Assembly: GCF_010450875.1 (NCBI RefSeq) | Contig: NZ_CP048422.1 | Location: 923,001 to 987,000 of the forward strand | Source of the DNA: Sphingomonas insulae | GTDB lineage: Bacteria; Pseudomonadota; Alphaproteobacteria; Sphingomonadales; Sphingomonadaceae | Length of the DNA stretch: 64,000 bases | Direction: 5' to 3' | Part shown: positions 1 to 64,000 of the stretch, one piece after another | How the letters are laid out: the number at the start of each line of letters is the position of its first letter | How positions within the stretch are numbered: the first letter of the stretch is position 1 | Position numbers and translations under genes: made by a program | The notes under the pieces: model-generated | Told to the model about the DNA's origin: nothing | What the model saw: the letters and a program-made list of their open reading frames with translations, nothing else | The model's database searches: none

Positions 1-77
1 GCGCCGATGCGCTGGTGTGGGCGTTGACCGAACTGATGCTGGGGCGGCGTGGCGCGGCCGGGGTGCGGGAGTTGTAG
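1..77 (+). CDS. GTA large terminase (TerL), C-terminal end only
   Basis: Only about the last 24 codons are in the window, ending ADALVWALTELMLGRR and then a short tail before TAG. The DALVWALTEL ending is what I expect for GTA/phage large terminase proteins, the ATPase-nuclease that packages DNA into capsids. The order terminase then portal supports this. The ATPase and nuclease domains lie upstream and cannot be judged. Identification from so few residues is an inference helped by position. Confidence 0.6.
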   Translation, partial: ADALVWALTELMLGRRGAAGVREL

Positions 78-151
78 CGGGGCGTGGCCGGGGAGGGAAC
101 GGTGCCGGGGCGCTGAGGCTGCGCGACGGTGCGGCTGCGGAGTGAGATCGG

Positions 152-403
152 GTTCACGCGGAGGCGCGGAGGCGTGGAGAAGAAGGGGGTTTTCGCGCGA
201 AGACGCGGAGGCGCGGAGGGGGTGCGCTTCTTTCGCCTCCCTCGTCATCCCGACGAACGTCGGGACCTATGGTTGCGTTGTGGGTGGTTGGTGCGGGTCA
301 TCATTGGCGTCGTGGGGGCATGGGTCCCGACTTTCGTCGGGATGACGGGTGGGGTGCGTTGTTTGCCCCTCTTGTTTTTTCCCTTTCTCCGCGTCTCTGC
401 GTG
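152..403. repeat. Nested inverted repeat between terminase and portal
   Basis: The 443-nt gap between the terminase and portal genes holds no convincing gene. An outer pair of arms, rich in CGCGGAGGCGCGGAG on the left and CTCCGCGTCTCTGCGTG on the right, encloses an inner REP-like pair. The inner arms are CGTCATCCCGACGAACGTCG at 243 and its inverted partner ending TCGTCGGGATGACG at 347. Each inner arm is itself a small palindrome. The gap between the second and third GTA gene blocks (5948-6051) is built the same way. A strong ribosome-binding site for the portal gene (AGGGGGAG, 507-514) closes the gap. Confidence 0.75.
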
Positions 404-520
404 GCACCCCTTCCTGATCCGTGACTCACACATCGGGCGGCCTTTGCGGCCGCGCTTTCATCACTGCCGATGGCAGCGGTTCCCCTTCCCGTGGCGGGAG
501 GGTTTTAGGGGGAGATCATC

Positions 521-1624
521 ATGCGGTTGTTTGGGTGGAAGGCCGCTCGCGAGGGCGGGCGGCCGGCGTTGTCGCGTGCCGGGTCGGGCGTGGCGCTGGG
601 GGAATGGCCGCGGTCGTATGAGGCGCAGGTGCGGGACGGGTTCGCGGGCAATGCGATCGCACAGCGGGCGGTGAAGCTGGTCGCGGAAAGCGTCTGCGCG
701 GCACCATTGAAGGCCAGTGCCGCCGAGGTGTTGGCATTGGTGCAGGCGCGATCCGGCGGGCAGGCGCTGCTGGAGACGGTCGCGGCGCAGCTGCTGTTGC
801 ACGGCAACGCCTATGTCCAGGTGCTGCGCGATGCGGAGGGCGCCGCGGCGGCGCTGTATGCGCTGCGGCCGGAACGGGTGAGCGTCGAGGTGGATGCGGG
901 CGGGTGGCCGACCGCCTATCGCTATGCGGTGGGCGAGCGGCGGACGCGGCTGGATGCCGAGGGGCCGCGACCGGATGTGGTGCATATCCGCAGCTTCAAT
1001 CCGGTCGACGACCATTACGGCATGGGCTGCCTGGGGGCGGCATCGGGCGCGGTGGCGGTGCACAATGCGGCGGGGCGGTGGAACAAGGCGCTGCTGGACA
1101 ATGCGGCGCGGCCATCGGGGGCGCTGGTGTACGATCCGGGCGATGGCGCGGCGCTGAGCGCGGAGCAGTTCGAGCGGCTGAAGGCGGAGATGGAGGCGGG
1201 GTTCGCGGGCGCGGGCAATGCCGGGCGGCCGATGCTGCTGGAGGGCGGGCTCAAGTGGCAGGCGCTGTCGCTGTCGCCAGCCGACATGGACTTCGTCGGG
1301 CTGAAGGAGGGCGCGGCGCGCGAGATCGCGCTGGCGTTCGGGGTGCCGCCGATGCTGCTCGGCCTGCCCGGCGATGCGACCTATGCCAATTATCGCGAGG
1401 CGAACCGGGCATTGTGGCGGCTGACGGTGTTGCCGCTGGCAGACGCGATCCTGGCGACGCTGGCGCAGGGGCTGGCGGGATGGTTCGACGGGGCGACGCT
1501 GGCGGTCGACCTGGATGCGGTGCCGGCGCTGTCCGAGGATCGCGAGCGATTGTGGGCGAGCGTCGCGGCGGCGGATTTCCTGTCGGATGAGGACAAGCGG
1601 CGGATGGTGGGGATCGGGGCATGA
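521..1624 (+). CDS. GTA/HK97-family portal protein (gp3-like)
   Basis: The portal forms the dodecameric ring at one capsid vertex through which terminase packages DNA and to which the tail attaches. The 367-residue protein has hallmarks of HK97-type portals: HGNAYVQVLRD near residue 90, LSLSPADMDF in the middle, and a GVPPMLLGLPGDATYANYRE stretch about 85 residues from the end. It is shorter than many phage portals, as is usual for GTA versions. The start is fixed by AGGGGGAG six bases upstream. The stop overlaps the next start as ATGA, so the genes are probably translationally coupled. Family assignment is firm. GTA rather than prophage is inferred from the gene order. Confidence 0.93.
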   Translation: MRLFGWKAAREGGRPALSRAGSGVALGEWPRSYEAQVRDGFAGNAIAQRAVKLVAESVCAAPLKASAAEVLALVQARSGGQALLETVAAQLLLHGNAYVQVLRDAEGAAAALYALRPERVSVEVDAGGWPTAYRYAVGERRTRLDAEGPRPDVVHIRSFNPVDDHYGMGCLGAASGAVAVHNAAGRWNKALLDNAARPSGALVYDPGDGAALSAEQFERLKAEMEAGFAGAGNAGRPMLLEGGLKWQALSLSPADMDFVGLKEGAAREIALAFGVPPMLLGLPGDATYANYREANRALWRLTVLPLADAILATLAQGLAGWFDGATLAVDLDAVPALSEDRERLWASVAAADFLSDEDKRRMVGIGA

Positions 1625-1941
1625 GCGGCGGTCAGGCGGATACGGGCGTGCTGGCGCAGCTGATGGCGCAGGCGGCGCGCGAGGGCGCCGACCTGGCGAC
1701 GATGCGCGCGGTGGCGGAGGAGGCGGGCGAGCTGTCGGCGATGCGGGCGCTGACCCGGCTGGGGCTGGCGGACGAGGCGGCGCGGGTCGACCTGGCCGAC
1801 CTGCGCGAGCTGCTGGCGGCGTGGCGCGATGCCAAGCGGTCGGTGTGGAAGGCGGCGGCGGGCTGGTGCGTGCGGCTGGTCGGCGCGCTGGTGCTGACCG
1901 GGCTGGCGGTGAAGCTGGGCTTCGGCGGGTGGCTGAAGTGA
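1621..1941 (+). CDS. Small DUF6127-like protein with C-terminal membrane segment
   Basis: A 106-residue protein with two parts: an Ala/Glu/Leu-rich helical N-terminal region of about 75 residues, then a hydrophobic segment (VRLVGALVLTGLAVKLGF) near the C-terminus that looks like a single membrane helix. It resembles what is annotated DUF6127 between portal and protease in sphingomonad GTA clusters, but I cannot confirm the family by search. It overlaps portal by ATGA and the protease by GTGA, so it belongs to the same translational unit. Its role is unknown. A membrane-anchored helper of head assembly is possible but unsupported. Confidence 0.7.
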   Translation: MSGGQADTGVLAQLMAQAAREGADLATMRAVAEEAGELSAMRALTRLGLADEAARVDLADLRELLAAWRDAKRSVWKAAAGWCVRLVGALVLTGLAVKLGFGGWLK

Positions 1942-2312
1942 CCGCGGCGGTCCGGTTCGGGGGCTATGCCGCGGTGTTCGGGCTGGTCGATCGCGCCGGC
2001 GACGTCATGCGGCCCGGCGCCTTTGCCGATGCCGGCCCGGTGCCGCTGCTGTGGCAGCATCATGGGACGCCGGTCGGCCGGATCGTCGCGCTCGGCGAGG
2101 ATGCGCGGGGGCTGCGCGTCGAGGGCGAGATCGACGATGCGGATGTCGCGCGGCTGGTCGGCGCGCGGACGCTGGACGGGCTGTCGGTCGGCTATCGCCC
2201 GCTGGTGGTGCGGCAGGGCGCGCGGCGCGAGTTGCTGCGCGTGATGCTGGCCGAGGTGAGCGTGGTGGCGGTGCCGATGCAGGCGCTCGCGCGGATCGAC
2301 CGGATCGACTGA
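1938..2312 (+). CDS. Prohead protease, compact (gp4-like, U35 family)
   Basis: This protease matures the capsid by cleaving head proteins during assembly. The 124-residue protein keeps both catalytic landmarks of the HK97 prohead protease family: the His of LWQHHGTPVGR (around residues 36-46) and the Ser of the LDGLSVGYR motif about 80 residues in. Start GTG at 1938 overlaps the preceding stop as GTGA. The reading frame is open much further upstream, but that part runs antisense-like through the previous gene and was not used. It is shorter than typical members (150-200 residues), yet the core looks complete. Confidence 0.85.
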   Translation: MTAAVRFGGYAAVFGLVDRAGDVMRPGAFADAGPVPLLWQHHGTPVGRIVALGEDARGLRVEGEIDDADVARLVGARTLDGLSVGYRPLVVRQGARRELLRVMLAEVSVVAVPMQALARIDRID

Positions 2313-2351
2313 CTTTTTCGAAGAATTTTGAGTTTCAACAAGGAGAATGAC

Positions 2352-3353
2352 GTGGACGTGATCGAACGGCCGGCGCTGGATGGCGCGCGCGTGGTGCAGG
2401 CGGACGGGGCCTTTGCCGGATTCGTCCGGGCGGGGACGACGCTGGAGATGAAGGCGTTCACCGGGGTGAGCGGGGATGCGGGCGGCTTTGCGGTGCCGCG
2501 CGAGATCGATGCGCAGATCGCGGCGGTGCTGAAGGGGGCATCGCCGATCCGCGCCATCGCCAATGTCGTGAAGGTGGGATCGGCGGGATACCGCAAGCTC
2601 ATCACCACCGGCGGGACTCCGTCGGGCTGGGCGGCGGAGACGGCGCCGCGGCCGGAGACGGCGAGCCCGGTCTTCGCCGAGCTGGTGCCGCCGATGGGCG
2701 AATTGTACGCCAACCCTTCGGCCAGCCAGGCGATGCTGGACGATGCGGCGTTCGACGTCGAGGCATGGCTGGCGGGCGAGATCGCGGCGGAGTTCGCGCG
2801 GGCGGAGGGTGCGGCCTTCATCGGCGGCAACGGCGTCAACCGGCCCAGGGGGTTCCTGACCGGCGCGATGTCGAGCGCGAAGGACGGGGTACGGCCGCTC
2901 GGCACGCTGCAATATCTGCCGAGCGGGGCGGCGAGCGATTTCGGCACCGCGCCGGACGAACGGCTGATCGACCTGGTGCAGGCGGTGCGCGCGCCGTACC
3001 GGCAGGGCGCGAGCTGGGTGATGAACGCAGCGACGCTGGCGCGCATCCGCAAGTTCAAGAGCAACGACGGCATGCCGTTGTGGCAGCCGAGCCTGGCGAG
3101 CGGGCAGCCCGCCATGCTGCTCGGCTATCCGGTGGTCGAGGCGGAGGACATGCCCGACATCGCCGCCAATGCCTTCGCCATCGCCTTCGGCAATTTCCGC
3201 GCCGGCTATCTGATCGCCGAACGGGCCGAGACGGCGATCCTGCGCGATCCCTATTCGAACAAGCCGTTCGTCGGCTTCTACGCCACCAAGCGGATCGGCG
3301 GCTGCGTCGCCGACAGCGAGGCGATCAAGCTGATGAAGTTCGCCACCGCCTGA
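2352..3353 (+). CDS. Major capsid protein, HK97 fold (gp5-like)
   Basis: Forms the icosahedral GTA head. The 333-residue protein contains the usual HK97-type stretches: GGFAVPREID (start of the mature fold), YANPSASQAMLDD, GNGVNRPRGFLT and a C-terminal KPFVGFYATKRIGG. I chose GTG at 2352, which has AAGGAG six bases upstream, over a TTG eight codons earlier with no site. Only about 40 residues precede GGFAVPREID, so the scaffold-like delta domain (commonly about 100 residues) seems very short. A strong hairpin with a T run follows directly. Family is clear; the delta-domain remark is inference. Confidence 0.93.
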   Translation: MDVIERPALDGARVVQADGAFAGFVRAGTTLEMKAFTGVSGDAGGFAVPREIDAQIAAVLKGASPIRAIANVVKVGSAGYRKLITTGGTPSGWAAETAPRPETASPVFAELVPPMGELYANPSASQAMLDDAAFDVEAWLAGEIAAEFARAEGAAFIGGNGVNRPRGFLTGAMSSAKDGVRPLGTLQYLPSGAASDFGTAPDERLIDLVQAVRAPYRQGASWVMNAATLARIRKFKSNDGMPLWQPSLASGQPAMLLGYPVVEAEDMPDIAANAFAIAFGNFRAGYLIAERAETAILRDPYSNKPFVGFYATKRIGGCVADSEAIKLMKFATA

Positions 3354-3364
3354 CCGGCGCTTGC

Positions 3365-3396
3365 GCCCCCGCCGACGTGGCGGGGGCGGCTTTTTT
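3365..3396 (+). terminator. Intrinsic terminator after the capsid gene
   Basis: A perfect 9-bp stem, GCCCCCGCC / GGCGGGGGC, around the loop GACGT is followed by GGC and six T. This is a textbook Rho-independent terminator inside an otherwise tightly packed GTA operon. It probably lowers transcription of the downstream tail genes relative to capsid, which is needed in hundreds of copies. Confidence 0.85.
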
Positions 3397-3413
3397 CACG
3401 AGGGGACAGAGCG

Positions 3414-3944
3414 ATGGAGGGGGCGGCGATGCCGGCCGGGGTGGTCGCGGCTGCGGCGGCCGCGGCGGGGGCGTATCTGCGGATCGCGGAGGCACCCGAT
3501 GCGGTGCTGACGCAGGGCGCGGGAACGGCGCTGGCGCTGGCCGAGGCATTCTGCGGGCAGCGGCTGATCGGGCGGGCGTGCGAGGATGTGATCGGCGTGG
3601 GGCGCGACTGGCAGCGGCTGGCGCAGCGGCCGGTCAGCGCGATCCGGGGGCTGACCGGGCTGCAGGCGCCGGGGGCGCCGTTCGTGCTGCCGGTGGATGC
3701 CTATGCGGTCGACATCGATGCGGACGGCAACGGCTGGGTCCGGGTGACCACACCCGGCGCGGCGATGCGGGTGGCGGTGAGCTATACCGCGGGGCTGGCG
3801 GCGGCGTGGGACGCGCTGCCCGAGCCGGTGGCGCAGGGCGTGACGCTGCTGGCGGCGCATCTGTTCGAACACCGCGAGGGCAGCGCTGCCCCGCCGGCGG
3901 CGGTGGCGGCGCTGTGGCGGCCGTTCCGGCGGATGCGGCTGTGA
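3414..3944 (+). CDS. Head-tail connector protein (gp6-like)
   Basis: A 176-residue protein starting just after the capsid terminator. The pattern of an N-terminal helix, a central RPVSAIRGLTGL segment, the strand-rich DAYAVDIDADGNGWVRV part and a C-terminal helix near LAAHLFEHREG matches the phage gp6/phiE125 gp8-like connector proteins that sit below the portal. The last codon overlaps the next GTG start as GTGA. A gp7-like head-tail adaptor gene, normally next in the RcGTA order, is not present because the following gene begins at once. The start ATG has GGGGACAGAGCG upstream; a second ATG five codons later is also possible. Confidence 0.8.
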   Translation: MEGAAMPAGVVAAAAAAAGAYLRIAEAPDAVLTQGAGTALALAEAFCGQRLIGRACEDVIGVGRDWQRLAQRPVSAIRGLTGLQAPGAPFVLPVDAYAVDIDADGNGWVRVTTPGAAMRVAVSYTAGLAAAWDALPEPVAQGVTLLAAHLFEHREGSAAPPAAVAALWRPFRRMRL

Positions 3945-4369
3945 GCGCGGCGAGGGTGCTGCACGCGGCGGTCGTGGTGCAGCTGGCGGGGGCGATGCGG
4001 GCGCCCGATGCGCTCCCGGCGCTAGCCCCCGATGCGCCCCCGGCGCGCGTGTTCGATGCGCCTCCGGCGCGGGCGGCGCTGCCGTATGTGGTGGTCGAGG
4101 ACCCGGTGCTGATGGCGAGCGATGCGGTGGGCATCACCGGGCGGAGCGGCACGGTGGCGATCGCATGCGTCGACGGCGGCGTGTCGCCGGTGCGGGCGCG
4201 GGCGCTGCTGGCGGCGGTCGAGGCGGCGATGGCCGGCCTGCCGCCGCAATTGCGCGAGGGGTGGCGGGTGACGTCGGTGCGGCTGGCGCGGAGCCAGGTG
4301 ACGCAGGGCAAGGGCGAACGCTGGACCGCATCGAGCGTGTTCGCGGTGCGGATGTTCCGCAGCAATTAA
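3941..4369 (+). CDS. GTA gp8-like tail terminator (DUF3168)
   Basis: A 142-residue protein taking its start from GTG that overlaps the gp6-like stop. The later part, with TGRSGTVAIACVD and REGWRVTSVRLARSQV, fits the DUF3168 family, which caps the tail at the head junction. Residues about 18-46 are unusual: three imperfect copies of a PDA(L/P)PA(L/R)-type motif rich in Ala and Pro (MRAPDALPALAPDAPPARV and on). This looks like a repeat expansion inserted in the N-terminal part. The gene is followed after 13 bases by the major tail gene, with AAAGGAGAGACGGGC as ribosome-binding site. Confidence 0.78.
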   Translation: MSAARVLHAAVVVQLAGAMRAPDALPALAPDAPPARVFDAPPARAALPYVVVEDPVLMASDAVGITGRSGTVAIACVDGGVSPVRARALLAAVEAAMAGLPPQLREGWRVTSVRLARSQVTQGKGERWTASSVFAVRMFRSN

Positions 4370-4382
4370 AGGAGAGACGGGC

Positions 4383-4790
4383 ATGGCGGTGGAACGGGGC
4401 AGTGCGTTCCTGCTGAAGGTCGGCGACGGCGGGCAGGTACCCACATTCGCGACGGTGGCGGGGCTGCGCACGACGCAATTGAGCGTCAACGGCGAAGCGG
4501 TGGTGGTGACCAGCAAGGATTCGGGCGGCTGGCGGCAATTGCTGTCGGGCGCGGGCGTGCGCAGCGTCAGCGTGTCGGGCGCAGGCGTCTTCACCGGATC
4601 GGTGGCGGAGGTGCGGATCAAGGCGAGCGCGCTGTCGGGCGTGCTCGACGATTACCGGCTGAGCTTCGAGAGCGGCGACAGCATGACCGGGCGGTTCCTG
4701 GTGACGCGACTGGATTATGCCGGCGATTTCAACGGCGAGCGATCCTACACCTTGAGCCTGGAGAGTTCCGGGCCGGTGGTGGTGGCATGA
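4383..4790 (+). CDS. Major tail protein (gp9-like, TP901-1 family)
   Basis: Builds the stacked hexamer rings of the tail tube. The 135-residue protein begins MAVERGSAFLLKVGDGG and carries TSKDSGGWRQLLSGAGVRSVSVSG and a C-terminal YTLSLESSGPVVV. These are the typical features of TP901-1 / RcGTA gp9 tail tube proteins, and the length is normal. The start has AAAGGAG eight to ten bases upstream. The stop overlaps the following ATG as ATGA. I see nothing unusual. Confidence 0.9.
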   Translation: MAVERGSAFLLKVGDGGQVPTFATVAGLRTTQLSVNGEAVVVTSKDSGGWRQLLSGAGVRSVSVSGAGVFTGSVAEVRIKASALSGVLDDYRLSFESGDSMTGRFLVTRLDYAGDFNGERSYTLSLESSGPVVVA

Positions 4791-5101
4791 GCGGGCCTGC
4801 CAATCCGGCGCGGGGCGAATGCGGCCTACGCGTCGATGGTTGCGACCTGGTGCTGCGACCGTCGTTCGAGGCGCTGGTCGCCGCGGAGGGCGAACTGGGG
4901 CCGCTGTTCGCGCTGGTCGAGCGGGCGGTCGAGGGGCGGCTGGCGCTGGCCGAGCTGGTGACGCTGTTCTGGCATTGCCTGCGCGATCTGCCCGACGGGA
5001 TGACGCGCGAACGGCTGGGCGAGGCGGTGGTGCAGCTGGGGCTGGCGAAGGCGACGCCGGTGCTGCGCGCATTGCTCGGCCAGATCCTGGCGGGGCGATG
5101 A
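4787..5101 (+). CDS. GTA gp10-family tail assembly protein
   Basis: A 104-residue protein of the GTA gp10 family, probably a tail assembly chaperone component, as judged by its place directly before the small TIGR02216-like gene and the tape measure gene. The motif pattern GECGLRVDGCDLVLRPSFEALVAAEGELGPLFAL followed by a helical C-terminal half fits the family, which resembles the first half of tail chaperones in lambdoid phages. It is coupled by ATGA overlaps at both ends. Exact function in tail length control is known only by analogy. Confidence 0.85.
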   Translation: MSGPANPARGECGLRVDGCDLVLRPSFEALVAAEGELGPLFALVERAVEGRLALAELVTLFWHCLRDLPDGMTRERLGEAVVQLGLAKATPVLRALLGQILAGR

Positions 5102-5301
5102 CCTGCTTTGCGGACGGGGCGGTGCGGCTGGCGGGATTTGCCGGGGCGGTGCTGGGGTGGAGCCCGGCGGCGTTCTGGCGGGCGACGCCGGCCGAACTGG
5201 CGGCGGTGGTGATGGCGGCGAGCGGCGGCGGCGCGGCGGCGATGACGCCGCCGGACGCGGCCACGCTGGCCCGGATGCGGGAGGCGTTTCCGGATGGATG
5301 A
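5098..5301 (+). CDS. Phage tail assembly chaperone, small (TIGR02216-like)
   Basis: A 67-residue protein starting at the ATG that overlaps the previous stop. It contains LGWSPAAFWRATPAEL and ends TLARMREAFPDG. The W(S/T)P..FW..TP.EL signature is typical of the small tail chaperone found between gp10 and the tape measure in alphaproteobacterial GTAs. It overlaps the tape measure gene by eight bases. Such chaperones often act with the upstream partner to coat the tape measure protein before tail tube assembly. Confidence 0.88.
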   Translation: MTCFADGAVRLAGFAGAVLGWSPAAFWRATPAELAAVVMAASGGGAAAMTPPDAATLARMREAFPDG

Positions 5302-5836
5302 GGTGGAGCGGATGACGATCGGCGTGCGCGCCGACACGGCGGGGTTCGCGCGTGAGGTGGAGGCGATGCGGGGCACGCTGGAGGGATCGCTGGGCGCCGG
5401 AGCGGAGCGGGCGGGACGGGCGATCGAGGGCGCGCTGCTGCGGGCGGTGCGGTCGGGCAAGTTCGGGTTCGAGGAGCTGAAGGGCGTCGCGCTGGCGGTG
5501 CTGGCCGATATCGCGCGGGCGGCGGTGCATGCCGGCGTCGAGCGGGTGACTGGCGGCGCGTCGTTGAGCGGCGGGCTGGCGGGGCTGGCCGGCCTGCCGG
5601 GGCGGGCGACGGGCGGTCCGGTGGCGCCGGGCCGCGGCTATGTCGTCGGCGAGCGCGGGCCGGAGCTGTTCGTGCCGACATCGAGCGGGCGAGTGGAGAC
5701 CGGCGCACCGGCCGGCGGTGGGCGCGACGTGCGGGTGACGATCACCGTCAACGCGCACGCGGGCGAGGCGCCGGCGGCGTTGCAGCGATCGGGGCGGCAG
5801 GTGGCGCGGGCGGTGCGGGCGGCGCTGGACGCGTAG
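5294..5836 (+). CDS. Short tape measure protein (gp11-like)
   Basis: The tape measure sets tail length. At 180 residues it fits the short GTA tail rather than a siphophage tail. The N-terminal half is helical and Ala/Glu rich (FAREVEAMRGTLEG). The C-terminal part carries ATGGPVAPGRGYVVGERGPE followed by LFVP, the Gly-rich signature common to the ends of tape measure proteins. It overlaps the chaperone gene by eight bases. The gene is followed by a 350-nt gap that breaks the otherwise continuous coupling of this operon. Confidence 0.87.
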   Translation: MDEVERMTIGVRADTAGFAREVEAMRGTLEGSLGAGAERAGRAIEGALLRAVRSGKFGFEELKGVALAVLADIARAAVHAGVERVTGGASLSGGLAGLAGLPGRATGGPVAPGRGYVVGERGPELFVPTSSGRVETGAPAGGGRDVRVTITVNAHAGEAPAALQRSGRQVARAVRAALDA

Positions 5837-5947
5837 CGCGGTTTGGGGCGGGGTGGTTGCGACGAGAAGAGGGTTGGCGCGGAGGAGAAGCGCGTCGGTG
5901 GGCCGAGAAGGTGGGTTGGTGCGAAGGGGCGCCGTTCCCGTCCCTTT

Positions 5948-6051
5948 CGTCATGCCGACCGACGTCGGAACCCGTGGTTTCGGCGTGATGTGTGGTGTGG
6001 GCGATCAGTGGCGTTGCGTGGCCGTGGGTCCCGACGTTCGTCGGGATGACC
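5948..6051. repeat. REP-like inverted pair inside the GTA cluster
   Basis: The gap of about 350 nt between the tape measure and gp12-like genes contains a head-to-head pair: CGTCATGCCGACCGACGTCG at 5948 and the inverted partner CCGTGGGTCCCGACGTTCGT to GATGACC at 6051. GC-rich flanks rich in GCGGAGGAGAAG and CTTCGCCTCCGCGCC repeat the outer arms of the element at 152-403. Otherwise I see nothing but a ribosome-binding site (GAGGAG, 6175-6180). The presence of two related elements in one GTA operon suggests repeated insertion of a mobile palindromic unit. Confidence 0.75.
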
Positions 6052-6187
6052 ATTGGTGTGGGTGGGGTGGTGCGGCCTCGCAGCCTTGCCGCCGCGCGGA
6101 AAACCTTCGCCTCCGCGCCTTCGCATCGACACGCCGTGCTGCTGCCGTGCCCGGTCGGGCGTGCGACCAATATCGAGGAGAGATAGC

Positions 6188-6238
6188 GTGGCGCATTGGC
6201 TGTGTTCGCGGCGGGAGGGGCAGGTCGGGGGGTGGTGA
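6188..6238 (+). other. Possible original N-terminus of gp12, or a 16-codon leader ORF
   Basis: A GTG start seven bases after a strong GAGGAG site opens a 16-codon frame (MAHWLCSRREGQVGGW) that ends TGG TGA. Its stop overlaps the GTG at 6235 that opens the gp12-like protein one frame away. The two frames meet in a run of six G. A seventh G would join them as ...EGQVGGVVSRFDPRFW. This suggests either a one-base loss (mutation or sequencing error) at the true N-terminus, or a genuine coupled leader peptide. The best ribosome-binding site of the region belongs to this start, not to the gp12 frame. Confidence 0.5.
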
Positions 6239-8463
6239 GCCGCTTCGACCCGCGGTTCTGGACGGTCAATTTCCCGCGGCCGATGATGGCGGCGGTGACC
6301 AATCCGGCGGCGGATGCGCTGCGGGTGGATGCGGTATTCTACACGCGCGGCGATCTGGCGGGGCTGATCTGGGAGGCGGAGGACCGGTTCGATCATCCGT
6401 TGTTGAAATACGAGACGGCGCGGGATTTCCGGGCATGCCGGCTGCGGTTCCGCTGGCGATCGGCGGGGATCAAGCCGCTGGATGCGGTGAACGGCCCGAC
6501 GCTGACGATCGAGGGACGCGACGCCACGGGGGTGGCGCGTGCCTGGTACGTGCGGTTGTGGAATTATGCGGTCGGAACGCCGGAAGACGCATCGATCGCG
6601 ATCGATTTCGCCGACCTGGCGGGCGGATTCCTGTTGCCGGGCGAGGCGGACCCGGTGTGGGCGGGCGATGTCGACCGGATGTTCGTATCGCTGGTCGCGC
6701 CCGACTATGACGGCGGTGCCGAGCCGCCGGCGCCGGTGCAGGGGGGCGCACGGGAGGGATGGGTCGAATGGACCGGCATCGCCTGCGACGGGCCGGGATC
6801 GGTGCTCGACATCGGCGATGCGGTGGTGCCGGAACACGGCTTCGCCATCGCGAGCGGCTATGACGACAGCTACAATCTGACGCCGGCGCGGCTGCTGCGC
6901 AACGCGCTGCACCTGGGGTATCGCGGCGCGATCACGCACTACGTCGGCATGAGCCACTATTTCCGGCTCGATGCGCTGTACGGCGGCTTCTACGTCGGGC
7001 TGAACGGCGGCGTGCTGAATGCGGCGTGCGCGGCGTGGCACCGCGACTTCGCGGAGCGGGCGGCGCGGCTGGGCTATGACGTCATCTGGTCGCTGAGCTA
7101 CGAATTGTTCGACGCGCATTGCTGGAACAACTGGAAGCAGCGGGCGGCGGACGGCGCGCCGGCGCAGACCGGATGGGTGCCGCCGTCGACGTTGCTGTCG
7201 CCGTGCCATGATGGTGCGATGGGCTATCTGCGCCAGGTCGCGACGGCGTTCGTCGGGATCGGCGTCGCGGCGGGGCTGGCGGCGAAGTTCCAGATCGGCG
7301 AGCCGTGGTGGTGGACGATGCCGGACGGGCGGCCGTGCCTGTACGATGTGGCGGCGATGGCGGCGTTCGCGCCGGTGCCGATTGCCAGCGTGCGGGCGGC
7401 GATGACCGCGGCGCAGACGGCGACGATGGATCGTGCCGGTGCGGCGCTGGCGGCATCGACCGCGGCGCTGACCGCGGCGATGAAGGCGCGGTTTCCGGCG
7501 TGCGAGACGCTGCTGCTCACCTATCTGCCGACGGTGCTCGACCGGGCGGCGCCGGAGTTGAAGCGCGCCAACATGCCGATCGGCTGGGCGTCGCCCGCCT
7601 TCGACGTGTTGCAGCTGGAGGATTACGACTGGGTGACTGACGGCGATGCCGCCGCCACCGCGCGCGGGGTCGCGGCGGCGACGCAGCGGCTCGGCTATCC
7701 GCGCCATCGCCAGCATTACCTGTCCGGTTTCGTGCTGCGACCCGACCAGGCAGCGCAATGGCGGTTCATCGAGGCGGCCGGACTGGCGGCGCGGGCGCGC
7801 GGCGTTGCCGCTGTGTTCCTGTGGGCGCTGCCGCAGGTGATGCGGGACGGCTTCGTGCATTTCGAGGGGGATGAGGACGTGCAGGATTATGACGACGTGT
7901 TGTTCCCGATCGCGCTGGGACGCGAGGCGGAGGTGGCGCCGGCATTTTCGACGACGGTGCTGACCGCCGCCGGTGGCGCCGAACAGCGCCATGCCGGGTG
8001 GGTGGAGGCGCGCACCAGCTACGACGTCGGGCCGGGGCTGCGGTCGGAGGCCGATATCGCGATGCTGCTGGCGTTCTTTCGCGCGCGGATGGGGCCGGCG
8101 CGCGCGTTCCGGTTGCGCGACCCGTTCGATGCGACCGGTACCGACGAGGCGATCGGCAGCGGCGACGGCATGCGGCGGCGGTTCGACCTGGTGAAACACT
8201 ATGGTGCAGCCACGCGGCGTATCGTGCGGCCGGTGACGGGCAGCGTGCGCGTGGCGATCGACGGCGTCGCGACGCAGGGCTTTGCGGTGGAGGATGGCGG
8301 GGTCGTGGTGCTGGACACCGCGCCACGCACCGGGGCGGCGGTGACCGCGAGCTTCACGTTCGACGTGACGGTGCGCTTTGCCGAGGACCGGTTGCGGGTG
8401 GCGAGGGCGACGTTCCTGGCGGGAGAGGCGGTGTCCGTGCCGCTGATCGAGGTGCGGGCATGA
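6235..8463 (+). CDS. Fused gp12-like tail protein: TIM-barrel-like region plus DUF2460
   Basis: A protein of about 742 residues. The last about 150 residues (RSEADIAMLLAFFRARMG, FRLRDPFDATGT, VTVRFAEDRLRVAR) match DUF2460, the distal tail family of RcGTA gp12, where it is normally the whole protein of about 210 residues. The roughly 580 residues before it contain aromatic-rich, strand-helix repeats (HLGYRGAITHYVGMSHYFRL, DVIWSLSYELFD, KFQIGEPWWWTM, LQLEDYDWVT) like a TIM barrel. Related proteins are labelled non-contractile tail sheath by some pipelines. GTG at 6235 is used; TTG at 6196 is in frame but has no better site. See the adjoining note for a probable N-terminal frameshift. Confidence 0.82.
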   Translation: MSRFDPRFWTVNFPRPMMAAVTNPAADALRVDAVFYTRGDLAGLIWEAEDRFDHPLLKYETARDFRACRLRFRWRSAGIKPLDAVNGPTLTIEGRDATGVARAWYVRLWNYAVGTPEDASIAIDFADLAGGFLLPGEADPVWAGDVDRMFVSLVAPDYDGGAEPPAPVQGGAREGWVEWTGIACDGPGSVLDIGDAVVPEHGFAIASGYDDSYNLTPARLLRNALHLGYRGAITHYVGMSHYFRLDALYGGFYVGLNGGVLNAACAAWHRDFAERAARLGYDVIWSLSYELFDAHCWNNWKQRAADGAPAQTGWVPPSTLLSPCHDGAMGYLRQVATAFVGIGVAAGLAAKFQIGEPWWWTMPDGRPCLYDVAAMAAFAPVPIASVRAAMTAAQTATMDRAGAALAASTAALTAAMKARFPACETLLLTYLPTVLDRAAPELKRANMPIGWASPAFDVLQLEDYDWVTDGDAAATARGVAAATQRLGYPRHRQHYLSGFVLRPDQAAQWRFIEAAGLAARARGVAAVFLWALPQVMRDGFVHFEGDEDVQDYDDVLFPIALGREAEVAPAFSTTVLTAAGGAEQRHAGWVEARTSYDVGPGLRSEADIAMLLAFFRARMGPARAFRLRDPFDATGTDEAIGSGDGMRRRFDLVKHYGAATRRIVRPVTGSVRVAIDGVATQGFAVEDGGVVVLDTAPRTGAAVTASFTFDVTVRFAEDRLRVARATFLAGEAVSVPLIEVRA

Positions 8464-9257
8464 GCACGCTTGGCTGCATCGCCGTGTGCTGGCGGGTCGA
8501 GCGCGGCGACGGCGTCGCGATCGGGCTGACGACGCATGACCGCGATATCCTTGTCGACGGGCTGGTGCACCGCGCCGCGCCGGGAATGACGCCGTCGGCG
8601 ATCGAGCGGTCGGCGGGGCTGGAGGCGGATACGATGGATGTCGGCGGTGCATTGAGCAGCGCGGGAATCGCAGAAGCGGATCTGCTGGCAGGGCGCTGGG
8701 ATGGGGCGCGGGTGCGGCTGTTCGCGGTGGATTGGGAAACCGGGGCGACGATCGCCGCACTGGGTGAGGGGCGGATCGGTGCGGTCGAACTGGGCGAGGA
8801 CGGCTTCACCGCCGAGCTGGCGGGGGCCAGCGCGGCGCTGGCGCGGCCGGTGGTGGAGGAGACCTCCGCGGAATGCCGCGCGGAACTGGGCGACCGGCGG
8901 TGCCGGGTGGCGATGGGCGGGCGACGACGATTCGCGCGGGTGCTGAGCGTGGTAGAGCGGGTGGTGACGCTCGACACCGCCGAGCCGGCGGCGGGTGGCT
9001 ATGCGGGTGGGCGGTTGCGCTGGTTCGGCGGGTCGAACGGCGGGCTGGAGCAGGCGGTGGACGCTTCGGCGGGGAGGCAGGTGACACTGCGCGGGCCACC
9101 GCCCTTCGCGGTGGCACCGGGGACGTTGGTCGAGGTGATCGAGGGATGCGACAAGAGCCTGGCGACCTGTGCGGGGCGGTTCGGCAATGCCGCGAACTTC
9201 CGCGGCGAACCGCACCTGCCGGGCATCGACCTGCTGACCCGCTATCCCGGTGGGTGA
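8460..9257 (+). CDS. Tail hub protein gp13-like (DUF2163), probable Fe-S protein
   Basis: A 265-residue DUF2163 protein that forms part of the GTA tail hub between the distal tail and the tip. Cysteines are arranged as ECRAELGDRRC (about residue 140) and EGCDKSLATCAGRFGN (about residue 225), four in total. This matches the Fe-S ligand pattern of hub proteins such as lambda L, and an Fe-S site has been reported for the RcGTA hub. The stretch AGRFGNAANFRGEPHLPG near the C-terminus is family-typical. Start ATG overlaps the previous stop; its end overlaps the NlpC/P60 gene by eight bases. Confidence 0.88.
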   Translation: MSTLGCIAVCWRVERGDGVAIGLTTHDRDILVDGLVHRAAPGMTPSAIERSAGLEADTMDVGGALSSAGIAEADLLAGRWDGARVRLFAVDWETGATIAALGEGRIGAVELGEDGFTAELAGASAALARPVVEETSAECRAELGDRRCRVAMGGRRRFARVLSVVERVVTLDTAEPAAGGYAGGRLRWFGGSNGGLEQAVDASAGRQVTLRGPPPFAVAPGTLVEVIEGCDKSLATCAGRFGNAANFRGEPHLPGIDLLTRYPGG

Positions 9258-9642
9258 GGCGGTCGCGGCGGGCGCGCTGGCGCTGGTCGGCGCGCCGTTC
9301 CGGCTGCACGGGCGCGACCCCGCGCATGGCCTCGATTGCATCGGCGTGATCGCGGCGGCGCTGCGGGCGGCGGGTTGGGCCGGCGTGGTGCCGAGCGGCT
9401 ATGCCTTGCGCGGGGGCGAGGCGGCGGCGGTGGCGGCGCGGTTCGATGCGGCGCTGGCGCGCGGCGATGATGCGGTGGGCGACGTGCTGCTGTTCCGGGT
9501 GGGACCGGGGCAATTGCATGGCGCGGTGCGGGTGGGCGGCGGCATCGTCCACGCCGATGCGGGACTGCGGCGGGTGGTGATGCGGCCGGGCGTACCGGAT
9601 TGGGCGCCGGTCGGCGCGTGGCGTTACGAGGGGAGGGGCTGA
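9250..9642 (+). CDS. NlpC/P60-family tail peptidase (gp14-like)
   Basis: A 130-residue cysteine peptidase expected to cut peptidoglycan during DNA delivery. The catalytic Cys is in GLDCIGV (residue 30); the His is in QLHGAVRVG (about residue 90) and a further His is in GGIVHADAG. All three match the NlpC/P60 arrangement. The protein is a bare catalytic domain without a cell wall binding domain, as in GTA gp14. It starts at GTG inside the end of the hub gene. Its stop TGA overlaps the next ATG (TGATG). Confidence 0.87.
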   Translation: MGEAVAAGALALVGAPFRLHGRDPAHGLDCIGVIAAALRAAGWAGVVPSGYALRGGEAAAVAARFDAALARGDDAVGDVLLFRVGPGQLHGAVRVGGGIVHADAGLRRVVMRPGVPDWAPVGAWRYEGRG

Positions 9643-11807
9643 TGGCGACGCTGGTGCTGACGACGGTGGGGCGGGCGATCGGCGGGCCGATCGGCGGCGC
9701 GCTCGGCGCGCTGGCCGGGCAGGCGATCGACGGGCGCCTGTTTCGCGGCGCGGCACGCGAGGGGCCGCGGCTGACCGAACTCGCCGTGCAGACGTCGAGC
9801 TACGGCACGCAGATCCCCAGGCTGTTCGGGACGATGCGGGTGGCGGGGACGGTGATCTGGTCGACCGACCTCATCGAAACGCGCAGCACCAGCCGCAGCG
9901 GCAAGGGGCAGCCGGGGACGAACACCTACAGCTATGCGGCGAGCTTCGCCGTGGCGCTGTCGGCGCGGCCGATCGTCGGGGTGCGGCGGATCTGGGCGGA
10001 GGGCAAGCTGTTGCGCGGGGCGGCGGGCGACTGGAAGGGGCGGACCGGATTCCGGCTGCACACCGGGAGCGAGGATCAGGTGGCCGATCCGTTGATCGCG
10101 TCGGCGATGGGGGTGACGCCGGCGTATCGCGGGCTGGCCTATGCGGTGTTCGAGGGGATGCAACTGGCCGATTACGGCCACCGTATTCCGTCGCTCACCT
10201 TCGAGGTGGTGGCGGATGCCGGCGTGGTGACGAGCGGCGATGTGGCGGCGGCGCTGGCGCCGGAGGTGATGTCGGGCGCGGGTGGGCGCGCGGTCGGGAA
10301 CGGGGGCATGACGCTGGGCGGCTTTGCCGCCGCAGGGGCGAGCATGCGCGGCGTGCTGGATACGCTGGCGGTGCTGGAGGGCAGCTGGTGGCAGCCCGAT
10401 GGCGGGCGGCTGATGCGGCGAAGCGATGCGGGTGCGGCGGTGGTGGTGACGGATGCCGGCTTCGGCGCGCCACGGCGGCGGCGGACGGTGGCGGCGCTGG
10501 AGACGGCGCCGCGCGAGGTGGCGGTCGCGCATCACGATCCGGCGCGCGATTACCAGATCGGGGTGCAGCGGGTGCGACGACCGGGGGCGGGCACGCGGAT
10601 CGACCGGGTCGAGCTGCCCGCGGTGCTGGATGCGGGCGCGGCGAAGGGGGTGGCGGCGGCGCTGGTCGCGCGCGGCGAGGCGGAGCGGACGCGGCGGCGC
10701 GTGACGCTCGGCATCGAGGGGATCGGCGTCGCGCCGGGCGCGATCGTCGCGGTCGCGGGCGAGGCGGGACGCTGGCGGGTGGCGAGCAGCAGCGTGGTGG
10801 GGCTGGCGACGACGCTGGACCTCGTGCCGCTCGCCGCGATGCCGGTGGCGGCGCGGGCGAGCAGCGGGGCGGTCCTGGCTGCGCCGGACCTGGTGGCCGG
10901 GCGGACGCTGCTGATGGCGGCGGAACTGCCGGCGCTCGGCGATGCGCCGCTCGCCACGCCGCGGGTGTGCGTGTGGGCGGCGGGCAGCGGGGCGGGGTGG
11001 CGACAGGCGGCGTTGCTCTACAGCCTGGACGAGGGGGCGAGCTGGACCGCGGCGGGCGGCACCGCGGCGCCGGCGGTGATCGGCCGGATCGAGGTGGCGC
11101 CGGTCGCCACCGCAGCCTGGCTGGCGGATCGTCGCAGCCGGGCGGTGGTGGCGCTGGCCCGGCCGGACATGGTGCTGGGCGATGCCGATGCGGCGATGCT
11201 GGCACAGGGGGCGAACCTGGCGCTGCTGGGCGACGAACTGGTCCAGTTCGCGCGGGCGGAACCATTGGGTGGCGGGCGCTGGGCGCTGTCCGACCTGCTG
11301 CGCGGATTGCGCGGGACGGAGACGGCGATCGGGACGCAGCGGGCGGGGAATCGCTTTGCGCTGATTGAGCCCGACGGCGTGGCTTCGATCGCCTTGCCGG
11401 TGTCGGCGATCGGTCGGCGGCTGCGCGTGCTGGCGAGCGGGACGGGGGATGCCGAGCCGGTCGAGGCGACGATCGTGGTGAGCGGCGCATCGGTGGCGCC
11501 GCCCGCCCCGGTGCATGTCTCGGCCAACGACCTGCCGGACGGCGGGCTGGTGATCGCATGGACGCGGCGGAGCCGGGCGGGATGGTCGTGGATCGACGGC
11601 GCGGACGTGCCGCTGGCCGAGGAGGCGGAACGTTATCGCGTCACGGTCACCGCCGGCGGGGAGGAGCGCATCGTCGACGTCGACGGGCCGCGGCTGGTCC
11701 TGTCCGCGGCGGCGCGACCCCGCGGGGCTGCCGTGATCGCGATCGTACAGCACGGCACGCTGGCAAGTTCCCCGCCGGTAAGACTTTTTCTCGATGCAGG
11801 AGCATGA
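9642..11807 (+). CDS. GTA gp15-like tail tip/host-contact protein, short form
   Basis: A 721-residue protein beginning MATLVLTTVGRAIGGPIGGA, the hydrophobic glycine-rich start typical of GTA gp15. YRGLAYAVFEGMQLADYGHRI at about residue 165 and the following SLTFEVVAD belong to the phage-tail_3-like core. RcGTA gp15 is about 1,300 residues and contains a TIM-barrel domain. That segment is absent here, while a TIM-barrel-like region is found in the gp12 protein. The C-terminal third is rich in Ala and beta strands. The gene is coupled to gp14 by TGATG. Confidence 0.85.
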   Translation: MATLVLTTVGRAIGGPIGGALGALAGQAIDGRLFRGAAREGPRLTELAVQTSSYGTQIPRLFGTMRVAGTVIWSTDLIETRSTSRSGKGQPGTNTYSYAASFAVALSARPIVGVRRIWAEGKLLRGAAGDWKGRTGFRLHTGSEDQVADPLIASAMGVTPAYRGLAYAVFEGMQLADYGHRIPSLTFEVVADAGVVTSGDVAAALAPEVMSGAGGRAVGNGGMTLGGFAAAGASMRGVLDTLAVLEGSWWQPDGGRLMRRSDAGAAVVVTDAGFGAPRRRRTVAALETAPREVAVAHHDPARDYQIGVQRVRRPGAGTRIDRVELPAVLDAGAAKGVAAALVARGEAERTRRRVTLGIEGIGVAPGAIVAVAGEAGRWRVASSSVVGLATTLDLVPLAAMPVAARASSGAVLAAPDLVAGRTLLMAAELPALGDAPLATPRVCVWAAGSGAGWRQAALLYSLDEGASWTAAGGTAAPAVIGRIEVAPVATAAWLADRRSRAVVALARPDMVLGDADAAMLAQGANLALLGDELVQFARAEPLGGGRWALSDLLRGLRGTETAIGTQRAGNRFALIEPDGVASIALPVSAIGRRLRVLASGTGDAEPVEATIVVSGASVAPPAPVHVSANDLPDGGLVIAWTRRSRAGWSWIDGADVPLAEEAERYRVTVTAGGEERIVDVDGPRLVLSAAARPRGAAVIAIVQHGTLASSPPVRLFLDAGA

Positions 11808-11809
11808 CC

Positions 11810-12313
11810 ATGACCGATCTGGCGACCGCGCGACTCGCGATGCCGCTGCTCGCGGCCGGGCAGGCGGGCAAGGAACTGATGCACAACGAAGCGCTGGCGC
11901 GGCTGGATATGCTCGTGCAGCCCGCCGTGGTGGCGATCGGCGTCAACAATCCGCCGGCCGAGCCGATCGCCGGCCAATGCTGGGTCGTGGGACCGGCGCC
12001 GGCCGGGGCGTGGGCGGGGCATGCGGCGGCGCTGGCTGGCTGGACCGATGGCGGCTGGCGGTTCGTCGGTCCGCGCGAGGGCTTTTCGGCCTGGTGTATT
12101 TCCACGGCAAAACCAATAGCTTACCACAATGGACTGTGGCACGAAGGTGACGTGTCGGCGGATCGGCTGATGATCGGCGGGCTTCGCGTGGTGGGTGCGC
12201 GGACGGCCGCGATCGCCGATCCCGCCGGCGGCACGGGCGTGGACGAACCGGCGCGGCAGGCGATCATCGCGATCCTGGGCGCGTTGCGGCAGCACGGGCT
12301 GATCGCGAGCTAG
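11810..12313 (+). CDS. DUF2793 protein, last gene of the GTA cluster
   Basis: A 167-residue protein with the family start LPLLAAGQAGKELMHNEAL (written here as MPLLAAGQAGKELMHNEAL) and ARLDMLVQPAV, then GQCWVVGPAPAGAWAGHAAA and GWRFVGPREG. DUF2793 proteins close many sphingomonad GTA clusters. They are probably tail fibre or tip components, but the function is not established. ATG at 11810 has AGGAG seven bases upstream; an ATG two codons earlier overlaps the previous stop but sits too close to the site. It is followed by a small palindrome and the ompA-like promoter region. Confidence 0.85.
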   Translation: MTDLATARLAMPLLAAGQAGKELMHNEALARLDMLVQPAVVAIGVNNPPAEPIAGQCWVVGPAPAGAWAGHAAALAGWTDGGWRFVGPREGFSAWCISTAKPIAYHNGLWHEGDVSADRLMIGGLRVVGARTAAIADPAGGTGVDEPARQAIIAILGALRQHGLIAS

Positions 12314-12320
12314 GCCGAAG

Positions 12321-12338
12321 TGTGGCATACTTGCCACA
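12321..12338. promoter_or_regulatory. Perfect 7-bp palindrome upstream of the OmpA-like gene
   Basis: TGTGGCA-TACT-TGCCACA, a perfect inverted repeat with a 4-base spacer, lies in the 114-nt gap between the DUF2793 gene and the OmpA-like gene. It has no T run, so an operator is more likely than a terminator. No matching regulator is encoded nearby. Confidence 0.45.
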
Positions 12339-12427
12339 GGTCCGGGCTATTGCACGCTTGCGTGGAAACCAACCCCGAGATAGTGAGTTTGCGCTGTCCG
12401 TAGTGACACTCAAGAAAGGGGACTTCT

Positions 12428-13549
12428 ATGCGGAAGCTTGCCGTCGTTCTGGCACTGGCCTCCACCGCACTCGCCACTCCTGCCCTCGCCCGCGACAAGT
12501 CGTGGTACGTCGGCATCGAAGGCGGTGCGATGATCGTCGAAGACATCGATTACGACATCGGTGCAACCAACAATGCAGCCTCGGTCGATCACGACTATGG
12601 CTATGACGTCGATGGCGTCATCGGCTACGATTTCGGCGGTTTCCGCGTCGAAACCGAAGTCGGTTACAAGAGCGCGACCGTCGATGGCTACAGCTCGACG
12701 CTGACCACGCCGCGGTACAACACCGCCGGTGCGATCGTCGCTACCCCGGCCGGCACCTATGACTATGCCGGTGGCAAGACCTCGGCGCTCAGCTTCATGC
12801 TGAACGGCCTGCTCGATTTCGGTGACGATGACGGCATCCAGGGCTTCGTCGGCGGCGGTGTCGGTGTCGCTCGCGTTAAGGCCAACTATGGCCTGACCAC
12901 GCGCGGTAACTTCGTGGACGATTCGGACACCGTGTTCGCATGGCAGGGCCTGGCGGGCGTGCGCGCTCCGCTGACCGACCACATCGACGCGACGCTGAAG
13001 TATCGTTTCTTCAACGCCGACAACGTCAAGCTGGTGGACGTCACCAACCGTACCTTCGAGGGCCGGTTCCGTTCGCACAGCATCCTGGGCGGCGTGACGT
13101 ACAACTTCGGTTCGCCGACGCCTCCGCCGCCGCCGCCGCCGGCCGATCTGCCGCCGCCCCCGCCGCCCGCTCCGGCGCCGGTTGCAGAGGCTCCGGTCTG
13201 CTCGCCTGGTCCGTTCATCGTGTTCTTCGAATGGGACAAGTCGGACATCACGCCTGAGGCCGCGTCGATCCTCGACAACGCCGTCAGCCAGTACCAGAGC
13301 TGCGGTAACGCGCAGGTCATGCTTGCCGGCCACGCCGACAAGTCGGGTTCGGCATCGTACAACGTCGGCCTGTCGCAGCGTCGCGCGGACTCGGTGAAGG
13401 CGTATCTCACGTCGCACGCCATCCCCGACGGTGTGATCTCGACCGAAGCGTTCGGTGAAAGCCGTCCGCGCGTCGACACCGCCGATGGCGTCCGCGAGGT
13501 TCAGAACCGCCGCGTGGAAGTCACCTACGGTCCGGGCGCAGGTCAGTAA
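12428..13549 (+). CDS. OmpA-family outer membrane porin/peptidoglycan anchor
   Basis: A 373-residue outer membrane protein. Order: signal peptide (MRKLAVVLALASTALATPALA, 21 residues), an 8-strand barrel-like N-domain ending near residue 230 (GGVTYNFGS), a Pro-rich linker (PPPPPPPADLPPPPPPAP), then an OmpA_C peptidoglycan-binding domain with FFEWDKSDITPEA, GHADKSGS and QRRADSVKAYL. Codon use (GGT, CGT, GTC) differs from the neighbouring GTA genes and suggests high expression. AAGAAAGGGGAC precedes the ATG. A strong terminator follows. It anchors the outer membrane to the wall. Which OmpA paralogue it is cannot be told. Confidence 0.92.
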   Translation: MRKLAVVLALASTALATPALARDKSWYVGIEGGAMIVEDIDYDIGATNNAASVDHDYGYDVDGVIGYDFGGFRVETEVGYKSATVDGYSSTLTTPRYNTAGAIVATPAGTYDYAGGKTSALSFMLNGLLDFGDDDGIQGFVGGGVGVARVKANYGLTTRGNFVDDSDTVFAWQGLAGVRAPLTDHIDATLKYRFFNADNVKLVDVTNRTFEGRFRSHSILGGVTYNFGSPTPPPPPPPADLPPPPPPAPAPVAEAPVCSPGPFIVFFEWDKSDITPEAASILDNAVSQYQSCGNAQVMLAGHADKSGSASYNVGLSQRRADSVKAYLTSHAIPDGVISTEAFGESRPRVDTADGVREVQNRRVEVTYGPGAGQ

Positions 13550-13578
13550 GACCAGCATCCACCGTTGGAATGCAAATC

Positions 13579-13609
13579 GGGAGGTCGGCGCAAGCCGGCC
13601 TCCCTTTTT
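13579..13609 (+). terminator. Intrinsic terminator of the OmpA-like gene
   Basis: An 11-bp stem (GGGAGGTCGGC / GCCGGCCTCCC, one G-U pair) with a GCAA tetraloop followed by five T, 30 bases after the stop codon. Confidence 0.9.
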
Positions 13610-13779
13610 GTTGTCCGGCGTGGATCGGAAGCTGGGCGGTGAGCGAGGCGATGAATAGCTGGCAGGGACGCATGCGTCCTCGCGGAAAAGCGGAACGCCC
13701 CGGTTGAGCGGCTCCGGTCGTGCTTCCGTGTGACGCGCGTCGCCGCAACTGACGCCGGTTGTCGCGCCGATCCCACCGC

Positions 13780-14790
13780 TTTTGCGGCATTCCGAGGAAT
13801 GTCGGCACCGATGGACCTGTGGACGACGATGCCTCCCGCAGCAGGCTGACGAATCCATAGATCCCGACGTCGATCAGGACGACGTATTCTGCGGGCCGAC
13901 TCGTGTTGCGGGGCGCCGTAGTGTGCGGAGGCAGTGCCGCGGAGGTGTCGCGGGATGGCGGCGTGCCGCTCGTTCCAAGCCCGTCCATCGCGCCTTTGCA
14001 CGTCCGATCTATCCGGTGCGTCGTGGCCGACTCCACGTACGAATTCTGCATGATCGACCGACAACAAACGGCAGCAGCATCGCTAGATCAGGAAGGTGCA
14101 CGCTGTCGGAAATACCCGCAAAACCCGTGGTTTGGCATCCCAACGCATGCCGGCAACGATGGACTGAGGGCAACGGTGTCAGATTCCGGCGTCCCTTGGG
14201 ATGACGTGTCTTGCAGGCTAACGGGTGTTGCAGGACACCGTGATGTGACGGAGGTGATGTCATAAGGCGGCGCACGAAGGCGGCGTTCACTAGGTACAGC
14301 TCATTTCTCTGAGCTTTGGCGCGTCGTCTCAAATCAATTCTTTGCGGCGTCGGCTGAACCCGCGTGCTGATCCCGCATGGTTGGTCACCAACAAACGACA
14401 GCGGCGTCGCCGGCTGAGAAGGTGCACTTCGGTCGGAGATACCCGCCAAACCGGTGTTTGGGCATCTCGACGAATGGCGGCACCGGGCGATGGTGCCTTC
14501 CAGCAGCAGGGCCAGCCGAAACCATGGTTCCCGACGTCCGTCGGGATGACGTGTCTTTAAGGCTGACCTGTGTAGCGGGACGCCATGATGTGACGGAGGC
14601 GGTGCCGCCAGGAGTAGCGAGAAGGCAGCGTTCCGCTCGCTTCAGACCCGTCCCATCCGAGTCCTTTGGCAGGTCATCGCAAATGCATTCCTTGCATCTC
14701 CGGCTGAGCGGGAGTGCCGATTCCACCGGTCGACCGCCAACAAACGGCAGCGGCCCCGCCGGCTGAGGGAGGTACGCGCGCGGTTCGCCG
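13780..14790. repeat. Three degenerate tandem copies of a ~330-350 bp composite unit
   Basis: The 1.3 kb between the porin terminator and ugd has no convincing gene. CAACAAACG recurs at 14062, 14389 and 14738. GATGTGACGGAGG recurs at 14242 and 14587. GGGATGACGTGTCTT recurs at about 14197 and 14544, and GGCA..CCGA(T/C)G segments follow a decayed GGCATCC-like arm in all three copies. One arm of the REP-like element is intact inside the third copy (14523-14551). The unit therefore seems to be a tandemly duplicated spacer plus a REP-like pair, now diverged. The stretches 13611-13780 and 14790-14928 hold nothing I can name. Confidence 0.7.
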
Positions 14791-14928
14791 ACCTTCGCAG
14801 GAGCGGCTGGTGCGCCGGGCAGGAGCACCCCCACGCGCACCCGGATGCCCGCGGGGATGGCTGGCAATCTTCGGCTGTTGGGGTAGAGAGCGCTCGTCCG
14901 GGGCTCGTCCCATCGCCAAGAGGTATCG

Positions 14929-16239
14929 ATGCGCATCACGATGATCGGTTCGGGCTATGTCGGCCTGGTGTCCGGCGCCTGTTTCGCCGATTTCGGCCAC
15001 GACGTGATCTGTGTCGACAAGGACGACGGCAAGATCGCCGCGTTGAAGGCCGGGCGGATGCCGATCTACGAACCGGGGCTGGATGCTCTGGTGGCGACCA
15101 ATGTCGCGGCGGGGCGGCTGACCTTCACCACCGATCTCGCCGCGTCGGTGGCAGGCGTCGATGCGATCTTCATCGCGGTGGGTACTCCGTCGCGCCGTGG
15201 GGACGGCCATGCCGACCTCAGCTATGTGTTCGCCGCCACTGCGGAAATCGCCGCCGCGGTGACCGGACCGACCGTCGTCGTCACCAAGTCGACGGTCCCG
15301 GTCGGTACCGGCGACAAGGTCGAGGCGATCCTGCGCGAACAGCGTCCGGACATCGACATCCAGGTCGTCTCGAACCCCGAATTCCTGCGCGAGGGTGCGG
15401 CGATCGGCGATTTCAAGCGGCCGGATCGCATCGTCATCGGCACCGACGACGAGGGCGCGCGCAAGGTGATGCGCGGCGTGTACCGCCCGCTGTACCTCAA
15501 CGAATCGCCGATCCTGTTCACCGGGCGGCGGACGTCGGAACTCATCAAATATGCGGCGAACGCGTTCCTGGCGACCAAGATCACCTTCATCAACGAGATC
15601 GCCGACCTGTGCGAGGCGGTGGGTGCGAACGTCCAGGACGTCAGTCGCGGCATCGGTCTCGACAACCGCATCGGCAAGAAGTTCCTGCATGCAGGTCCAG
15701 GCTATGGCGGATCGTGCTTTCCCAAGGACACGCTGGCATTGCTGAAGACCGCCGAGGATGTCGAGAGCCCGATCCACATCGTCGAGGCGGTGGTGAAGGT
15801 GAACGATAGCCGCAAGCGGGCAATGGGCCGCAAGGTGCTGCACGCGCTGGCGGCAGGCGACGACGAGGCGAAGGGCAAGACCGTCGCTTTGCTCGGGCTG
15901 ACCTTCAAGCCCAATACCGACGATATGCGCGATGCACCCAGCATCGCGATCGCGCAGGCGCTGACCGATGCCGGCGTCACCGTGCGTGCCTATGACCCCG
16001 AGGGGATGGAGCCCGCGCAGCGGATGATGCCCGACCTGACCTATTGCAACGACGCCTATGAGGCGGCGAGCGGGGCGGATGCGGTGGTGATCGTCACCGA
16101 ATGGGATGCGTTCCGCGCGCTCGATCTCCCCAAGCTGAAGGCGATCATGGCTGCACCGGTGCTGGTCGATCTGCGCAACATCTATCGTCGGGACGACGTG
16201 GAGGGCGCGGGCTTCACCTATACGGCGGTCGGGCGCTGA
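14929..16239 (+). CDS. ugd: UDP-glucose 6-dehydrogenase
   Basis: Oxidises UDP-glucose to UDP-glucuronate with two NAD+, feeding exopolysaccharide and LPS sugar synthesis in the cytosol. The 436-residue protein has the N-terminal dinucleotide motif GSGYVG at residues 7-12, the conserved EFLREG and FKRPDRIVIG stretch, and the catalytic Cys in GPGYGGSCFPKD at about residue 263. The C-terminal NAD-binding half has GLTFKPNTDDMRDAPS. Length and motifs are normal. It stands alone after the repeat block. Its 3' end overlaps the convergent ygfZ gene by 22 bases. Confidence 0.97.
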   Translation: MRITMIGSGYVGLVSGACFADFGHDVICVDKDDGKIAALKAGRMPIYEPGLDALVATNVAAGRLTFTTDLAASVAGVDAIFIAVGTPSRRGDGHADLSYVFAATAEIAAAVTGPTVVVTKSTVPVGTGDKVEAILREQRPDIDIQVVSNPEFLREGAAIGDFKRPDRIVIGTDDEGARKVMRGVYRPLYLNESPILFTGRRTSELIKYAANAFLATKITFINEIADLCEAVGANVQDVSRGIGLDNRIGKKFLHAGPGYGGSCFPKDTLALLKTAEDVESPIHIVEAVVKVNDSRKRAMGRKVLHALAAGDDEAKGKTVALLGLTFKPNTDDMRDAPSIAIAQALTDAGVTVRAYDPEGMEPAQRMMPDLTYCNDAYEAASGADAVVIVTEWDAFRALDLPKLKAIMAAPVLVDLRNIYRRDDVEGAGFTYTAVGR

Positions 16240-16946
16240 TCTTCGGATAGCGCCGCCGCCAGCCAGTCCGGGATGCAGGCGTCGCCGAGATTGTCGACGC
16301 GGCGATGTTCGATCGCCAGACCGAGATCGGGATAGGTGGCGCGGGTGCGATCGCCCGCTTCCGCCAACGGTGCGACCACCAGCCTGCGGTTGACCTTTGC
16401 CCGGTGATGCATGCGGGCGGTGTTCTCCTGCCCGATATAGCAGCCGCTGGTGAAGCTGACCCCGTTCAGTTCGCGCGCGTTGCATTCGAGCCAGAGGGTT
16501 TCGCCATTGCCGAGCTCGCCGACGCCTTCGGTGACGCCGAGTGAAAGGCGATGCGCCAGCCATCCCTGCGCGGCGGTGGAGGGGACGGCCAGCCAGCGCC
16601 GGCCTAGCTGTGGCAGGCGGGGATCGGGAACGCCGTCGTCGCCATCGATGGACCAGTGAACCGCCAGCGCATCGTCGCGCGCGATGACGATGGCACGCCG
16701 AAGCCGGTAGAGACCGAGCCGGCGGATCAGCGCATTCGCCACAGCCGCCTCCACATCGAGCAGCAGGTCGTCGCCATCGGCCCAGACGATGAAGTCGAAC
16801 AGCGCCTTGCCCTGCGGGGTCAGCAATCCCGCCCAGACCGGCAATGGCCCCGTGACATCGTTGGTGACGAGGCCCTGAAGAAAACCGCGAACGTCCTCTC
16901 CGGACAGGCGGACGACGGCGCGGGTCGCGAGCGTGGTGGCATGCAT
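16218..16946 (-). CDS. ygfZ: Folate-binding YgfZ/GcvT-like Fe-S assembly protein
   Basis: YgfZ (IBA57 family) uses folate to help assemble or repair [4Fe-4S] proteins. The 242-residue protein has the family signature SGCYIGQEN at residues 167-175 containing the conserved Cys, FLQGLVTNDV near residue 22, and LLTPQGKALFDFIVW near 41. It is somewhat shorter than E. coli YgfZ (326), as in many alphaproteobacteria. It diverges from pyrC with a 70-base gap and converges with ugd. The start ATG at 16946 is the first of the frame. No partner Fe-S genes are adjacent. Confidence 0.9.
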   Translation of the reverse strand: MHATTLATRAVVRLSGEDVRGFLQGLVTNDVTGPLPVWAGLLTPQGKALFDFIVWADGDDLLLDVEAAVANALIRRLGLYRLRRAIVIARDDALAVHWSIDGDDGVPDPRLPQLGRRWLAVPSTAAQGWLAHRLSLGVTEGVGELGNGETLWLECNARELNGVSFTSGCYIGQENTARMHHRAKVNRRLVVAPLAEAGDRTRATYPDLGLAIEHRRVDNLGDACIPDWLAAALSEDQRPTAV

Positions 16947-17016
16947 CTACGCCACCTAGGCGTTGCGGCGCGTTTTCCAAGGTGGCGGCGCGGCGATGCG
17001 ACCGGTAGGAGGGCGC

Positions 17017-18042
17017 ATGACCGATCGCCTGACCATCCGCCGCCCCGACGACTGGCACGTCCACCTGCGCGACGGCGCGATGCTGCAGGCGGTGGCCGGC
17101 CACACCGCCCGCCAGTTCGCGCGGGCGATCATCATGCCGAACCTGACACCGCCGGTGACGGGCATCGCGATGGCGCAGGCGTATCGCGACCGCATCCGCG
17201 CCGCGCTGGGCGAGGACGTCGACTTCATGCCGCTGATGACCTGTTACCTGACCGACCATAGCGATGCGGAGGAGATCGCGGCGGGCCATGCGGCGGGCGT
17301 GTTCACCGCGTGCAAGCTGTACCCGGCGCATGCGACGACGAATTCGGCGCATGGCGTCACCGATATCCTGCGGCTGACGACCGTGCTCGAGACGCTGCAG
17401 CGGATCGGCATGCCGCTGCTAATCCATGGCGAGGTGACCGATCGCAGCATCGATATCTTCGATCGCGAGGCTGTGTTCGTGGAGCGGGTGCTGACGCCGC
17501 TGACCCGCGACTATCCGGCGCTGAAGATCGTGCTGGAACATATCACCACGGCCGAAGCCGCCGCGTTCGTGGCAGAGGCGGCGCATCCGATCGCAGCGAC
17601 GATCACGCCGCAGCATCTTCTCATCAACCGCAACGCGATCTTCGATGGTGGATTGCGGCCGCATGCCTATTGCCTGCCGGTGCTGAAGCGCGAGACGCAC
17701 CGGCTGGCGGTACGCCGGGCGGCAGTGTCTGGCAGTCCCCGCTTCTTCCTCGGCACCGACAGCGCTCCGCACGTCGTCGGCGCAAAGGAATCGGGCTGTG
17801 GATGCGCCGGTATCTTCAACGCGCCATTCGCGCTGGAGGCATATCTGCGGGTGTTCGAAGAGGAGAACGCGCTCGACCGGTTCGAAGGATTCGCGTCCGA
17901 ACATGGCGCGCGTTTCTATGGCCTGCCGTTGAACGACGGGACCGTGACGCTGGTGCGCAAGGCGGTGACGGTGCCGGATCGGATCGGCGACGTCGTGCCG
18001 TTCCTGGCGGGCGAGACGCTGGGCTGGCGGTTCGAGGGTTAG
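17017..18042 (+). CDS. pyrC: Dihydroorotase, class II
   Basis: Cyclises carbamoyl aspartate to dihydroorotate in pyrimidine synthesis. The 341-residue protein is close to E. coli PyrC (348). Metal ligands visible: DDWHVHLRDG (His14, His16), the lysine carboxylated in this family in ACKLYPAHATTNS (Lys100), HGEVTD (about His137), LEHITT, and the Asp of LGTDSAPH. ATG at 17017 is chosen because AGGAGG lies four bases upstream and homologues begin at this point; an in-frame ATG further up would add a low-complexity tail. Confidence 0.96.
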   Translation: MTDRLTIRRPDDWHVHLRDGAMLQAVAGHTARQFARAIIMPNLTPPVTGIAMAQAYRDRIRAALGEDVDFMPLMTCYLTDHSDAEEIAAGHAAGVFTACKLYPAHATTNSAHGVTDILRLTTVLETLQRIGMPLLIHGEVTDRSIDIFDREAVFVERVLTPLTRDYPALKIVLEHITTAEAAAFVAEAAHPIAATITPQHLLINRNAIFDGGLRPHAYCLPVLKRETHRLAVRRAAVSGSPRFFLGTDSAPHVVGAKESGCGCAGIFNAPFALEAYLRVFEEENALDRFEGFASEHGARFYGLPLNDGTVTLVRKAVTVPDRIGDVVPFLAGETLGWRFEG

Positions 18043-18095
18043 CCTGCGCTCGGGACCCACGCGTCGCAGCCGACGACGCGGCGTGTGACGGGCTC

Positions 18096-18119
18096 GGTCC
18101 GCCGGTTGGCTGGCGGACC
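18096..18119. terminator. Hairpin between convergent pyrC and DUF1134 gene
   Basis: GGTCCGCCGG-TTGG-CTGGCGGACC forms a roughly 10-bp stem between two convergent genes. There is no proper T run on either strand, so it may be a bidirectional, Rho-aided terminator or only a stable hairpin. Confidence 0.4.
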
Positions 18120-18140
18120 TTGCTGCCCTAAGCGCTCGGC

Positions 18141-18896
18141 CTAGAACGGCATCCACTTCGCGGTGTGGGTGATCTTCATGTAGCCGACGTTGACGCCGGC
18201 GCGATAGCCGACGCCGAGGCGGATCGGGATCAGTACGATATTGCCGCGGCGCAGATAGGTCGCGGCGAATCCGCCGACGAGGTACAGCCGCCCCTCCGCC
18301 GCCGGGAACCGGTGAAACAGATCCTCGGTATCGTAGAGGTTGTAGACCAGCACGAAGACCTTGTTGGCATCGCCGCCGACGTCGAAGCCGACCGACGGTC
18401 CGGTCCAGTAGACCGGCTGCTGCCCCTCGACCTTGTGGCTCATGATACCCGATCCGTAGCGCAGGCCGACGACGAACGCGCCAGCGGCTTCGCGCCCCGC
18501 GATATAGGCGTTGGGTTGCCCCTGGTCCTTCAGGACCTTCTCCAGCATGCCCGCGAGCCCTGCGGCGCCCTTGCCGAACACGCCTTCACCCGCGGCAAGC
18601 AGATCCTCGCGCTGGTACGTGGCGGCGGCCTGGCTGGTCGCCTCGGCACGCGCCTCCTGCTGCGCGGGCGAGGCGGCGGCGGGATAGGGCGCCGGCGCGG
18701 GATCGAAACCGGGCGCGGGGGCCTCCTGCCGGACCGGGGCGGGCGTTGCAGTCCGGGGGGTGGCGCGCGGCGTCGGCCGGACGGGGGTGGAAAGATCGCC
18801 GTCGATCGCGCGATTGGGGTCGATCGTCGTCACCTGTGCAGGGGCGCTCCCGGCGAGCAGGCTCGCTATCGCTATCCCGAATCCCATCACACGCAT
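18141..18896 (-). CDS. Secreted DUF1134-family protein
   Basis: A 251-residue protein with a signal peptide (MRVMGFGIAIASLLAGSAPAQ), a disordered Pro/Ala-rich segment to about residue 90, and a DUF1134 domain (EGVFGKGAAGLAGMLEKVL, PNAYIAGREAAGAFVVGLRY, GQQPVYWTGPSVGFDVGGD, YLVGGFAATYLRR). DUF1134 proteins are alphaproteobacterial, and an SYLF-like lipid-binding fold has been suggested; the role is unknown. I used ATG at 18896, which puts a clean signal peptide first and has GGGGGA upstream, over ATG at 18935. It stands alone, converging with pyrC. Confidence 0.88.
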   Translation of the reverse strand: MRVMGFGIAIASLLAGSAPAQVTTIDPNRAIDGDLSTPVRPTPRATPRTATPAPVRQEAPAPGFDPAPAPYPAAASPAQQEARAEATSQAAATYQREDLLAAGEGVFGKGAAGLAGMLEKVLKDQGQPNAYIAGREAAGAFVVGLRYGSGIMSHKVEGQQPVYWTGPSVGFDVGGDANKVFVLVYNLYDTEDLFHRFPAAEGRLYLVGGFAATYLRRGNIVLIPIRLGVGYRAGVNVGYMKITHTAKWMPF

Positions 18897-19076
18897 GACG
18901 TCCCCCATCGCAATCCCGGCGCCCCGCTGCAGCACCGACGCGACGACGTTAACCAGTGTCGCGGTTGCCCGGCAATGAACGAACGGCGATCTGGCGTGAA
19001 ATTACGTCCGATCGCAGCCGCCAGCCCTGTTGATCGCACCGCAGACCGTCGCTATAGCCCCACTCCTGCCGCAGCC

Positions 19077-19166
19077 GGAGACGTGGGTGAGTGGCTGAAA
19101 CCAACGCTTTGCTAAAGCGTCGTACGGGAAACCGTACCGAGGGTTCGAATCCCTCCGTCTCCGCCA
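19077..19166 (+). tRNA. tRNA-Ser(GCT)
   Basis: A full cloverleaf: acceptor GGAGACG/CGTCTCC, anticodon loop TTGCTAA with anticodon GCT (reads AGC/AGU), a long variable arm (CGTACGGG-AAA-CCGTACCG region) as expected for serine, TTCGAAT T loop, discriminator G and an encoded CCA at 19164-19166. Confidence 0.97.
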
Positions 19167-19803
19167 TATCGCTGCCGCAGGATAAACGACCGGCCTTGGG
19201 TCCCGCTTCCGGCGCATTCGCTTGAGACGCTTTCAAATGTCGTGCCGGTATTCGCGTGGCTGTCCGGTATATCGTCACCTGACGGGCTATGAACCTGGTG
19301 CGCGGCAACGCCGGTTGTGATGGCCGGAGCCTGGCGACGGACAAATCGGTCTTCGTGCGCCCGTCGGGCAGGCCATCCATTCGATCTGGTCGAGCGATGT
19401 GCGGCGCCTAGCGCCCGTCGGGCAAGCGCTTCGGTGGCGCCCCGGCCCTTTCGCCTGATCATGCAGACAGTGCAGCGCCCTATTCTTCCGTATGACGAAC
19501 TTGAACGCAGCAGGCTAAACCTGCTCAAGTCGCTCGGCAGAGACCGAGCCGCCTTGGTCATCGAGAGCAAGGGCCTTGGCCACCTCCCGGCCCCTCAGAC
19601 CTGGCGACCGCTTTAGCTCCCGCTTGCCCGCCATAACGGCACGCATATCCGCCGGTGTCTTCACTCGGAAAATAATGGCCCTCGTTCGGAGCGCGATGGA
19701 GGTGTGAATACATTGGCTGTCGTCTTCGTACCTTCGTACCAGACGCTCGCGAAAATCCTCGGATTTCCGCCAAACCCCAGGCTTTCTAAGCCTTGGGGGA
19801 AAA
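19167..19803. other. Gap between two tRNA genes; no assigned gene
   Basis: 637 bases between tRNA-Ser and tRNA-Leu. Short open frames exist on both strands. One minus-strand frame contains RVKTPADMRAVMAGKRELKR and a conserved-looking Lys/Arg helix (about 19515-19690), but I do not recognise it, it has no clear ribosome-binding site, and it runs into the tRNA. I see no integrase, no direct repeat of a tRNA end and no hairpin terminator. It could be a decayed insertion. Confidence 0.4.
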
Positions 19804-19890
19804 TGGTGCCCAGAAGAGGACTCGAACCTCCACGACCTTGCGATCGCCAGCACCTGAAGCTGGTGCGTCTACCAATTCCGCCATCTGGGC
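19804..19890 (-). tRNA. tRNA-Leu(CAG)
   Basis: On the minus strand: acceptor GCCCAGA/TCTGGGC, D-arm GGCGGAATTGGTAGACGC typical of leucine tRNA, anticodon loop TTCAGGT with anticodon CAG, long variable arm, GTTCGAGTC T arm, discriminator A and an encoded CCA (19804-19806). It lies convergently to tRNA-Ser across a 637-base gap. Confidence 0.96.
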
Positions 19891-19998
19891 ACGGGGTAGG
19901 CGGCGGCCTTTAGGGGGCGGTCGGCGCGCTTGTCAACACGGGTTTCGCGGGGCAAGGGGCAGATCGTCAGGAAAGCGACGAAAAAAGGCTGCAGGCGC

Positions 19999-20928
19999 AT
20001 GAAGGACAAGCTGGTTACGATCTTCGGGGGCGGCGGTTTCGTCGGCCGCTACGTGGTGCAGGCCCTGCTGCGCGGCGGCGCACGGGTTCGCATCGCCGAG
20101 CGCGATCCGCGCCATGCCTGGTTCCTGAAGCCGCTGGGTGGCCTCGGCCAGACGCAGTTCGTCGCTGCCGACGTGACGCTGCCCGAGACGGTGCGTCGGG
20201 CGGTGGCGGGGGCCGACGTGGTCATCAACATGGTCGGCGTGCTCGCCGGCGATTTCGAGCGCATCCACGTCACCGGCGCGCGCAACGTCGCCGAAGCGGC
20301 GGCGGCGGCGGGCGCCGAAGCGCTGGTGCACATGTCGGCGATCGGCGCCGATCCCGCCGCAGCGTCCGCCTACGGCAGCAGCAAGGGGCGCGGCGAAGAG
20401 GCGGTGCGCGCCGCCTTCCCGAACGCCGCGATCATCCGCCCGTCGATCGTCTTCGGTCGCGAGGATCAGTTCATCAACCGGTTCGCCGCGATGATCGGCA
20501 AATCGCCGGTGGTGCCGGTGCTGCGCGCGCCGGTGAAGTTCCAGCCGGTGTTCGTCGGCGATGTCGGCGATGCGATGGCGGCGGCCACCGACCCGCGCTT
20601 CGCCGGGCGGACGTTCGAACTCGGCGGCCCGGACGTGATGAGCATGGGCGCGATCATCCGCTGGATCGCCGCGACGATCGGGCGGTCGCCGTCGATCGTC
20701 GAACTGCCCGACATGGCGGGATCGCTGCTCGCCAGCCTGCCGCTAGCGCCAATCAGCAAGGACCAGTGGCTGATGCTCCAGCGCGACAATGTCGTCGCGC
20801 CGGGCGCCGCCGGTCTCGATACCCTCGGGATCGATGCGACGCCGCTGCAGTCGGTCGCACCCGAATGGCTGGTGCGCTTTCGCCGGACCGGCCGGTTCGG
20901 ACGCCGCGCCGATACGCTTGCCGCTTAA
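19999..20928 (+). CDS. NDUFA9-like NAD(P)-binding protein (atypical SDR)
   Basis: A 309-residue Rossmann-fold protein of the complex I NDUFA9 subunit-like family. The start MKDKLVTIFGGGGFVGRYVV gives the glycine-rich nucleotide motif, followed by ADVVINMVGVL, YGSSKGRGEEAV (the YxxxK-like site) and IRPSIVFGREDQFINRFA. The family is related to the accessory complex I subunit and to quinone/NAD(P)H-binding reductases; a catalytic role here is unproven. ATG at 19999 starts at the family boundary, though an open frame extends 23 codons upstream. The next gene uppP begins 15 bases after its stop, so they may be co-transcribed. Confidence 0.87.
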   Translation: MKDKLVTIFGGGGFVGRYVVQALLRGGARVRIAERDPRHAWFLKPLGGLGQTQFVAADVTLPETVRRAVAGADVVINMVGVLAGDFERIHVTGARNVAEAAAAAGAEALVHMSAIGADPAAASAYGSSKGRGEEAVRAAFPNAAIIRPSIVFGREDQFINRFAAMIGKSPVVPVLRAPVKFQPVFVGDVGDAMAAATDPRFAGRTFELGGPDVMSMGAIIRWIAATIGRSPSIVELPDMAGSLLASLPLAPISKDQWLMLQRDNVVAPGAAGLDTLGIDATPLQSVAPEWLVRFRRTGRFGRRADTLAA

Positions 20929-20943
20929 GCCTTAGGAACGTTC

Positions 20944-21741
20944 ATGGACCTTCTCACCGTCATCCTCCTCGGCATCGTCGAGGGGGTCACCGAGTTCCTG
21001 CCCGTTTCGTCGACCGGGCACCTGATCCTCGCCGGCACACTGCTCGGCGTGCAGGACAAGGCGACCGCGACGTTCGACATCGTCATCCAGCTGGGCGCGA
21101 TCCTGGCGGTCGTGGTGCTCTACTGGCGCCGCTTCTGGGACGTCGCGACAGGGCTGTTCGCCGGACAGCCGCGGTCGTTCGCCTTCGTCCGCAACATCGC
21201 GCTCGGTTTCCTGCCTGCCGCGGCGATCGGCGTGATCGTCTACAAGGCGGTGAAGGCGCTGCTCGAAAGCCCGACGGTGGTCGCGGCCGCGCTGATCGTC
21301 GGCGGCATCGCCATCCTGGCGATCGAGCGGATGGTGAAGCAGGCGCGCATCGAATCGGTTGAGGCGATGCCCTGGACGACGGCGCTGGGCGTCGGCGTGA
21401 TCCAGTGCCTGGCGATGATCCCCGGCGTCAGCCGTTCCGGAGCGACGATCATGGGCGCGCTGAGCCTGGGCGTCGATCGCAAGGCCGCGGCGGAATTCTC
21501 GTTCTTCCTGGCGATACCGACGATGCTCGCCGCCTCCGCTTACGACCTGCTGAAGTCGGGCGCGGTGCTGGGCGAGGGGGAGTGGCTGAGCATCGCGATC
21601 GGCTTCGTCGTGTCGTTCGTCGTGGCGCTGGTGGTCATCCGCTGGTTCGTCGGCATCGTCAGCCGCCACGGCTTTGCGCCCTTCGCCTGGTACCGGATCG
21701 TCGTCGGTGCGGTGGCGCTCGTTGCCCTCCAGCTACGATAG
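20944..21741 (+). CDS. uppP: Undecaprenyl-diphosphate phosphatase
   Basis: Integral membrane enzyme (BacA type) that recycles the lipid carrier for peptidoglycan and other envelope polymers. The 265-residue protein shows the two family motifs: [15 protein letters not shown] (residues 13-27) and PGVSRSG (160-166), plus about seven to eight hydrophobic segments. Start ATG has AGGAACGTTC upstream. It follows the NDUFA9-like gene by 15 bases. Overexpression of such proteins gives bacitracin tolerance, which is known of the family only. Confidence 0.96.
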
Positions 21742-21894
21742 GACCGATTCCATATCTATTATTGGGATCTAGACGAGCACCACTGATCGAAGCCTAAGAT
21801 ATTTGACGAAACACGGTCAGTACAGCTGACATTTTATGCATTTTATGCGTGACATGACCCCTCCGGCTTCGTAGCGGCGAAGCAGGAGGGCCTC

Positions 21895-23328
21895 ATGGCG
21901 CACGATTCGATGCTCAAGTTCGTTGACCGGCCGCAGGCGTATCCGGCCAAGCGACAGGCGGACGTCCGCGCGGAAGATTTCGCGGAGATCGCCGCCCGCT
22001 ACGCGCCGCCGACAGCGGAGGATCAGGCGGGGCGCTGTTCGCAATGCGGCGTGCCCTATTGCTCGGTGCATTGCCCGCTGCACAACCACATCCCCGACTG
22101 GCTGCGGCTGACCGCCGAGGGGCGGTTGCGCGAGGCCTATGAGCTGAGCAACGCGACCTCGACCATGCCCGAGATCTGCGGCCGCATCTGCCCGCAGGAC
22201 CGGCTGTGCGAGGGCAATTGCGTCATCGAATTCACCGGCCACGGCGCGGTGACGATCGGATCGGTCGAAAAGTTCATCACCGACACCGCCTGGGAAGAAG
22301 GCTGGGTCGAGCCATTGGTCGCCGGGCCGGCGCGCGGGCAATCGGTGGCGGTGATCGGCGCCGGGCCGGCGGGCCTGACCGCCGCCGAATACCTGCGCGG
22401 TCATGGCTATGACGTCCACGTCTACGATCGGCATGATCGCGCCGGCGGCCTGCTGACCTATGGCATCCCCGGCTTCAAGCTGGAAAAGCCCGTCGTCATG
22501 CGCCGGGTCGAGCGGCTGAAAGCGGGCGGCATCGTCTTCCACGAAGGCTTCGGCGTCGGCGAACACGCCAGCCTCGACGACCTGCGCCAGCGCCACGATG
22601 CGGTGTTGATCGCGACCGGCGTCTACAAGGCGCGCGCGCTCGATGTCGCCGGCGGCGACGACGAACGCGTGGTGGCCGCGCTCGACTTCCTCATCGCCTC
22701 GAACCGCAAGGGGTTCGGCGATGCGGTTCCCGCGTTCGACGGGGGCAGCCTCAATGCCGAGGGCAAGCACGTCGTCGTGATCGGCGGCGGCGACACCGCG
22801 ATGGACTGCGTCCGCACCGCGATCCGCCAGGGCGCGGCGTCGGTGAAGTGCCTGTACCGCCGCGACCGCACCAACATGCCCGGCAGCCAGCGCGAAGTGA
22901 CCAATGCGGAAGAGGAGGGCGCCGAATTCGTCTGGCTGTCCGCCCCCGCCGCCTTCGACGCCGACGGCACGGTCCGCGCCCGCCGGATGCGGCTCGGCGC
23001 GCCCGACGCCAGCGGCCGCCGCGCGCCGGAGGCCGACCCGAGCGGCGACTTCACGCTGCACGCCGACCTCGTGGTGAAGGCGCTCGGCTTCGATGCCGAG
23101 GATCTGCCCGCGCTGTTCGGCGCACCGGAACTGGGCGTCAGCCGCTGGGGCACGGTACTGGTCGACGGCAAGACGCTGATGACCAGCCTCGACGGCGTCT
23201 TCGCGGCGGGGGACATCGTGCGCGGCGCGAGCCTGGTGGTCTGGGCGATCCGCGACGGCCGCGACGTCGCCGCAACGATGCACAAGTGGCTCAAGGCGAA
23301 GGTGAAGGCGGCGAGGGTCGCGGCATGA
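21895..23328 (+). CDS. gltD: Glutamate synthase, small (beta) subunit
   Basis: The NADPH-oxidising subunit of bacterial glutamate synthase, transferring electrons to the large subunit for glutamate formation. The 477-residue protein begins with two Cys clusters for Fe-S centres (C48, C51, C56, C60 and C95, C99, C105, C109), then an FAD motif GAGPAGLTAAEYL and an NADPH motif GGGDTAMDCVR. GGAGGG sits a few bases before ATG. The preceding gap is unusually AT-rich and contains a direct repeat around GCATTTTATGC, so it may carry the promoter. It overlaps the DUF2059 gene by ATGA. Confidence 0.96.
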   Translation: MAHDSMLKFVDRPQAYPAKRQADVRAEDFAEIAARYAPPTAEDQAGRCSQCGVPYCSVHCPLHNHIPDWLRLTAEGRLREAYELSNATSTMPEICGRICPQDRLCEGNCVIEFTGHGAVTIGSVEKFITDTAWEEGWVEPLVAGPARGQSVAVIGAGPAGLTAAEYLRGHGYDVHVYDRHDRAGGLLTYGIPGFKLEKPVVMRRVERLKAGGIVFHEGFGVGEHASLDDLRQRHDAVLIATGVYKARALDVAGGDDERVVAALDFLIASNRKGFGDAVPAFDGGSLNAEGKHVVVIGGGDTAMDCVRTAIRQGAASVKCLYRRDRTNMPGSQREVTNAEEEGAEFVWLSAPAAFDADGTVRARRMRLGAPDASGRRAPEADPSGDFTLHADLVVKALGFDAEDLPALFGAPELGVSRWGTVLVDGKTLMTSLDGVFAAGDIVRGASLVVWAIRDGRDVAATMHKWLKAKVKAARVAA

Positions 23329-23897
23329 GTCGCCCCATTATCCTGCTGACCGCAATGCTGCTGCCGACGCCGTTGCCGGCGGCGGCTCAGGTCGCGCCGG
23401 GCGCTCCGGTGGCTTCGGTGGCGGTTCCGGGATCGATCGACACGGCGCGGGCGATCGTCGCGCGCATGCAGATCGACCGTACGATGGATCCGTTGTTCCA
23501 GCAGATCATGCCGCTGATGATCTCCAATGTCGAAAATGCGATGCTGGCCGATGCGCGGACGCCCGACCCGCTGAAATCGCGGCTGGGGACGGATGCGGGG
23601 CGCAAGCAGGTCGGCACGATCATCGCCGAAGAGTTCACGGCCGCGTTTCGCCAACGCTATCCCGATATCGGAGCCGCGGCGGCCGAAGAGTATCGCAAGC
23701 TGTTCAGTGAGCCGGAACTGCGTGCCATTCTCGCCTTCTATACCTCGCCTGCGGGGGCCAAGCTGTTGCAGGCGCAGCCGCAGTTGCAGCAGGTGCTGTC
23801 CGAACAGGGCAGGGTGCTCGGGCGCGAAGCCGGCATGGCCGCCTTTCCCAGGATTCAGGCCCGTCTCGCGGCGCTCGGCGCCCCCACGGCCAAATAG
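23325..23897 (+). CDS. Secreted DUF2059 protein
   Basis: A 190-residue protein with a probable signal peptide (LLTAMLLPTPLPAAAQ), then a DUF2059 domain: FQQIMPLMISN, EEFTAAFRQRYPDIGAAAAEEYRKLFSEPELRAILAFY and TSPAGAKLLQAQPQL. The family is periplasmic and helical, and its function is unknown. It is placed between the two glutamate synthase genes, overlapping gltD by four bases and ending nine bases before gltB. That gene order is unusual and suggests co-transcription, though a functional link to glutamate synthase is not evident. Confidence 0.87.
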   Translation: MSRPIILLTAMLLPTPLPAAAQVAPGAPVASVAVPGSIDTARAIVARMQIDRTMDPLFQQIMPLMISNVENAMLADARTPDPLKSRLGTDAGRKQVGTIIAEEFTAAFRQRYPDIGAAAAEEYRKLFSEPELRAILAFYTSPAGAKLLQAQPQLQQVLSEQGRVLGREAGMAAFPRIQARLAALGAPTAK

Positions 23898-23906
23898 GAT
23901 CGACCG

Positions 23907-26900
23907 ATGACCGACCCCATGAAGACCGACGAACGCGCATATCTAGCCGAACACGGCATGTACCGTCCCGACAGCGAGGGCGATGCCTGCGGCGTCGGGC
24001 TGGTCGCCGCCACGGACGGGCGCGCGTCTCGCCGCGTCGTGCAGTCGGCGGTCGATGCGCTGAAGGCGGTGTGGCACCGCGGCGCGGTCGACGCCGATGG
24101 CAAGACCGGCGACGGCGCCGGCATCCATATCGACCTGCCGCACCGCTTCTTCGACGATGCGGTCGTCGCCTCGGGGCACAAGGTGCTGCCGAACCGGCTG
24201 GCGGTCGGCATGATCTTCATGCCGCGTACCGATCTCGGCGCGCAGGAAAACTGCCGCACGATCGTCGAGAGTGCGATCATCGAGGCGGGCTATACCATCT
24301 ACGGCTGGCGGCAGGTGCCGGTCGACGTCTCGGTCATCGGCATGAAGGCGCAGACGACCCGGCCGGAAATCGAACAGATCATGATCGCCGGGCCCCCCTT
24401 GCCGCAAGGCGGCAACAACGAAAATGGGCCCGACGACGTGTCGGCCGCCGAATTCGAAAAGAACCTGTACCTCGTCCGTCGCCGGATCGAAAAGCGGATC
24501 ATCGCCGCGCAGATCCAGGGTTTCTACATCTGTTCGCTGTCGTGCCGCTCGATCGTCTACAAGGGCCTGTTCCTCGCCGAAAGCCTGTCGGTCTTCTATC
24601 CCGACTTGCAGGACCAGCGTTTCGAATCGCGCGTCGCGATCTTTCACCAGCGCTATTCCACCAACACCTTCCCGCAATGGTGGCTGGCGCAGCCGTTCCG
24701 CTGCCTCGCGCACAATGGCGAGATCAACACGGTCCGCGGCAACAAGAACTGGATGCTCAGCCACGAAATCCGCATGGCGAGCCTCGCGTTCGGTGACAAT
24801 TCGGAGGACATCAAACCGGTGATCCCGGCCGGCGCGTCCGACACCGCCGCGCTGGACGCGGTGTTCGAGGCGATCTGTCGGTCGGGGCGCGATGCGCCGA
24901 CCGCCAAGCTGATGCTCGTGCCCGAAGCGTGGCAGAAGGATACCGGCATCCCCGAGGATCATGCCGCGATGTACCAGTATCTCGCGTCGGTCATGGAGCC
25001 GTGGGACGGCCCCGCCGCGCTGGCGATGACCGACGGCCGCTGGGCGGTGGCGGGCGTCGATCGCAACGCGTTGCGTCCGCTGCGCTATACGCAGACGTCC
25101 GACGGGCTGCTGATCGTCGGGTCGGAGACCGGCATGGTCGTCGTCCCCGAATCGACCGTCGTCGCCAAGGGCCGGCTCGGGCCGGGCCAGATGATCGCGG
25201 TCGACCTCGACGAAGGCCGCGTGATGAACGACCGCGAGGTCAAGGACCGGATCAGCGGCGAACACGATTATGCCGCCATGATCGGCGAATTCCACACGCT
25301 CGACGATCTGCCCGAGGTGCCGGACGCGCTCGTCCGCTACGACCGCGCCGGTCTTGCACGGCGGCAGGTCGCCGCCGGCCAGACGCTGGAGGACATGGAG
25401 CTGATCCTGTCGCCGATGGTCGAGACGGGCAAGGAAGCGATCGGGTCGATGGGCGACGACACGCCGCTCGCCGTCATCAGCGACAAGCCGCGCCTCATCA
25501 GCCAGTTCTTCCGCCAGAACTTCAGCCAGGTGACCAACCCGCCGATCGACAGCCTGCGCGAACGCTATGTGATGTCGCTGAAGACGCGGTTCGGCAACCT
25601 TGCCAACATCCTCGACACCGAGGATCAGCGCGATCGCGTGCTGGTGCTCGATTCGCCGGTGCTGACCGGCCAGCATTGGGCGCGGCTGCGGGCGCATTTC
25701 GCAGGCAGCGCGACGGAGATCGACTGCACCTTCGATGCGGACGGCGGCCCCGAAAAGCTGCGCGCGGCGATCCAGCGCATCCGCAACGAGGCCGAACAGG
25801 CCGTGCGCCAGGGCAAGAGCGAATTGTTCCTGACCGACGAGCATGTCTCCGAAGACCGGATCGCGATCGCCGGCGTGCTGGCGGCGGCGGCGGTGCACAC
25901 GCACCTCGTCCGCCGCGGCCTGCGCTCCTACGCCTCGATCAACGTGCGCTCGGCCGAATGCCTCGACACGCATTATTATGCGGTGCTGATCGGCGTCGGC
26001 GCGACGACGGTGAACGCCTATCTGGCCGAAGCGGCGATCATCGATCGCCAGCAGCGCGGCCTGTTCGGCGACCTCGCCCTCGACGAATGCCTCAAGCGGC
26101 ATCGCCATGCGATCGAGGAAGGACTGCTCAAGATCATGAGCAAGATGGGGATCGCGGTGATCTCCTCCTATCGCGGCGGCTACAACTTCGAGGCGGTCGG
26201 CCTCAGCCGCAGCCTGGTCAACGACCTGTTCCCCGGCATGCCCGCCAAGATCTCGGGCGAGGGCTATAATTCGCTGCATCACAGCGCCCTGGTCCGCCAC
26301 GAACTGGCATGGGACGAGGCGGTCGCGAAGCTGCCGATCGGCGGCTTCTACCGCCAGCGCCACACCGGCGAAACGCACGCCTATTCGGCGCAGCTGATGC
26401 ACCTGTTGCAGACTGCCGTGTCGACCGACAGCTATACCAGCTACCTGCAATTCAGCCGCGGCGTCGCCGACCTGCCGCCGGTGTATCTGCGCGACCTCCT
26501 CCAGTTCAATTTCCCGAACGAGGGCGTACCGGTCGATCAGGTCGAGGCGATCACCGAGATTCGCAAGCGCTTCGTCACCCCCGGCATGTCGCTCGGCGCG
26601 CTGTCGCCCGAGGCGCACGAGACGCTGGCGATCGCGATGAACCGCATCGGCGCGAAGGCGGTGTCGGGCGAGGGCGGCGAGGATACCAAGCGCTTCACAC
26701 CCTACGAAAACGGCGACAACGCCAATTCGACGATCAAGCAGATCGCGTCGGGCCGGTTCGGCGTCACCGCCGAATATCTCAACGCCTGCGAAGAGATCGA
26801 GATCAAGGTCGCGCAGGGCGCCAAGCCCGGCGAGGGCGGGCAGCTGCCCGGTTTCAAGGTGACCGAATTCATCGCCAAGTTGCGCCACGCAACGCCCGGC

Positions 26901-28460
26901 GTGACACTCATCAGCCCGCCGCCGCACCACGACATCTATTCGATCGAAGACCTCGCGCAGCTGATCTACGACCTGAAGCAGATCAATCCGCGCGCGCGCG
27001 TCTGCGTCAAGCTGGTCAGCTCGTCGGGCATCGGCACCGTCGCCGCGGGCGTCGCAAAAGCCCACGCAGACGTCATCCTCGTCGCCGGCCATGTCGGCGG
27101 CACCGGCGCATCCCCGCAGACGAGCGTCAAATACGCCGGCACGCCTTGGGAAATGGGCCTCAGCGAAGTCAACCAGGTGCTGACCCTCAACGGCCTGCGC
27201 GGCCGGGTGCGGCTGCGCACCGACGGCGGGCTCAAGACGGGGCGCGACATCGTCATCGCCGCGATCCTCGGTGCGGAGGAATATGGCATCGGCACGCTCA
27301 GCCTCGTCGCGATGGGCTGTATCATGGTCCGCCAGTGCCACAGCAACACCTGCCCGGTCGGCGTCTGCACGCAGGACGAGGCGCTGCGCGGCAAGTTCGT
27401 CGGCACGCCGGAAAAGGTCATCAACCTGATGACCTTCATCGCCGAGGAGGTGCGCGACATCCTCGCCCGTCTGGGCGTGCGCAGCCTCGACGAGGTGATC
27501 GGCCGCACCGAATTCCTGCGCCAGGTCAGCCGCGGTGCCGAACATCTCGACGACCTCGACCTCAATCCGATCCTCGCGAAGGTCGATGCGACCGACGCGG
27601 AACGCCGGTTCTCGCTGTCGACCTTCCGCAACGAAGTCCCCGACAGCCTCGATGCGCAGATCATCAAGGATGCCGCCGCCGTCTTCAGCCGCGGCGAGAA
27701 GATGCAGCTCACCTATTCGGTGCGCAACACGCATCGTGCGGTCGGCACCCGGCTGTCGTCGGAGATCACGCGGCGCTTCGGGATGAGCAAGCTGGCCGAT
27801 GGCCACGTCACCATTCGCCTGCGTGGGTCGGCGGGCCAGTCGCTGGGCGCGTTCCTGTGCAAGGGCATCACGCTCGAAGTGTTCGGCGACGCCAACGATT
27901 ACGTCGGCAAGGGCCTGTCGGGCGGCACGATCATCCTTCGCCCGGCGGTATCCTCGCCGCTCGCCAGCCAGGACAATACGATCGCTGGCAATACCTGCCT
28001 CTACGGCGCGACATCGGGCACGCTGCTCGCGGCGGGGCAGGCGGGCGAGCGCTTTGCGGTGCGCAATTCCGGCGCGACCGTGGTGGTCGAGGGCTGCGGG
28101 GCCAATGGCTGCGAATATATGACCGGCGGCGTCGCGGTGCTGCTCGGCAAGGTCGGCCAGAATTTCGGCGCCGGCATGACCGGCGGCATGGCCTTCGTCT
28201 ACGATCCCGACGGCGAGTTCACCGCGCGCGCCAACCCCGAAAGCATCGTCTGGCAGCGCCTGGCCTCGGCCCATTGGGAAGGCGTGCTGAAGGATCTGAT
28301 CGAACGCCACGCAAGGGCGACCGACAGCAAATGGTCGAAGGGCCTGCTGGCCGACTGGGACCGCATCGCGGGCGATTTCTGGCAGGTGGTGCCGAAGGAG
28401 ATGCTGTCGCGTCAGGCGCATCCGCTCGACGACACGGTCGAACTGGTGGCGGCGGAATAA
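23907..28460 (+). CDS. gltB: Glutamate synthase, large (alpha) subunit
   Basis: A 1,517-residue enzyme that takes ammonia from glutamine and makes two glutamates from 2-oxoglutarate. Order: short propeptide; the N-terminal glutaminase whose nucleophile is Cys28 in GDACGVGL; central and FMN domains; the 3Fe-4S cluster ligands Cys1138, Cys1144 and Cys1149 in GCIMVRQCHSNTCPVGVC; then a C-terminal beta-helix GXGXG-type domain. All length and motif features match alphaproteobacterial GltB. Start ATG at 23907 follows DUF2059 by nine bases. No upstream riboswitch or long leader was seen. Confidence 0.98.
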   Translation: MTDPMKTDERAYLAEHGMYRPDSEGDACGVGLVAATDGRASRRVVQSAVDALKAVWHRGAVDADGKTGDGAGIHIDLPHRFFDDAVVASGHKVLPNRLAVGMIFMPRTDLGAQENCRTIVESAIIEAGYTIYGWRQVPVDVSVIGMKAQTTRPEIEQIMIAGPPLPQGGNNENGPDDVSAAEFEKNLYLVRRRIEKRIIAAQIQGFYICSLSCRSIVYKGLFLAESLSVFYPDLQDQRFESRVAIFHQRYSTNTFPQWWLAQPFRCLAHNGEINTVRGNKNWMLSHEIRMASLAFGDNSEDIKPVIPAGASDTAALDAVFEAICRSGRDAPTAKLMLVPEAWQKDTGIPEDHAAMYQYLASVMEPWDGPAALAMTDGRWAVAGVDRNALRPLRYTQTSDGLLIVGSETGMVVVPESTVVAKGRLGPGQMIAVDLDEGRVMNDREVKDRISGEHDYAAMIGEFHTLDDLPEVPDALVRYDRAGLARRQVAAGQTLEDMELILSPMVETGKEAIGSMGDDTPLAVISDKPRLISQFFRQNFSQVTNPPIDSLRERYVMSLKTRFGNLANILDTEDQRDRVLVLDSPVLTGQHWARLRAHFAGSATEIDCTFDADGGPEKLRAAIQRIRNEAEQAVRQGKSELFLTDEHVSEDRIAIAGVLAAAAVHTHLVRRGLRSYASINVRSAECLDTHYYAVLIGVGATTVNAYLAEAAIIDRQQRGLFGDLALDECLKRHRHAIEEGLLKIMSKMGIAVISSYRGGYNFEAVGLSRSLVNDLFPGMPAKISGEGYNSLHHSALVRHELAWDEAVAKLPIGGFYRQRHTGETHAYSAQLMHLLQTAVSTDSYTSYLQFSRGVADLPPVYLRDLLQFNFPNEGVPVDQVEAITEIRKRFVTPGMSLGALSPEAHETLAIAMNRIGAKAVSGEGGEDTKRFTPYENGDNANSTIKQIASGRFGVTAEYLNACEEIEIKVAQGAKPGEGGQLPGFKVTEFIAKLRHATPGVTLISPPPHHDIYSIEDLAQLIYDLKQINPRARVCVKLVSSSGIGTVAAGVAKAHADVILVAGHVGGTGASPQTSVKYAGTPWEMGLSEVNQVLTLNGLRGRVRLRTDGGLKTGRDIVIAAILGAEEYGIGTLSLVAMGCIMVRQCHSNTCPVGVCTQDEALRGKFVGTPEKVINLMTFIAEEVRDILARLGVRSLDEVIGRTEFLRQVSRGAEHLDDLDLNPILAKVDATDAERRFSLSTFRNEVPDSLDAQIIKDAAAVFSRGEKMQLTYSVRNTHRAVGTRLSSEITRRFGMSKLADGHVTIRLRGSAGQSLGAFLCKGITLEVFGDANDYVGKGLSGGTIILRPAVSSPLASQDNTIAGNTCLYGATSGTLLAAGQAGERFAVRNSGATVVVEGCGANGCEYMTGGVAVLLGKVGQNFGAGMTGGMAFVYDPDGEFTARANPESIVWQRLASAHWEGVLKDLIERHARATDSKWSKGLLADWDRIAGDFWQVVPKEMLSRQAHPLDDTVELVAAE

Positions 28461-28464
28461 GGGG

Positions 28465-28834
28465 TTAGAGCGCGGGCCGGATATCGGTCCGCGCAAAATC
28501 CTCGCCCTTGTAGAGGAGGGGGGCGTCGAGCGCCTTAGCCACGGCATAGACCATGCAATCGCCGAAGTTCAGGCGGGCAGGCCGTCCGCCAAACCGTCGG
28601 AACGCCTCCTGCGCCAACGGCAGATGGGTGACGGCCCAGTCGACGATGGTGATGACGCCATGTCCAAACAGCGGCGCCACGATCGCATGACCAGCAGACC
28701 CCAGTCTTTTGCCAAGGACGAGATGGACTTCGAGCGCCGTCGGAGCCGGCATGACGATGGTGTCGGCGGTCGCGTTCCGCGTCGGCTTCCTCCAGTGCGA
28801 TGGCGACGATTGCCGACGCATCGACGACGATCAC
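28465..28834 (-). pseudogene. vapC: VapC-type PIN-domain toxin, frameshifted
   Basis: The GTG at 28834 overlaps the vapB stop and starts VIVVDASAIVAIALEEADAE, the standard VapC N-terminus with the catalytic Asp. The rest of the family sequence (ADTIVMPAPTALEVHLVLGK, NFGDCMVYAVAKALDAPLLY and on) continues in another frame. The break lies near 28775-28780, and about seven expected residues are missing, so a deletion of roughly 20 bases is likely. The three catalytic acids are therefore split between two frames. The antitoxin gene is intact. It could instead be an assembly error, as it is a single break. Confidence 0.8.
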
Positions 28835-29097
28835 CGTGGCAGGCCATCTTCGTCGTACAGTATCTCGTCGGGGGAACGCGGATCGAGGACCGGTAGCGTG
28901 CGAATGCGTGCCTGTACCTGGCGCACGTCGTCGAGCCATGTCCGCCGCTCGGGTGACAAGTTCACGCGGAGCGACAATTCGCGTGATAATTCGCTCATCA
29001 TGACCTGTCCGATCGTGTCGAGCGGCGACTGACCGCGCAACTCGGCCAGGGCATGGATCGCCTGTTCGACCTCCGTCTGATCGATGTGGATACCCAC
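28831..29097 (-). CDS. vapB: VapB-type antitoxin
   Basis: An 88-residue antitoxin of the PSK/Rv0623-like family, usually a DNA-binding repressor of its own operon and a protein that binds VapC. The helical N-terminal region (VEQAIHALAELRGQSPLDTI) and the C-terminal SPDEILYDEDGLPR ending are typical. The stop TGA overlaps the vapC start (GTGA), so the pair was translated together. Apparently intact, unlike its toxin partner. It lies between gltB and the GST gene in an otherwise housekeeping region, consistent with a mobile module. Confidence 0.83.
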   Translation of the reverse strand: MGIHIDQTEVEQAIHALAELRGQSPLDTIGQVMMSELSRELSLRVNLSPERRTWLDDVRQVQARIRTLPVLDPRSPDEILYDEDGLPR

Positions 29098-29192
29098 GGG
29101 TCACCTGTGCGGTTGAAAGCCGTAGATTAGATTATGCGGCGCCGACCCGCAACGGCTTCACCTCGCCCCCTGCCAGCCCTACAGGTGTCGCC

Positions 29193-29867
29193 ATGTGGCA
29201 GCTTTACCAATTTCCCCTTTGTCCGTTCAGCCGCAAGGTGCGCCTGCTGCTGGGTGAGAAGGGCATCGGTTACGAACTGGTGCGCGAATCGCCCTGGGAT
29301 CGGCGTGACGAGTTCATGGACATGAACCCCGCCGGGGAAACACCCGTCATGGTCGACGCCTCGCGCCCCGGCGCGCCGCTGATCGATTCGATGGCGATCT
29401 GCGAATATTTCGAGGAAACCGTCGACAAGGCGGCGACGATCAACGGCACCGCCGCCAACCGCGCCGAAATCCGCCGGCTGGTCAGCTGGTTCGACACCCA
29501 TTTCTATCGTGACGTCACCGGGCCGTTGTTGCACGAACGCGTCGTCAAGCGTCTGGCCCACCGCGCCGCACCCGATGCCAGGGGGCTGCGCGAGGCGATG
29601 AAGGCCGCGGTTAGCCACCTCGACTATACCGATTACCTGCTGGATCACCGCAATTGGCTGGGCGGTGCGACGATGAGCCTCGCCGATCTCGCCGCCGCGG
29701 CGCAGATTTCGGTCGCCGATTACCTCGGCGGGATCGACTGGAAGGGCCATGACCAGACCGCGCGCTGGTATCGCGGCTTCAAGAGCCGGCCGAGCTTCCG
29801 CCCCCTGCTGTCCGAACGCATGGAGATGATCGGCCCGCCGGCACATTATGACAATGTCGATTTCTAA
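29193..29867 (+). CDS. Glutathione S-transferase family protein
   Basis: A 224-residue cytosolic protein with a thioredoxin-like N-domain starting MWQLYQFPLCPFSRKVRLLL, where the CPFS motif supplies the active thiol, and NPAGETPVMVD, DSMAICEYFEE for glutathione binding. The C-terminal half is helical with SLADLAAAAQISVADYLG. The CPFS active site places it with Cys-type GSTs rather than the Ser/Tyr types. Substrate is unknown. Its 3' end overlaps the csaA start by 20 bases, so the genes may be co-translated. Confidence 0.87.
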   Translation: MWQLYQFPLCPFSRKVRLLLGEKGIGYELVRESPWDRRDEFMDMNPAGETPVMVDASRPGAPLIDSMAICEYFEETVDKAATINGTAANRAEIRRLVSWFDTHFYRDVTGPLLHERVVKRLAHRAAPDARGLREAMKAAVSHLDYTDYLLDHRNWLGGATMSLADLAAAAQISVADYLGGIDWKGHDQTARWYRGFKSRPSFRPLLSERMEMIGPPAHYDNVDF

Positions 29868-30201
29868 GCCCATCGCCTACGCCGATTTCGAGGCGGTCGA
29901 TATCCGCGTCGGCACCGTCGTCGCCGCCGAACCGTTCCCCGAAGCGCGCAAGCCTGCGATCAAGCTGCGCATCGATTTCGGTGCGGAGATCGGCGTGAAG
30001 AAATCCTCGGCACAGGTCACCGATCATTACACGCCCGATGCGCTGGTCGGTCGGCAGGTCGCGGCGGTGGTCAATTTCCCGCCTAGGCAGATCGGCCCGT
30101 TCATGTCCGAAGTTCTGACGCTCGGCTTTCCGGATGCGGACGGCAAGGTCGTGCTGATCGGCCCCGGGCTGCCCGTGCCGGACGGCGGCAAGCTGTTCTG
30201 A
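29848..30201 (+). CDS. csaA: CsaA-like tRNA-binding/chaperone-like protein
   Basis: A 117-residue protein with a single tRNA-binding (EMAP/OB) domain: DFEAVDIRVGTVVAAEPFPEA, KLRIDFGAEIGVKKSSAQ, VAAVVNFPPRQIGPFMSEVL, and a GLPVPDGGKLF C-terminal end. CsaA binds tRNA-like RNA and can assist Sec export in Bacillus; its role here is not established. Two ATG codons, at 29848 and 29854, both lie within the GST gene end; I list the first. It is followed by a gap with a convergent gene. Confidence 0.9.
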   Translation: MTMSISKPIAYADFEAVDIRVGTVVAAEPFPEARKPAIKLRIDFGAEIGVKKSSAQVTDHYTPDALVGRQVAAVVNFPPRQIGPFMSEVLTLGFPDADGKVVLIGPGLPVPDGGKLF

Positions 30202-30211
30202 TTTCCCCCGC

Positions 30212-30625
30212 CTAGCGCAGCAACGCCAGCGTCGCATCGTCCCGCTCGCCGTCGAAGAACCGGTCGAGTGCCGCGACGAACGGCGCCGGATCGTCCGCGA
30301 CCGCGGCGAACAGCGTCATCGACGATCGCAGCTTCACCGCATCGATCCCGCCGAAGATCGCCGTCGCGCTGCCTGGCGCCGCGATCGCCGCCTGCGTCGC
30401 CTCGATCAATCGCCGGCCCAGCAGCGGATGCGACAGATATGCCCGCGCCTCCGCCTCGTCGACGATCGCATAGAAGCGAGCGGTCTCGCTCCGCCCCAAT
30501 CCCGCGATCTGGGGAAAGACGAACCACATCCAGTGGCTCGCCTTGCGCCCGGCCCGCAACTCGTCGAGCGCTTGGGGATAGGTCCGCGCCTGTGCGGAAA
30601 CGAAACGATCGAGGTTCTGCGCCAT
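30212..30625 (-). CDS. DUF1810 family protein
   Basis: A 137-residue protein of the DUF1810 (Pfam, calpastatin-like in early naming) family: NLDRFVSAQARTYPQALDELRAGRKASHWMWFVFPQI, then LGRSETARFYAI and LLGRRLIEATQA. Function is unknown for the family; it is widespread in bacteria as a single soluble domain. It converges with csaA and diverges from the lipoprotein gene, separated by about 40 bases. The start is the first ATG, with no striking ribosome-binding site visible. Confidence 0.88.
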   Translation of the reverse strand: MAQNLDRFVSAQARTYPQALDELRAGRKASHWMWFVFPQIAGLGRSETARFYAIVDEAEARAYLSHPLLGRRLIEATQAAIAAPGSATAIFGGIDAVKLRSSMTLFAAVADDPAPFVAALDRFFDGERDDATLALLR

Positions 30626-30666
30626 CGTTCAGGCAACCCGCTCGTACCCCGCTGCGTTCCACCCCC

Positions 30667-31173
30667 ATGCGCCTCATCCCGCTCATCCCGCTGTTGCTGC
30701 TCGCCGCGTGCGGCAGCCGAACCGAAAAGCCGGCGGACAATGCCGCCGCGGCGGCGTTCGTGCCGCCGCCGACGCAGGCACCGACGCCGATCCCCGGTCA
30801 GGCGCACAGCAATCCGATCACGGCCTATGTCGGCAAATACCCGACCGACACGGTCGACGGCGTCGGCTTCTACGACCGGACCGAAGTCGCGCGCGCGTTG
30901 ATCGACGCGGTAGGGGAGGACAAGGTCCGCCGCCGCTTCACGGCGCGCGATGCAGTTACCGTCCCGATCTTCGCGACCAAGGACAAGCGTATCGCGGCAC
31001 ACGGCTGCGAAGCGCATAATTGCGCCGACGCCAACTGGACCTTCCTGGTCGCCGAGGACGGCAGCAACGGCGAGGCTTGTTATCACGATGCCGCGACGAT
31101 GGGCGCGACCAGCCGCTGGTATGCCGCCGGTGTGGCCCCGCGATCGCGCCCCGGCGATTGTCCGCAGGAGTAG
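30667..31173 (+). CDS. Small secreted lipoprotein, unknown function
   Basis: A 168-residue protein with a lipobox LLLLAAC ending at Cys15, so probably lipidated and anchored to an envelope membrane. After a Thr/Pro/Ala-rich linker, the C-terminal domain contains YVGKYPTDTVDGVGFYD, a CEAHNC pair, and a further Cys-rich ending (GEACYHDA, RPGDCPQE), probably forming disulfides in the periplasm. I do not recognise the family. The gene is directly followed, after four bases, by the YbhB-like gene (ATG at 31178). Confidence 0.72.
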   Translation: MRLIPLIPLLLLAACGSRTEKPADNAAAAAFVPPPTQAPTPIPGQAHSNPITAYVGKYPTDTVDGVGFYDRTEVARALIDAVGEDKVRRRFTARDAVTVPIFATKDKRIAAHGCEAHNCADANWTFLVAEDGSNGEACYHDAATMGATSRWYAAGVAPRSRPGDCPQE

Positions 31174-31177
31174 ACCG

Positions 31178-31798
31178 ATGCTCGAACATGTACCCGCCTG
31201 GTTGGGCAAGGCGCTGGGCGACGTCCGCGCCGGGATGGAGAAGCTGGGCGTCGCCCGGATGGTGACGGATAGCGGCCTGCCGTCGCTCGATCTGTCCAGC
31301 CCCGCCTTCGCCGACGGCGCGCGGTTGCCGGAACGCTTCACCGCGGATGGGGCGGGCGTATCGCCGCCGTTGCTATGGGGATCGCCGCCGGCCGGTACCG
31401 CGCATCTGGCGCTGCTGGTCGAGGATGCCGATGCACCCGCGCCGCAGCCGCTGGTCCACGCCGTGGTCTGGGGCCTTCCCGCCGATGCGGGGCGGTTGGC
31501 GGAGGGTGCGGTGACTGCCGATGGCGCCGGCACGCCCGATCGCGACGTCGGCCGCAATTCCTATTTCCGTGAAGGCTGGCTGCCACCCGATCCCCCGACT
31601 GGCCATGGCGCGCATCGCTACGCCTTTCAGCTGTTCGCGCTCGATGCCGGGGCCGGCGACCCGGGTGAAACGCCCGGTCGGTCGGCGATGCTGGATGCGA
31701 TGGCGGGCCATGTGCTGGCCGCAGGGGTGCTCATCGGCACGTACAGCCGCGGCGAAGCGGTACCGGCTGGACCGGTCGGCGCGGCGGCGACCGCCTGA
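31178..31798 (+). CDS. YbhB/YbcL (Raf kinase inhibitor-like) family protein
   Basis: A 206-residue phosphatidylethanolamine-binding-like protein. Family features: LDLSSPAFADGARLPERFTADGAGVSPPLLWG, then ALLVEDADAPAPQPLVHAVVWG, and GHGAHRYAFQLFALD. PEBP-like proteins bind phospholipids or small ligands; for bacterial members, the role is unsettled. CAGGAG precedes the ATG, and the gene lies four bases after the lipoprotein stop, so it is probably an operon. Somewhat longer than E. coli YbhB (158) through an N-terminal extension. Confidence 0.87.
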   Translation: MLEHVPAWLGKALGDVRAGMEKLGVARMVTDSGLPSLDLSSPAFADGARLPERFTADGAGVSPPLLWGSPPAGTAHLALLVEDADAPAPQPLVHAVVWGLPADAGRLAEGAVTADGAGTPDRDVGRNSYFREGWLPPDPPTGHGAHRYAFQLFALDAGAGDPGETPGRSAMLDAMAGHVLAAGVLIGTYSRGEAVPAGPVGAAATA

Positions 31799-31864
31799 TG
31801 GCATGAGGGGGAGGGGGGTGGCCCGGCCGGCACGCGCCGGGCCCGACCCGCTCTGGCATGGGAC

Positions 31865-31951
31865 TTAGCCGACGGTCGCGCCGCCCTGGCTGGCGATCAC
31901 GAGGATGGTCGTCGCGAACGAAGCGAGACCGAGGAACAGGCTGCGATACAT
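31865..31951 (-). CDS. 28-residue predicted membrane microprotein
   Basis: ATG TAT... encodes MYRSLFLGLASFATTILVIA and a further eight residues ending in TAA. The middle is a convincing single hydrophobic segment. A GGGAGAATCACC ribosome-binding site precedes it. It is the second gene of a pair with the 36-residue ORF upstream on the same strand (31979-32089), 27 bases apart. Too short for ordinary gene callers. Function unknown; sphingomonads contain many similar tiny hydrophobic proteins. Confidence 0.6.
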   Translation of the reverse strand: MYRSLFLGLASFATTILVIASQGGATVG

Positions 31952-31978
31952 GGTGATTCTCCCGATGAGCCGCGGGGC

Positions 31979-32089
31979 TCAGGCGACCGGAACGACGGGG
32001 ACGGCGGCGCTGATCGCGAGGGCGGCAAAGGCGAGAGCGGCGACGACCGAGAAGGCGGCGCGCTGGGCGAGTTCGAAGCGGAGGAACAT
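31979..32089 (-). CDS. 36-residue predicted membrane microprotein
   Basis: Encodes MFLRFELAQRAAFSVVAALA followed by an Ala/Val-rich hydrophobic segment ending VVPVVPVA-like. The first ten residues are amphipathic; the remainder is one membrane-spanning stretch. AGGGAAGTCACC lies upstream of the ATG. Both this and the following 28-residue ORF have TCACC directly before ATG, so they share a similar translation start context. I infer a two-gene operon of membrane microproteins. No known function. Confidence 0.6.
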   Translation of the reverse strand: MFLRFELAQRAAFSVVAALAFAALAISAAVPVVPVA

Positions 32090-32255
32090 GGTGACTTCCC
32101 TTTGGTGATCGGAGCGAGACATTCGCTCATCGATGCCAAGGGATTTGCAGCTGCCGTGCCAGTTTATCTAAATGGCTGAATTATCACGAAAAGCCATTCA
32201 AACCCCAAAAGTGTTGGTGAATTTCGCCAACCTCATGGCGCGCATTGCGCCAATA

Positions 32256-33311
32256 TCAGGCGGCGCAAACCCGATCGCGGCCATCGGCCTTGGCGGTGTA
32301 CAGCAACTGGTCGGCGCGCCCGAATGCGGCCGCGATCGGCTCGTTCGGCTGGACTGCCGTGACGCCGATCGACAGCGTCACCTGGCCCAGCGGCTTGTCC
32401 GTCTCGCGCAGGCGGAACCGCTTGGCGGCGATGACGCTGCGCACGCCGTCCAGATGGGCGGCGGCATCGGCCAAAGCGATACCATGGAGCAATATCGCGA
32501 ACTCCTCGCCGCCATGGCGCACCACCAGATGCCCCGCGCATTCCTCCGCCAGCGTCCGGCCGACCGCGCTCAGCACGCGGTCGCCGATCTGGTGGCCATG
32601 GGCGTCGTTGATCCGCTTGAACCGGTCGATGTCGCACATCGCCAGGCAGAACGGACCATCGGGCTCGTGCCGCGTCGTGAACGCCTCGTCGAACGCGCGC
32701 CGATTGGGCAGGCCGGTCAGCGCGTCGCGGCGTGCGGTATCGTTGGCCTCCGCCAGCTTGGCGCGCAACGCATCCGCCTCGTGCGTCGCCTGCGCCAGCC
32801 GGACTTCGGCATCGCGGATGCGCGACAGCATCGATCCGGTGATGCGTGCGATCTCGTCCAGTCCCGCCGCGGTCTGCGATACCGGCGCCGTGCGTTCGAT
32901 CGCAGCGGCGCTCTGCGCCAGGTCGCGGCCGAATCCGCGCGTTTCGTCCTGCATCGCCCGCATCATGTCGGCAAAGCCGTCGACCTGCGCCTGCGTCTGC
33001 GCGACGAGTTCGGCGGCCTCGGCATCCGCCTGCTGTTCGGCGGCATGGTCGTCGCGGCGCGGCGGCGGCGCACTGCCGCCCATCACCACCCGGCCGCCCA
33101 GCGATTCGATGTCGGACCGGCTCAGCCGTACCCCGCCATCCGTCAACCGCGCCACCGCCCCGGCGAGCATGCCGTCCGGGTTGGCGATCACGTCATAGGC
33201 GAAATTGTAATGCGCGGGTTCGGGGCTGAGCGCATGGGCCGAGAGGAAGGCGCCGATCTGTGAAAACAGGTCGCCTTTCTCGTCCTTCCTCGCCGCGAAC
33301 GGTCCGCCCAT
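32256..33311 (-). CDS. Diguanylate cyclase (GGDEF domain)
   Basis: Makes c-di-GMP, a signal controlling motility and biofilm. The 351-residue soluble protein has a long N-terminal helical region with coiled-coil character (residues 90-200) and a C-terminal GGDEF domain: RRDALTGLPNRRAFDEA, CDIDRFKRINDAHGHQIGD, and the active-site loop RHGGEEF (GGEEF form). The catalytic Glu and metal-binding Asp (CDID) are present, so it should be active. I see no RxxD feedback site in the usual place but cannot be certain. It stands alone. Confidence 0.94.
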   Translation of the reverse strand: MGGPFAARKDEKGDLFSQIGAFLSAHALSPEPAHYNFAYDVIANPDGMLAGAVARLTDGGVRLSRSDIESLGGRVVMGGSAPPPRRDDHAAEQQADAEAAELVAQTQAQVDGFADMMRAMQDETRGFGRDLAQSAAAIERTAPVSQTAAGLDEIARITGSMLSRIRDAEVRLAQATHEADALRAKLAEANDTARRDALTGLPNRRAFDEAFTTRHEPDGPFCLAMCDIDRFKRINDAHGHQIGDRVLSAVGRTLAEECAGHLVVRHGGEEFAILLHGIALADAAAHLDGVRSVIAAKRFRLRETDKPLGQVTLSIGVTAVQPNEPIAAAFGRADQLLYTAKADGRDRVCAA

Positions 33312-33375
33312 ACCCCACCCTTCGATCTCCGCCGTGGTTCTACGGGCGATAGGTTATCGGACCGTTGCGCTTCGG

Positions 33376-33906
33376 TCAGGAATGGGGAAGCTTCTTTACC
33401 GCCGCCAGCGTCAGTGCGACATGCTGTGCCGGGTTCATGTCGTCATGCACATAGGCGACGCGGCCGTCGCGACCGATGACGTAGCTGGTGCGCTTGGTCA
33501 GCGACTTGCCCATTGCGCTGAGCGCGACGTCGTAGCCCTTGATGACGTTGGGGCCGGCGCTGGCGACGGCGAACTTGCCCGCGCACTTTTCCGCCGAGAA
33601 GCGCTGCAGCGTCGGCACGTCGTCCGCCGACATGCCGATCACCGTCGCGCCCGCCTTCTGGAAATCGGGGATCGCCTCGGCAAAGGCATGCGCCTCGGCG
33701 TTGCAGCCGCCGGTGAACGCCGCCGGGAAGAAGTACAGCACCACCGGCCCCTTTTTCAGCTGCTGCGCGAGGTCGATGTTCACCACCTTGCCCGCGACCG
33801 CGCCGCGCGTGGAGAAGGTCGGCGCCTTGGCCCCGACGGCGAGGCCGGCGGCGGCGGCAGGAGCGGCGACGACGGCGACGGCGGCAAGCAGGGGAAACAG
33901 GCGCAT
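33376..33906 (-). CDS. Periplasmic peroxiredoxin
   Basis: A 176-residue AhpC/TSA-like thiol peroxidase with a signal peptide (MRLFPLLAAVAVVAAPAAAA). Active-site motif is FFPAAFTGGCNAEAH: the PxxxTxxC pattern with the peroxidatic Cys in TGGC. GMSADDVPTLQRFSAEKC and SYVIGRDGRVAYVHDDM follow the fold. It would detoxify peroxides in the periplasm using an unknown reductant. Its start is 65 bases from the divergent hisN gene. Confidence 0.88.
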   Translation of the reverse strand: MRLFPLLAAVAVVAAPAAAAGLAVGAKAPTFSTRGAVAGKVVNIDLAQQLKKGPVVLYFFPAAFTGGCNAEAHAFAEAIPDFQKAGATVIGMSADDVPTLQRFSAEKCAGKFAVASAGPNVIKGYDVALSAMGKSLTKRTSYVIGRDGRVAYVHDDMNPAQHVALTLAAVKKLPHS

Positions 33907-33971
33907 GGAACGATCCTCTCGAAGTTACCGCACCCTAGCGTAGCGCGGCCGGGCGCGATAGGGCGCAGGCC

Positions 33972-34790
33972 ATGCCGATCACCGCCGCCGACATCCAGCT
34001 CGCCAGCCGCCTCGCCGATGCCGCCGGCGCCGCGATCCGCCCCTATTTCCGTGGCCAGCATGGCGTCGAGCTGAAGGACGACCATTCCCCCGTCACCCGC
34101 GCCGATCGCGAGGCGGAGGCGGCGATGCGCAAGCTGCTGGATGCCGAGGCGCCGGGCGACGGCGTGATCGGCGAGGAATATGGCGAGAAGCCCGGCGTGA
34201 CCGGGCGCACTTGGGTGCTCGACCCGATCGACGGCACGCGCAGCTTCACCGTCGGCCGCGCGATCTTCGGCACGCTGATCGCGCTGGTCGAGGATGGCTG
34301 GCCGCTGCTCGGCATCATCGACCAGCCGGTACAGCGCGAACGCTGGCTCGGCGTCGCCGGGCGCCCGACGACGTTCAATGGCAAGCCCGCCCGCACCCGC
34401 GCCTGCCCGGCGCTGGCGGGCGCGGTGCTGGCGACCACCAGTCCGCACCTGTTCGGCGAGGGCGACGTGCCGCATTACATGGCGCTGGTCGCCGCGGCAT
34501 CGGGCGGCCACGTACGGCAGGGGCCGGTCTATGGCGGCGACTGCTACAATTACGGCCTGCTGGCGAGCGGCCATCTCGACATCGTCGCCGAATCGGGTCT
34601 GCAACTCTACGATTTCGCCGCGCTCGTGCCGGTGGTCGAGGGCGCCGGCGGCCGCATGTGCGACTGGAACGGCGATCCGCTCACCGCCGACAGCGCCGGG
34701 CACGTGCTGGCGATCGGCGATCCGGCCCGCACCGACGACGTGCTGGAAGCGATCCGCGCGACGGCCGGCCACGGATCTCACGACCACTGA
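33972..34790 (+). CDS. hisN: Histidinol-phosphatase, inositol-phosphatase family
   Basis: Dephosphorylates histidinol phosphate in the alphaproteobacterial histidine pathway. The 272-residue protein shows the Mg2+/Li+-sensitive IMPase motifs: GEEYGE (metal ligand), WVLDPIDGTRSF (the DPIDGT core), and YGGDCYNYGLLASGHLDIVAE, LQLYDFAALVPVVEGAGG at the C-terminal end. Length is normal. IMPase, SuhB-like and FBPase-like substrates are alternatives within the family; HisN is favoured by the RSF after the DPIDGT motif and size, and is moderately certain. It is divergent from the peroxiredoxin gene. Confidence 0.85.
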   Translation: MPITAADIQLASRLADAAGAAIRPYFRGQHGVELKDDHSPVTRADREAEAAMRKLLDAEAPGDGVIGEEYGEKPGVTGRTWVLDPIDGTRSFTVGRAIFGTLIALVEDGWPLLGIIDQPVQRERWLGVAGRPTTFNGKPARTRACPALAGAVLATTSPHLFGEGDVPHYMALVAAASGGHVRQGPVYGGDCYNYGLLASGHLDIVAESGLQLYDFAALVPVVEGAGGRMCDWNGDPLTADSAGHVLAIGDPARTDDVLEAIRATAGHGSHDH

Positions 34791-34810
34791 TCGGCTGACC
34801 TGACCCACAT

Positions 34811-34913
34811 CGTCATCCCGGCGTACGCCGGGACCCATGGATGGGGCGTGACTGCTGGTGCGCGCGACGGCCTGTAACCGTAATCATGGGTCCCGGCGTG
34901 CGCCGGGATGACG
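34811..34913. repeat. REP-like inverted pair
   Basis: CGTCATCCCGGCGTACGCCG at 34811 with ACCCATGG following, and the inverse arm CATGGGTCCCGGCGTGCGCC to GATGACG at 34913, separated by about 45 bases. It sits between convergent hisN and AsmA genes, where it may also act as a bidirectional terminator. It belongs to the family with the GGGATGACG ends. Confidence 0.8.
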
Positions 34914-34948
34914 GACGGGGCGGGATGACGGATGGCAGGCCCGACCCT

Positions 34949-37153
34949 TCAAAAAATCCCCAGAAACTTCTTCCGCTGGTCCTTCTTCTCGCCGCCGGAC
35001 GCCTTGCCGCTTTCGTCCTTCGCCGTCGTCCCCTTGCCGACGTCGTCGCGCGCATTGCCCTTGGTGGTGCGCTGCGCCTTGGCGGTCGCGCCGGCCAGCA
35101 CCGGGCCGCACGCCGCCGATTTCGCATCGCCGACGTCGACGAACGCCAGGATTCCCGCCACCGGCGTCGCCACCAGTGCCAGCCCCAGTCCGGCGCCGGC
35201 GCGCCCCAGCAGCTGGTCGCTGATCACGTTCAGCTTCGGTCCGGCGAACACCCCGCCGACGCCGACCGGGGACTGGCCCGAGAACAGGCTGAACTTCTTG
35301 CCATCGGCGCGGAACGCCAGGTCGATCGCCTCGGTCCGGAAACTGAAGCCGCCGCGCCCGACTATGACGTTCTTGGTCGTGTCGATCAGGATCGGGTCCG
35401 CCGCCGCGACGCCGTTCCGCACGGTGAAACCGATCAGCCCGCAATTCACCTCGACCGGCTTCTTCAGCTTGTCCTCGAACATCTTCTGCACGAAGGTGCC
35501 GAGATCCAGCTCCGCCAGCTGGACGTTGCGCGTCCACAATTGGCCCTGCGGCATGACGAAGGCGATGCGTCCGGCCGCGGTGCTGAGCGAATCGTGGATC
35601 GAATCACCGCGTCCGTCCAGCTTGATGCGGCCCTTGATCGTCCCCGTCGTACCCGCCTCCGCCACGCCATAGCCGGCGAGCAGGCGCCCCATCGGTGTCG
35701 GCGCCAGCCGGATGTCGTAACTGACCGCGGTCGGCCGTTGTCGCGTGTCGAAGACCACGTCCGATGCGACATTGCCTCGCGCCATCGCGAAGCTGAGCGG
35801 CGACAGCGCCAGCCGTCCCCGGTCGAGGTTCAGCGTCATGTCGATATTGCTGATCGGCAGGTTGCGCGACCGCACGACGCCGATCGTCCATTTGAGGTCG
35901 GCATCGAATCGCCGCATCGTCTCGATCGGCAGTTCGGCGTCCGGCATGATCCGCTGCGGCGCGGCCCCGGTCGCGGCGGCTGCGGCGATAGCCCCCTTGG
36001 TCGCGACGATGTCCGGGTTATAGCCGATGAACGGTGCCGCATCGACGATGTCGAGGCTCCTGGTGGTCAGCACCGAATCGAGATGCAGCCGGTCGCCGTT
36101 GGTGATCGTCAGCTTGCCCGCGACATCGCTCTTGCCGACGGTGCCGCTCATCCGGGTGAAGACATAGTCCTGGCCCTGTTGCACCAGCTGCGCCTTCAGC
36201 CGGTAGCTGCGCGTGTTGGGGATGACCACGCCGATGATGCCGAGCAGTTCCGACAGGTTGCGCCCGCGCGCGCGGGTCTGCAACGGCACGCCCTCGATCC
36301 CCGCGATCGACGGCAGCGTGCCGGACACGTCGACGATATTGTGCGCGGCCCAGGCGCGCGCGACGAGCTGGTTGCGGCCGCGATTGACCGTCGCATCCGG
36401 CGACAGCAGTTGGGCGGTGACGCGGAACGGCGTGCCACGAATGGTACCGTCGCCGTCGACCCCCACCGCCTTGCCGATCCGTGCATCGGTCGAACGGATG
36501 TCCTCGACCCTCAGGTCGGCGAGCAGCTGCATGCGCGGATCGCGGTAGCGCACCGTCGTGCCGCGCACCGTCGCCACGTCGATACGCGGGAATTCCAGCG
36601 GCTTGCCGCCCTTCTTGTCGCTGAACGTCCAGGTGTTGGCGGTATGCGCCGCATTCCATTCCAGGTCGACCGCGCCATTCGCCAGGTCGAGCCAGTAGAG
36701 GCGCCGCTTGCCCCAGATCAGCGACAGCGGCGCGATCCGGGTGTCGATTCGTTCCGCCTGGAACAGGTACGGCTTCGTCGCCCATCCGGGATTGGTGATC
36801 GTCATCTTCTCCGCGAGGAACTTGATGCGGAACGGTGCGAAATACAGCTGGAAATCGCCGGCGACGGTGACCGGGCGATGCGTCTGCCCGCCGACGAATC
36901 GCTCGAACGGATGCTTCAGGAACCGCCCCTTGGTGATGTACAGCACCAGCCAGATCGCGACGATGAGCCCGACGAGGGCGAGCGCGATGTTGCGGGCGAT
37001 CCGCCAGCCGCAGCTGCGCCGCCGCTCCGTCGCCGCCGGGGCGGCTGGGGCCGCTGGGGCCGCCGGGGCGGCTGGGGTGGCGGGGGTATCCGTCGCGGGG
37101 GTGGCGGTGTCCATGACACCATCAAGCGCCCCGCGCTCGTTCCGGTTCCGCAT
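34949..37153 (-). CDS. AsmA family membrane protein
   Basis: A 734-residue inner-membrane protein with an AsmA-like periplasmic repeat domain. The N-terminus is Ala/Pro-rich with three PAA(PAAP) repeats (about residues 28-44), followed by a membrane segment (IALALVGLIVAIWLVLYI). The remainder contains RPVTVAGDFQLYFAPFRIKF, a beta-rich AsmA region, and AELDLGTFVQKMFEDKLK near the C-terminus. AsmA-like proteins take part in phospholipid transport to the outer membrane and in its integrity. Start may be the ATG 13 codons later (37114), since neither has a strong ribosome-binding site. Divergent from rpmI. Confidence 0.9.
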   Translation of the reverse strand: MRNRNERGALDGVMDTATPATDTPATPAAPAAPAAPAAPAATERRRSCGWRIARNIALALVGLIVAIWLVLYITKGRFLKHPFERFVGGQTHRPVTVAGDFQLYFAPFRIKFLAEKMTITNPGWATKPYLFQAERIDTRIAPLSLIWGKRRLYWLDLANGAVDLEWNAAHTANTWTFSDKKGGKPLEFPRIDVATVRGTTVRYRDPRMQLLADLRVEDIRSTDARIGKAVGVDGDGTIRGTPFRVTAQLLSPDATVNRGRNQLVARAWAAHNIVDVSGTLPSIAGIEGVPLQTRARGRNLSELLGIIGVVIPNTRSYRLKAQLVQQGQDYVFTRMSGTVGKSDVAGKLTITNGDRLHLDSVLTTRSLDIVDAAPFIGYNPDIVATKGAIAAAAATGAAPQRIMPDAELPIETMRRFDADLKWTIGVVRSRNLPISNIDMTLNLDRGRLALSPLSFAMARGNVASDVVFDTRQRPTAVSYDIRLAPTPMGRLLAGYGVAEAGTTGTIKGRIKLDGRGDSIHDSLSTAAGRIAFVMPQGQLWTRNVQLAELDLGTFVQKMFEDKLKKPVEVNCGLIGFTVRNGVAAADPILIDTTKNVIVGRGGFSFRTEAIDLAFRADGKKFSLFSGQSPVGVGGVFAGPKLNVISDQLLGRAGAGLGLALVATPVAGILAFVDVGDAKSAACGPVLAGATAKAQRTTKGNARDDVGKGTTAKDESGKASGGEKKDQRKKFLGIF

Positions 37154-37275
37154 CGGTTGCGTTTCCTGCGGGGCTTCGCTAAGGGCCGCGCTTCCCGAGC
37201 GAGGCGCTACAGGACTGCCCGGCCATCAAGGGCTGCCGCGGCTGTCCATGCCATGCTCATAGCGAAAGGACCAAA

Positions 37276-37479
37276 ATGCCCAAGCTCAAGACCAAGAGCG
37301 GCGTCAAGAAGCGCTTCAAGCTCACTGCCAGTGGGTTGCTGAAGCACGGCGTCGCCGGCAAGCGCCACCGCCTGATTAGCCACAACAGCAAGTACATTCG
37401 CCAGAACCGCGGCACCAAGGTGCTGTCGAAGGCCGACACCGCCACGGTGAAGGCCTGGGCGCCGTACGGCCTCAAGTAA
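37276..37479 (+). CDS. rpmI: Ribosomal protein bL35
   Basis: A 67-residue protein, Lys/Arg rich, starting PKLKTKSGVKKRFKLTASG, followed by KHGVAGKRHRL and RQNRGTKVLSKAD. It is a component of the 50S subunit. GCGAAAGGACCAAA precedes the ATG. The next gene rplT begins 12 bases after its stop with a GGATAACAGGAT site. The promoter must lie in the gap to AsmA, about 120 bases; I saw no strong consensus there. Confidence 0.97.
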   Translation: MPKLKTKSGVKKRFKLTASGLLKHGVAGKRHRLISHNSKYIRQNRGTKVLSKADTATVKAWAPYGLK

Positions 37480-37491
37480 GGATAACAGGAT

Positions 37492-37857
37492 ATGGCACGC
37501 GTCAAACGTGGTGTAACCACCCGCGCCAAGCACAAGAGGATTCTTGAGCAGGCCAAGGGCTATTACGGCCGCCGCAAGAACACCATCCGCATCGCCCGCC
37601 AGGCCGTCGAAAAGGCCGGCCAATATGCGTATCGCGACCGCAAGGTTAAGAAGCGGACCTTCCGTGGTCTGTGGATCCAGCGCATCAACGCCGGCGTCCG
37701 CGCCGAGGGCCTGACCTATTCGCAGTTCATGCACGGCCTGAAGCTCGCCGGCGTCCAGCTCGACCGCAAGGTCCTGGCCGACATCGCGATGCACGAAGGC
37801 GCGGCATTCAGCGCCATCATCGCCCAGGCGAAGGCGGCACTGCCCCAGGCCGCATAA
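37492..37857 (+). CDS. rplT: Ribosomal protein bL20
   Basis: A 121-residue 50S protein: [20 protein letters not shown] followed by [50 protein letters not shown]. Length and motifs are standard. In other bacteria L20 represses its own operon through a pseudoknot before rpmI; I could not find a clear equivalent here. It is followed by an intrinsic terminator, then a REP-like pair, then GIY-YIG, pheS and pheT. Confidence 0.98.
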
Positions 37858-37884
37858 GCGACCGGTGCAAGGTTTTTAGAAACG

Positions 37885-37917
37885 GGGCGTCGGTGGGAAA
37901 CCACCGGCGCCCTTTTT
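37885..37917 (+). terminator. Intrinsic terminator after rplT
   Basis: A 12-bp stem, GGGCGTCGGTGG / CCACCGGCGCCC with one mismatch-like G-U, a GAAA tetraloop and five T. It separates rpmI-rplT from pheST transcriptionally, at least in part. Confidence 0.9.
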
Positions 37918-37960
37918 CCGTAGCGGGGTTGGGTGGGTATATGCCCTCCACTCCACAACA

Positions 37961-38058
37961 ATCGTCATCCCCGCGCAGGCGGGGATCCAGACGCGCAACG
38001 TCGCCGACAATCCGCTACCTTCCCCCATATGGATCCCCGCCTGCGCGGGGATGACGAT
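37961..38058. repeat. Perfect 28-bp inverted REP-like pair beside the GIY-YIG gene
   Basis: Positions 37961-37988 (start ATCGTCATCCCCGCGCAGGC) and 38031-38058 are exact reverse complements over 28 bases, with a 42-base spacer. Each arm is a small palindrome, CCCCGCGCAGGCGGGG. The same core (GGATCCCCGCCTGCGCGGGG) occurs at 58834-58860. Exact conservation here, but decay elsewhere in the window, points to this pair being recent or under constraint. The GIY-YIG start codon is 15 bases from the right arm. Confidence 0.92.
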
Positions 38059-38072
38059 CATGAGGGAACAGC

Positions 38073-38396
38073 ATGGATCGTGAACCCTGCGTCTATATTC
38101 TCGCAAGCCGGCCACATGGCACGCTGTACGTCGGCGTCACGTCGAACTTGCCCGGTCGGCTGGTTCAGCATCGCGAAGGATTGATCCCGGGGTTCACCTC
38201 CCGCTACGGCGTTCACCGTCTGGTCTGGTACGACGTGGCGGACACGATGGAGGCTGTTATCGTCCGCGAGAAGCAGCTCAAGCGATGGAACCGCGACTGG
38301 AAGCTGCGGCTGATCGAAGAACGCAATCCCGCATGGGATGATCTGGCGATCGGCCTCGGGCTGCCGCCGGCACCAGTGAAAGAGAGCAACACGTGA
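38073..38396 (+). CDS. GIY-YIG nuclease-domain protein (UvrC/SLX1-like family)
   Basis: A 107-residue stand-alone GIY-YIG domain. The variant motif is VYILA... then [19 protein letters not shown] with the catalytic Arg and His positions visible, followed by [20 protein letters not shown] with the conserved Glu. Such small proteins are widespread; function is mostly unknown, and single-domain nucleases nick DNA. It is placed between the rplT terminator and pheS. Its stop overlaps pheS GTG by four bases, so it is translationally coupled to pheS. The adjacent perfect inverted repeats suggest a link, which is inference. Confidence 0.88.
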
Positions 38397-39523
38397 CTGA
38401 CGACCTCGATACCCTGCGCGACCACATGCTGACGGCGATCGATGCCGCGACCGGCCTCGACGCGCTGGAGGCGGTGCGGGTCGAGGCGCTGGGCAAGCAG
38501 GGCAGCGTCACGCAATTGCTCAAGACGCTCGGCAAGATGACACCGGACGAACGCCAGACCCAGGGCCCACGCATCAACGGCCTGCGCGAAGCCGTCGCCG
38601 GGGCGATCGCCACGCGCAAGGCGGCGCTGGAACGCGTCGCGCTCGACGCGCGCCTCGCCGGCGAGACGCTCGACATGACGCTGCCTGCCGACGGTGCGCC
38701 GACCGGCACGATCCATCCGGTCAGCCAGGTCATGGACGAACTCGCCGAGATCTTCGCCGATCTGGGCTTCGCCGTCGCGACGGGGCCGGAGATCGAGACC
38801 GACTGGCACAATTTCACCGCGCTCAACATTCCCGACACGCATCCGGCGCGGGCGATGCACGACACCTTCTATCTCCAGCAGGGCCTCGATGCGAAGGCGG
38901 CGGGAACCGCCGACGAACGCACCACCTTTTCCCTGCTGCGCACCCACACCTCGCCGGTGCAGATCCGCACGATGCTGGGCCAGCAACCGCCGATCCGCAT
39001 CATCGCGCCCGGCCGCACCTATCGCTCCGACAGCGATGCCACCCACACCCCGATGTTCCATCAGGTCGAGGGGCTGGTGATCGACAAGGGCATCACGCTC
39101 GGCCACCTGAAGTGGACGCTCGAAACGTTCCTGAAGGCGTTCTTCGAGCGGGACGACATCGTCCTGCGCCTGCGGCCCAGCTATTTCCCCTTCACCGAAC
39201 CCTCGGCGGAGGTCGACGTCGGCTACACGATGGAAAAGGGCAAGCGCGTCATCGGCGGCTCCCCGGAGGGCAAGGACTCCGGCTGGATGGAAGTGCTGGG
39301 CTCCGGCATGGTCCACCCAAAGGTGATCGCCGCCTGCGGTCTCGATCCCGACGAATGGCAGGGCTTCGCCTTCGGCTGCGGCATCGACCGGCTCGCCATG
39401 CTGAAATACGGCATGGACGACCTGCGCCCGTTCTTCGACGGCGATATCCGCTGGCTGAAGCATTACGGTTTCTCGACGCTCGACGTGCCGACCCTGTCCG
39501 GCGGCGTCGGCGCAGGTGCGTGA
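38393..39523 (+). CDS. pheS: Phenylalanyl-tRNA synthetase, alpha subunit
   Basis: Catalytic subunit of the alpha2-beta2 enzyme that charges tRNA-Phe. The 376-residue protein has an N-terminal coiled-coil-like region, then class II motifs: motif 2 around [23 protein letters not shown], the phenylalanine site in [27 protein letters not shown], and motif 3 [19 protein letters not shown] start at 38393 overlaps the GIY-YIG stop (GTGA), making coupling likely. A REP-like pair lies between it and pheT. Confidence 0.97.
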
Positions 39524-39536
39524 CCGCGGTCCTGTC

Positions 39537-39645
39537 CGTCATCCCGGCGCGCCGGGAGCCATGGACAGGTCGAGCATGATGGCGGGTGCAGGCGGTCGAC
39601 AGCGGCCGCCCGCACCCACGGGTCCCGGCGTCAACCGGGATGACG
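39537..39645. repeat. REP-like inverted pair between pheS and pheT
   Basis: CGTCATCCCGGCGCGCCGGG at 39537 plus AGCCATGG, and the inverse CACGGGTCCCGGCGTCAACC to GATGACG at 39645, with decayed arms. The gap of 138 bases is otherwise empty except for the pheT ribosome-binding region. It is the second such element within this one operon. Confidence 0.75.
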
Positions 39646-39661
39646 AAGGTTTGGAATCGCT

Positions 39662-42052
39662 ATGAAATTCACCCTGTCCTGGCTCCACGAGCATCTCGAC
39701 ACCGACGCCGGCCTCGACGCGATCGTCGACGCGCTGACCCGCATCGGGCTGGAGGTGGAGGGCGTCCACAATCCCGGTGACGCGCTGAAGGCGTTCCGCG
39801 TGGCGAAGGTGCTGACCGCCGAACGCCACCCGCAGGCGGACAAGCTCCAGGTGCTGTCGGTCGATGCCGGCCCCGATGTCAACAACGGGGCCCCGCTGCA
39901 GGTGGTCTGCGGCGCCCCCAATGCCCGCGCCGGCCTCGTCGGCGTGTTCGGCCCTTCCGGCGCCTATGTCCCCGGCCTCGACGTGACGCTGAAGGTCGCC
40001 GCCATCCGCGGCGTTGAATCGAACGGCATGATGTGCTCGACCCGCGAGCTGGAACTGGGCGACGACCATGACGGCATCATCGAACTGCCCGCCGATGCCG
40101 TCGTCGGCACGCCCTATCCCGATTACGCCGGTCTCGACGATGCGGTGATCGACGTCAGCATCACTCCCAACCGACAGGATTGCATGGGCGTGCGCGGCAT
40201 CGCCCGCGATCTCGCCGCCGCCGGTCTCGGCACGCTCCGGCCGCTCGCCGTCGCGCCCGTCGCGGGCGAGGGCGATGCCCCCGACGTCCGCACCGACGAT
40301 CCCGCCGGCTGCCCCGCCTTCTACGCGCAGAACGTCAGCGGCGTCAGCAATGGCGAGGCACCCGCATGGATGCGCCGGCGCCTCGCCGCGATCGGGCAGA
40401 AGCCGATCAGCGCGCTGGTCGACATCACCAATTACGTCTCGATCGATCTCGGCCGCCCGCTCCACGTCTATGACCGTGCGAAACTGGCTGGTGGCCTCGT
40501 CGCGCGGCGGGCGACCGACGGCGAACGGATCGTCGCGCTCAACGGCAAGACCTATGCGCTGACCCCGGCGATGACCGTCATCGCCGATGATCGCCAGGTC
40601 CACGATATCGGCGGCATCATGGGTGGTGAGGATTCCGGCGTGTCGTCCGGCACCACCGACGTGCTGATCGAATGCGCCTTCTTCGATCCCGATCATATCG
40701 CCCGCACCGGCCAGGCGCTGCTGCTGACCAGCGATGCCCGCCAGCGCTTCGAACGCGGTGTCGATCCGGCCTTCCTCGACGACGGCCTCGCTATCGCCAC
40801 CCGTCTGGTGCTCGATCTGTGCGGTGGCACGCCATCGCCGGTCACCCGCGCCGGCCAGCCGCCGCTCGCCCCGCGTGTCTACGCCTATGACACCGCCAGG
40901 GCAGAGACGCTGGGCGGCCTCGCCGTTCCCGCCGATCGCCAGCGCGCGATCCTCGAATCGCTCGGCTTCGGCGTCGATGCCGACTGGAACGTCACCGTGC
41001 CGACGTGGCGCCGCGACATCGACGGCACCGCCGACCTCGTCGAGGAGGTCATCCGGATCGAGGGGATCGACAAGGTCGCGCCCGTGCCGCTGCCCCGCAT
41101 GCCGGGTGTCGCCCGGCCGACCGCCACTCCCGGACAGAAGCTCGAACGCCGCGTCCGCCGCGCCGCCGCCGCGCGTGGCCTCGACGAGGCGGTGACGTGG
41201 AGCTTCCTGTCCGCGGCACAGGCGGCGCCCTTCGGCGGCGGCGCGTGGACCCTCGCCAATCCGATCAGCGAAGACCTCAAGGTCATGCGCCCATCGCTGC
41301 TGCCCGGCCTGCTCTCGGCGACCGAACGCAACCTCAAGCGCGGCATCACCGCGGTCCGCCTGTTCGAGGTCGGCCGCCGTTACCTTGCCGATGCCGAACG
41401 CCCGACGCTGGGTCTCGTCCTCGCCGGCAACCGCCGCGAACGCGGCTGGCGCGACGGCAAGGCCGCGGGGTTCGACGCCTATGACGCCAAGGCGGAGGCG
41501 CTGGCGCTGCTCGCCGCCGCCGGTGCGCCAGTCGACAATGTGCAGGTGATGGGCGAGGCGGGCGATGCATGGCATCCCGGCCAGAGCGGCACGTTGCGCC
41601 TCGGTCCGAAGACCGTGCTGGCGACGTTCGGCATGCTCCACCCCAGCCTGCTCAAGGCGTTCGACCTCGATGGCGCGGTCGCCGCGGTGGAACTGTACCT
41701 CGATGCGCTGCCCGCCCGGCGCGCGCTGAAGGACGGGGGTGGCTTCATGCGCCCCGCCTTCGCGCCGCCCGCGCTGCAATCGGTGCGCCGCGACTTCGCG
41801 TTCCTCGTGCCGGCGGAGGTGAGCGCCGACGCGCTCGTCCGCGCGGTCCGTAGCGCCGACAAGGCCGCGATCGTCGCGGCACGCGTGTTCGACGTCTTCA
41901 CCGGCGCGGGGGTCGAGGATGGCAGGAAATCGGTGGCGGTCGAGGTGACGCTGCAACCCGGCGACAAGAGCTTTACCGACGACATGCTGAAGGGGATCGC
42001 CGACAAGGTCGTCGCCGCCGCCGCGAAACAGGGCGCCGCCTTGCGCGGCTGA
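39662..42052 (+). CDS. pheT: Phenylalanyl-tRNA synthetase, beta subunit
   Basis: A 796-residue protein. Order: MKFTLSWLHEHLDTDAGLDAIVDALTRIGLEVEGV, an EMAP/OB tRNA-binding part, a B3/B4 editing region (residues 200-400 roughly), B5 with WNVTVPTWRRDIDGTADLVEEVIRIEGID (about 440-470), and a C-terminal RNA-binding FDX-ACB domain with RRDFAFLVPAEVSAD and DVFTGAGVEDGRKSVAVEVTLQPGDKSF. It is full length and ordinary, co-transcribed with pheS across the inverted pair. Confidence 0.97.
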   Translation: MKFTLSWLHEHLDTDAGLDAIVDALTRIGLEVEGVHNPGDALKAFRVAKVLTAERHPQADKLQVLSVDAGPDVNNGAPLQVVCGAPNARAGLVGVFGPSGAYVPGLDVTLKVAAIRGVESNGMMCSTRELELGDDHDGIIELPADAVVGTPYPDYAGLDDAVIDVSITPNRQDCMGVRGIARDLAAAGLGTLRPLAVAPVAGEGDAPDVRTDDPAGCPAFYAQNVSGVSNGEAPAWMRRRLAAIGQKPISALVDITNYVSIDLGRPLHVYDRAKLAGGLVARRATDGERIVALNGKTYALTPAMTVIADDRQVHDIGGIMGGEDSGVSSGTTDVLIECAFFDPDHIARTGQALLLTSDARQRFERGVDPAFLDDGLAIATRLVLDLCGGTPSPVTRAGQPPLAPRVYAYDTARAETLGGLAVPADRQRAILESLGFGVDADWNVTVPTWRRDIDGTADLVEEVIRIEGIDKVAPVPLPRMPGVARPTATPGQKLERRVRRAAAARGLDEAVTWSFLSAAQAAPFGGGAWTLANPISEDLKVMRPSLLPGLLSATERNLKRGITAVRLFEVGRRYLADAERPTLGLVLAGNRRERGWRDGKAAGFDAYDAKAEALALLAAAGAPVDNVQVMGEAGDAWHPGQSGTLRLGPKTVLATFGMLHPSLLKAFDLDGAVAAVELYLDALPARRALKDGGGFMRPAFAPPALQSVRRDFAFLVPAEVSADALVRAVRSADKAAIVAARVFDVFTGAGVEDGRKSVAVEVTLQPGDKSFTDDMLKGIADKVVAAAAKQGAALRG

Positions 42053-42138
42053 CCATCCCTCCCCGGTACGGGGGGCAGGGGACCACCGCGGGTCGGCGCG
42101 GGGGAGGGGCGACCCGGAGCGCAGACGCCGCCCGGCTG

Positions 42139-42188
42139 CCCCTCCGTCACCGCCCCTCCGTCACCGCCCCTCCGTCACCGCCCCCTCC
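42139..42188. repeat. Three tandem 14-bp repeats in the pheT downstream gap
   Basis: CCCCTCCGTCACCG is present three times head to tail, with a fourth partial copy CCCCCTCC. The surrounding gap 42053-42403 (351 bases) has GC-rich sequence, no gene and no obvious terminator. It separates pheT from the convergent L,D-transpeptidase gene. Confidence 0.75.
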
Positions 42189-42403
42189 AACACCGCAACG
42201 CCGCGCAGCGCAGCGCCTTTGGAGCAAGGGCCAAGGCCGGCGACCATATTCTATCCCGATCGCGAACGCCGCCTCACCCGTCACCTCCCATGGGGATGGG
42301 GGTCGCTGCCCATGGCCAGTCGGGCGCGCGCGCTGCGCCGGACGCACGCAGCAAAAAGCCCGCCACGCATCCGCGGGCGGGCCGTTTACGCCTCATGCTG
42401 CGA

Positions 42404-43114
42404 TCACACCTTGGCGGAAAAGATCATCCGGCCTTCGCCCAGCTGCGCGAACACGTCGCTGAGGTCGCCTTCCCCGACCGCGAAGCAGCCCTGGCTGCGC
42501 CCCAGCATGCCGTGCGTGCGCAGCATGTCGCGGTTCGCATACCAGGCGGAATGCACCACGATCGCCCGCGCCAGCGCATTGTCGTTGGTCGGGTCCAGCC
42601 CGATCAGCCGCTGCGACCGGCCATGCTTGCCGACGTAATAGTCCGAGGTGACGAACGACCCTTCCGACGTCGCGTTCGAACCGGGATCGTTGGAGAAGCG
42701 CTTCAGGAAACCGGTGTGCGCAGGGTCCGAACCGCTGCCGTGCGCCACCAGGAACGACCGGCTCTTGCCGGATACCAGGTCGACCAGGTGGAACCGCGCC
42801 TGCGACGACGGCGCCGACATGTCGGCGATGGCGATGCGGTCGCGATGCGCCACGCGGCGGCCATGCGTGTTGAGCGCCGCCAGCGCCTGACGCATCAGGT
42901 CGGGGCGCACCACCCTGGGCGAGGTGACCGGACGGGCCACCACCATCGGCCGCGGCGCGGGCACCGGCGGTTCGCTGATCGGCCGCAGGTCGCGCTGGGT
43001 CAGCCGGCGCGTCGCTGCCGATACCGTGCTCGGCACCGCCAGCGTCGCCGCCAACACCAGTCCGTTCTTCAAAAGCGCGCGCCGATCATGTGCGCTATCG
43101 TGCTCAATTTGCAT
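42404..43114 (-). CDS. L,D-transpeptidase-like murein enzyme, Tat-exported
   Basis: A 236-residue protein with a twin-arginine signal (DRRALLKNGLVLAATLAVP). The C-terminal part has HGSGSDPAHTGFLKRFSND and a catalytic-type HGMLGRSQGCFAVGEGD, where the SQGC Cys fits the murein L,D-transpeptidase catalytic family (YkuD-like, PF13645 type). Cys and His are both visible. It could form 3-3 crosslinks or modify peptidoglycan. Divergent, across 206 bases, to the other L,D-transpeptidase gene, so the two may be co-regulated. Confidence 0.85.
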   Translation of the reverse strand: MQIEHDSAHDRRALLKNGLVLAATLAVPSTVSAATRRLTQRDLRPISEPPVPAPRPMVVARPVTSPRVVRPDLMRQALAALNTHGRRVAHRDRIAIADMSAPSSQARFHLVDLVSGKSRSFLVAHGSGSDPAHTGFLKRFSNDPGSNATSEGSFVTSDYYVGKHGRSQRLIGLDPTNDNALARAIVVHSAWYANRDMLRTHGMLGRSQGCFAVGEGDLSDVFAQLGEGRMIFSAKV

Positions 43115-43320
43115 CGAAATTTAAAAGCCCCGGTTTGATCCCGCTAAAGACCATATAGCAGCTTTGGACTTAATTTTCTGCAACCCGCGTCCCCGGCTGG
43201 CCCTTTGGTTGCACGGTTGGGCGCGGGTCGGGCTCGATTGATCCCGATCCGTCCGAGGCACGAATCACATCATCGTGCGTTGATCGAGGTGAAGGGGGCG
43301 GGCGTAGAAAGGTTGATTTC

Positions 43321-43920
43321 GTGAAGCAGTGGCTCGTCATGGCAGGTAACGCGATCCCCGCCATCCTCCTCGTCGTCGCGCCCACGCCGGCACTCGCTGC
43401 GATCGATGCGCTCGCGCCCGAAATCACGACGCTGGCACCCAACCGCTTTCTCTGGAACGACAGCGCGACGCTGGAACCGGTCAGCATCGGCATCTCGATC
43501 CCCGACCAGAAGGCCTACGTCTACCGCGGCGACCTGCTGATCGGCGCCTCGACGGTGTCGACGGGCAAGGATGGCAAGGACACGCCGCTCGGCGTGTTCC
43601 CGATCCTGCAGAAATCGGAACAGCACAAAAGCAACCTGTACGACAGCGCGCCGATGCCGTTCATGCAGCGGCTGACCTGGGACGGGGTCGCCATCCATGC
43701 CGGCATGAACCCGGGCTTCCCGGCGTCACACGGCTGCATCCGCGTGCCGACGGCCTTCGCCAAAAAACTGTTCGCGGTGACCAGCAAGGGAACGCCGGTG
43801 CTCGTCACCGACGCGTCCGCTGCGGAAGGCTGGACGCCGCCGACGCCGTACGATGCGCAGGCTATGCAGGCCGAAACCGCCAGCGCCAATGCCGCCGCGC
43901 TGGAAACGGTCGCCCGCTGA
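43321..43920 (+). CDS. L,D-transpeptidase, YkuD family
   Basis: A 199-residue exported YkuD protein. An N-terminal hydrophobic stretch (GNAIPAILLVVAPTPALA) acts as signal. YkuD core: ISIPDQKAYVYRGDLLIGASTVSTG, DTPLGVFPIL, HAGMNPGFPASHGCIRVP, with the catalytic HGC-type Cys. Start used is GTG at 43321; an in-frame ATG lies six codons later. Likely role is 3-3 crosslinking or attachment of envelope proteins to peptidoglycan. The gene is followed by the aldose-epimerase gene. Confidence 0.88.
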   Translation: MKQWLVMAGNAIPAILLVVAPTPALAAIDALAPEITTLAPNRFLWNDSATLEPVSIGISIPDQKAYVYRGDLLIGASTVSTGKDGKDTPLGVFPILQKSEQHKSNLYDSAPMPFMQRLTWDGVAIHAGMNPGFPASHGCIRVPTAFAKKLFAVTSKGTPVLVTDASAAEGWTPPTPYDAQAMQAETASANAAALETVAR

Positions 43921-44035
43921 CCGCCCCGCCGGTCGCCCGGTTGACCGGCGTTACCCGATCGTCCGCGTTGACCATCGGTGGTGCGCCGGGCAATCGCATC
44001 TCCCATTGTTGGGACTTGCGTTGGGATTTGTGCAC

Positions 44036-44911
44036 ATGACCGAATTCGTCACCATCCGCTCGGACGTCCTGACCGCGGCGATCAACCCGCTCGGCGCGGA
44101 ACTGACCCATTTGCGCGATGCCGGGGATCGCGAATTGATGACGAACGCCGATCCCGCGTTCTGGACCGGACACGCGCCGATCCTGTTCCCGGTCGTCGGC
44201 GCGCCATTCGAAGAGACGATCCACCTCGATGGTCGCCCCTATCCGATGAAGAAGCACGGCTTCGCCCGCGGCGCATCGTTCGATGTCGTGCAAGCGAACG
44301 ACGAGAGTGCGACCTTCGTGCTGACCGACAGCGATGCGACGCGGGCCAGCTACCCCTTCGCCTTCCGTCTGGAACTCACCTACACGCTGCACGGTGCGAC
44401 GCTGGATATCACCGCGCGGATCATCAACCCGGCGGACACCGTGCTGCCTGCCAGCTTCGGTTTCCATCCCGCCTTCGCCTGGCCGCTGCCGTACGGACGG
44501 GATCGCGCCGCGCACCGCATCCGCTTCGACGCCGACGAACCCGATACGCTGCGCACCATCGCCGCGGACGGCACGATTGCCGCGGCCCGCAAGCCATCCC
44601 CGCTCGATGGCCGCGACCTGCTGCTTCGCGACGACCTGTTCGTCGACGATGCGCTGGTGTGGGACGCGGTGCGATCGGACGCCGTCGTCTATGGTGCGGC
44701 CGATGGCCCGCGCCTGCGCATCGCCTTTCCCGACACGCCGATGCTCGGCATCTGGACGAAGCCGGGCGCGGCCTATGTCTGCGTCGAACCGTGGCACGGC
44801 ATCGCCGATCCCGAAGGCTATACCGGCGATTACCGTGCCAAGCCCGGTGTCTTCGACGTCGCGGCAGGTGGAGAGAAACGCATCGCGATGCGCGTGACGC
44901 TGGAGGAATAG
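44036..44911 (+). CDS. Aldose 1-epimerase family protein
   Basis: A 291-residue galactose mutarotase-like protein: INPLGAELTHLRDAGDRELM, FPVVGAPFEE, GFARGASFDVVQ, and C-terminal YVCVEPWHGIADPEGYTGDYRAKPGVF. It probably interconverts anomers of hexoses or hexose phosphates (LacX/YihR branch, uncertain). The catalytic His and Glu region around EPWHG is visible. ATG at 44036 follows GGGATTTGTGC; there is an open frame upstream, which I ignore. Followed by a palindromic single arm and the 130-nt element. Confidence 0.85.
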   Translation: MTEFVTIRSDVLTAAINPLGAELTHLRDAGDRELMTNADPAFWTGHAPILFPVVGAPFEETIHLDGRPYPMKKHGFARGASFDVVQANDESATFVLTDSDATRASYPFAFRLELTYTLHGATLDITARIINPADTVLPASFGFHPAFAWPLPYGRDRAAHRIRFDADEPDTLRTIAADGTIAAARKPSPLDGRDLLLRDDLFVDDALVWDAVRSDAVVYGAADGPRLRIAFPDTPMLGIWTKPGAAYVCVEPWHGIADPEGYTGDYRAKPGVFDVAAGGEKRIAMRVTLEE

Positions 44912-44930
44912 GGCGCCACCGCCCCATCCG

Positions 44931-44955
44931 CCGTCCCGGCGGCCGGGACTCACGG
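44931..44955. repeat. Single REP-like arm
   Basis: CCGTCCCGGCGGCCGGGACT and CACGG form one palindromic arm of the REP-like family. No inverted partner was found nearby. Possibly a solo remnant. Confidence 0.55.
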
Positions 44956-45052
44956 TGGCGGCGAACCCGATGGCGCCGCGCGGATGCCGATGGCGTGCTG
45001 CCCGCGGGCCGCGACGTTCGGCGACAGGACGATAGGGGCGCACGCAACCCCC

Positions 45053-45182
45053 TGTCCTACACGCCGCCAATCTGGCAAAGCGCGGCCATGACCCATGCCG
45101 TCCGCCTGTCGCCGCCCGTTCCGCGGGCAGCGTGCGGAGGGCGCTTCCGAACCCGACGTACCGTCAACTTCGCCAACTTCCG
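45053..45182 (+). promoter_or_regulatory. 130-nt conserved element upstream of prfC (copy 1)
   Basis: From TGTCCTACAC to GCCAACTTCCG, 130 bases. The block upstream of rpmF (50921-51050, minus strand) has exactly the same length, identical first ten bases, a nearly identical last 25 bases, and an ATG at the same offset (36). Middle bases differ. The first five or so bases of shared GC-rich context (GCAACCCC) also lie upstream of this copy and in the 3' tandem units of prfC, so the box belongs to a larger repeat context around this gene. Confidence 0.75.
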
Positions 45183-45228
45183 CGTCGCTCGCCCGAGTCG
45201 CGCATCATTCCGAGACCCGATCCAGTGA
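45088..45228 (+). CDS. Possible 46-residue leader peptide with conserved VNF motif
   Basis: ATG at 45088, offset 36 in the 130-nt element, opens MTHAVRLSPPVPRAACGG... with FRTRRTVNFANFR at residues 20-32. The minus-strand copy (ATG at 51015) encodes FRSRRSVNFGNFR at the same residues. The base changes between the motifs are largely synonymous or conservative (Thr/Ser, Ala/Gly). Here the frame ends CAG TGA C right at the point where the conserved RF3 sequence begins in another frame. No strong ribosome-binding site is visible. A real small protein, leader peptide, or repeat-derived coincidence are all possible. Confidence 0.45.
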   Translation: MTHAVRLSPPVPRAACGGRFRTRRTVNFANFRVARPSRASFRDPIQ

Positions 45229-46750
45229 CCTCCCCCGCCGCACCTTCGCGATCATCTCCCACCCCGACGCCGGCAAGACTACGCTGACGGAAAAGCTGCT
45301 GTATTTCGGCGGTGCGATCCATCTGGCGGGCGAGGTGAAAGCGCGCGGGGCGAACCGCCGCGCCCGGTCGGACTGGATGAAGATCGAACAGCAGCGCGGC
45401 ATTTCGGTGACGTCGTCGGTGATGACGTTCGAACGCGACGGCATCACCTTCAACCTGCTCGACACGCCGGGCCACGAAGACTTCAGCGAAGATACCTATC
45501 GTACGCTGACCGCCGTCGATTCCGCGGTGATGGTGATCGACGCCGCCAAGGGAATCGAGCCGCAGACGCGCAAGTTGTTCGAGGTGTGCCGCCTGCGCAG
45601 CGTGCCGATTATCACCTTCGTCAACAAGGTCGATCGCGAAGGCCGCCCGGTGTTCGAACTGCTCGACGAGATCGCCGACATGCTCGCGCTCGACGTCTGC
45701 CCGATGAGCTGGCCGGTCGGCATGGGCGGCGAGTTCGAGGGCGTGCTCGATCTCGTCACCAACCGCATCAGCCGACCGGAGGGCGACAGCCGCGCCTTTC
45801 TCGGCAAGACCGAAGACGCGCCGGCCCTGTCCGAACGCTGGACGGAGGAGATCGAGCTGGCACAGGCCGGCTATGCCCCCTTCGATGCGGAGGCGTATCG
45901 CAACGGCGACCTGACACCGGTCTATTTCGGTTCCGCGCTCAAGGACTTTGGTGTCGCCGAACTGATCGGCGCGCTCGCCGAACACGCACCGCCGCCGCGC
46001 GCCCAGCCGGCCGAACCCGCCCCCGTCTCGCCCGACAACGACGAAGTCACCGGCTTCGTGTTCAAGGTCCAGGCGAACATGGACCCCAACCACCGCGACC
46101 GCATCGCCTTCATGCGGCTGTGCTCGGGCACCTTCAAGCGCGGCATGAAGCTGACCCCCTCGGGCAGCGGCAAGCCGATCGCGGTGCATTCGCCGATCCT
46201 GTTCTTCGCCCAGAATCGCGAAGTCGCGGACGAGGCGTTTCCCGGCGATATCATCGGCATCCCCAATCACGGCACGCTGCGCGTCGGCGATACCTTGTCG
46301 GAACGCGCCGACGTACGCTTCACCGGCCTGCCCAATTTCGCGCCCGAAATCCTGCGCCGCGTCCAGCTGAAGGATCCGACCAAGACCAAGCAGCTGCGCA
46401 AGGCGCTCGACGACATGGCCGAAGAGGGCGTGACGCAGGTCTTCTATCCGGAAATCGGGTCCAACTGGATCATCGGCGTCGTCGGCCAGCTCCAGCTCGA
46501 GGTGCTGCTGTCGCGGCTGGATGCGGAATATAAGGTCGCTGCCGGCCTCGAACCCGCGCCGTTCGAAACCGCGCGCTGGGTATCGGCCGAGGACCCGGCA
46601 GACCTCAAGCAGTTCATGGACCTCAACCGCTCCGCCATGGCCAAGGACCGCGACAATAACCCCGTTTTCCTCGCGAAGAGCGCCTGGGAAGTAAACTACA
46701 TCGCCGACCGCTACGCAAAGGTACGCTTCGCGGCGACTCGCGAACGGTAA
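45095..46750 (+). CDS. prfC: Peptide chain release factor 3
   Basis: RF3 is the translational GTPase that recycles RF1/RF2 after termination. The 551-residue protein has G motifs RRTFAIISHPDAGKTT (G1, about residue 48 on), DTPGHEDFSEDTYR, NKVDREGR, and SALKDFG. Conserved sequence begins only at DLPRRTF, about residue 45. The N-terminal 44 residues, from the only in-frame ATG (45095), lie inside the 130-nt repeat element in a different frame from its conserved peptide. No other usual start is present near DLPRR. The last codons also begin the 3' tandem repeat. The catalytic core is clear; the N-terminus is uncertain. Confidence 0.93.
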   Translation: MPSACRRPFRGQRAEGASEPDVPSTSPTSASLARVAHHSETRSSDLPRRTFAIISHPDAGKTTLTEKLLYFGGAIHLAGEVKARGANRRARSDWMKIEQQRGISVTSSVMTFERDGITFNLLDTPGHEDFSEDTYRTLTAVDSAVMVIDAAKGIEPQTRKLFEVCRLRSVPIITFVNKVDREGRPVFELLDEIADMLALDVCPMSWPVGMGGEFEGVLDLVTNRISRPEGDSRAFLGKTEDAPALSERWTEEIELAQAGYAPFDAEAYRNGDLTPVYFGSALKDFGVAELIGALAEHAPPPRAQPAEPAPVSPDNDEVTGFVFKVQANMDPNHRDRIAFMRLCSGTFKRGMKLTPSGSGKPIAVHSPILFFAQNREVADEAFPGDIIGIPNHGTLRVGDTLSERADVRFTGLPNFAPEILRRVQLKDPTKTKQLRKALDDMAEEGVTQVFYPEIGSNWIIGVVGQLQLEVLLSRLDAEYKVAAGLEPAPFETARWVSAEDPADLKQFMDLNRSAMAKDRDNNPVFLAKSAWEVNYIADRYAKVRFAATRER

Positions 46751-47372
46751 GCGACGACGGGACCCGGCCGGCACGCGCATGTTGGTCGGGACCGCGCGCA
46801 ACCCCATGACGTCGCAGGGCAAAACAGCGGCCACTGTCCTACACCGCTGACCGGCGTCAGCTAATCCTTGCCGACACCAGCTCTTTCTCATCATCGGAAA
46901 AAGTGGAAACGATCGCCGCCGCACATTTCCGTACGAACGAACCTCGGGGCGACTCGCGAACGGTAAGCGACGACGGGACCCGGCCGGCAGGGAGGTCTTG
47001 GTCGGGATCGCACGCAAACCTGATGCTGCAGGCAAAACGGCGGCCACTGTCCTACACTTCTGACCGGCGCGAGCTGACCCTTGCCGACACCGGCTCTTTC
47101 TCATCATCGTCGAAACGGAGACAATCGCCGCCGTACGTTGCCGTACGAATAGCCCTCGGAGCGACTCGCGAATGGTAAGCGACGACGGGACCCGATCGGC
47201 AGGGCGTGTTGGTCGGAACCGCGCGCAACCCATGACGTTGCAGGGCAAAATGGCGGCCACTGTCCTACAACGCCGACCGGCGCTGGCTGATCCTCGCTGA
47301 CACCCGCTCTTTCTCATCATCGCCAAAATGAAAACGATCGCCGCCGCACGTTTCCGTACGAGTGCCCCGGTT
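46733..47372. repeat. Three tandem ~213-bp repeats, first copy including the prfC 3' end
   Basis: GCGACTCGCGAA(C/T)GGTAAGCGACG is found at 46733, 46949 and 47161. TGTCCTACA(C/A) follows at 46835, 47048 and 47261, exactly 213 bases apart. CTCTTTCTCATCATCG and GATCGCCGCCG.AC.TT.CCGTACGA recur in each. The first copy takes in the last 17 coding bases and the stop codon of prfC, so the unit seems to have been duplicated from the gene's end. Short open frames inside the array do not look like genes. I see no coding function. Confidence 0.9.
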
Positions 47373-47708
47373 GTTCATGTTGTTCATGTTGCTCCGCCTG
47401 CCGCCGTCCGCGTCGTCGCGCTGATCTATCGTGGTCCGGATCGACCGTCGTTCGACGCCGTGGTGCCTATGGATTGCCGCAAACGTTGTGGCCCGATGCC
47501 GCACACGAAGGGCTGGCCCGATCCGATCAACGGATAAGTACGGACGCCATCATCCCCGTTCACGCAGCGGGAAGACCGCTCGGACGCCGGCAAGGCAGCG
47601 CTTCGTGCAGAGGCTCGCGAACACCGGCCGCGGATCGTGAATCGGGCCACCTTGGTCGCGCAACGGACCGACGGGCGAGCGGTCGGCTGACGTCGACAGC
47701 GGCGTCGC
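47373..47708. other. Gap before merR without recognisable gene
   Basis: 336 bases between the tandem array and the convergent MerR gene. TTGTTCATGTTGTTCATGTTG at its start is a short direct repeat (TTGTTCATG twice). No tRNA, terminator with T run, or gene was recognised. Confidence 0.5.
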
Positions 47709-48068
47709 TCAGGCGGGGTGCTCGTCCTGGCGCAGCGCCTGCGCCAGCTGGTCGCGGATCGTCCGCAGCCGCCGTATCGGATCGATGCCGGTATCGGGCG
47801 CCACCGGGGCCGACTGGCGGCGGTCACCCAGCAATTGCTGCACGCCGCGCACGGTATAGCCGTCGCGGTTGAGCAGGCCGTCGATGCGACGGATCAGCGC
47901 GACGTCCTCGGGCCGGTAATAGCGGCGGTTGCCGGCGCGTGTGACCGGGCGCAACTGGGGAAAACGCGTTTCCCAATAGCGCAAGATATGCTGGGGAAGG
48001 CCGGTTTCCTCGGAAACCTCCCCGATCGTCCTGAATGCTCCGCTCGCCTTTGGCGTGCCGGAGGGCAC
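47709..48068 (-). CDS. MerR family transcriptional regulator
   Basis: A 119-residue DNA-binding protein with a winged Mer[35 protein letters not shown], then [34 protein letters not shown]. This is the short MerR type that follows ihfA in many Alphaproteobacteria (plsX-fabH-ihfA-merR). The effector domain after the linker is short, so the signal is unknown. It starts five bases after the ihfA stop (ihfA ends at 48074, merR starts at 48068). Confidence 0.9.
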
Positions 48069-48073
48069 CGGGG

Positions 48074-48373
48074 TCAGCTCGATGTGACGATGCGCTCGCG
48101 CATCATCTGGCTGGCACGGAAAGTGAGTACGCGGCGCGGCGCGATCGGCACCTCGATGCCCGTCTTGGGGTTGCGGCCGATCCGTTCACCCTTGTCGCGC
48201 AGGACGAAGGTGCCGAAGCCCGAGATCTTGACGTTTTCGCCACGCGACAAGGCTTCGCACATTTCGGTCAGGATTTGTTCGACGATCTTGGCCGAATCCG
48301 TCCGAGACAAGCCGATCTGACGATGCAGTGCTTCCGAAAGGTCGGCCCGCGTCAACGTGCCCGCGGTAGTCAT
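48074..48373 (-). CDS. ihfA: Integration host factor, alpha subunit
   Basis: A 99-residue DNA-bending protein; heterodimer with Ihf[33 protein letters not shown], then [32 protein letters not shown], in which the beta arm and intercalating Pro occur. The open frame continues 15 codons upstream, but family starts fit ATG at 48373. It lies directly before merR in the fatty-acid operon. It is a global regulator and can assist GTA and recombination, which is not shown here. Confidence 0.95.
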
Positions 48374-48496
48374 CAACACGCTTGCCCCACTCCATTCACT
48401 AGAATGCTCCTCAAGCAAGCTACACCAGAGAAGAAATGTCCGAAAGTGACTTTCTTGCGTTGATGCGGCACAATATGCGCCTGGCGGGCCTATGTG

Positions 48497-49465
48497 TCAA
48501 AAACGGATGACGGCGGCGCCCCAGGTGAAACCGCCGCCCATCGCCTCCAGCACGACGATCTGGTTCTGGACGATCCGTCCGTCGCGCACCGCGGTGTCGA
48601 GGGCCAGCGGCACGGATGCGGCCGACGTATTGGCGTGGCGGTCGACCGTCACCACCACCTTGTCTGCGGGCAGACCCAGCTTGCGGCTGGTGGCATCGAG
48701 GATGCGGGCGTTGGCCTGGTGCGGGACCACCCAGTCGACGTCGTCGGGGGTCAGGCCGGCGATCACCAGCGTTTCCTGCATGACCGCGGCGAGGTTGACG
48801 ACGGCGTGGCGAAACACCTCGCGCCCCTTCATCCGCAGCTTGCCGACGGTACCGGTCGTCGATGGTCCGCCATCGACATAGAGCAGTTCGTTGTGGCGGC
48901 CATCGGCGTGCAGCTTGGTGGCGAGGATGCCGCGACCGGTGTCCGCGTCGCTCTCCTGCCCCTCCAGCACGATCGCGCCGGCGCCGTCGCCGAACAGGAC
49001 CGCAGTGGTGCGGTCTTCCCAATCGAGGATGCGGCTGAACGTCTCGGCGCCGATCACCAGCGCGCGGCGATGGATGCCGGTGCGCAGCATCGCATCGGCG
49101 ACCTGCACCGCATAGAGGAAGCCCGAGCACACGGCGGCCACGTCGAAGGCGACGCAATCGTCGATGCCCAGCATCGCCTGCACCTTGGTGGCGGTGGCCG
49201 GAAAGGTCTGGTCGGGGGTCGCGGTGGCGAGGACGATCAGGTCGATGTCCTGCGCGACGAGGCCCGACGACGCGAGCGCGCCGCGGCATGCCTCCGCCGC
49301 GAGCGTCGAGGTGGTTTCGTGCGGTTGTGCGATGTGGCGGAAGCGGATGCCGGTCCGCTCGACGATCCATTCGTCGCTGGTGTCCAGCCGATCGGCGAGA
49401 TCGGCGTTCGACACCCGGTTCTCGGGCAGCGCCGATCCGGTGCCACGGACGACCGAGCGGATCAT
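48497..49465 (-). CDS. fabH: Beta-ketoacyl-ACP synthase III
   Basis: Starts fatty acid synthesis by condensing acetyl-CoA with malonyl-ACP. The 322-residue protein has the nucleophile Cys113 in [13 protein letters not shown], the His in [12 protein letters not shown], and the Asn in [14 protein letters not shown]. Length and spacing are standard. Start overlaps the plsX stop by ATGA (49462-49465), so plsX and fabH are coupled. A 120-base gap follows before ihfA. Confidence 0.97.
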
Positions 49466-50493
49466 GCGGCCCTCTTCTCGAAATTGCCCAGGTCGTCGGC
49501 GATCCGGCGCGTCAGGTCGGCGCGCACCATCTTGGCGGCATTGCCGATCGCGGTGGCGACGCCGCGTTCATTGGCGCTGCCGTGGCTCTTTACGACAATG
49601 CCGTTGAGGCCCAGGAAGACCGCGCCATTGTGGTTGTTGGGATCGAGGTGGTCGCGCAGCAATTCGGTGGCGGGGCGCGAGATCAGGAAGCCGACCTTCG
49701 AGCGGACCGACGAGCTGAACGCGCGCTTGAGCAGGTCGGCGACGAAGCGCGCGGTGCCTTCTGCGGTCTTCAGCGCGATGTTGCCGGCAAAGCCGTCGCA
49801 GACGATCACGTCATGGTTGCCGCGGGCGAGCTGGTCGCCCTCGACGAAGCCGGTGAAGGTCAGCGGCAGGTGCGACTGGCCCCTGAGAACCGCGGCGGCG
49901 TCGCGAATCTCGTCGGTGCCCTTCTGGTCTTCGCTGCCGATGTTGAGCAGCGCGACGCGGGGGCTGTCGAGGTCCATGATCGTGCGCGCATAGGCCGCGC
50001 CCATCACCGCGAACTGGACGAGATTGCGCGCGTCCACCTCGGTATTCGCACCCAGGTCGAGCATGACGACGTCGTTGTCGCCGAGCGTCGGCAGCGGCGC
50101 GGCGAGCGCCGGACGGTCGATGCCGGGAAGGGTGCGCAGCGCGAGCTTCGCCATCGCCATCAACGCGCCGGTGTTGCCCGACGACACGGCGGCACCGGCG
50201 CGGCCCTGCTTCACCAGATCGATGGCGATCCCCATCGACGTGGTCTTGGACCGGCGGATCGCCTGGCTGGGCCGGTCGTTCGACGCGACCGTTTCCGGCG
50301 CGTGGACGATCTCGCTATGCTGGCTGAGATTCGGGTGAGACTTCAGTTCCTCGCGAACCGCGGCCTCGTCGCCCACCAGGAAGAAGCGCATGCCCTCGAA
50401 CCGCCGGCGTGCCGCAGCGACGCCAGCGAGCATGACCGCCAGCCCCTTGTCGCCGCCCATCGCATCGACGGCGATCCAGGAATTGTCGGGCAT
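49462..50493 (-). CDS. plsX: Phosphate acyltransferase PlsX
   Basis: Makes acyl phosphate from acyl-ACP for phospholipid synthesis. The 343-residue protein shows [20 protein letters not shown] at the start, [14 protein letters not shown] near residue 110, and [13 protein letters not shown] around 200, all typical. It is in operon order rpmF-plsX-fabH-ihfA-merR, 35 bases after rpmF and overlapping fabH by four bases. The product is consumed by PlsY, which is not in the window. Confidence 0.97.
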
Positions 50494-50528
50494 GGTTCAG
50501 CGCTTATCCGGATGGGAGGGGAGGGGGA

Positions 50529-50708
50529 TTAACCCTCGACCGAAACGATCTCGCGGCCGTTGTAGTGGCCGCATGCGGTGCACAGGTTGTGCGGACGCTT
50601 CAGCTCGCCACAGTTCGGGCATTCCTGGAACGACGCGATGGTCAGCGAGTCGTGACCACGACGCATGCCGCGCTTGGAGGGAGAGGTCTTTCGCTTGGGG
50701 ACGGCCAT
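50529..50708 (-). CDS. rpmF: Ribosomal protein bL32, zinc-ribbon type
   Basis: A 59-residue 50S protein: [20 protein letters not shown] then [24 protein letters not shown], with two CxxC pairs for zinc, as in the Zn-containing form. The frame is open upstream but MAVPKRKTS is the normal start. First gene of the operon with plsX and fabH; a promoter-like sequence lies about 120-150 bases upstream. The second copy of the 130-nt element lies further upstream in the same orientation. Confidence 0.96.
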
Positions 50709-50830
50709 TTCGGCACCTTGTTCTAGAAAATCGGCTTGCGGAAATCCGATGAGCCCGACGGGACGTGCAGGCAACCGACGAAGCCGGCTGCCGGACGCCA
50801 CCGATAACCGGACGCATCGCGAAGCGCGGG

Positions 50831-50858
50831 CCTATAGCGAATTTCCGGGCTGTTGCAA
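50831..50858 (-). promoter_or_regulatory. Putative promoter of the rpmF-plsX operon
   Basis: Read on the minus strand: TTGCAA, 16 bases, TATAGG. This is a reasonable sigma-70-like pair about 130 bases before rpmF. A similar TATAGG -10 is found before the aminotransferase gene. The wider gap 50709-51063 contains nothing else besides the 130-nt element. Confidence 0.4.
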
Positions 50859-50920
50859 GCTTCACGGGCGCAAGGGCGAGTCGGATATCGGCTGCGACGG
50901 GGGTGTCCGAGTCGTCCGGC

Positions 50921-51050
50921 CGGAAGTTGCCGAAGTTGACACTACGTCGCGACCGGAACGCGTTCCCGCCCGGTGCCGCAGCGCGCGACAGGAGAGGGAA
51001 GCGAGGATCGACCATAGTGCAGCGTTACACGACCGGCGCCGTGTAGGACA
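50921..51050 (-). promoter_or_regulatory. 130-nt conserved element upstream of rpmF (copy 2)
   Basis: On the minus strand from TGTCCTACAC (51050) to GGCAACTTCCG (50921): same length as the prfC copy, the same first ten bases, ATG at offset 36 (51015), and the same VNF.NFR-coding last 35 bases. The reading frame from this ATG stays open for 172 codons, running through the promoter and over rpmF, so it is not a simple leader peptide here. The element stands between a divergent MBL gene and the rpmF operon in sense orientation to the operon. Confidence 0.7.
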
Positions 51051-51063
51051 GCGTTCGCCCGAC

Positions 51064-51738
51064 CTATTGCGCCAGCGCGCGGTCGCTGACGAACATGTTG
51101 TTCGCGCGTTCGTGCGCGAAGGTGCTGGGATTGCCGTGGCCGGGGATGAAGGCGGTGTCGTCGCCAAGCGGCCACAATTTGGTGACGATGGTCTCGATCA
51201 ACTGCTTGTGGTTGCCGCCGGGCATGTCGCTGCGGCCGACCGATCCCTGGAACAGGACGTCGCCGACCTGCGCGAACTTCGAGGGCGCGTGGTGGAAGAT
51301 GACGTGGCCGAGCGTGTGTCCGGGTGTTTCGTAGACGTCGAGGGTGAGATTGCCGATCGTCACGGTATCGCCCTCGACCAACCAGCGGTCCGGTTCGAAG
51401 GTGACGCCTGTCATGCCGTAATTGCGTCCGTCATCGTCGAGGCGGGCGAGCCAGAACCGGTCCGCCTCGTGCGGCCCCTCGATCGGCACGCCGAGATCGT
51501 CGGCAAGCGGCTTTGCCTCGCCGGCATGATCGATGTGGCCGTGGGTGAGCAGGATCTTTTCGACCGTCACGCCGGCCTGCGCCACCGCCGCCTTGATCCG
51601 GGGCAGGTCGCCGCCGGGATCGACGATCGCGGCCTTCATCGTCTCGGTACACCAGATCAGGGTGCAATTCTGCTGGAAGGGCGTCACCTGGACGATGACG
51701 GCTTTCAGGGGCGCGACGCGCGAGGGTGTGTCGGTCAT
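51064..51738 (-). CDS. MBL-fold hydrolase, glyoxalase II-like
   Basis: A 224-residue metallo-beta-lactamase-fold enzyme. Metal motif LLTHGHIDHAGEAK (HxHxDH, about residues 67-75), later PGHTLGHVIFHH and FIPGHGNPSTFAHER supply further ligands. Family proteins are thioesterases, such as GloB-type enzymes acting on glutathione thioesters (YcbL-like). Start ATG at 51738 has no strong ribosome-binding site, and the open frame reaches further upstream; homologues begin close to VTPFQQNCTLIW. Divergent from pabB. Confidence 0.87.
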   Translation of the reverse strand: MTDTPSRVAPLKAVIVQVTPFQQNCTLIWCTETMKAAIVDPGGDLPRIKAAVAQAGVTVEKILLTHGHIDHAGEAKPLADDLGVPIEGPHEADRFWLARLDDDGRNYGMTGVTFEPDRWLVEGDTVTIGNLTLDVYETPGHTLGHVIFHHAPSKFAQVGDVLFQGSVGRSDMPGGNHKQLIETIVTKLWPLGDDTAFIPGHGNPSTFAHERANNMFVSDRALAQ

Positions 51739-51845
51739 GGGGCAGGAGATAGGCGGACGGGGGCGGTGGGACAATCGCCGCCCGCCACCCAAGTGGCGCA
51801 ATCGCTGCTTGCGTGCGACGCATGGGGCCGTGCATTTGACGGGGG

Positions 51846-54852
<3,007 letters not shown>

Positions 54853-54857
54853 GGACG

Positions 54858-54948
54858 CTCACCCTCACCCAGCGCCGCCTTCGGCGTCTATCCCTCTCCC
54901 GAGGGGAGAGGGAGGGAGTGGCACAGCCGCGCAAAGGGTGAGGGTGAG
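54858..54948. repeat. CCCTCACCC-type palindromic unit with internal stem
   Basis: Outer arms CTCACCCTCACCC (54858-54870) and GGGTGAGGGTGAG (54936-54948) are exact inverses; an inner hairpin CCCTCTCCC-GAGG-GGAGAGGG lies at 54892-54911. It is unrelated in sequence to the GGGATGACG family. It may act as a transcription terminator after the aminotransferase gene, or be a REP-like unit. Confidence 0.8.
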
Positions 54949-55109
54949 GCCATTCCGGTACAACATTACGCCGGATGAATGACCCCGCCACGCCGCGTTA
55001 ATGCAGCGTTTCTATAAACGGCATTGAGCCTGGAAGCCGGAACGACGATTTCGGCATCCGAACGGGGCGCGGCGACGTAGCTGCGCTCGTCACAACGAAC
55101 AGGTGCGTC

Positions 55110-55256
55110 ATGCGCAAGGTCATCAAGAGCGGCTTCTTCTGGCAATTCGTCGGCGGCTTCGCCATCGGCGCGGTCGGTGTCGTCACGCTCCAGCCGGCGA
55201 GTGCGCAGGGCGCGCAGCCGATCCCGGCGGCATCGCCGATCGTCGCGGTCCGCTGA
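55110..55256 (+). CDS. 48-residue exported microprotein
   Basis: ATG at 55110 starts MRKVIKSGFFWQFVGGFAIG then AVGVVTLQPASAQGAQ and ends in TGA. A basic start and a hydrophobic run up to about residue 27, followed by QPASAQ, resemble a signal peptide or membrane anchor with a short Ala/Pro tail. It is only 38 bases before msrA. There is no obvious family. Its reality rests on frame length and pattern; the ribosome-binding site (ACAGGTGCGTC) is weak. Confidence 0.55.
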   Translation: MRKVIKSGFFWQFVGGFAIGAVGVVTLQPASAQGAQPIPAASPIVAVR

Positions 55257-55294
55257 TCCCTTCCATGCGCGCGGCGGCTCCCCATGTTGGTGGC

Positions 55295-55948
55295 ATGATG
55301 AAAATTTTGCTCCCCGTCGCGGGTGTCGCCGCCGCCGTGATCGCGTCCACCGGGTTCGCCGCAGCCGAACGCGCGGTGCCGATCCCCGCCGCCGCGATCG
55401 ACGTGCCGGCGGCCGGCCCGACGCAGACCGCGGTGTTCGCCGGCGGCTGCTTCTGGGGCATGGAAGCGGTATTCGAACATGTGAAAGGCGTGCGCGGCGT
55501 CACCGCGGGTTATGCCGGCGGTACGCGCGATACCGCCAATTACGACGCGGTGTCGACCGAGAGGACCGGGCATGCCGAGGCGGTCAAGGTCGTCTACGAT
55601 CCCCGCCAGGTCAGCTATGCGACGCTGCTGCGCGTTTATTTCTCGATCGCGCACGATCCGACGCAGCTGAACCGGCAGGGGCCGGACAGCGGCCCGAGCT
55701 ATCGCTCCGCGGTATTCCCGCAGGATGCGCGCCAGGCGGCGGTGGCGCGCGCCTATATCGCGCAGCTGGGCGCGGCGAAGAGCTTCCGGGCGCCGATCGT
55801 CACCCGGATCGAGCAAGGTGGCTTCTATCCGGCCGAGGCGTACCACCAAAATTTCTACGACCGGAACCCGACGCACCCGTATATCGTGCATTGGGACAAG
55901 CCGAAGGTCGCGGCGTTCAAGGCGGGATTTCCGACGCTCTACCGGTAG
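55295..55948 (+). CDS. msrA: Peptide methionine sulfoxide reductase A, exported
   Basis: Repairs oxidised methionine (S-sulfoxide) in proteins. The 217-residue protein has a signal peptide (MMKILLPVAGVAAAVIASTG and a few more) so it acts in the periplasm. Catalytic motif AGGCFWGMEAVFEH with Cys52, followed by VTAGYAGG and the QGPDSGPSYRSAVF loop, is standard for MsrA. Start: ATG at 55295; ATGs at 55265 and 55283 are in frame and would lengthen the signal. No msrB is adjacent. Periplasmic MsrA without MsrB suggests use of another reductant. Confidence 0.92.
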   Translation: MMKILLPVAGVAAAVIASTGFAAAERAVPIPAAAIDVPAAGPTQTAVFAGGCFWGMEAVFEHVKGVRGVTAGYAGGTRDTANYDAVSTERTGHAEAVKVVYDPRQVSYATLLRVYFSIAHDPTQLNRQGPDSGPSYRSAVFPQDARQAAVARAYIAQLGAAKSFRAPIVTRIEQGGFYPAEAYHQNFYDRNPTHPYIVHWDKPKVAAFKAGFPTLYR

Positions 55949-55997
55949 GTCGCCGACCGTACGACGACCTGCTAGCCGGATGGCGGGCCGGGTCAGG

Positions 55998-56660
55998 TCA
56001 GGCGGCGATCGGGAAGCGGAGCAGGCGTTGTTCGATCGCGATCAGCGCTTCCGCACCGCGGCCGACCGCCTTCGTCAGCGCCGGATGGTCGACATCGAGG
56101 CCGCCGGTCAGCGCACCGAATGCGGGCAACACGATCTTGCGCGGGGTGGCGACGAAGCACCGGCGGGCGATCTGCTTGCCGCGGACCGCGACGCGCAATT
56201 TCGGGTGGAAATGGCCGGACAGTTCGGGACGGGTGTCGCGCGGATCGGCCTCGTGACGCAGGATCAGGCCGTCCACCATCGCCTCCCCCGCGACCTCGCC
56301 GCCGCAGCGATCCTTGATGTCGGGATCGTGGTTGCCGGTGATCCACGTCCAGCGCAGCCCCTCGGTCAACGCGCGCAGGCGGATGCGCGCTTCCTGCGGC
56401 AGCCGGTCGCAGCCGTCGCTGTCGTGGAAGCTGTCGCCAAGGCACCATAATTCCTCGGCCCCCGTCTTCGCCACCAGCGCCGCCAGGTCGGCGAGCGTCG
56501 CCAGCGAATCATAGGGCGGCAGCATCTGGCCGCGCGCGGCGAACCAGCTCGCCTTTTCGAAATGCAGGTCGGCGACCAGCAGCGCGCGCCGCGCCGGCCA
56601 CAGCAATGCCCCCTCTGGAAGGGCCTGGAGCATGTGGCCGCCGAACGAAAAGGGAACCAT
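55998..56660 (-). CDS. pdeM: Ligase-associated DNA damage response endonuclease PdeM
   Basis: A 220-residue metallophosphoesterase of the PdeM family: LVADLHFEKASWFAARGQMLPPYDS, LWCLGDSFHDSDG, WITGNHDPDI and LSGHFHPKL with metal-binding D/H/N. Proteins of this family occur with an Lhr-type DEXH helicase, an MBL exonuclease and an ATP-dependent ligase. Here the helicase and exonuclease are about 2-6 kb away, and the potassium transporter gene is in between. Start ATG at 56660 by homology; open frame extends upstream. Confidence 0.88.
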   Translation of the reverse strand: MVPFSFGGHMLQALPEGALLWPARRALLVADLHFEKASWFAARGQMLPPYDSLATLADLAALVAKTGAEELWCLGDSFHDSDGCDRLPQEARIRLRALTEGLRWTWITGNHDPDIKDRCGGEVAGEAMVDGLILRHEADPRDTRPELSGHFHPKLRVAVRGKQIARRCFVATPRKIVLPAFGALTGGLDVDHPALTKAVGRGAEALIAIEQRLLRFPIAA

Positions 56661-56797
56661 GGCTGCGCCTTGCCCGCAAAGAGTCGGGCGATCAAGCGGT
56701 TGTGCGCGGCCGTGCAAATCCGCTTGCGCGTCGGGCGAATAAGCGTAAAGCGCGCCGTCCTTCCGTCGGGACGGTCTTTTCAAGGTAGCCGCGCGCC

Positions 56798-58732
56798 ATG
56801 TCGCCCGCCGTCGACGCCTCCGCATCCTCCAGCCCGCCGCACCCCGCCCTGATCGGCCTGACGATCGGCGCGATCGGCGTGGTGTTCGGCGATATCGGCA
56901 CCAGCCCGCTCTATGCGTTCCGCGAGGCGCTGGGCCAGTCCGCCGGCGACGGCATCGACCCCAGCGAGATCCTGGGCGTGCTGAGCCTGGCGCTGTGGAC
57001 GCTGACGCTGATCGTCACGGTCAAATACGTCACCTTCCTGATGCGCGCGGACAATCATGGCGAGGGCGGCGTGCTGGCGCTGGCGGCGCTGGCGCGGCGA
57101 TCGATCGGGATGCGCAGCCGGGTGGCGCTGGTGCTGGGCGCGGCGGGCGCGGCGCTGTTCTATGGCGATGCGATCATCACCCCGTCGCTGTCGGTGCTGT
57201 CGGCGATGGAGGGGTTGCGGACGATCCCTTCCGCCGCGAAGCTGTTCGACGAGGGGACGATCCGGGCACTGACGATCGGCATTCTGATCGCGCTGTTCCT
57301 GATCCAGAAGCGCGGCACGGCGATGGTCGCCAGGCTGTTCGGCCCGGTGTGTATCGTGTGGTTCCTGGTCATCGGCGGGCTTGGCATCTGGCACATCGCC
57401 GACGAGCTTTCGATCTTTCGCGTACTGCTGCCGAGCTATGGCATCCGGTTCCTGGCGACGCACGGCACGGTCGGGTTGTTCGTGTTGGGCGCGGTGTTCC
57501 TGACGGTGACCGGCGCGGAGGCGTTGACCGCCGATATGGGGCATTTCGGCAAGAAGCCGATCCGCATCGCCTGGCTGATCCTCGTCTTTCCGGCGCTGAT
57601 GCTGAATTATCTGGGGCAGGGCGCGTTCGCGCTGTCGCACCTGGAGGCGGCAGCGGCGGCGGGCAAGCCGTTCGTCAACCAGGACTGGTTCTTCCTGATG
57701 GCGCCCGAAGCGTTCCGCGGGCCGCTGATCGTGCTTGCCGGTTTCGCCACGGTGATCGCCAGCCAGGCGGTCATCACCGGCGCATTCTCGCTGACCCAGC
57801 AGGCGGTGCAGCTGGGCCTGCTGCCGCGGATGAAGCTGCGCCAGACCTCGGCGTCGTTCGTGGGCCAGATCTACCTGCCCGCGATCAACTGGCTGCTGCT
57901 GGTGGGCGTGCTGGTGCTCATCATCCAGTTCAAGACGTCGTCGGCGATGGCGGCGGCCTATGGCATCGCGGTGACCGGCACGATGGTGGTGACCAGCCTG
58001 CTCGGCTATCTGGTCGCGCGGCACGTGTGGCACTGGCGGCGGGGGTGGGCGCTGACCGCGGTGCTGCCGTTCCTGACGCTGGACCTCATATTCTTCGGCG
58101 CCAACATCCTGCGCGTGATCGAGGGCGGATGGGTGCCGCTGGTGATCGCCGGGGCGATCGGTTTCCTGATCTTCACCTGGGTGCGCGGCAAGGGCATCGT
58201 GCGCGCGTTCGAGGCGCGGCAGAGCATCCCGCTCGCCGACCTTGCCGCGGCGCTCGCCAAGCGCCCGCCGGAACGCGTGCCGGGGACCGCGGTGTTCCTG
58301 ACCGCCAACCCGCGCTCGGCACCGGGCGCGCTGCTCCACAACCTCAAGCACAACAAGGTGCTGCACGAGCGCAACCTGGTGGTGAGCATCCGCACCACCG
58401 ACCGTCCGGTGGTGGATGCCGAGCACCGGTCGACCACCGAGCGGCTGGACGACAATTTCGAGGTCGTCGTGCTGAACTACGGCTTCATGGAATCGCCCGA
58501 CGTGCCTGCCGACCTGGGCGTGGGCGGCAAGACCGAGATGCGCAGCCTGGATGCGATGAAGACCAGTTTCTTCATCGGGCGCAACACGCTGAAGCCGGAG
58601 GCGGATGTGGGGATGCCGTTGTGGCAGGACCGCATCTTCATGTTCATGCAGCGCAACGCCAGCGACCCGACCGATTTCCTGAAGATCCCGCCGGGCAAGG
58701 TGCTGGAACTGGGCGAACAGGTGACGGTGTAG
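56798..58732 (+). CDS. kup: Potassium uptake protein Kup
   Basis: A 644-residue proton-coupled K+ transporter. The N-terminal membrane domain has about 12 helices and begins LTIGAIGVVFGDIGTSPLYAFREAL, with the family's GDIGTSPLYA. Then YGDAIITPSLSVLSAMEGL. The last about 170 residues are cytosolic. Length matches Kup/TrkD (622-650). It divides pdeM from the helicase gene, with divergent transcription from both sides. No riboswitch such as ydaO/c-di-AMP type was recognised in front. Confidence 0.96.
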   Translation: MSPAVDASASSSPPHPALIGLTIGAIGVVFGDIGTSPLYAFREALGQSAGDGIDPSEILGVLSLALWTLTLIVTVKYVTFLMRADNHGEGGVLALAALARRSIGMRSRVALVLGAAGAALFYGDAIITPSLSVLSAMEGLRTIPSAAKLFDEGTIRALTIGILIALFLIQKRGTAMVARLFGPVCIVWFLVIGGLGIWHIADELSIFRVLLPSYGIRFLATHGTVGLFVLGAVFLTVTGAEALTADMGHFGKKPIRIAWLILVFPALMLNYLGQGAFALSHLEAAAAAGKPFVNQDWFFLMAPEAFRGPLIVLAGFATVIASQAVITGAFSLTQQAVQLGLLPRMKLRQTSASFVGQIYLPAINWLLLVGVLVLIIQFKTSSAMAAAYGIAVTGTMVVTSLLGYLVARHVWHWRRGWALTAVLPFLTLDLIFFGANILRVIEGGWVPLVIAGAIGFLIFTWVRGKGIVRAFEARQSIPLADLAAALAKRPPERVPGTAVFLTANPRSAPGALLHNLKHNKVLHERNLVVSIRTTDRPVVDAEHRSTTERLDDNFEVVVLNYGFMESPDVPADLGVGGKTEMRSLDAMKTSFFIGRNTLKPEADVGMPLWQDRIFMFMQRNASDPTDFLKIPPGKVLELGEQVTV

Positions 58733-58764
58733 GGGCGAATGGGGCGCGCATCCGACGCCCCATC

Positions 58765-58860
58765 CGTCATTCCCGCGCCGGCGGGAATCCATCGATGCTG
58801 GCGTCGGCGACCCTGACGCAGGCCTGCGCGTCTGGATCCCCGCCTGCGCGGGGATGACGG
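58765..58860. repeat. REP-like inverted pair after kup
   Basis: CGTCATTCCCGCGCCGGCGG at 58765 and the inverse TGGATCCCCGCCTGCGCGGG to GATGACGG ending at 58860, spacer about 40. The right arm has the same core as the pair beside the GIY-YIG gene; the left arm differs. It separates convergent kup and helicase genes. Confidence 0.8.
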
Positions 58861-58883
58861 TCGTGTGTTGTGGCGGCGAACGA

Positions 58884-61289
58884 TCAGTCGAGCGTCATCG
58901 CCTCGGCGGCCAGCGCCTCCGCCTCGATCAGCAGATGATCGTCGGCCGAACCGGTCGATACCTTTTCGCGGCCGATGAGGGTGAGGACCGGGACCGCCAG
59001 CGGCGTCACCCGTTCCAGATCGACGTGGAGCATCGTGTCGGCGGCGCGGTCGAGCAGGCCCGCCAGCCGGCCGACGTCGGTCATGCGGGCGCGGGCGTCG
59101 TCCCACGCCGCCTGCAGCAGCAGGTGGGTGGGTTCGTATTTGCGCAATACGTCGTAGATGAGGTCGGTGGAGAAGGTGACCTGCCGCCCGGTCTTGCGCT
59201 TGCCGGGGTGCTGGCGTTCCACCAGGCCGCCGATCACCGCGACCTCGCGGAAGGCGCGCTTCAACAGGTGCGATTGCTGCACCCAGTCGACGAATTCGTG
59301 TTCGAGGATGTCGGGGCTGAACAAGGCGGCGGGGTCGGTGATCTTTTCGATGCCATAGACCGCGAGCGCATAGTCGTTGGCGACGAAGCCCAATGGCTTC
59401 AGCCCCTCCGCCTCCATGCGGCGGGTGATGAGCATGCCCAGCGACTGGTGCGCGTTCCACCCTTCGAAACTATAGGCGACCATGTAGTTTCGGCCTTCGC
59501 GCGGGAAGGTTTCGACCAGCAGCTGGCCGGGGCGGGGCAGAGCCGAGCGCTTCGCCTGGAATTCGAGCCATTCGCGCACGTCGTCGGGGAAGCGCGCCCA
59601 TTGCCCCGGCTCGGCGAGGAAGCCGCGGACGCGGTCGGCGAGATTGGTGGACAGCGGCATGCGCGAGCCGCCGTAGGTGGGGATGCGTGCGGGCTTGGAC
59701 GAAGCGCGGACGATCAGATCCTCGGTATCGATCTTCTGCACCTCGCAGGACAGGCCGGCGAAGAAAAAGGTGTCGCCGGGCGACAGCTGGGCGGCGAACC
59801 CTTCCTCCACCTTGCCGAGGTTGCGGCCGTTCTTGAAGCGGACGTTGAGCATCGTCGACTCGACGATGATGCCGGCGTTGAGGCGATGCTGGGTGACGAA
59901 TTTCGGATGGCTGACGCGCCACAGGCCGTCGGCCTCCTGTGTCAGGCGCTTGAACCGGTCATAGGCCTTGAGGCTGTAGCCGCCGTCGCGAATGAAGCCG
60001 AGGACGCGATCGAACGTCTCGTTGGTGAGCGCCGAATAGGGAAGGGCGGAGCGGACCTCGTCGAGCAGCGCCGCCTGGTCGAAGGGCGCGGCGCAGGCGA
60101 CCCCCATGACATGCTGCGCCAGCACGTCGAGCGCGCCGGGGCGGAACAGGTCGGGGTCGAGCTCGCCCGCCTCCACCGCGTCGAGCGCGGCGCGCGCCTC
60201 GAGATATTCGAAGCGGTTGCCGGGGACGAGGATCGCTTCGGAGGCCTCGTCGAGCCGGTGGTTGGCGCGGCCGATGCGCTGGAGCAGGCGGCTCGACCCC
60301 TTCGGCGCGCCCATCTGGATGACGCAATCGACATCGCCCCAGTCGACGCCGAGGTCGAGGCTGGCGGTGGCGACGAGCGCGCGCAGGCGGCCGGATGCCA
60401 TCGCGCCCTCCACCTTGCGGCGCGCCTCCAGCGCCAGGCTGCCGTGATGGACGCCGATCGGCAACGACAGCGTGTTGACCTTCCACAGGTCCTGGAAGAT
60501 CAGTTCGGCGAGGCTGCGGGTGTTGCAGAAGATGATCGAGGTCTTGTGCGTCTCGATCTCCGCCATGACCTGCTGCGCGGCGTAGCGGCCCGAATGGCCC
60601 GACCAGGGTACGCGGCCTTCGGGCAGCAGGATGGCGATGTCGGGATCGGCGCCCGCTTCGCCGTGGACCATCGCGACCTGATCGATGTCGCCGTCCGGCG
60701 CGAGCCAGGCGCGGTAGCCGTCGCCGTCCGCCACCGTGGCGGACAGCGCGACGCGGCGCAGGCCGGGGCTGATCCGCTGGAGTCGTGCCATGCAGAGTGA
60801 CAGCAGGTCGCCGCGCTTGCCGGTCGCGAATGCGTGGACCTCGTCGACGACGATCGTCCGCAGCCCCTGGAACATGGTGAAGCTGTCGGGGTAGCTGAGC
60901 AGCAGCGACAGCGATTCGGGCGTGGTGAGCAGGATGTGCGGCGGCTTGACCCGTTGGCGCGCCTTGCGGTCGGACGGCGTGTCGCCGGTGCGGGTTTCGA
61001 CGCGGATGTCGACGCCCATTTCATCGAGCGGCGTCACGAGGTTGCGCTGGATGTCGACCGCCAGCGCCTTCAGCGGCGAGACGTAGAGGGTGTGCAGGCC
61101 CTCGACCGGATGTTCGATCAGTTCGGCGAGGGTTGGCAGGAAGCCGGCGAGCGTCTTGCCGGCGCCGGTGGTGGCGACGAGCAACGCATGGTGGCCGGCG
61201 CGCCCTTCGCGCAGCATGTCGAGCTGATGCCGGCGGGGCCGCCAGCCGCGAGTCGAAAACCAATCGGCGAGCGGCTGGGGAAGGTCCAT
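58884..61289 (-). CDS. Ligase-associated DEXH-box helicase (Lhr-like)
   Basis: An 801-residue superfamily 2 helicase. Walker A ATTGAGKTLAGF (residues 39-50), DEVHAF at about 150, SATVADGDGYR, and motif VI-like LQRIGRANHR. The C-terminal half has Lhr-type winged helix and DUF4910-like segments. Length and pattern fit the ligase-associated DNA damage response helicase rather than full-length Lhr (about 1,500). Encoded divergently from the exonuclease gene, across a REP pair. The cognate ATP-dependent ligase is not in the window. Confidence 0.9.
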   Translation of the reverse strand: MDLPQPLADWFSTRGWRPRRHQLDMLREGRAGHHALLVATTGAGKTLAGFLPTLAELIEHPVEGLHTLYVSPLKALAVDIQRNLVTPLDEMGVDIRVETRTGDTPSDRKARQRVKPPHILLTTPESLSLLLSYPDSFTMFQGLRTIVVDEVHAFATGKRGDLLSLCMARLQRISPGLRRVALSATVADGDGYRAWLAPDGDIDQVAMVHGEAGADPDIAILLPEGRVPWSGHSGRYAAQQVMAEIETHKTSIIFCNTRSLAELIFQDLWKVNTLSLPIGVHHGSLALEARRKVEGAMASGRLRALVATASLDLGVDWGDVDCVIQMGAPKGSSRLLQRIGRANHRLDEASEAILVPGNRFEYLEARAALDAVEAGELDPDLFRPGALDVLAQHVMGVACAAPFDQAALLDEVRSALPYSALTNETFDRVLGFIRDGGYSLKAYDRFKRLTQEADGLWRVSHPKFVTQHRLNAGIIVESTMLNVRFKNGRNLGKVEEGFAAQLSPGDTFFFAGLSCEVQKIDTEDLIVRASSKPARIPTYGGSRMPLSTNLADRVRGFLAEPGQWARFPDDVREWLEFQAKRSALPRPGQLLVETFPREGRNYMVAYSFEGWNAHQSLGMLITRRMEAEGLKPLGFVANDYALAVYGIEKITDPAALFSPDILEHEFVDWVQQSHLLKRAFREVAVIGGLVERQHPGKRKTGRQVTFSTDLIYDVLRKYEPTHLLLQAAWDDARARMTDVGRLAGLLDRAADTMLHVDLERVTPLAVPVLTLIGREKVSTGSADDHLLIEAEALAAEAMTLD

Positions 61290-61327
61290 CGCTGGTGTAT
61301 GTAGGGGACGGGCGTCGCCTAAACCAC

Positions 61328-61438
61328 TCCGTCACCCCGGACTTGGTCCGGGGGTCCACTTCGCGGCGAGGGAAAGGCTGGATGCTCAGAGGGATTCCGT
61401 TGCGGCATTGTGGACCCCGGAACACGTCCGGGGTGACG
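61328..61438. repeat. REP-like inverted pair, GGGGTGACG type
   Basis: CCGTCACCCCGGACTTGGTC at 61328 and the inverse TGGACCCCGGAACACGTCCG to GGTGACG at 61438, spacer about 53. The ends are GTGACG rather than ATGACG, so it is a variant of the family. It lies between the divergent helicase and exonuclease genes, so it is also in their shared promoter region. Confidence 0.75.
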
Positions 61439-61480
61439 GAGGCATTGGGCACCTTGCCCCCTCTGGCGCGTAGTAGCGTC

Positions 61481-62479
61481 ATGGCACGATTGGGCGACTG
61501 GCTGGAACCGCATCCGCACGGCATCTATGTGGCGCCGGCGGATGCGTGGATCGACCCGTCCGAGCCGGAAGCGCGCGCGCTGGTGACGCATGGCCATGCC
61601 GATCACGCACGCGGCGGCCACGGCGCGGTGTGGGCGACGCCCGAGACGCTGGCGATCATGGACGCGCGCTATGGCGAGCAGGCGGGGCATCCCGTCGCGT
61701 ACGGTGAGAGCATCCGCATGGGCGAGGTCGAGGTGGGCTACGTCCCCGCCGGGCATGTGCTGGGATCGGCGCAGATCGTGCTCGACTATCGCGGCGAGCG
61801 GGTGGTGGTGTCGGGTGACTACAAGCGGCGGCCGGACCCGACCTGCACCCCGTTCCAGCCGGTCGCATGCGACGTCTTCGTCACCGAGGCGACATTTGCG
61901 TTGCCGGTGTTCCGGCATCCCGACACGGGCGACGAGATCGACAAGCTGATCGCACGGCTGCACGCCAACCCGGATCGCTGCGTATTGGTCGGCGCCTATG
62001 CGCTGGGCAAGGCGCAGCGGGTGATCGCCGAATTGCGCGAGCGGGGGCATGACGCGCCGATCTACATCCACGGCGCGTTGCAGCGGTTGTGCGACCTGTA
62101 TGCCGACCATGGCGTGCGGCTGGGGGAGTTGCTGCCGGTGGCGGATGCCCGGAAGGCGGACATGGCGGGGCATGTCGTGATGTGCCCACCGGGTGCGCTG
62201 AACGATCGCTGGTCGCGGCGGCTTCCCGACCCGATCACCGCGATGGCGAGCGGGTGGATGCGCGTGCGGCAGCGGGCGCGACAGAAGAATGTCGAACTGC
62301 CGCTGATCCTGTCCGATCATGCCGATTGGGACGAGCTGACCGACACGCTGACCGAGATCGCGCCGAAGGAGGTGTGGGTGACGCACGGGCGCGAGGAGGC
62401 TTTGGTCCACTGGTGCGAGCAACGCCAGATGAAGGCCCGCGCGCTGGCGCTGGTGGGGTTCGAGGACGAGGACGATTGA
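61481..62479 (+). CDS. Ligase-associated DNA damage response exonuclease (MBL fold)
   Basis: A 332-residue beta-CASP-like MBL protein. LVTHGHADHARGGH supplies the first metal ligands (His37, His39, Asp41, His42), then YVPAGHVLGSAQIVLDY and the GDYKRRPDPT stretch; a SDHADWDEL motif near residue 275 is characteristic of the family. It acts on DNA in the ligase-associated repair system by inference. ATG at 61481 was selected; an open frame from 61133 runs through the REP pair and was not used. A ligase gene would be expected next but is not present. Confidence 0.9.
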   Translation: MARLGDWLEPHPHGIYVAPADAWIDPSEPEARALVTHGHADHARGGHGAVWATPETLAIMDARYGEQAGHPVAYGESIRMGEVEVGYVPAGHVLGSAQIVLDYRGERVVVSGDYKRRPDPTCTPFQPVACDVFVTEATFALPVFRHPDTGDEIDKLIARLHANPDRCVLVGAYALGKAQRVIAELRERGHDAPIYIHGALQRLCDLYADHGVRLGELLPVADARKADMAGHVVMCPPGALNDRWSRRLPDPITAMASGWMRVRQRARQKNVELPLILSDHADWDELTDTLTEIAPKEVWVTHGREEALVHWCEQRQMKARALALVGFEDEDD

Positions 62480-62556
62480 TCCGCCGCCGCACGCCTTCAA
62501 CCCGACGTTAACGCCCCGCGGTTAGCGCATCGGCCAAATCAACAAGGATGGCGATC

Positions 62557-63360
62557 ATGCGTTTCTGGCCCTGCCTCATGCTGCTGGCACTGGCGCAACC
62601 CGCCTTGGCGGGGCGCGAAGAGGGTCCGTATTACGGGCCGATGAAGGGCTGGCAGGGCGTTGGCTACAAGGATCATGTCGAGAAGGACGGGACGTGGCGG
62701 GTCGAGGCTGCGAGGCGCGGCCCGTACGACGCGATCGACCTGGCCCTGTATCGCGCAGCGGAGCGCGCGCGGGACGCGGGCTATCGGTACGTCTTCCTTC
62801 TCGGTGGAACGGGGCGACGCAATCTGTGGATGAACAGCGCGACGCTATACGCGCGGCCGAGCCATGAGGCCGTCGCGCCGGTCGGCTGTCGGTCACGCAA
62901 GGCGACGACCTGCTACACCGCCGACGTGGCGGAGGTGCTGCGCATTCTGGGCGGGCCGGACGGCACGCAGCCCGGTGTCGCGATCGTCGACCATCGCGAC
63001 GAATATGGCCGCGCGGTCTATCTGTCGGGCTATGGCACCGGCGCGGTGGCGACTTTGGTGCCGGGTGGTGGTGGCGGCAGTCGCATGATGACGATCGTCG
63101 ACAAGGGCGTGACGATCACCGGCGCCGCACCGGCGGCTGCCCGCGCTGCGATACCCGCAGCCCCGATGCCTCCCGTTCCGGTTGTGATTGCCCCGGCGCG
63201 GCCGGTGCAGGTCGTGGCGGTGCCGGTGATGCCTGCCGGTCGGGTGATGCCGCGCGGCGCCGTCCCGCTCACGCCGGACGAGCGGTTCCAGCGCGCGCTC
63301 AAGGCCAGCCAGCCGGTGCGCGGCGGCGACCCGCAACAGGGGTGGACGATCAGCGACTGA
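62557..63360 (+). CDS. Secreted protein of unknown function
   Basis: A 267-residue protein with a signal peptide (MRFWPCLMLLALAQPALAG). The N-domain has YYGPMKGWQGVGYKDHVEKD and a helix of DAIDLALYRAAERARDAGYRYVFLL, a layout reminiscent of CC0125/CC1285-type lipoproteins, though no lipobox Cys is present. The C-terminal 70 residues are Pro/Ala/Val rich and disordered. ATG at 62557, with AAGGA eight bases upstream, fits better than ATG at 62548. Function unknown; two Cys (CRSRKATTCY) may form a disulfide. Confidence 0.7.
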   Translation: MRFWPCLMLLALAQPALAGREEGPYYGPMKGWQGVGYKDHVEKDGTWRVEAARRGPYDAIDLALYRAAERARDAGYRYVFLLGGTGRRNLWMNSATLYARPSHEAVAPVGCRSRKATTCYTADVAEVLRILGGPDGTQPGVAIVDHRDEYGRAVYLSGYGTGAVATLVPGGGGGSRMMTIVDKGVTITGAAPAAARAAIPAAPMPPVPVVIAPARPVQVVAVPVMPAGRVMPRGAVPLTPDERFQRALKASQPVRGGDPQQGWTISD

Positions 63361-63368
63361 CCCGTCGG

Positions 63369-64000
63369 TCAGCGCGCGAAGCGCAGTTTCGCCACCACGG
63401 GGAAGTGATCCGAGGGATATCGCGCACCGTCGTGACGGGTCACGGTTTCGACGGTGAGCGGCGTCACGCCGCGGGTCAGGATCCAGTCGATGCGGCGGTC
63501 GGGCTTGCCGGTGAAGTCGTGGAAGGTTTCGGCGGGGCCGACGGGGCGGGGCACCGCGTCGCGCGCATCGGCGAGCGCGGCCGTCAGGATCGCGTGGGTG
63601 CGGGTCGTGGGCGTGGTGTTGAAGTCGCCCAGCAGGACGACGGGATCGCCCCCGGCGATCGCGGGCAGGCGGGCGACGATGAGGGCGGCGGCCTTTTCAC
63701 GCGCCGGTTCGTCCGCGTCGCGATAGGGGAAATGCGTGTCGAGCGCGACGAAGCGGCGGCCGTCGCGGGTTTGGAAACGGCCCCAGTTGACCATGCGCGG
63801 CAACGGGTGGCCCCAGCTGATGCTGGCGGGGACGTCGGGCGTGTCGGACAGCCAGAAATCGCCGTGGTCGAGCAGGGTGAGCCGGTCGGGACGATAGAAG
63901 ATCCCCATGTGTTCATCGCCATGACCGCCGCGGCGGTCGCGGCCGAACCAGCGGTAGCGGGGCAGGGCGCGGACGATGTCGTCGCCCTGCGCCTTGAACA
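63369..64000 (-). CDS. Endonuclease/exonuclease/phosphatase family protein, 5' end outside window
   Basis: The open frame continues past the window edge (KAQGDDIVRALPRYRWFGR lies before MGIFYRPDRL), so this is the C-terminal about 210 residues. EEP-fold features: VVLLGDFNTTPTT (GDFN catalytic Asn/Asp), RRIDWILTRG and YPSDHFPVVAKL with the SDHF His. Substrate may be nucleic acid or a phosphoester or inositol/sphingomyelin. It is convergent with the secreted protein, eight bases apart. Confidence 0.85.
   Translation of the reverse strand, partial: FKAQGDDIVRALPRYRWFGRDRRGGHGDEHMGIFYRPDRLTLLDHGDFWLSDTPDVPASISWGHPLPRMVNWGRFQTRDGRRFVALDTHFPYRDADEPAREKAAALIVARLPAIAGGDPVVLLGDFNTTPTTRTHAILTAALADARDAVPRPVGPAETFHDFTGKPDRRIDWILTRGVTPLTVETVTRHDGARYPSDHFPVVAKLRFAR

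Follow-up and report, generated by a model that had tools for sequence, protein, structure and literature searches.

The two 130-nt blocks found in a 64,000-nt stretch of the Sphingomonas insulae genome (hereafter the window) belong to a dispersed element that combines a promoter with a leader. Judging by sequence comparison, the end that they conserve is most likely bound by a chromosomally encoded protein similar to the small terminase subunit of phages (TerS). Related bacteria seem to use several protein-site pairs of this kind, which differ in sequence dialect from pair to pair. We propose, with a probability of roughly 0.6, that each block is a promoter-leader cassette whose core is the DNA site of the TerS-like HTH protein HTH-A, acting as a roadblock to elongating polymerase, and that a short upstream ORF (uORF) helps polymerase to pass.

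Anatomy and distribution of the element

The conserved parts are a promoter-like box (TGTCCTACA), an ATG and a core formed by two 9-nt direct repeats. In agreement with the preliminary description, both window blocks start with the same ten bases, place the ATG 35 nt past the box start and have near-identical 3′ ends (Table 1). They account for two of the 27 copies of the core in the 3.74-Mb genome (≤3 mismatches); a reversed control pattern gave 0 matches in the same genome, so chance does not explain the repeats. The length of exactly 130 nt, true of both window blocks, is not general: own copies with a box have the core 104–140 nt from it (104–120 nt in 18/20, 139–140 nt in two). Other genomes carry the same architecture with a different core dialect.

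Table 1. Features of the two window copies, and of the HTH-A gene in genome G000.
Feature	Position	Strand	Basis or remark
Leader box forms TTTCCTACA / TGTCCTACA			
Box TGTCCTACAC, copy 1	45053-45062	+	sequence; proposed extended -35 of leader promoter
-10 place of copy 1, CAAAGC	45076-45081	+	sequence
uORF of copy 1, 46 codons, VNF frame	45088..45228	+	ATG at expected transcript start
Core of copy 1, GACGTACCGTCAACTTCGCCAACTTCCGCG, two 9-nt direct repeats	45155..45184	+	proposed HTH-A site
GAGTC (GANTC), 12 nt 3′ of 22-nt core match, copy 1	45195..45199	+	
prfC (RF3) ORF	45095..46750	+	RF3_C match, E 4.4e-45
Box TGTCCTACAC, copy 2	51050-51041	-	sequence
-10 candidate TAACGC, copy 2	51027-51022	-	sequence
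uORF of copy 2, 172 codons, VNF frame	50497..51015	-	ATG at 51015
Core of copy 2, GACGTAGTGTCAACTTCGGCAACTTCCGGC	50919..50948	-	pattern match and sequence
GACTC (GANTC), 7 nt 3′ of 22-nt core match, copy 2	50909..50913	-	sequence
rpmF (L32)	50529..50708	-	Ribosomal_L32p match
plsX, after rpmF	49462-50493	-	FA_synthesis match
fabH, after plsX	48497-49465	-	ACP_syn_III match
HTH-A gene	G000 C4:722406-723164		

All 20 box-led own copies of the window dialect are followed by a co-oriented gene, as assigned by a simple gene caller. The blocks had been described as pointing towards a translation gene; the co-orientation holds for prfC and rpmF, but translation genes are just part of a wider housekeeping set that includes nadB, glnB, infA, sufS, ctaA, rpsA, dnaG, glnD, thrS, thiD, thrC, pyrB, purM, a trehalose-phosphatase gene and telA, among others. 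Gene calls beyond named families came from a simple codon-composition script rather than a trained caller, and gene names in relatives, apart from those backed by family matches, were read by eye from translations. Between genomes G000 and G008, the core was better conserved than the leader at 7/9 orthologous loci (means 0.90 vs 0.72), the exceptions being recA (core 0.71, leader 0.86) and glyS/ppdK, where they were equal. Together with orientation and the promoter-like box, this preference for the core lends good support to the earlier suggestion of a 5′ regulator, here placed upstream of genes. An ordinary dispersed repeat had been expected to keep neither reading frame nor box spacing nor orientation; the frame is indeed lost, but spacing and orientation are preserved, so such a repeat is not the whole answer.

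The ATG coincides with the transcript start predicted from sequence in 18/20 own box-led copies and in 16/17 copies of the relative G010, and in all five families examined, 0.94–1.00 of the copies have A or T at position 24 past the box start. A start-site map has reportedly been published for Novosphingobium aromaticivorans. The stop codon of the short ORF falls exactly on the start codon of the next gene in 19/35 copies, against 1/35 and 2/35 in shifted-frame controls; the 35 comprise 19/27 own loci and 16/18 others, the remaining loci having no box, no ATG or no co-directional gene call. Within the window, the uORF of copy 2 crosses rpmF out of frame and ends just 5′ of plsX, and the prfC reading frame extends back into the leader of copy 1. 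Coupling of prfC to its uORF via GTGA was ruled out, because a C-run of 5 C, rather than the 6 C found in G008 (L050) and G127 (L074), puts the GTG out of frame; this copy was scored as uncoupled.

Eighteen own copies combine a box (≤1 mismatch) with an ATG at offset 33–39; the frame in which that ATG reads the core is VNF in nine, STS in five and RQL in four. Within atpG, and where it ends an HTH gene, the core is also coding, in a non-VNF frame. Since the frame over the conserved end is not kept, the leader peptide or small protein first considered is unsupported. A conserved product with a VNFxNFR terminus would fit the VNF frame of both window copies, but with the three-way split of frames and a core dialect that differs between species we consider it scarcely credible. 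Leaderless mRNAs carry the AUG at their 5′ end; as in these and in translation-coupled leader ORFs, the short ORF of the element often ends on the start codon that follows, but it has no conserved frame or peptide and goes together with a fixed promoter and a core that is a putative protein site. Rfam matches at gathering score over the whole window were limited to two tRNAs, leaving the leader without a match to a known riboswitch or RNA family. A literature search at the level of listed records found no description of the element or of its TerS-like regulator, and for the motif strings the titles among the matches listed were unrelated to bacteria of this kind.

TerS-like proteins and core dialects

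A gene encoding a TerS-like HTH protein likewise has the core at its 3′ end. The neighbours of the HTH-A gene in G000 are an acetyltransferase-like ORF upstream and, one ORF downstream, a uracil-DNA glycosylase gene. The TerS profile PHROG 4044 matched HTH-A (E 1.9e-18) and the HTH proteins of G038 (8.9e-26) and G411 (5.4e-19), placing these proteins with TerS by sequence. Curated families gave sub-cutoff matches only (Pfam, four proteins; NCBIfam, two proteins), a PDB sequence search with an HTH protein returned no relative at E 1, and profile searches against Pfam and NCBIfam found no catalytic or nuclease domain. With a predicted HTH, helices and a beta hairpin, the protein may also resemble phage TerS (PHROG 4044, Sf6 gp1) in fold. 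In pac phages the TerS site lies near the TerS gene, and here too a site lies near the protein's own gene; in contrast to phage TerS, the HTH proteins are chromosomal, often with several paralogs in one genome, and each dialect has 10–31 dispersed matches tied to promoters or gene ends.

This likeness, in sequence and predicted model, and the site at the protein's own gene would also suit pac-like packaging sites of a TerS from a prophage or gene transfer agent. We find that origin highly improbable: the sites are embedded in promoters, leaders and intercistronic gaps, uORF stops fall on gene starts, and in G000 the HTH-A gene is close to one for uracil-DNA glycosylase. A scan of viral contigs, limited by its two peptide patterns, gave one distant relative (31% identity), with a 547-aa ORF after it.

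This genome encodes three TerS-like paralogs and contains three core dialects, A, B and C, with 27, 18 and 10 genome-wide matches (controls 0, 1 and 0). Dialect C was predicted from the 3′ end of its paralog's gene and then found in the genome. Residue 73 of the recognition helix covaries with base 5 of the repeat unit (10/12 vs 0/24), although few independent switches underlie this covariation; regulator and site change together at these two positions. The comparison used 39 unit pairs read by hand, of which 36 were non-redundant; for L351 and L353 the single visible unit was entered twice, the units of L342, L354, L355 and L358 are diverged, and L271 matches base 5 = C after a one-base shift. 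Excluded were L277 (register unclear) and L309, L311, L313, L268 and L359 (no tandem recognised). Like anatomy and copy number, the dialects, their pairing with paralogs and the residue-base covariation are direct observations.

Proposed mode of action and its alternatives

From these observations we infer DNA binding, start sites, uORF translation, and a roadblock with its effect, in the following order. RNA polymerase would start from the TGTCCTACA box (-35 TGTCCT, 17-nt spacer, weak -10), giving a transcript whose 5′ end lies at or near the AUG and which may open with a leaderless short ORF. The tandem 9-bp repeats, ~75 bp inside the transcribed region, would be the DNA site of HTH-A, and bound HTH-A would obstruct polymerase during elongation, thereby tuning the downstream gene. 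On the leaderless ORF, a closely trailing ribosome could help polymerase past HTH-A; in other dialects a boxA-like sequence may often take this aiding role. Where the uORF stop falls on the gene's start codon, the ribosome would be handed over. The elements are probably operators that lie within transcribed leaders, where TerS-like regulators would act on RNA polymerase during elongation. A review on transcriptional roadblocks reportedly treats operators downstream of the start site, which the element's site resembles by its position; it differs in having a regulator of phage-packaging type, whose action as a roadblock is putative.

A core acting as RNA, its tandem 9-mer being read by a small RNA or by a protein that binds RNA (possibly the TerS-like protein) wherever it lies in a leader, between cistrons or at a 3′ end, would explain why cores are sense-oriented, including 13/13 inspected box-less ones (six of dialect A, seven of dialect B), and why box-less cores occur between cistrons, in genes or after stops (groES/groEL, dnaK/dnaJ, rpoA/rplQ). 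We think this unlikely, as the covarying residues fall in the HTH recognition helix, GANTC-core distances cluster, and no antisense copy was prominent in a pattern search, which a partly paired small RNA would escape.

The same promoter, ATG and 3′ tandem are common to HTH genes and short elements, as would be expected if internally deleted HTH units had spread as a non-autonomous mobile element and been partly recruited as promoters. The idea of a mobile repeat used as a 5′ regulator draws some support from G010, where 17 leaders are alike (mean identity 0.65 vs 0.52 shuffled). Moreover, a convergent gene is faced by 7/15 inspected G038 units and 8/14 inspected dialect-B units (15/31 and 14/18 matches, respectively, were available for inspection), and the ung locus of Aurantiacibacter, read by eye, has the ends without an HTH gene. 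With no catalytic domain detected in the HTH protein, 9/10 G008 core-A sites at loci orthologous to G000 sites, and cores outlasting leaders at most orthologous loci, we judge mobility quite improbable as the explanation; spread as a mobile element with later function is nevertheless compatible with a regulatory role. RAYT proteins derive from mobile elements and are paired with dispersed palindromic REP sites. The present system is similar in matching a domesticated mobile-element protein to dispersed, lineage-specific short sites, but differs in that the HTH protein has no detected nuclease domain, the repeats are direct tandems instead of palindromes, and the sites are associated with a promoter and, in many cases, a putatively leaderless ORF.

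Wider implications and the adjacent GANTC

A broader model, which we offer tentatively, would give sphingomonads several parallel networks of domesticated TerS-like proteins, each paralog with its dialect of tandem 9-bp sites in leaders or between cistrons. Bound protein would gate polymerase, a leaderless uORF or boxA would decide passage, and dialects would switch as the recognition helix and all sites change together; HTH-A-type proteins may, in addition, sense CcrM methylation via the core-adjacent GANTC. If right, a fold that phages use for DNA packaging has given rise to a chromosomal family with several paralogs that read sites at core genes (rpsA, infA, prfC, glnB, nadB, purM, groEL, atpD). 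Dozens of natural protein-site pairs would then be at hand for reading the recognition code, together with a test bed for joint specificity change across a whole site set. The model would also account for in-frame or overlapping ORFs at some sphingomonad gene starts, a cause of start-codon misannotation.

Among the core copies compared, the distance of GANTC from the core clusters. This GANTC is extended (reverse complement YGAKTCG), a likeness to the methylated GcrA/CcrM promoters as far as passages of PMC7987155 describe them; in contrast to those promoters, the element's GANTC lies well downstream of the promoter and, at nadB, inside the coding start.

Copies of the cassette and the encoded peptide

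The cassette comprises a promoter-like box, a leader whose ATG opens a short reading frame (uORF), and a core of two 9-nt direct repeats. Both blocks of the preliminary description, upstream of prfC and rpmF, lie where it had placed them, sharing a 3' end and carrying an ATG 35 nt past the box. The 3'-end pattern GTGTCAACTTCGNCAACTTCCG matched 27 times in the S. insulae genome (≤3 mismatches), and its backwards-read control 0 times at the same threshold.

Box positions in the window (C4:923001-987000 of the 3.74-Mb S. insulae genome)
Feature	Position	Strand	Basis
Box TGTCCTACAC, copy 1	45053	+	sequence
Box TGTCCTACAC, copy 2	51050	-	sequence

Genes 3' of the genome-wide copies, whose core is termed dialect A, include nadB, glnB, infA, sufS, ctaA, rpsA, dnaG, glnD, thrS, thiD, a MATE transporter gene, thrC, telA, trehalose-phosphatase, pyrB, purM, prfC and rpmF; dialect-A cores without a box occur in the groES|groEL and glyS|ppdK gaps, inside atpG and 3' of recA. 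Box-less cores at L294, L300, L304 and L028 were noted in dnaK|dnaJ, groES|groEL and rpoA|rplQ gaps and upstream of what reads as hslU, encoding an AAA protein.

The peptide motif VNF had been proposed as a conserved product. Eighteen copies combine a box with an ATG placed at offset 33-39; translation from that ATG crossed the core in the VNF frame in nine, in a second frame (STS) in five and in the third (RQL) in four. The core also lies within atpG and at the end of a helix-turn-helix (HTH) gene in a frame other than VNF, and a relative, G010, carries its own version inside the linker of lexA (confirmed by Pfam). Because the core occupies differing frames and genes, its nucleotides are conserved and its residues are not; the VNF peptide is a by-product of the core. 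By eye, lexA houses a core in other relatives too (G010 L254; others L070, L071, L082, L084).

The box-plus-ATG pattern was counted across 147 genomes of the order, each against a control. Matches numbered 22 versus 1 in S. insulae, 21 versus 0 in G010, 27 versus 2 in G416 and 16 versus 0 in G411; at least five were found in 15/64 Sphingomonadaceae and 3/83 other genomes, and the remainder resembled the control. A tandem of ~9 nt recurs 3' of the box in other genomes with different letters (GTAGCTTTT in G010, GGTCCATGC in G416, GTGACTTTT in G038). The G010 core had 19 copies against 0 in the control, 17 of them with a box, mostly at genes other than those in S. insulae (by eye). G411 (L209-L235, L265, L271) seemingly holds three or four core dialects, again by eye.

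In the relative G008, 9/10 core-A sites lie at loci orthologous to S. insulae sites, where mean identity was 0.90 for the core, 0.72 for the leader and 0.71 after the core; the core was conserved above the leader in 7/9 loci. Identity between leaders was 0.65 versus 0.52 shuffled in G010 (n = 17) and 0.59 versus 0.54 in S. insulae (n = 27). As leaders are alike beyond shuffled expectation and the core is better kept, the elements appear to have been copied, and the core tends to be kept once in place.

TerS-like proteins and their candidate sites

One core-A copy (C4:723129) sits where the gene encoding HTH-A, an HTH protein of 253 aa, has its 3' end. S. insulae encodes three such proteins, and the 3' end of each gene has its tandem: core A, GAGACTTTCGTGACTTTCG (dialect B) and TTGTTCATGTTGTTCAACTTCG (dialect C). 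Tandem B matched the genome 18 times versus 1 in the control (2 mismatches), and tandem C 10 times versus 0 (3 mismatches). Dialect C was predicted from its HTH gene alone and its sites were then found; nine of the ten have a box (≤2 mismatches), and the tenth is the HTH gene itself. In G008, which has a single HTH match, the dialect-B core had 0 matches. We consider it probable, at roughly 0.85, that the core is the site of HTH-A.

The HTH family is present in 95/119 Sphingomonadaceae genomes (E 1e-8) and 227/295 genomes of the genus (E 1e-10). By eye, the 3' tandem accompanies ~21/26 of the nearest relatives (L334-L359), two with diverged units, and 4/26 more distant ones (L308-L333), a set in which at least four genes were not correctly placed by the analysis. 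An ung-like locus of Aurantiacibacter xanthus (L144) shows promoter, ATG and core without an HTH gene, also by eye. PHROGs assigned the protein to a terminase small subunit family, and Pfam and NCBIfam gave no match above cut-off. The AlphaFold model (mean pLDDT 82, recognition helix 68-76) is helical, with Sf6 TerS as its best structural match (Z 8.2), which is suggestive of a TerS fold, not decisive.

Residues and bases covary in 36 non-redundant protein/site pairs read by hand. Unit base 5 was C in 10/12 pairs with Arg73 versus 0/24 with another residue (Fisher 2.6e-7), while bases 4, 2 and 3 covaried with residues 67, 68 and 69, respectively. Residue 69 topped the all-residue ranking, with high places also for residues 92, 84, 132 and 95, which are not part of the helix; the highest z-scores belonged to residue 123, which carries little information. 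Such a pattern would be expected from a contribution of relatedness and rare residues. The Arg/C label changes four times on a helix-less tree, at least twice on well-supported branches, so that this support is genuine, though dependent on few switches.

Proposed promoter, leader and gene start

An ATG stood at offset 33-39 in 18/20 S. insulae box copies (box ≤1 mismatch; background 0.10 per offset window, p 2e-16) and in 16/17 G010 copies. In every one of the five families studied, the fraction of copies with A/T at position 24 past the box start was 0.94-1.00. At position 23 this fraction was 0.88-0.93 in G010, G038 and dialect C, and just 0.40 in A and 0.57 in B. Read as TAnnnT at 23-28, the spacer to TGTCCT is 17 nt and the ATG falls at the expected start, so that the uORF would be leaderless; this putative -10 element is distinct in G010, G038 and dialect C, and weak in dialect A. 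TGTCCTACA would be a putative element read by the usual sigma factor.

The ATG was absent from the expected start in dialects B and C (0/7 and 0/9) and present in 5/14 G038 copies. A boxA-like CTCTTT occurs in leaders of dialect B (4/7) and G038 (9/14), and rarely elsewhere (A 1/20, C 1/9, G010 0/17). Boxes of this kind (GCTCTTTGA/GCTCTTTGCC) were seen in the leaders of L223, L227, L221, L011 and L096, and look as if antitermination took translation's place.

The uORF TGA overlaps an in-frame gene start codon (NTGA) in 9/19 dialect-A loci, the 19 being those of 27 in which box and ATG were present and a co-directional gene had been called; the same DNA shifted by +1 and +2 bases gave 1 and 1. 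Other genomes gave 10 overlaps versus 0 and 1 (16 usable of 18 loci). The nine coupled genes are nadB, glnB, ctaA, biotin carboxylase, glnD, LutA-like, thiD, telA and purM; at thrC, trehalose-phosphatase and pyrB the uORF is fused in frame. In G010 the uORF ends at the core in 9/17 copies, with ATGA coupling in at least two (L244, L248).

Possible mode of action of the core

GANTC lies ≤30 nt 3' of dialect-A-type cores in S. insulae (12/27; 0.7 expected), G008 (5/10) and G010 (11/19), versus 1/14 for B, 0/10 for C and 0/15 in G038. The 29 sites fall 4-8 nt (14), 12 nt (1) or 15-20 nt (14) from the core; the clusters are ~10-11 nt apart, and since the periodicity statistic is flat over 10-13, "one helical turn" is just approximate. 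The form CGAMTCR, found in 28/29, is the reverse complement of YGAKTCG, given as the GcrA motif in PMC7987155. It follows 28/47 box-led versus 0/9 box-less copies (L009-L035, L037-L060, L237-L255) and inspection of 28 HTH-A gene ends showed none 3' of the core. A CcrM/GcrA link beside HTH-A-type cores is possible.

This spacing and distribution favour a core acting as DNA. Action as RNA would fit the orientation of box-less S. insulae cores, which in 13/13 inspected (6 A, 7 B) is the sense orientation of the preceding or surrounding gene; a polar effect on polymerase fits that orientation equally, and the GANTC pattern speaks against RNA. That the core acts on elongating polymerase with the uORF assisting is a tentative proposal, to which we give less than an even chance; the joint claim, an HTH-A site combined with such uORF-helped action, we hold to be somewhat probable.

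The window copies are exceptions to the stop-on-start pattern. At rpmF, a 172-codon uORF traverses the gene and stops just upstream of plsX. At prfC, a run of five C (45226-45245), versus six in G008 and the relative G127, puts the coupled GTG/TTG start out of frame and leaves the prfC frame open back to the ATG at 45095; the difference is either a real change or a base-calling error.
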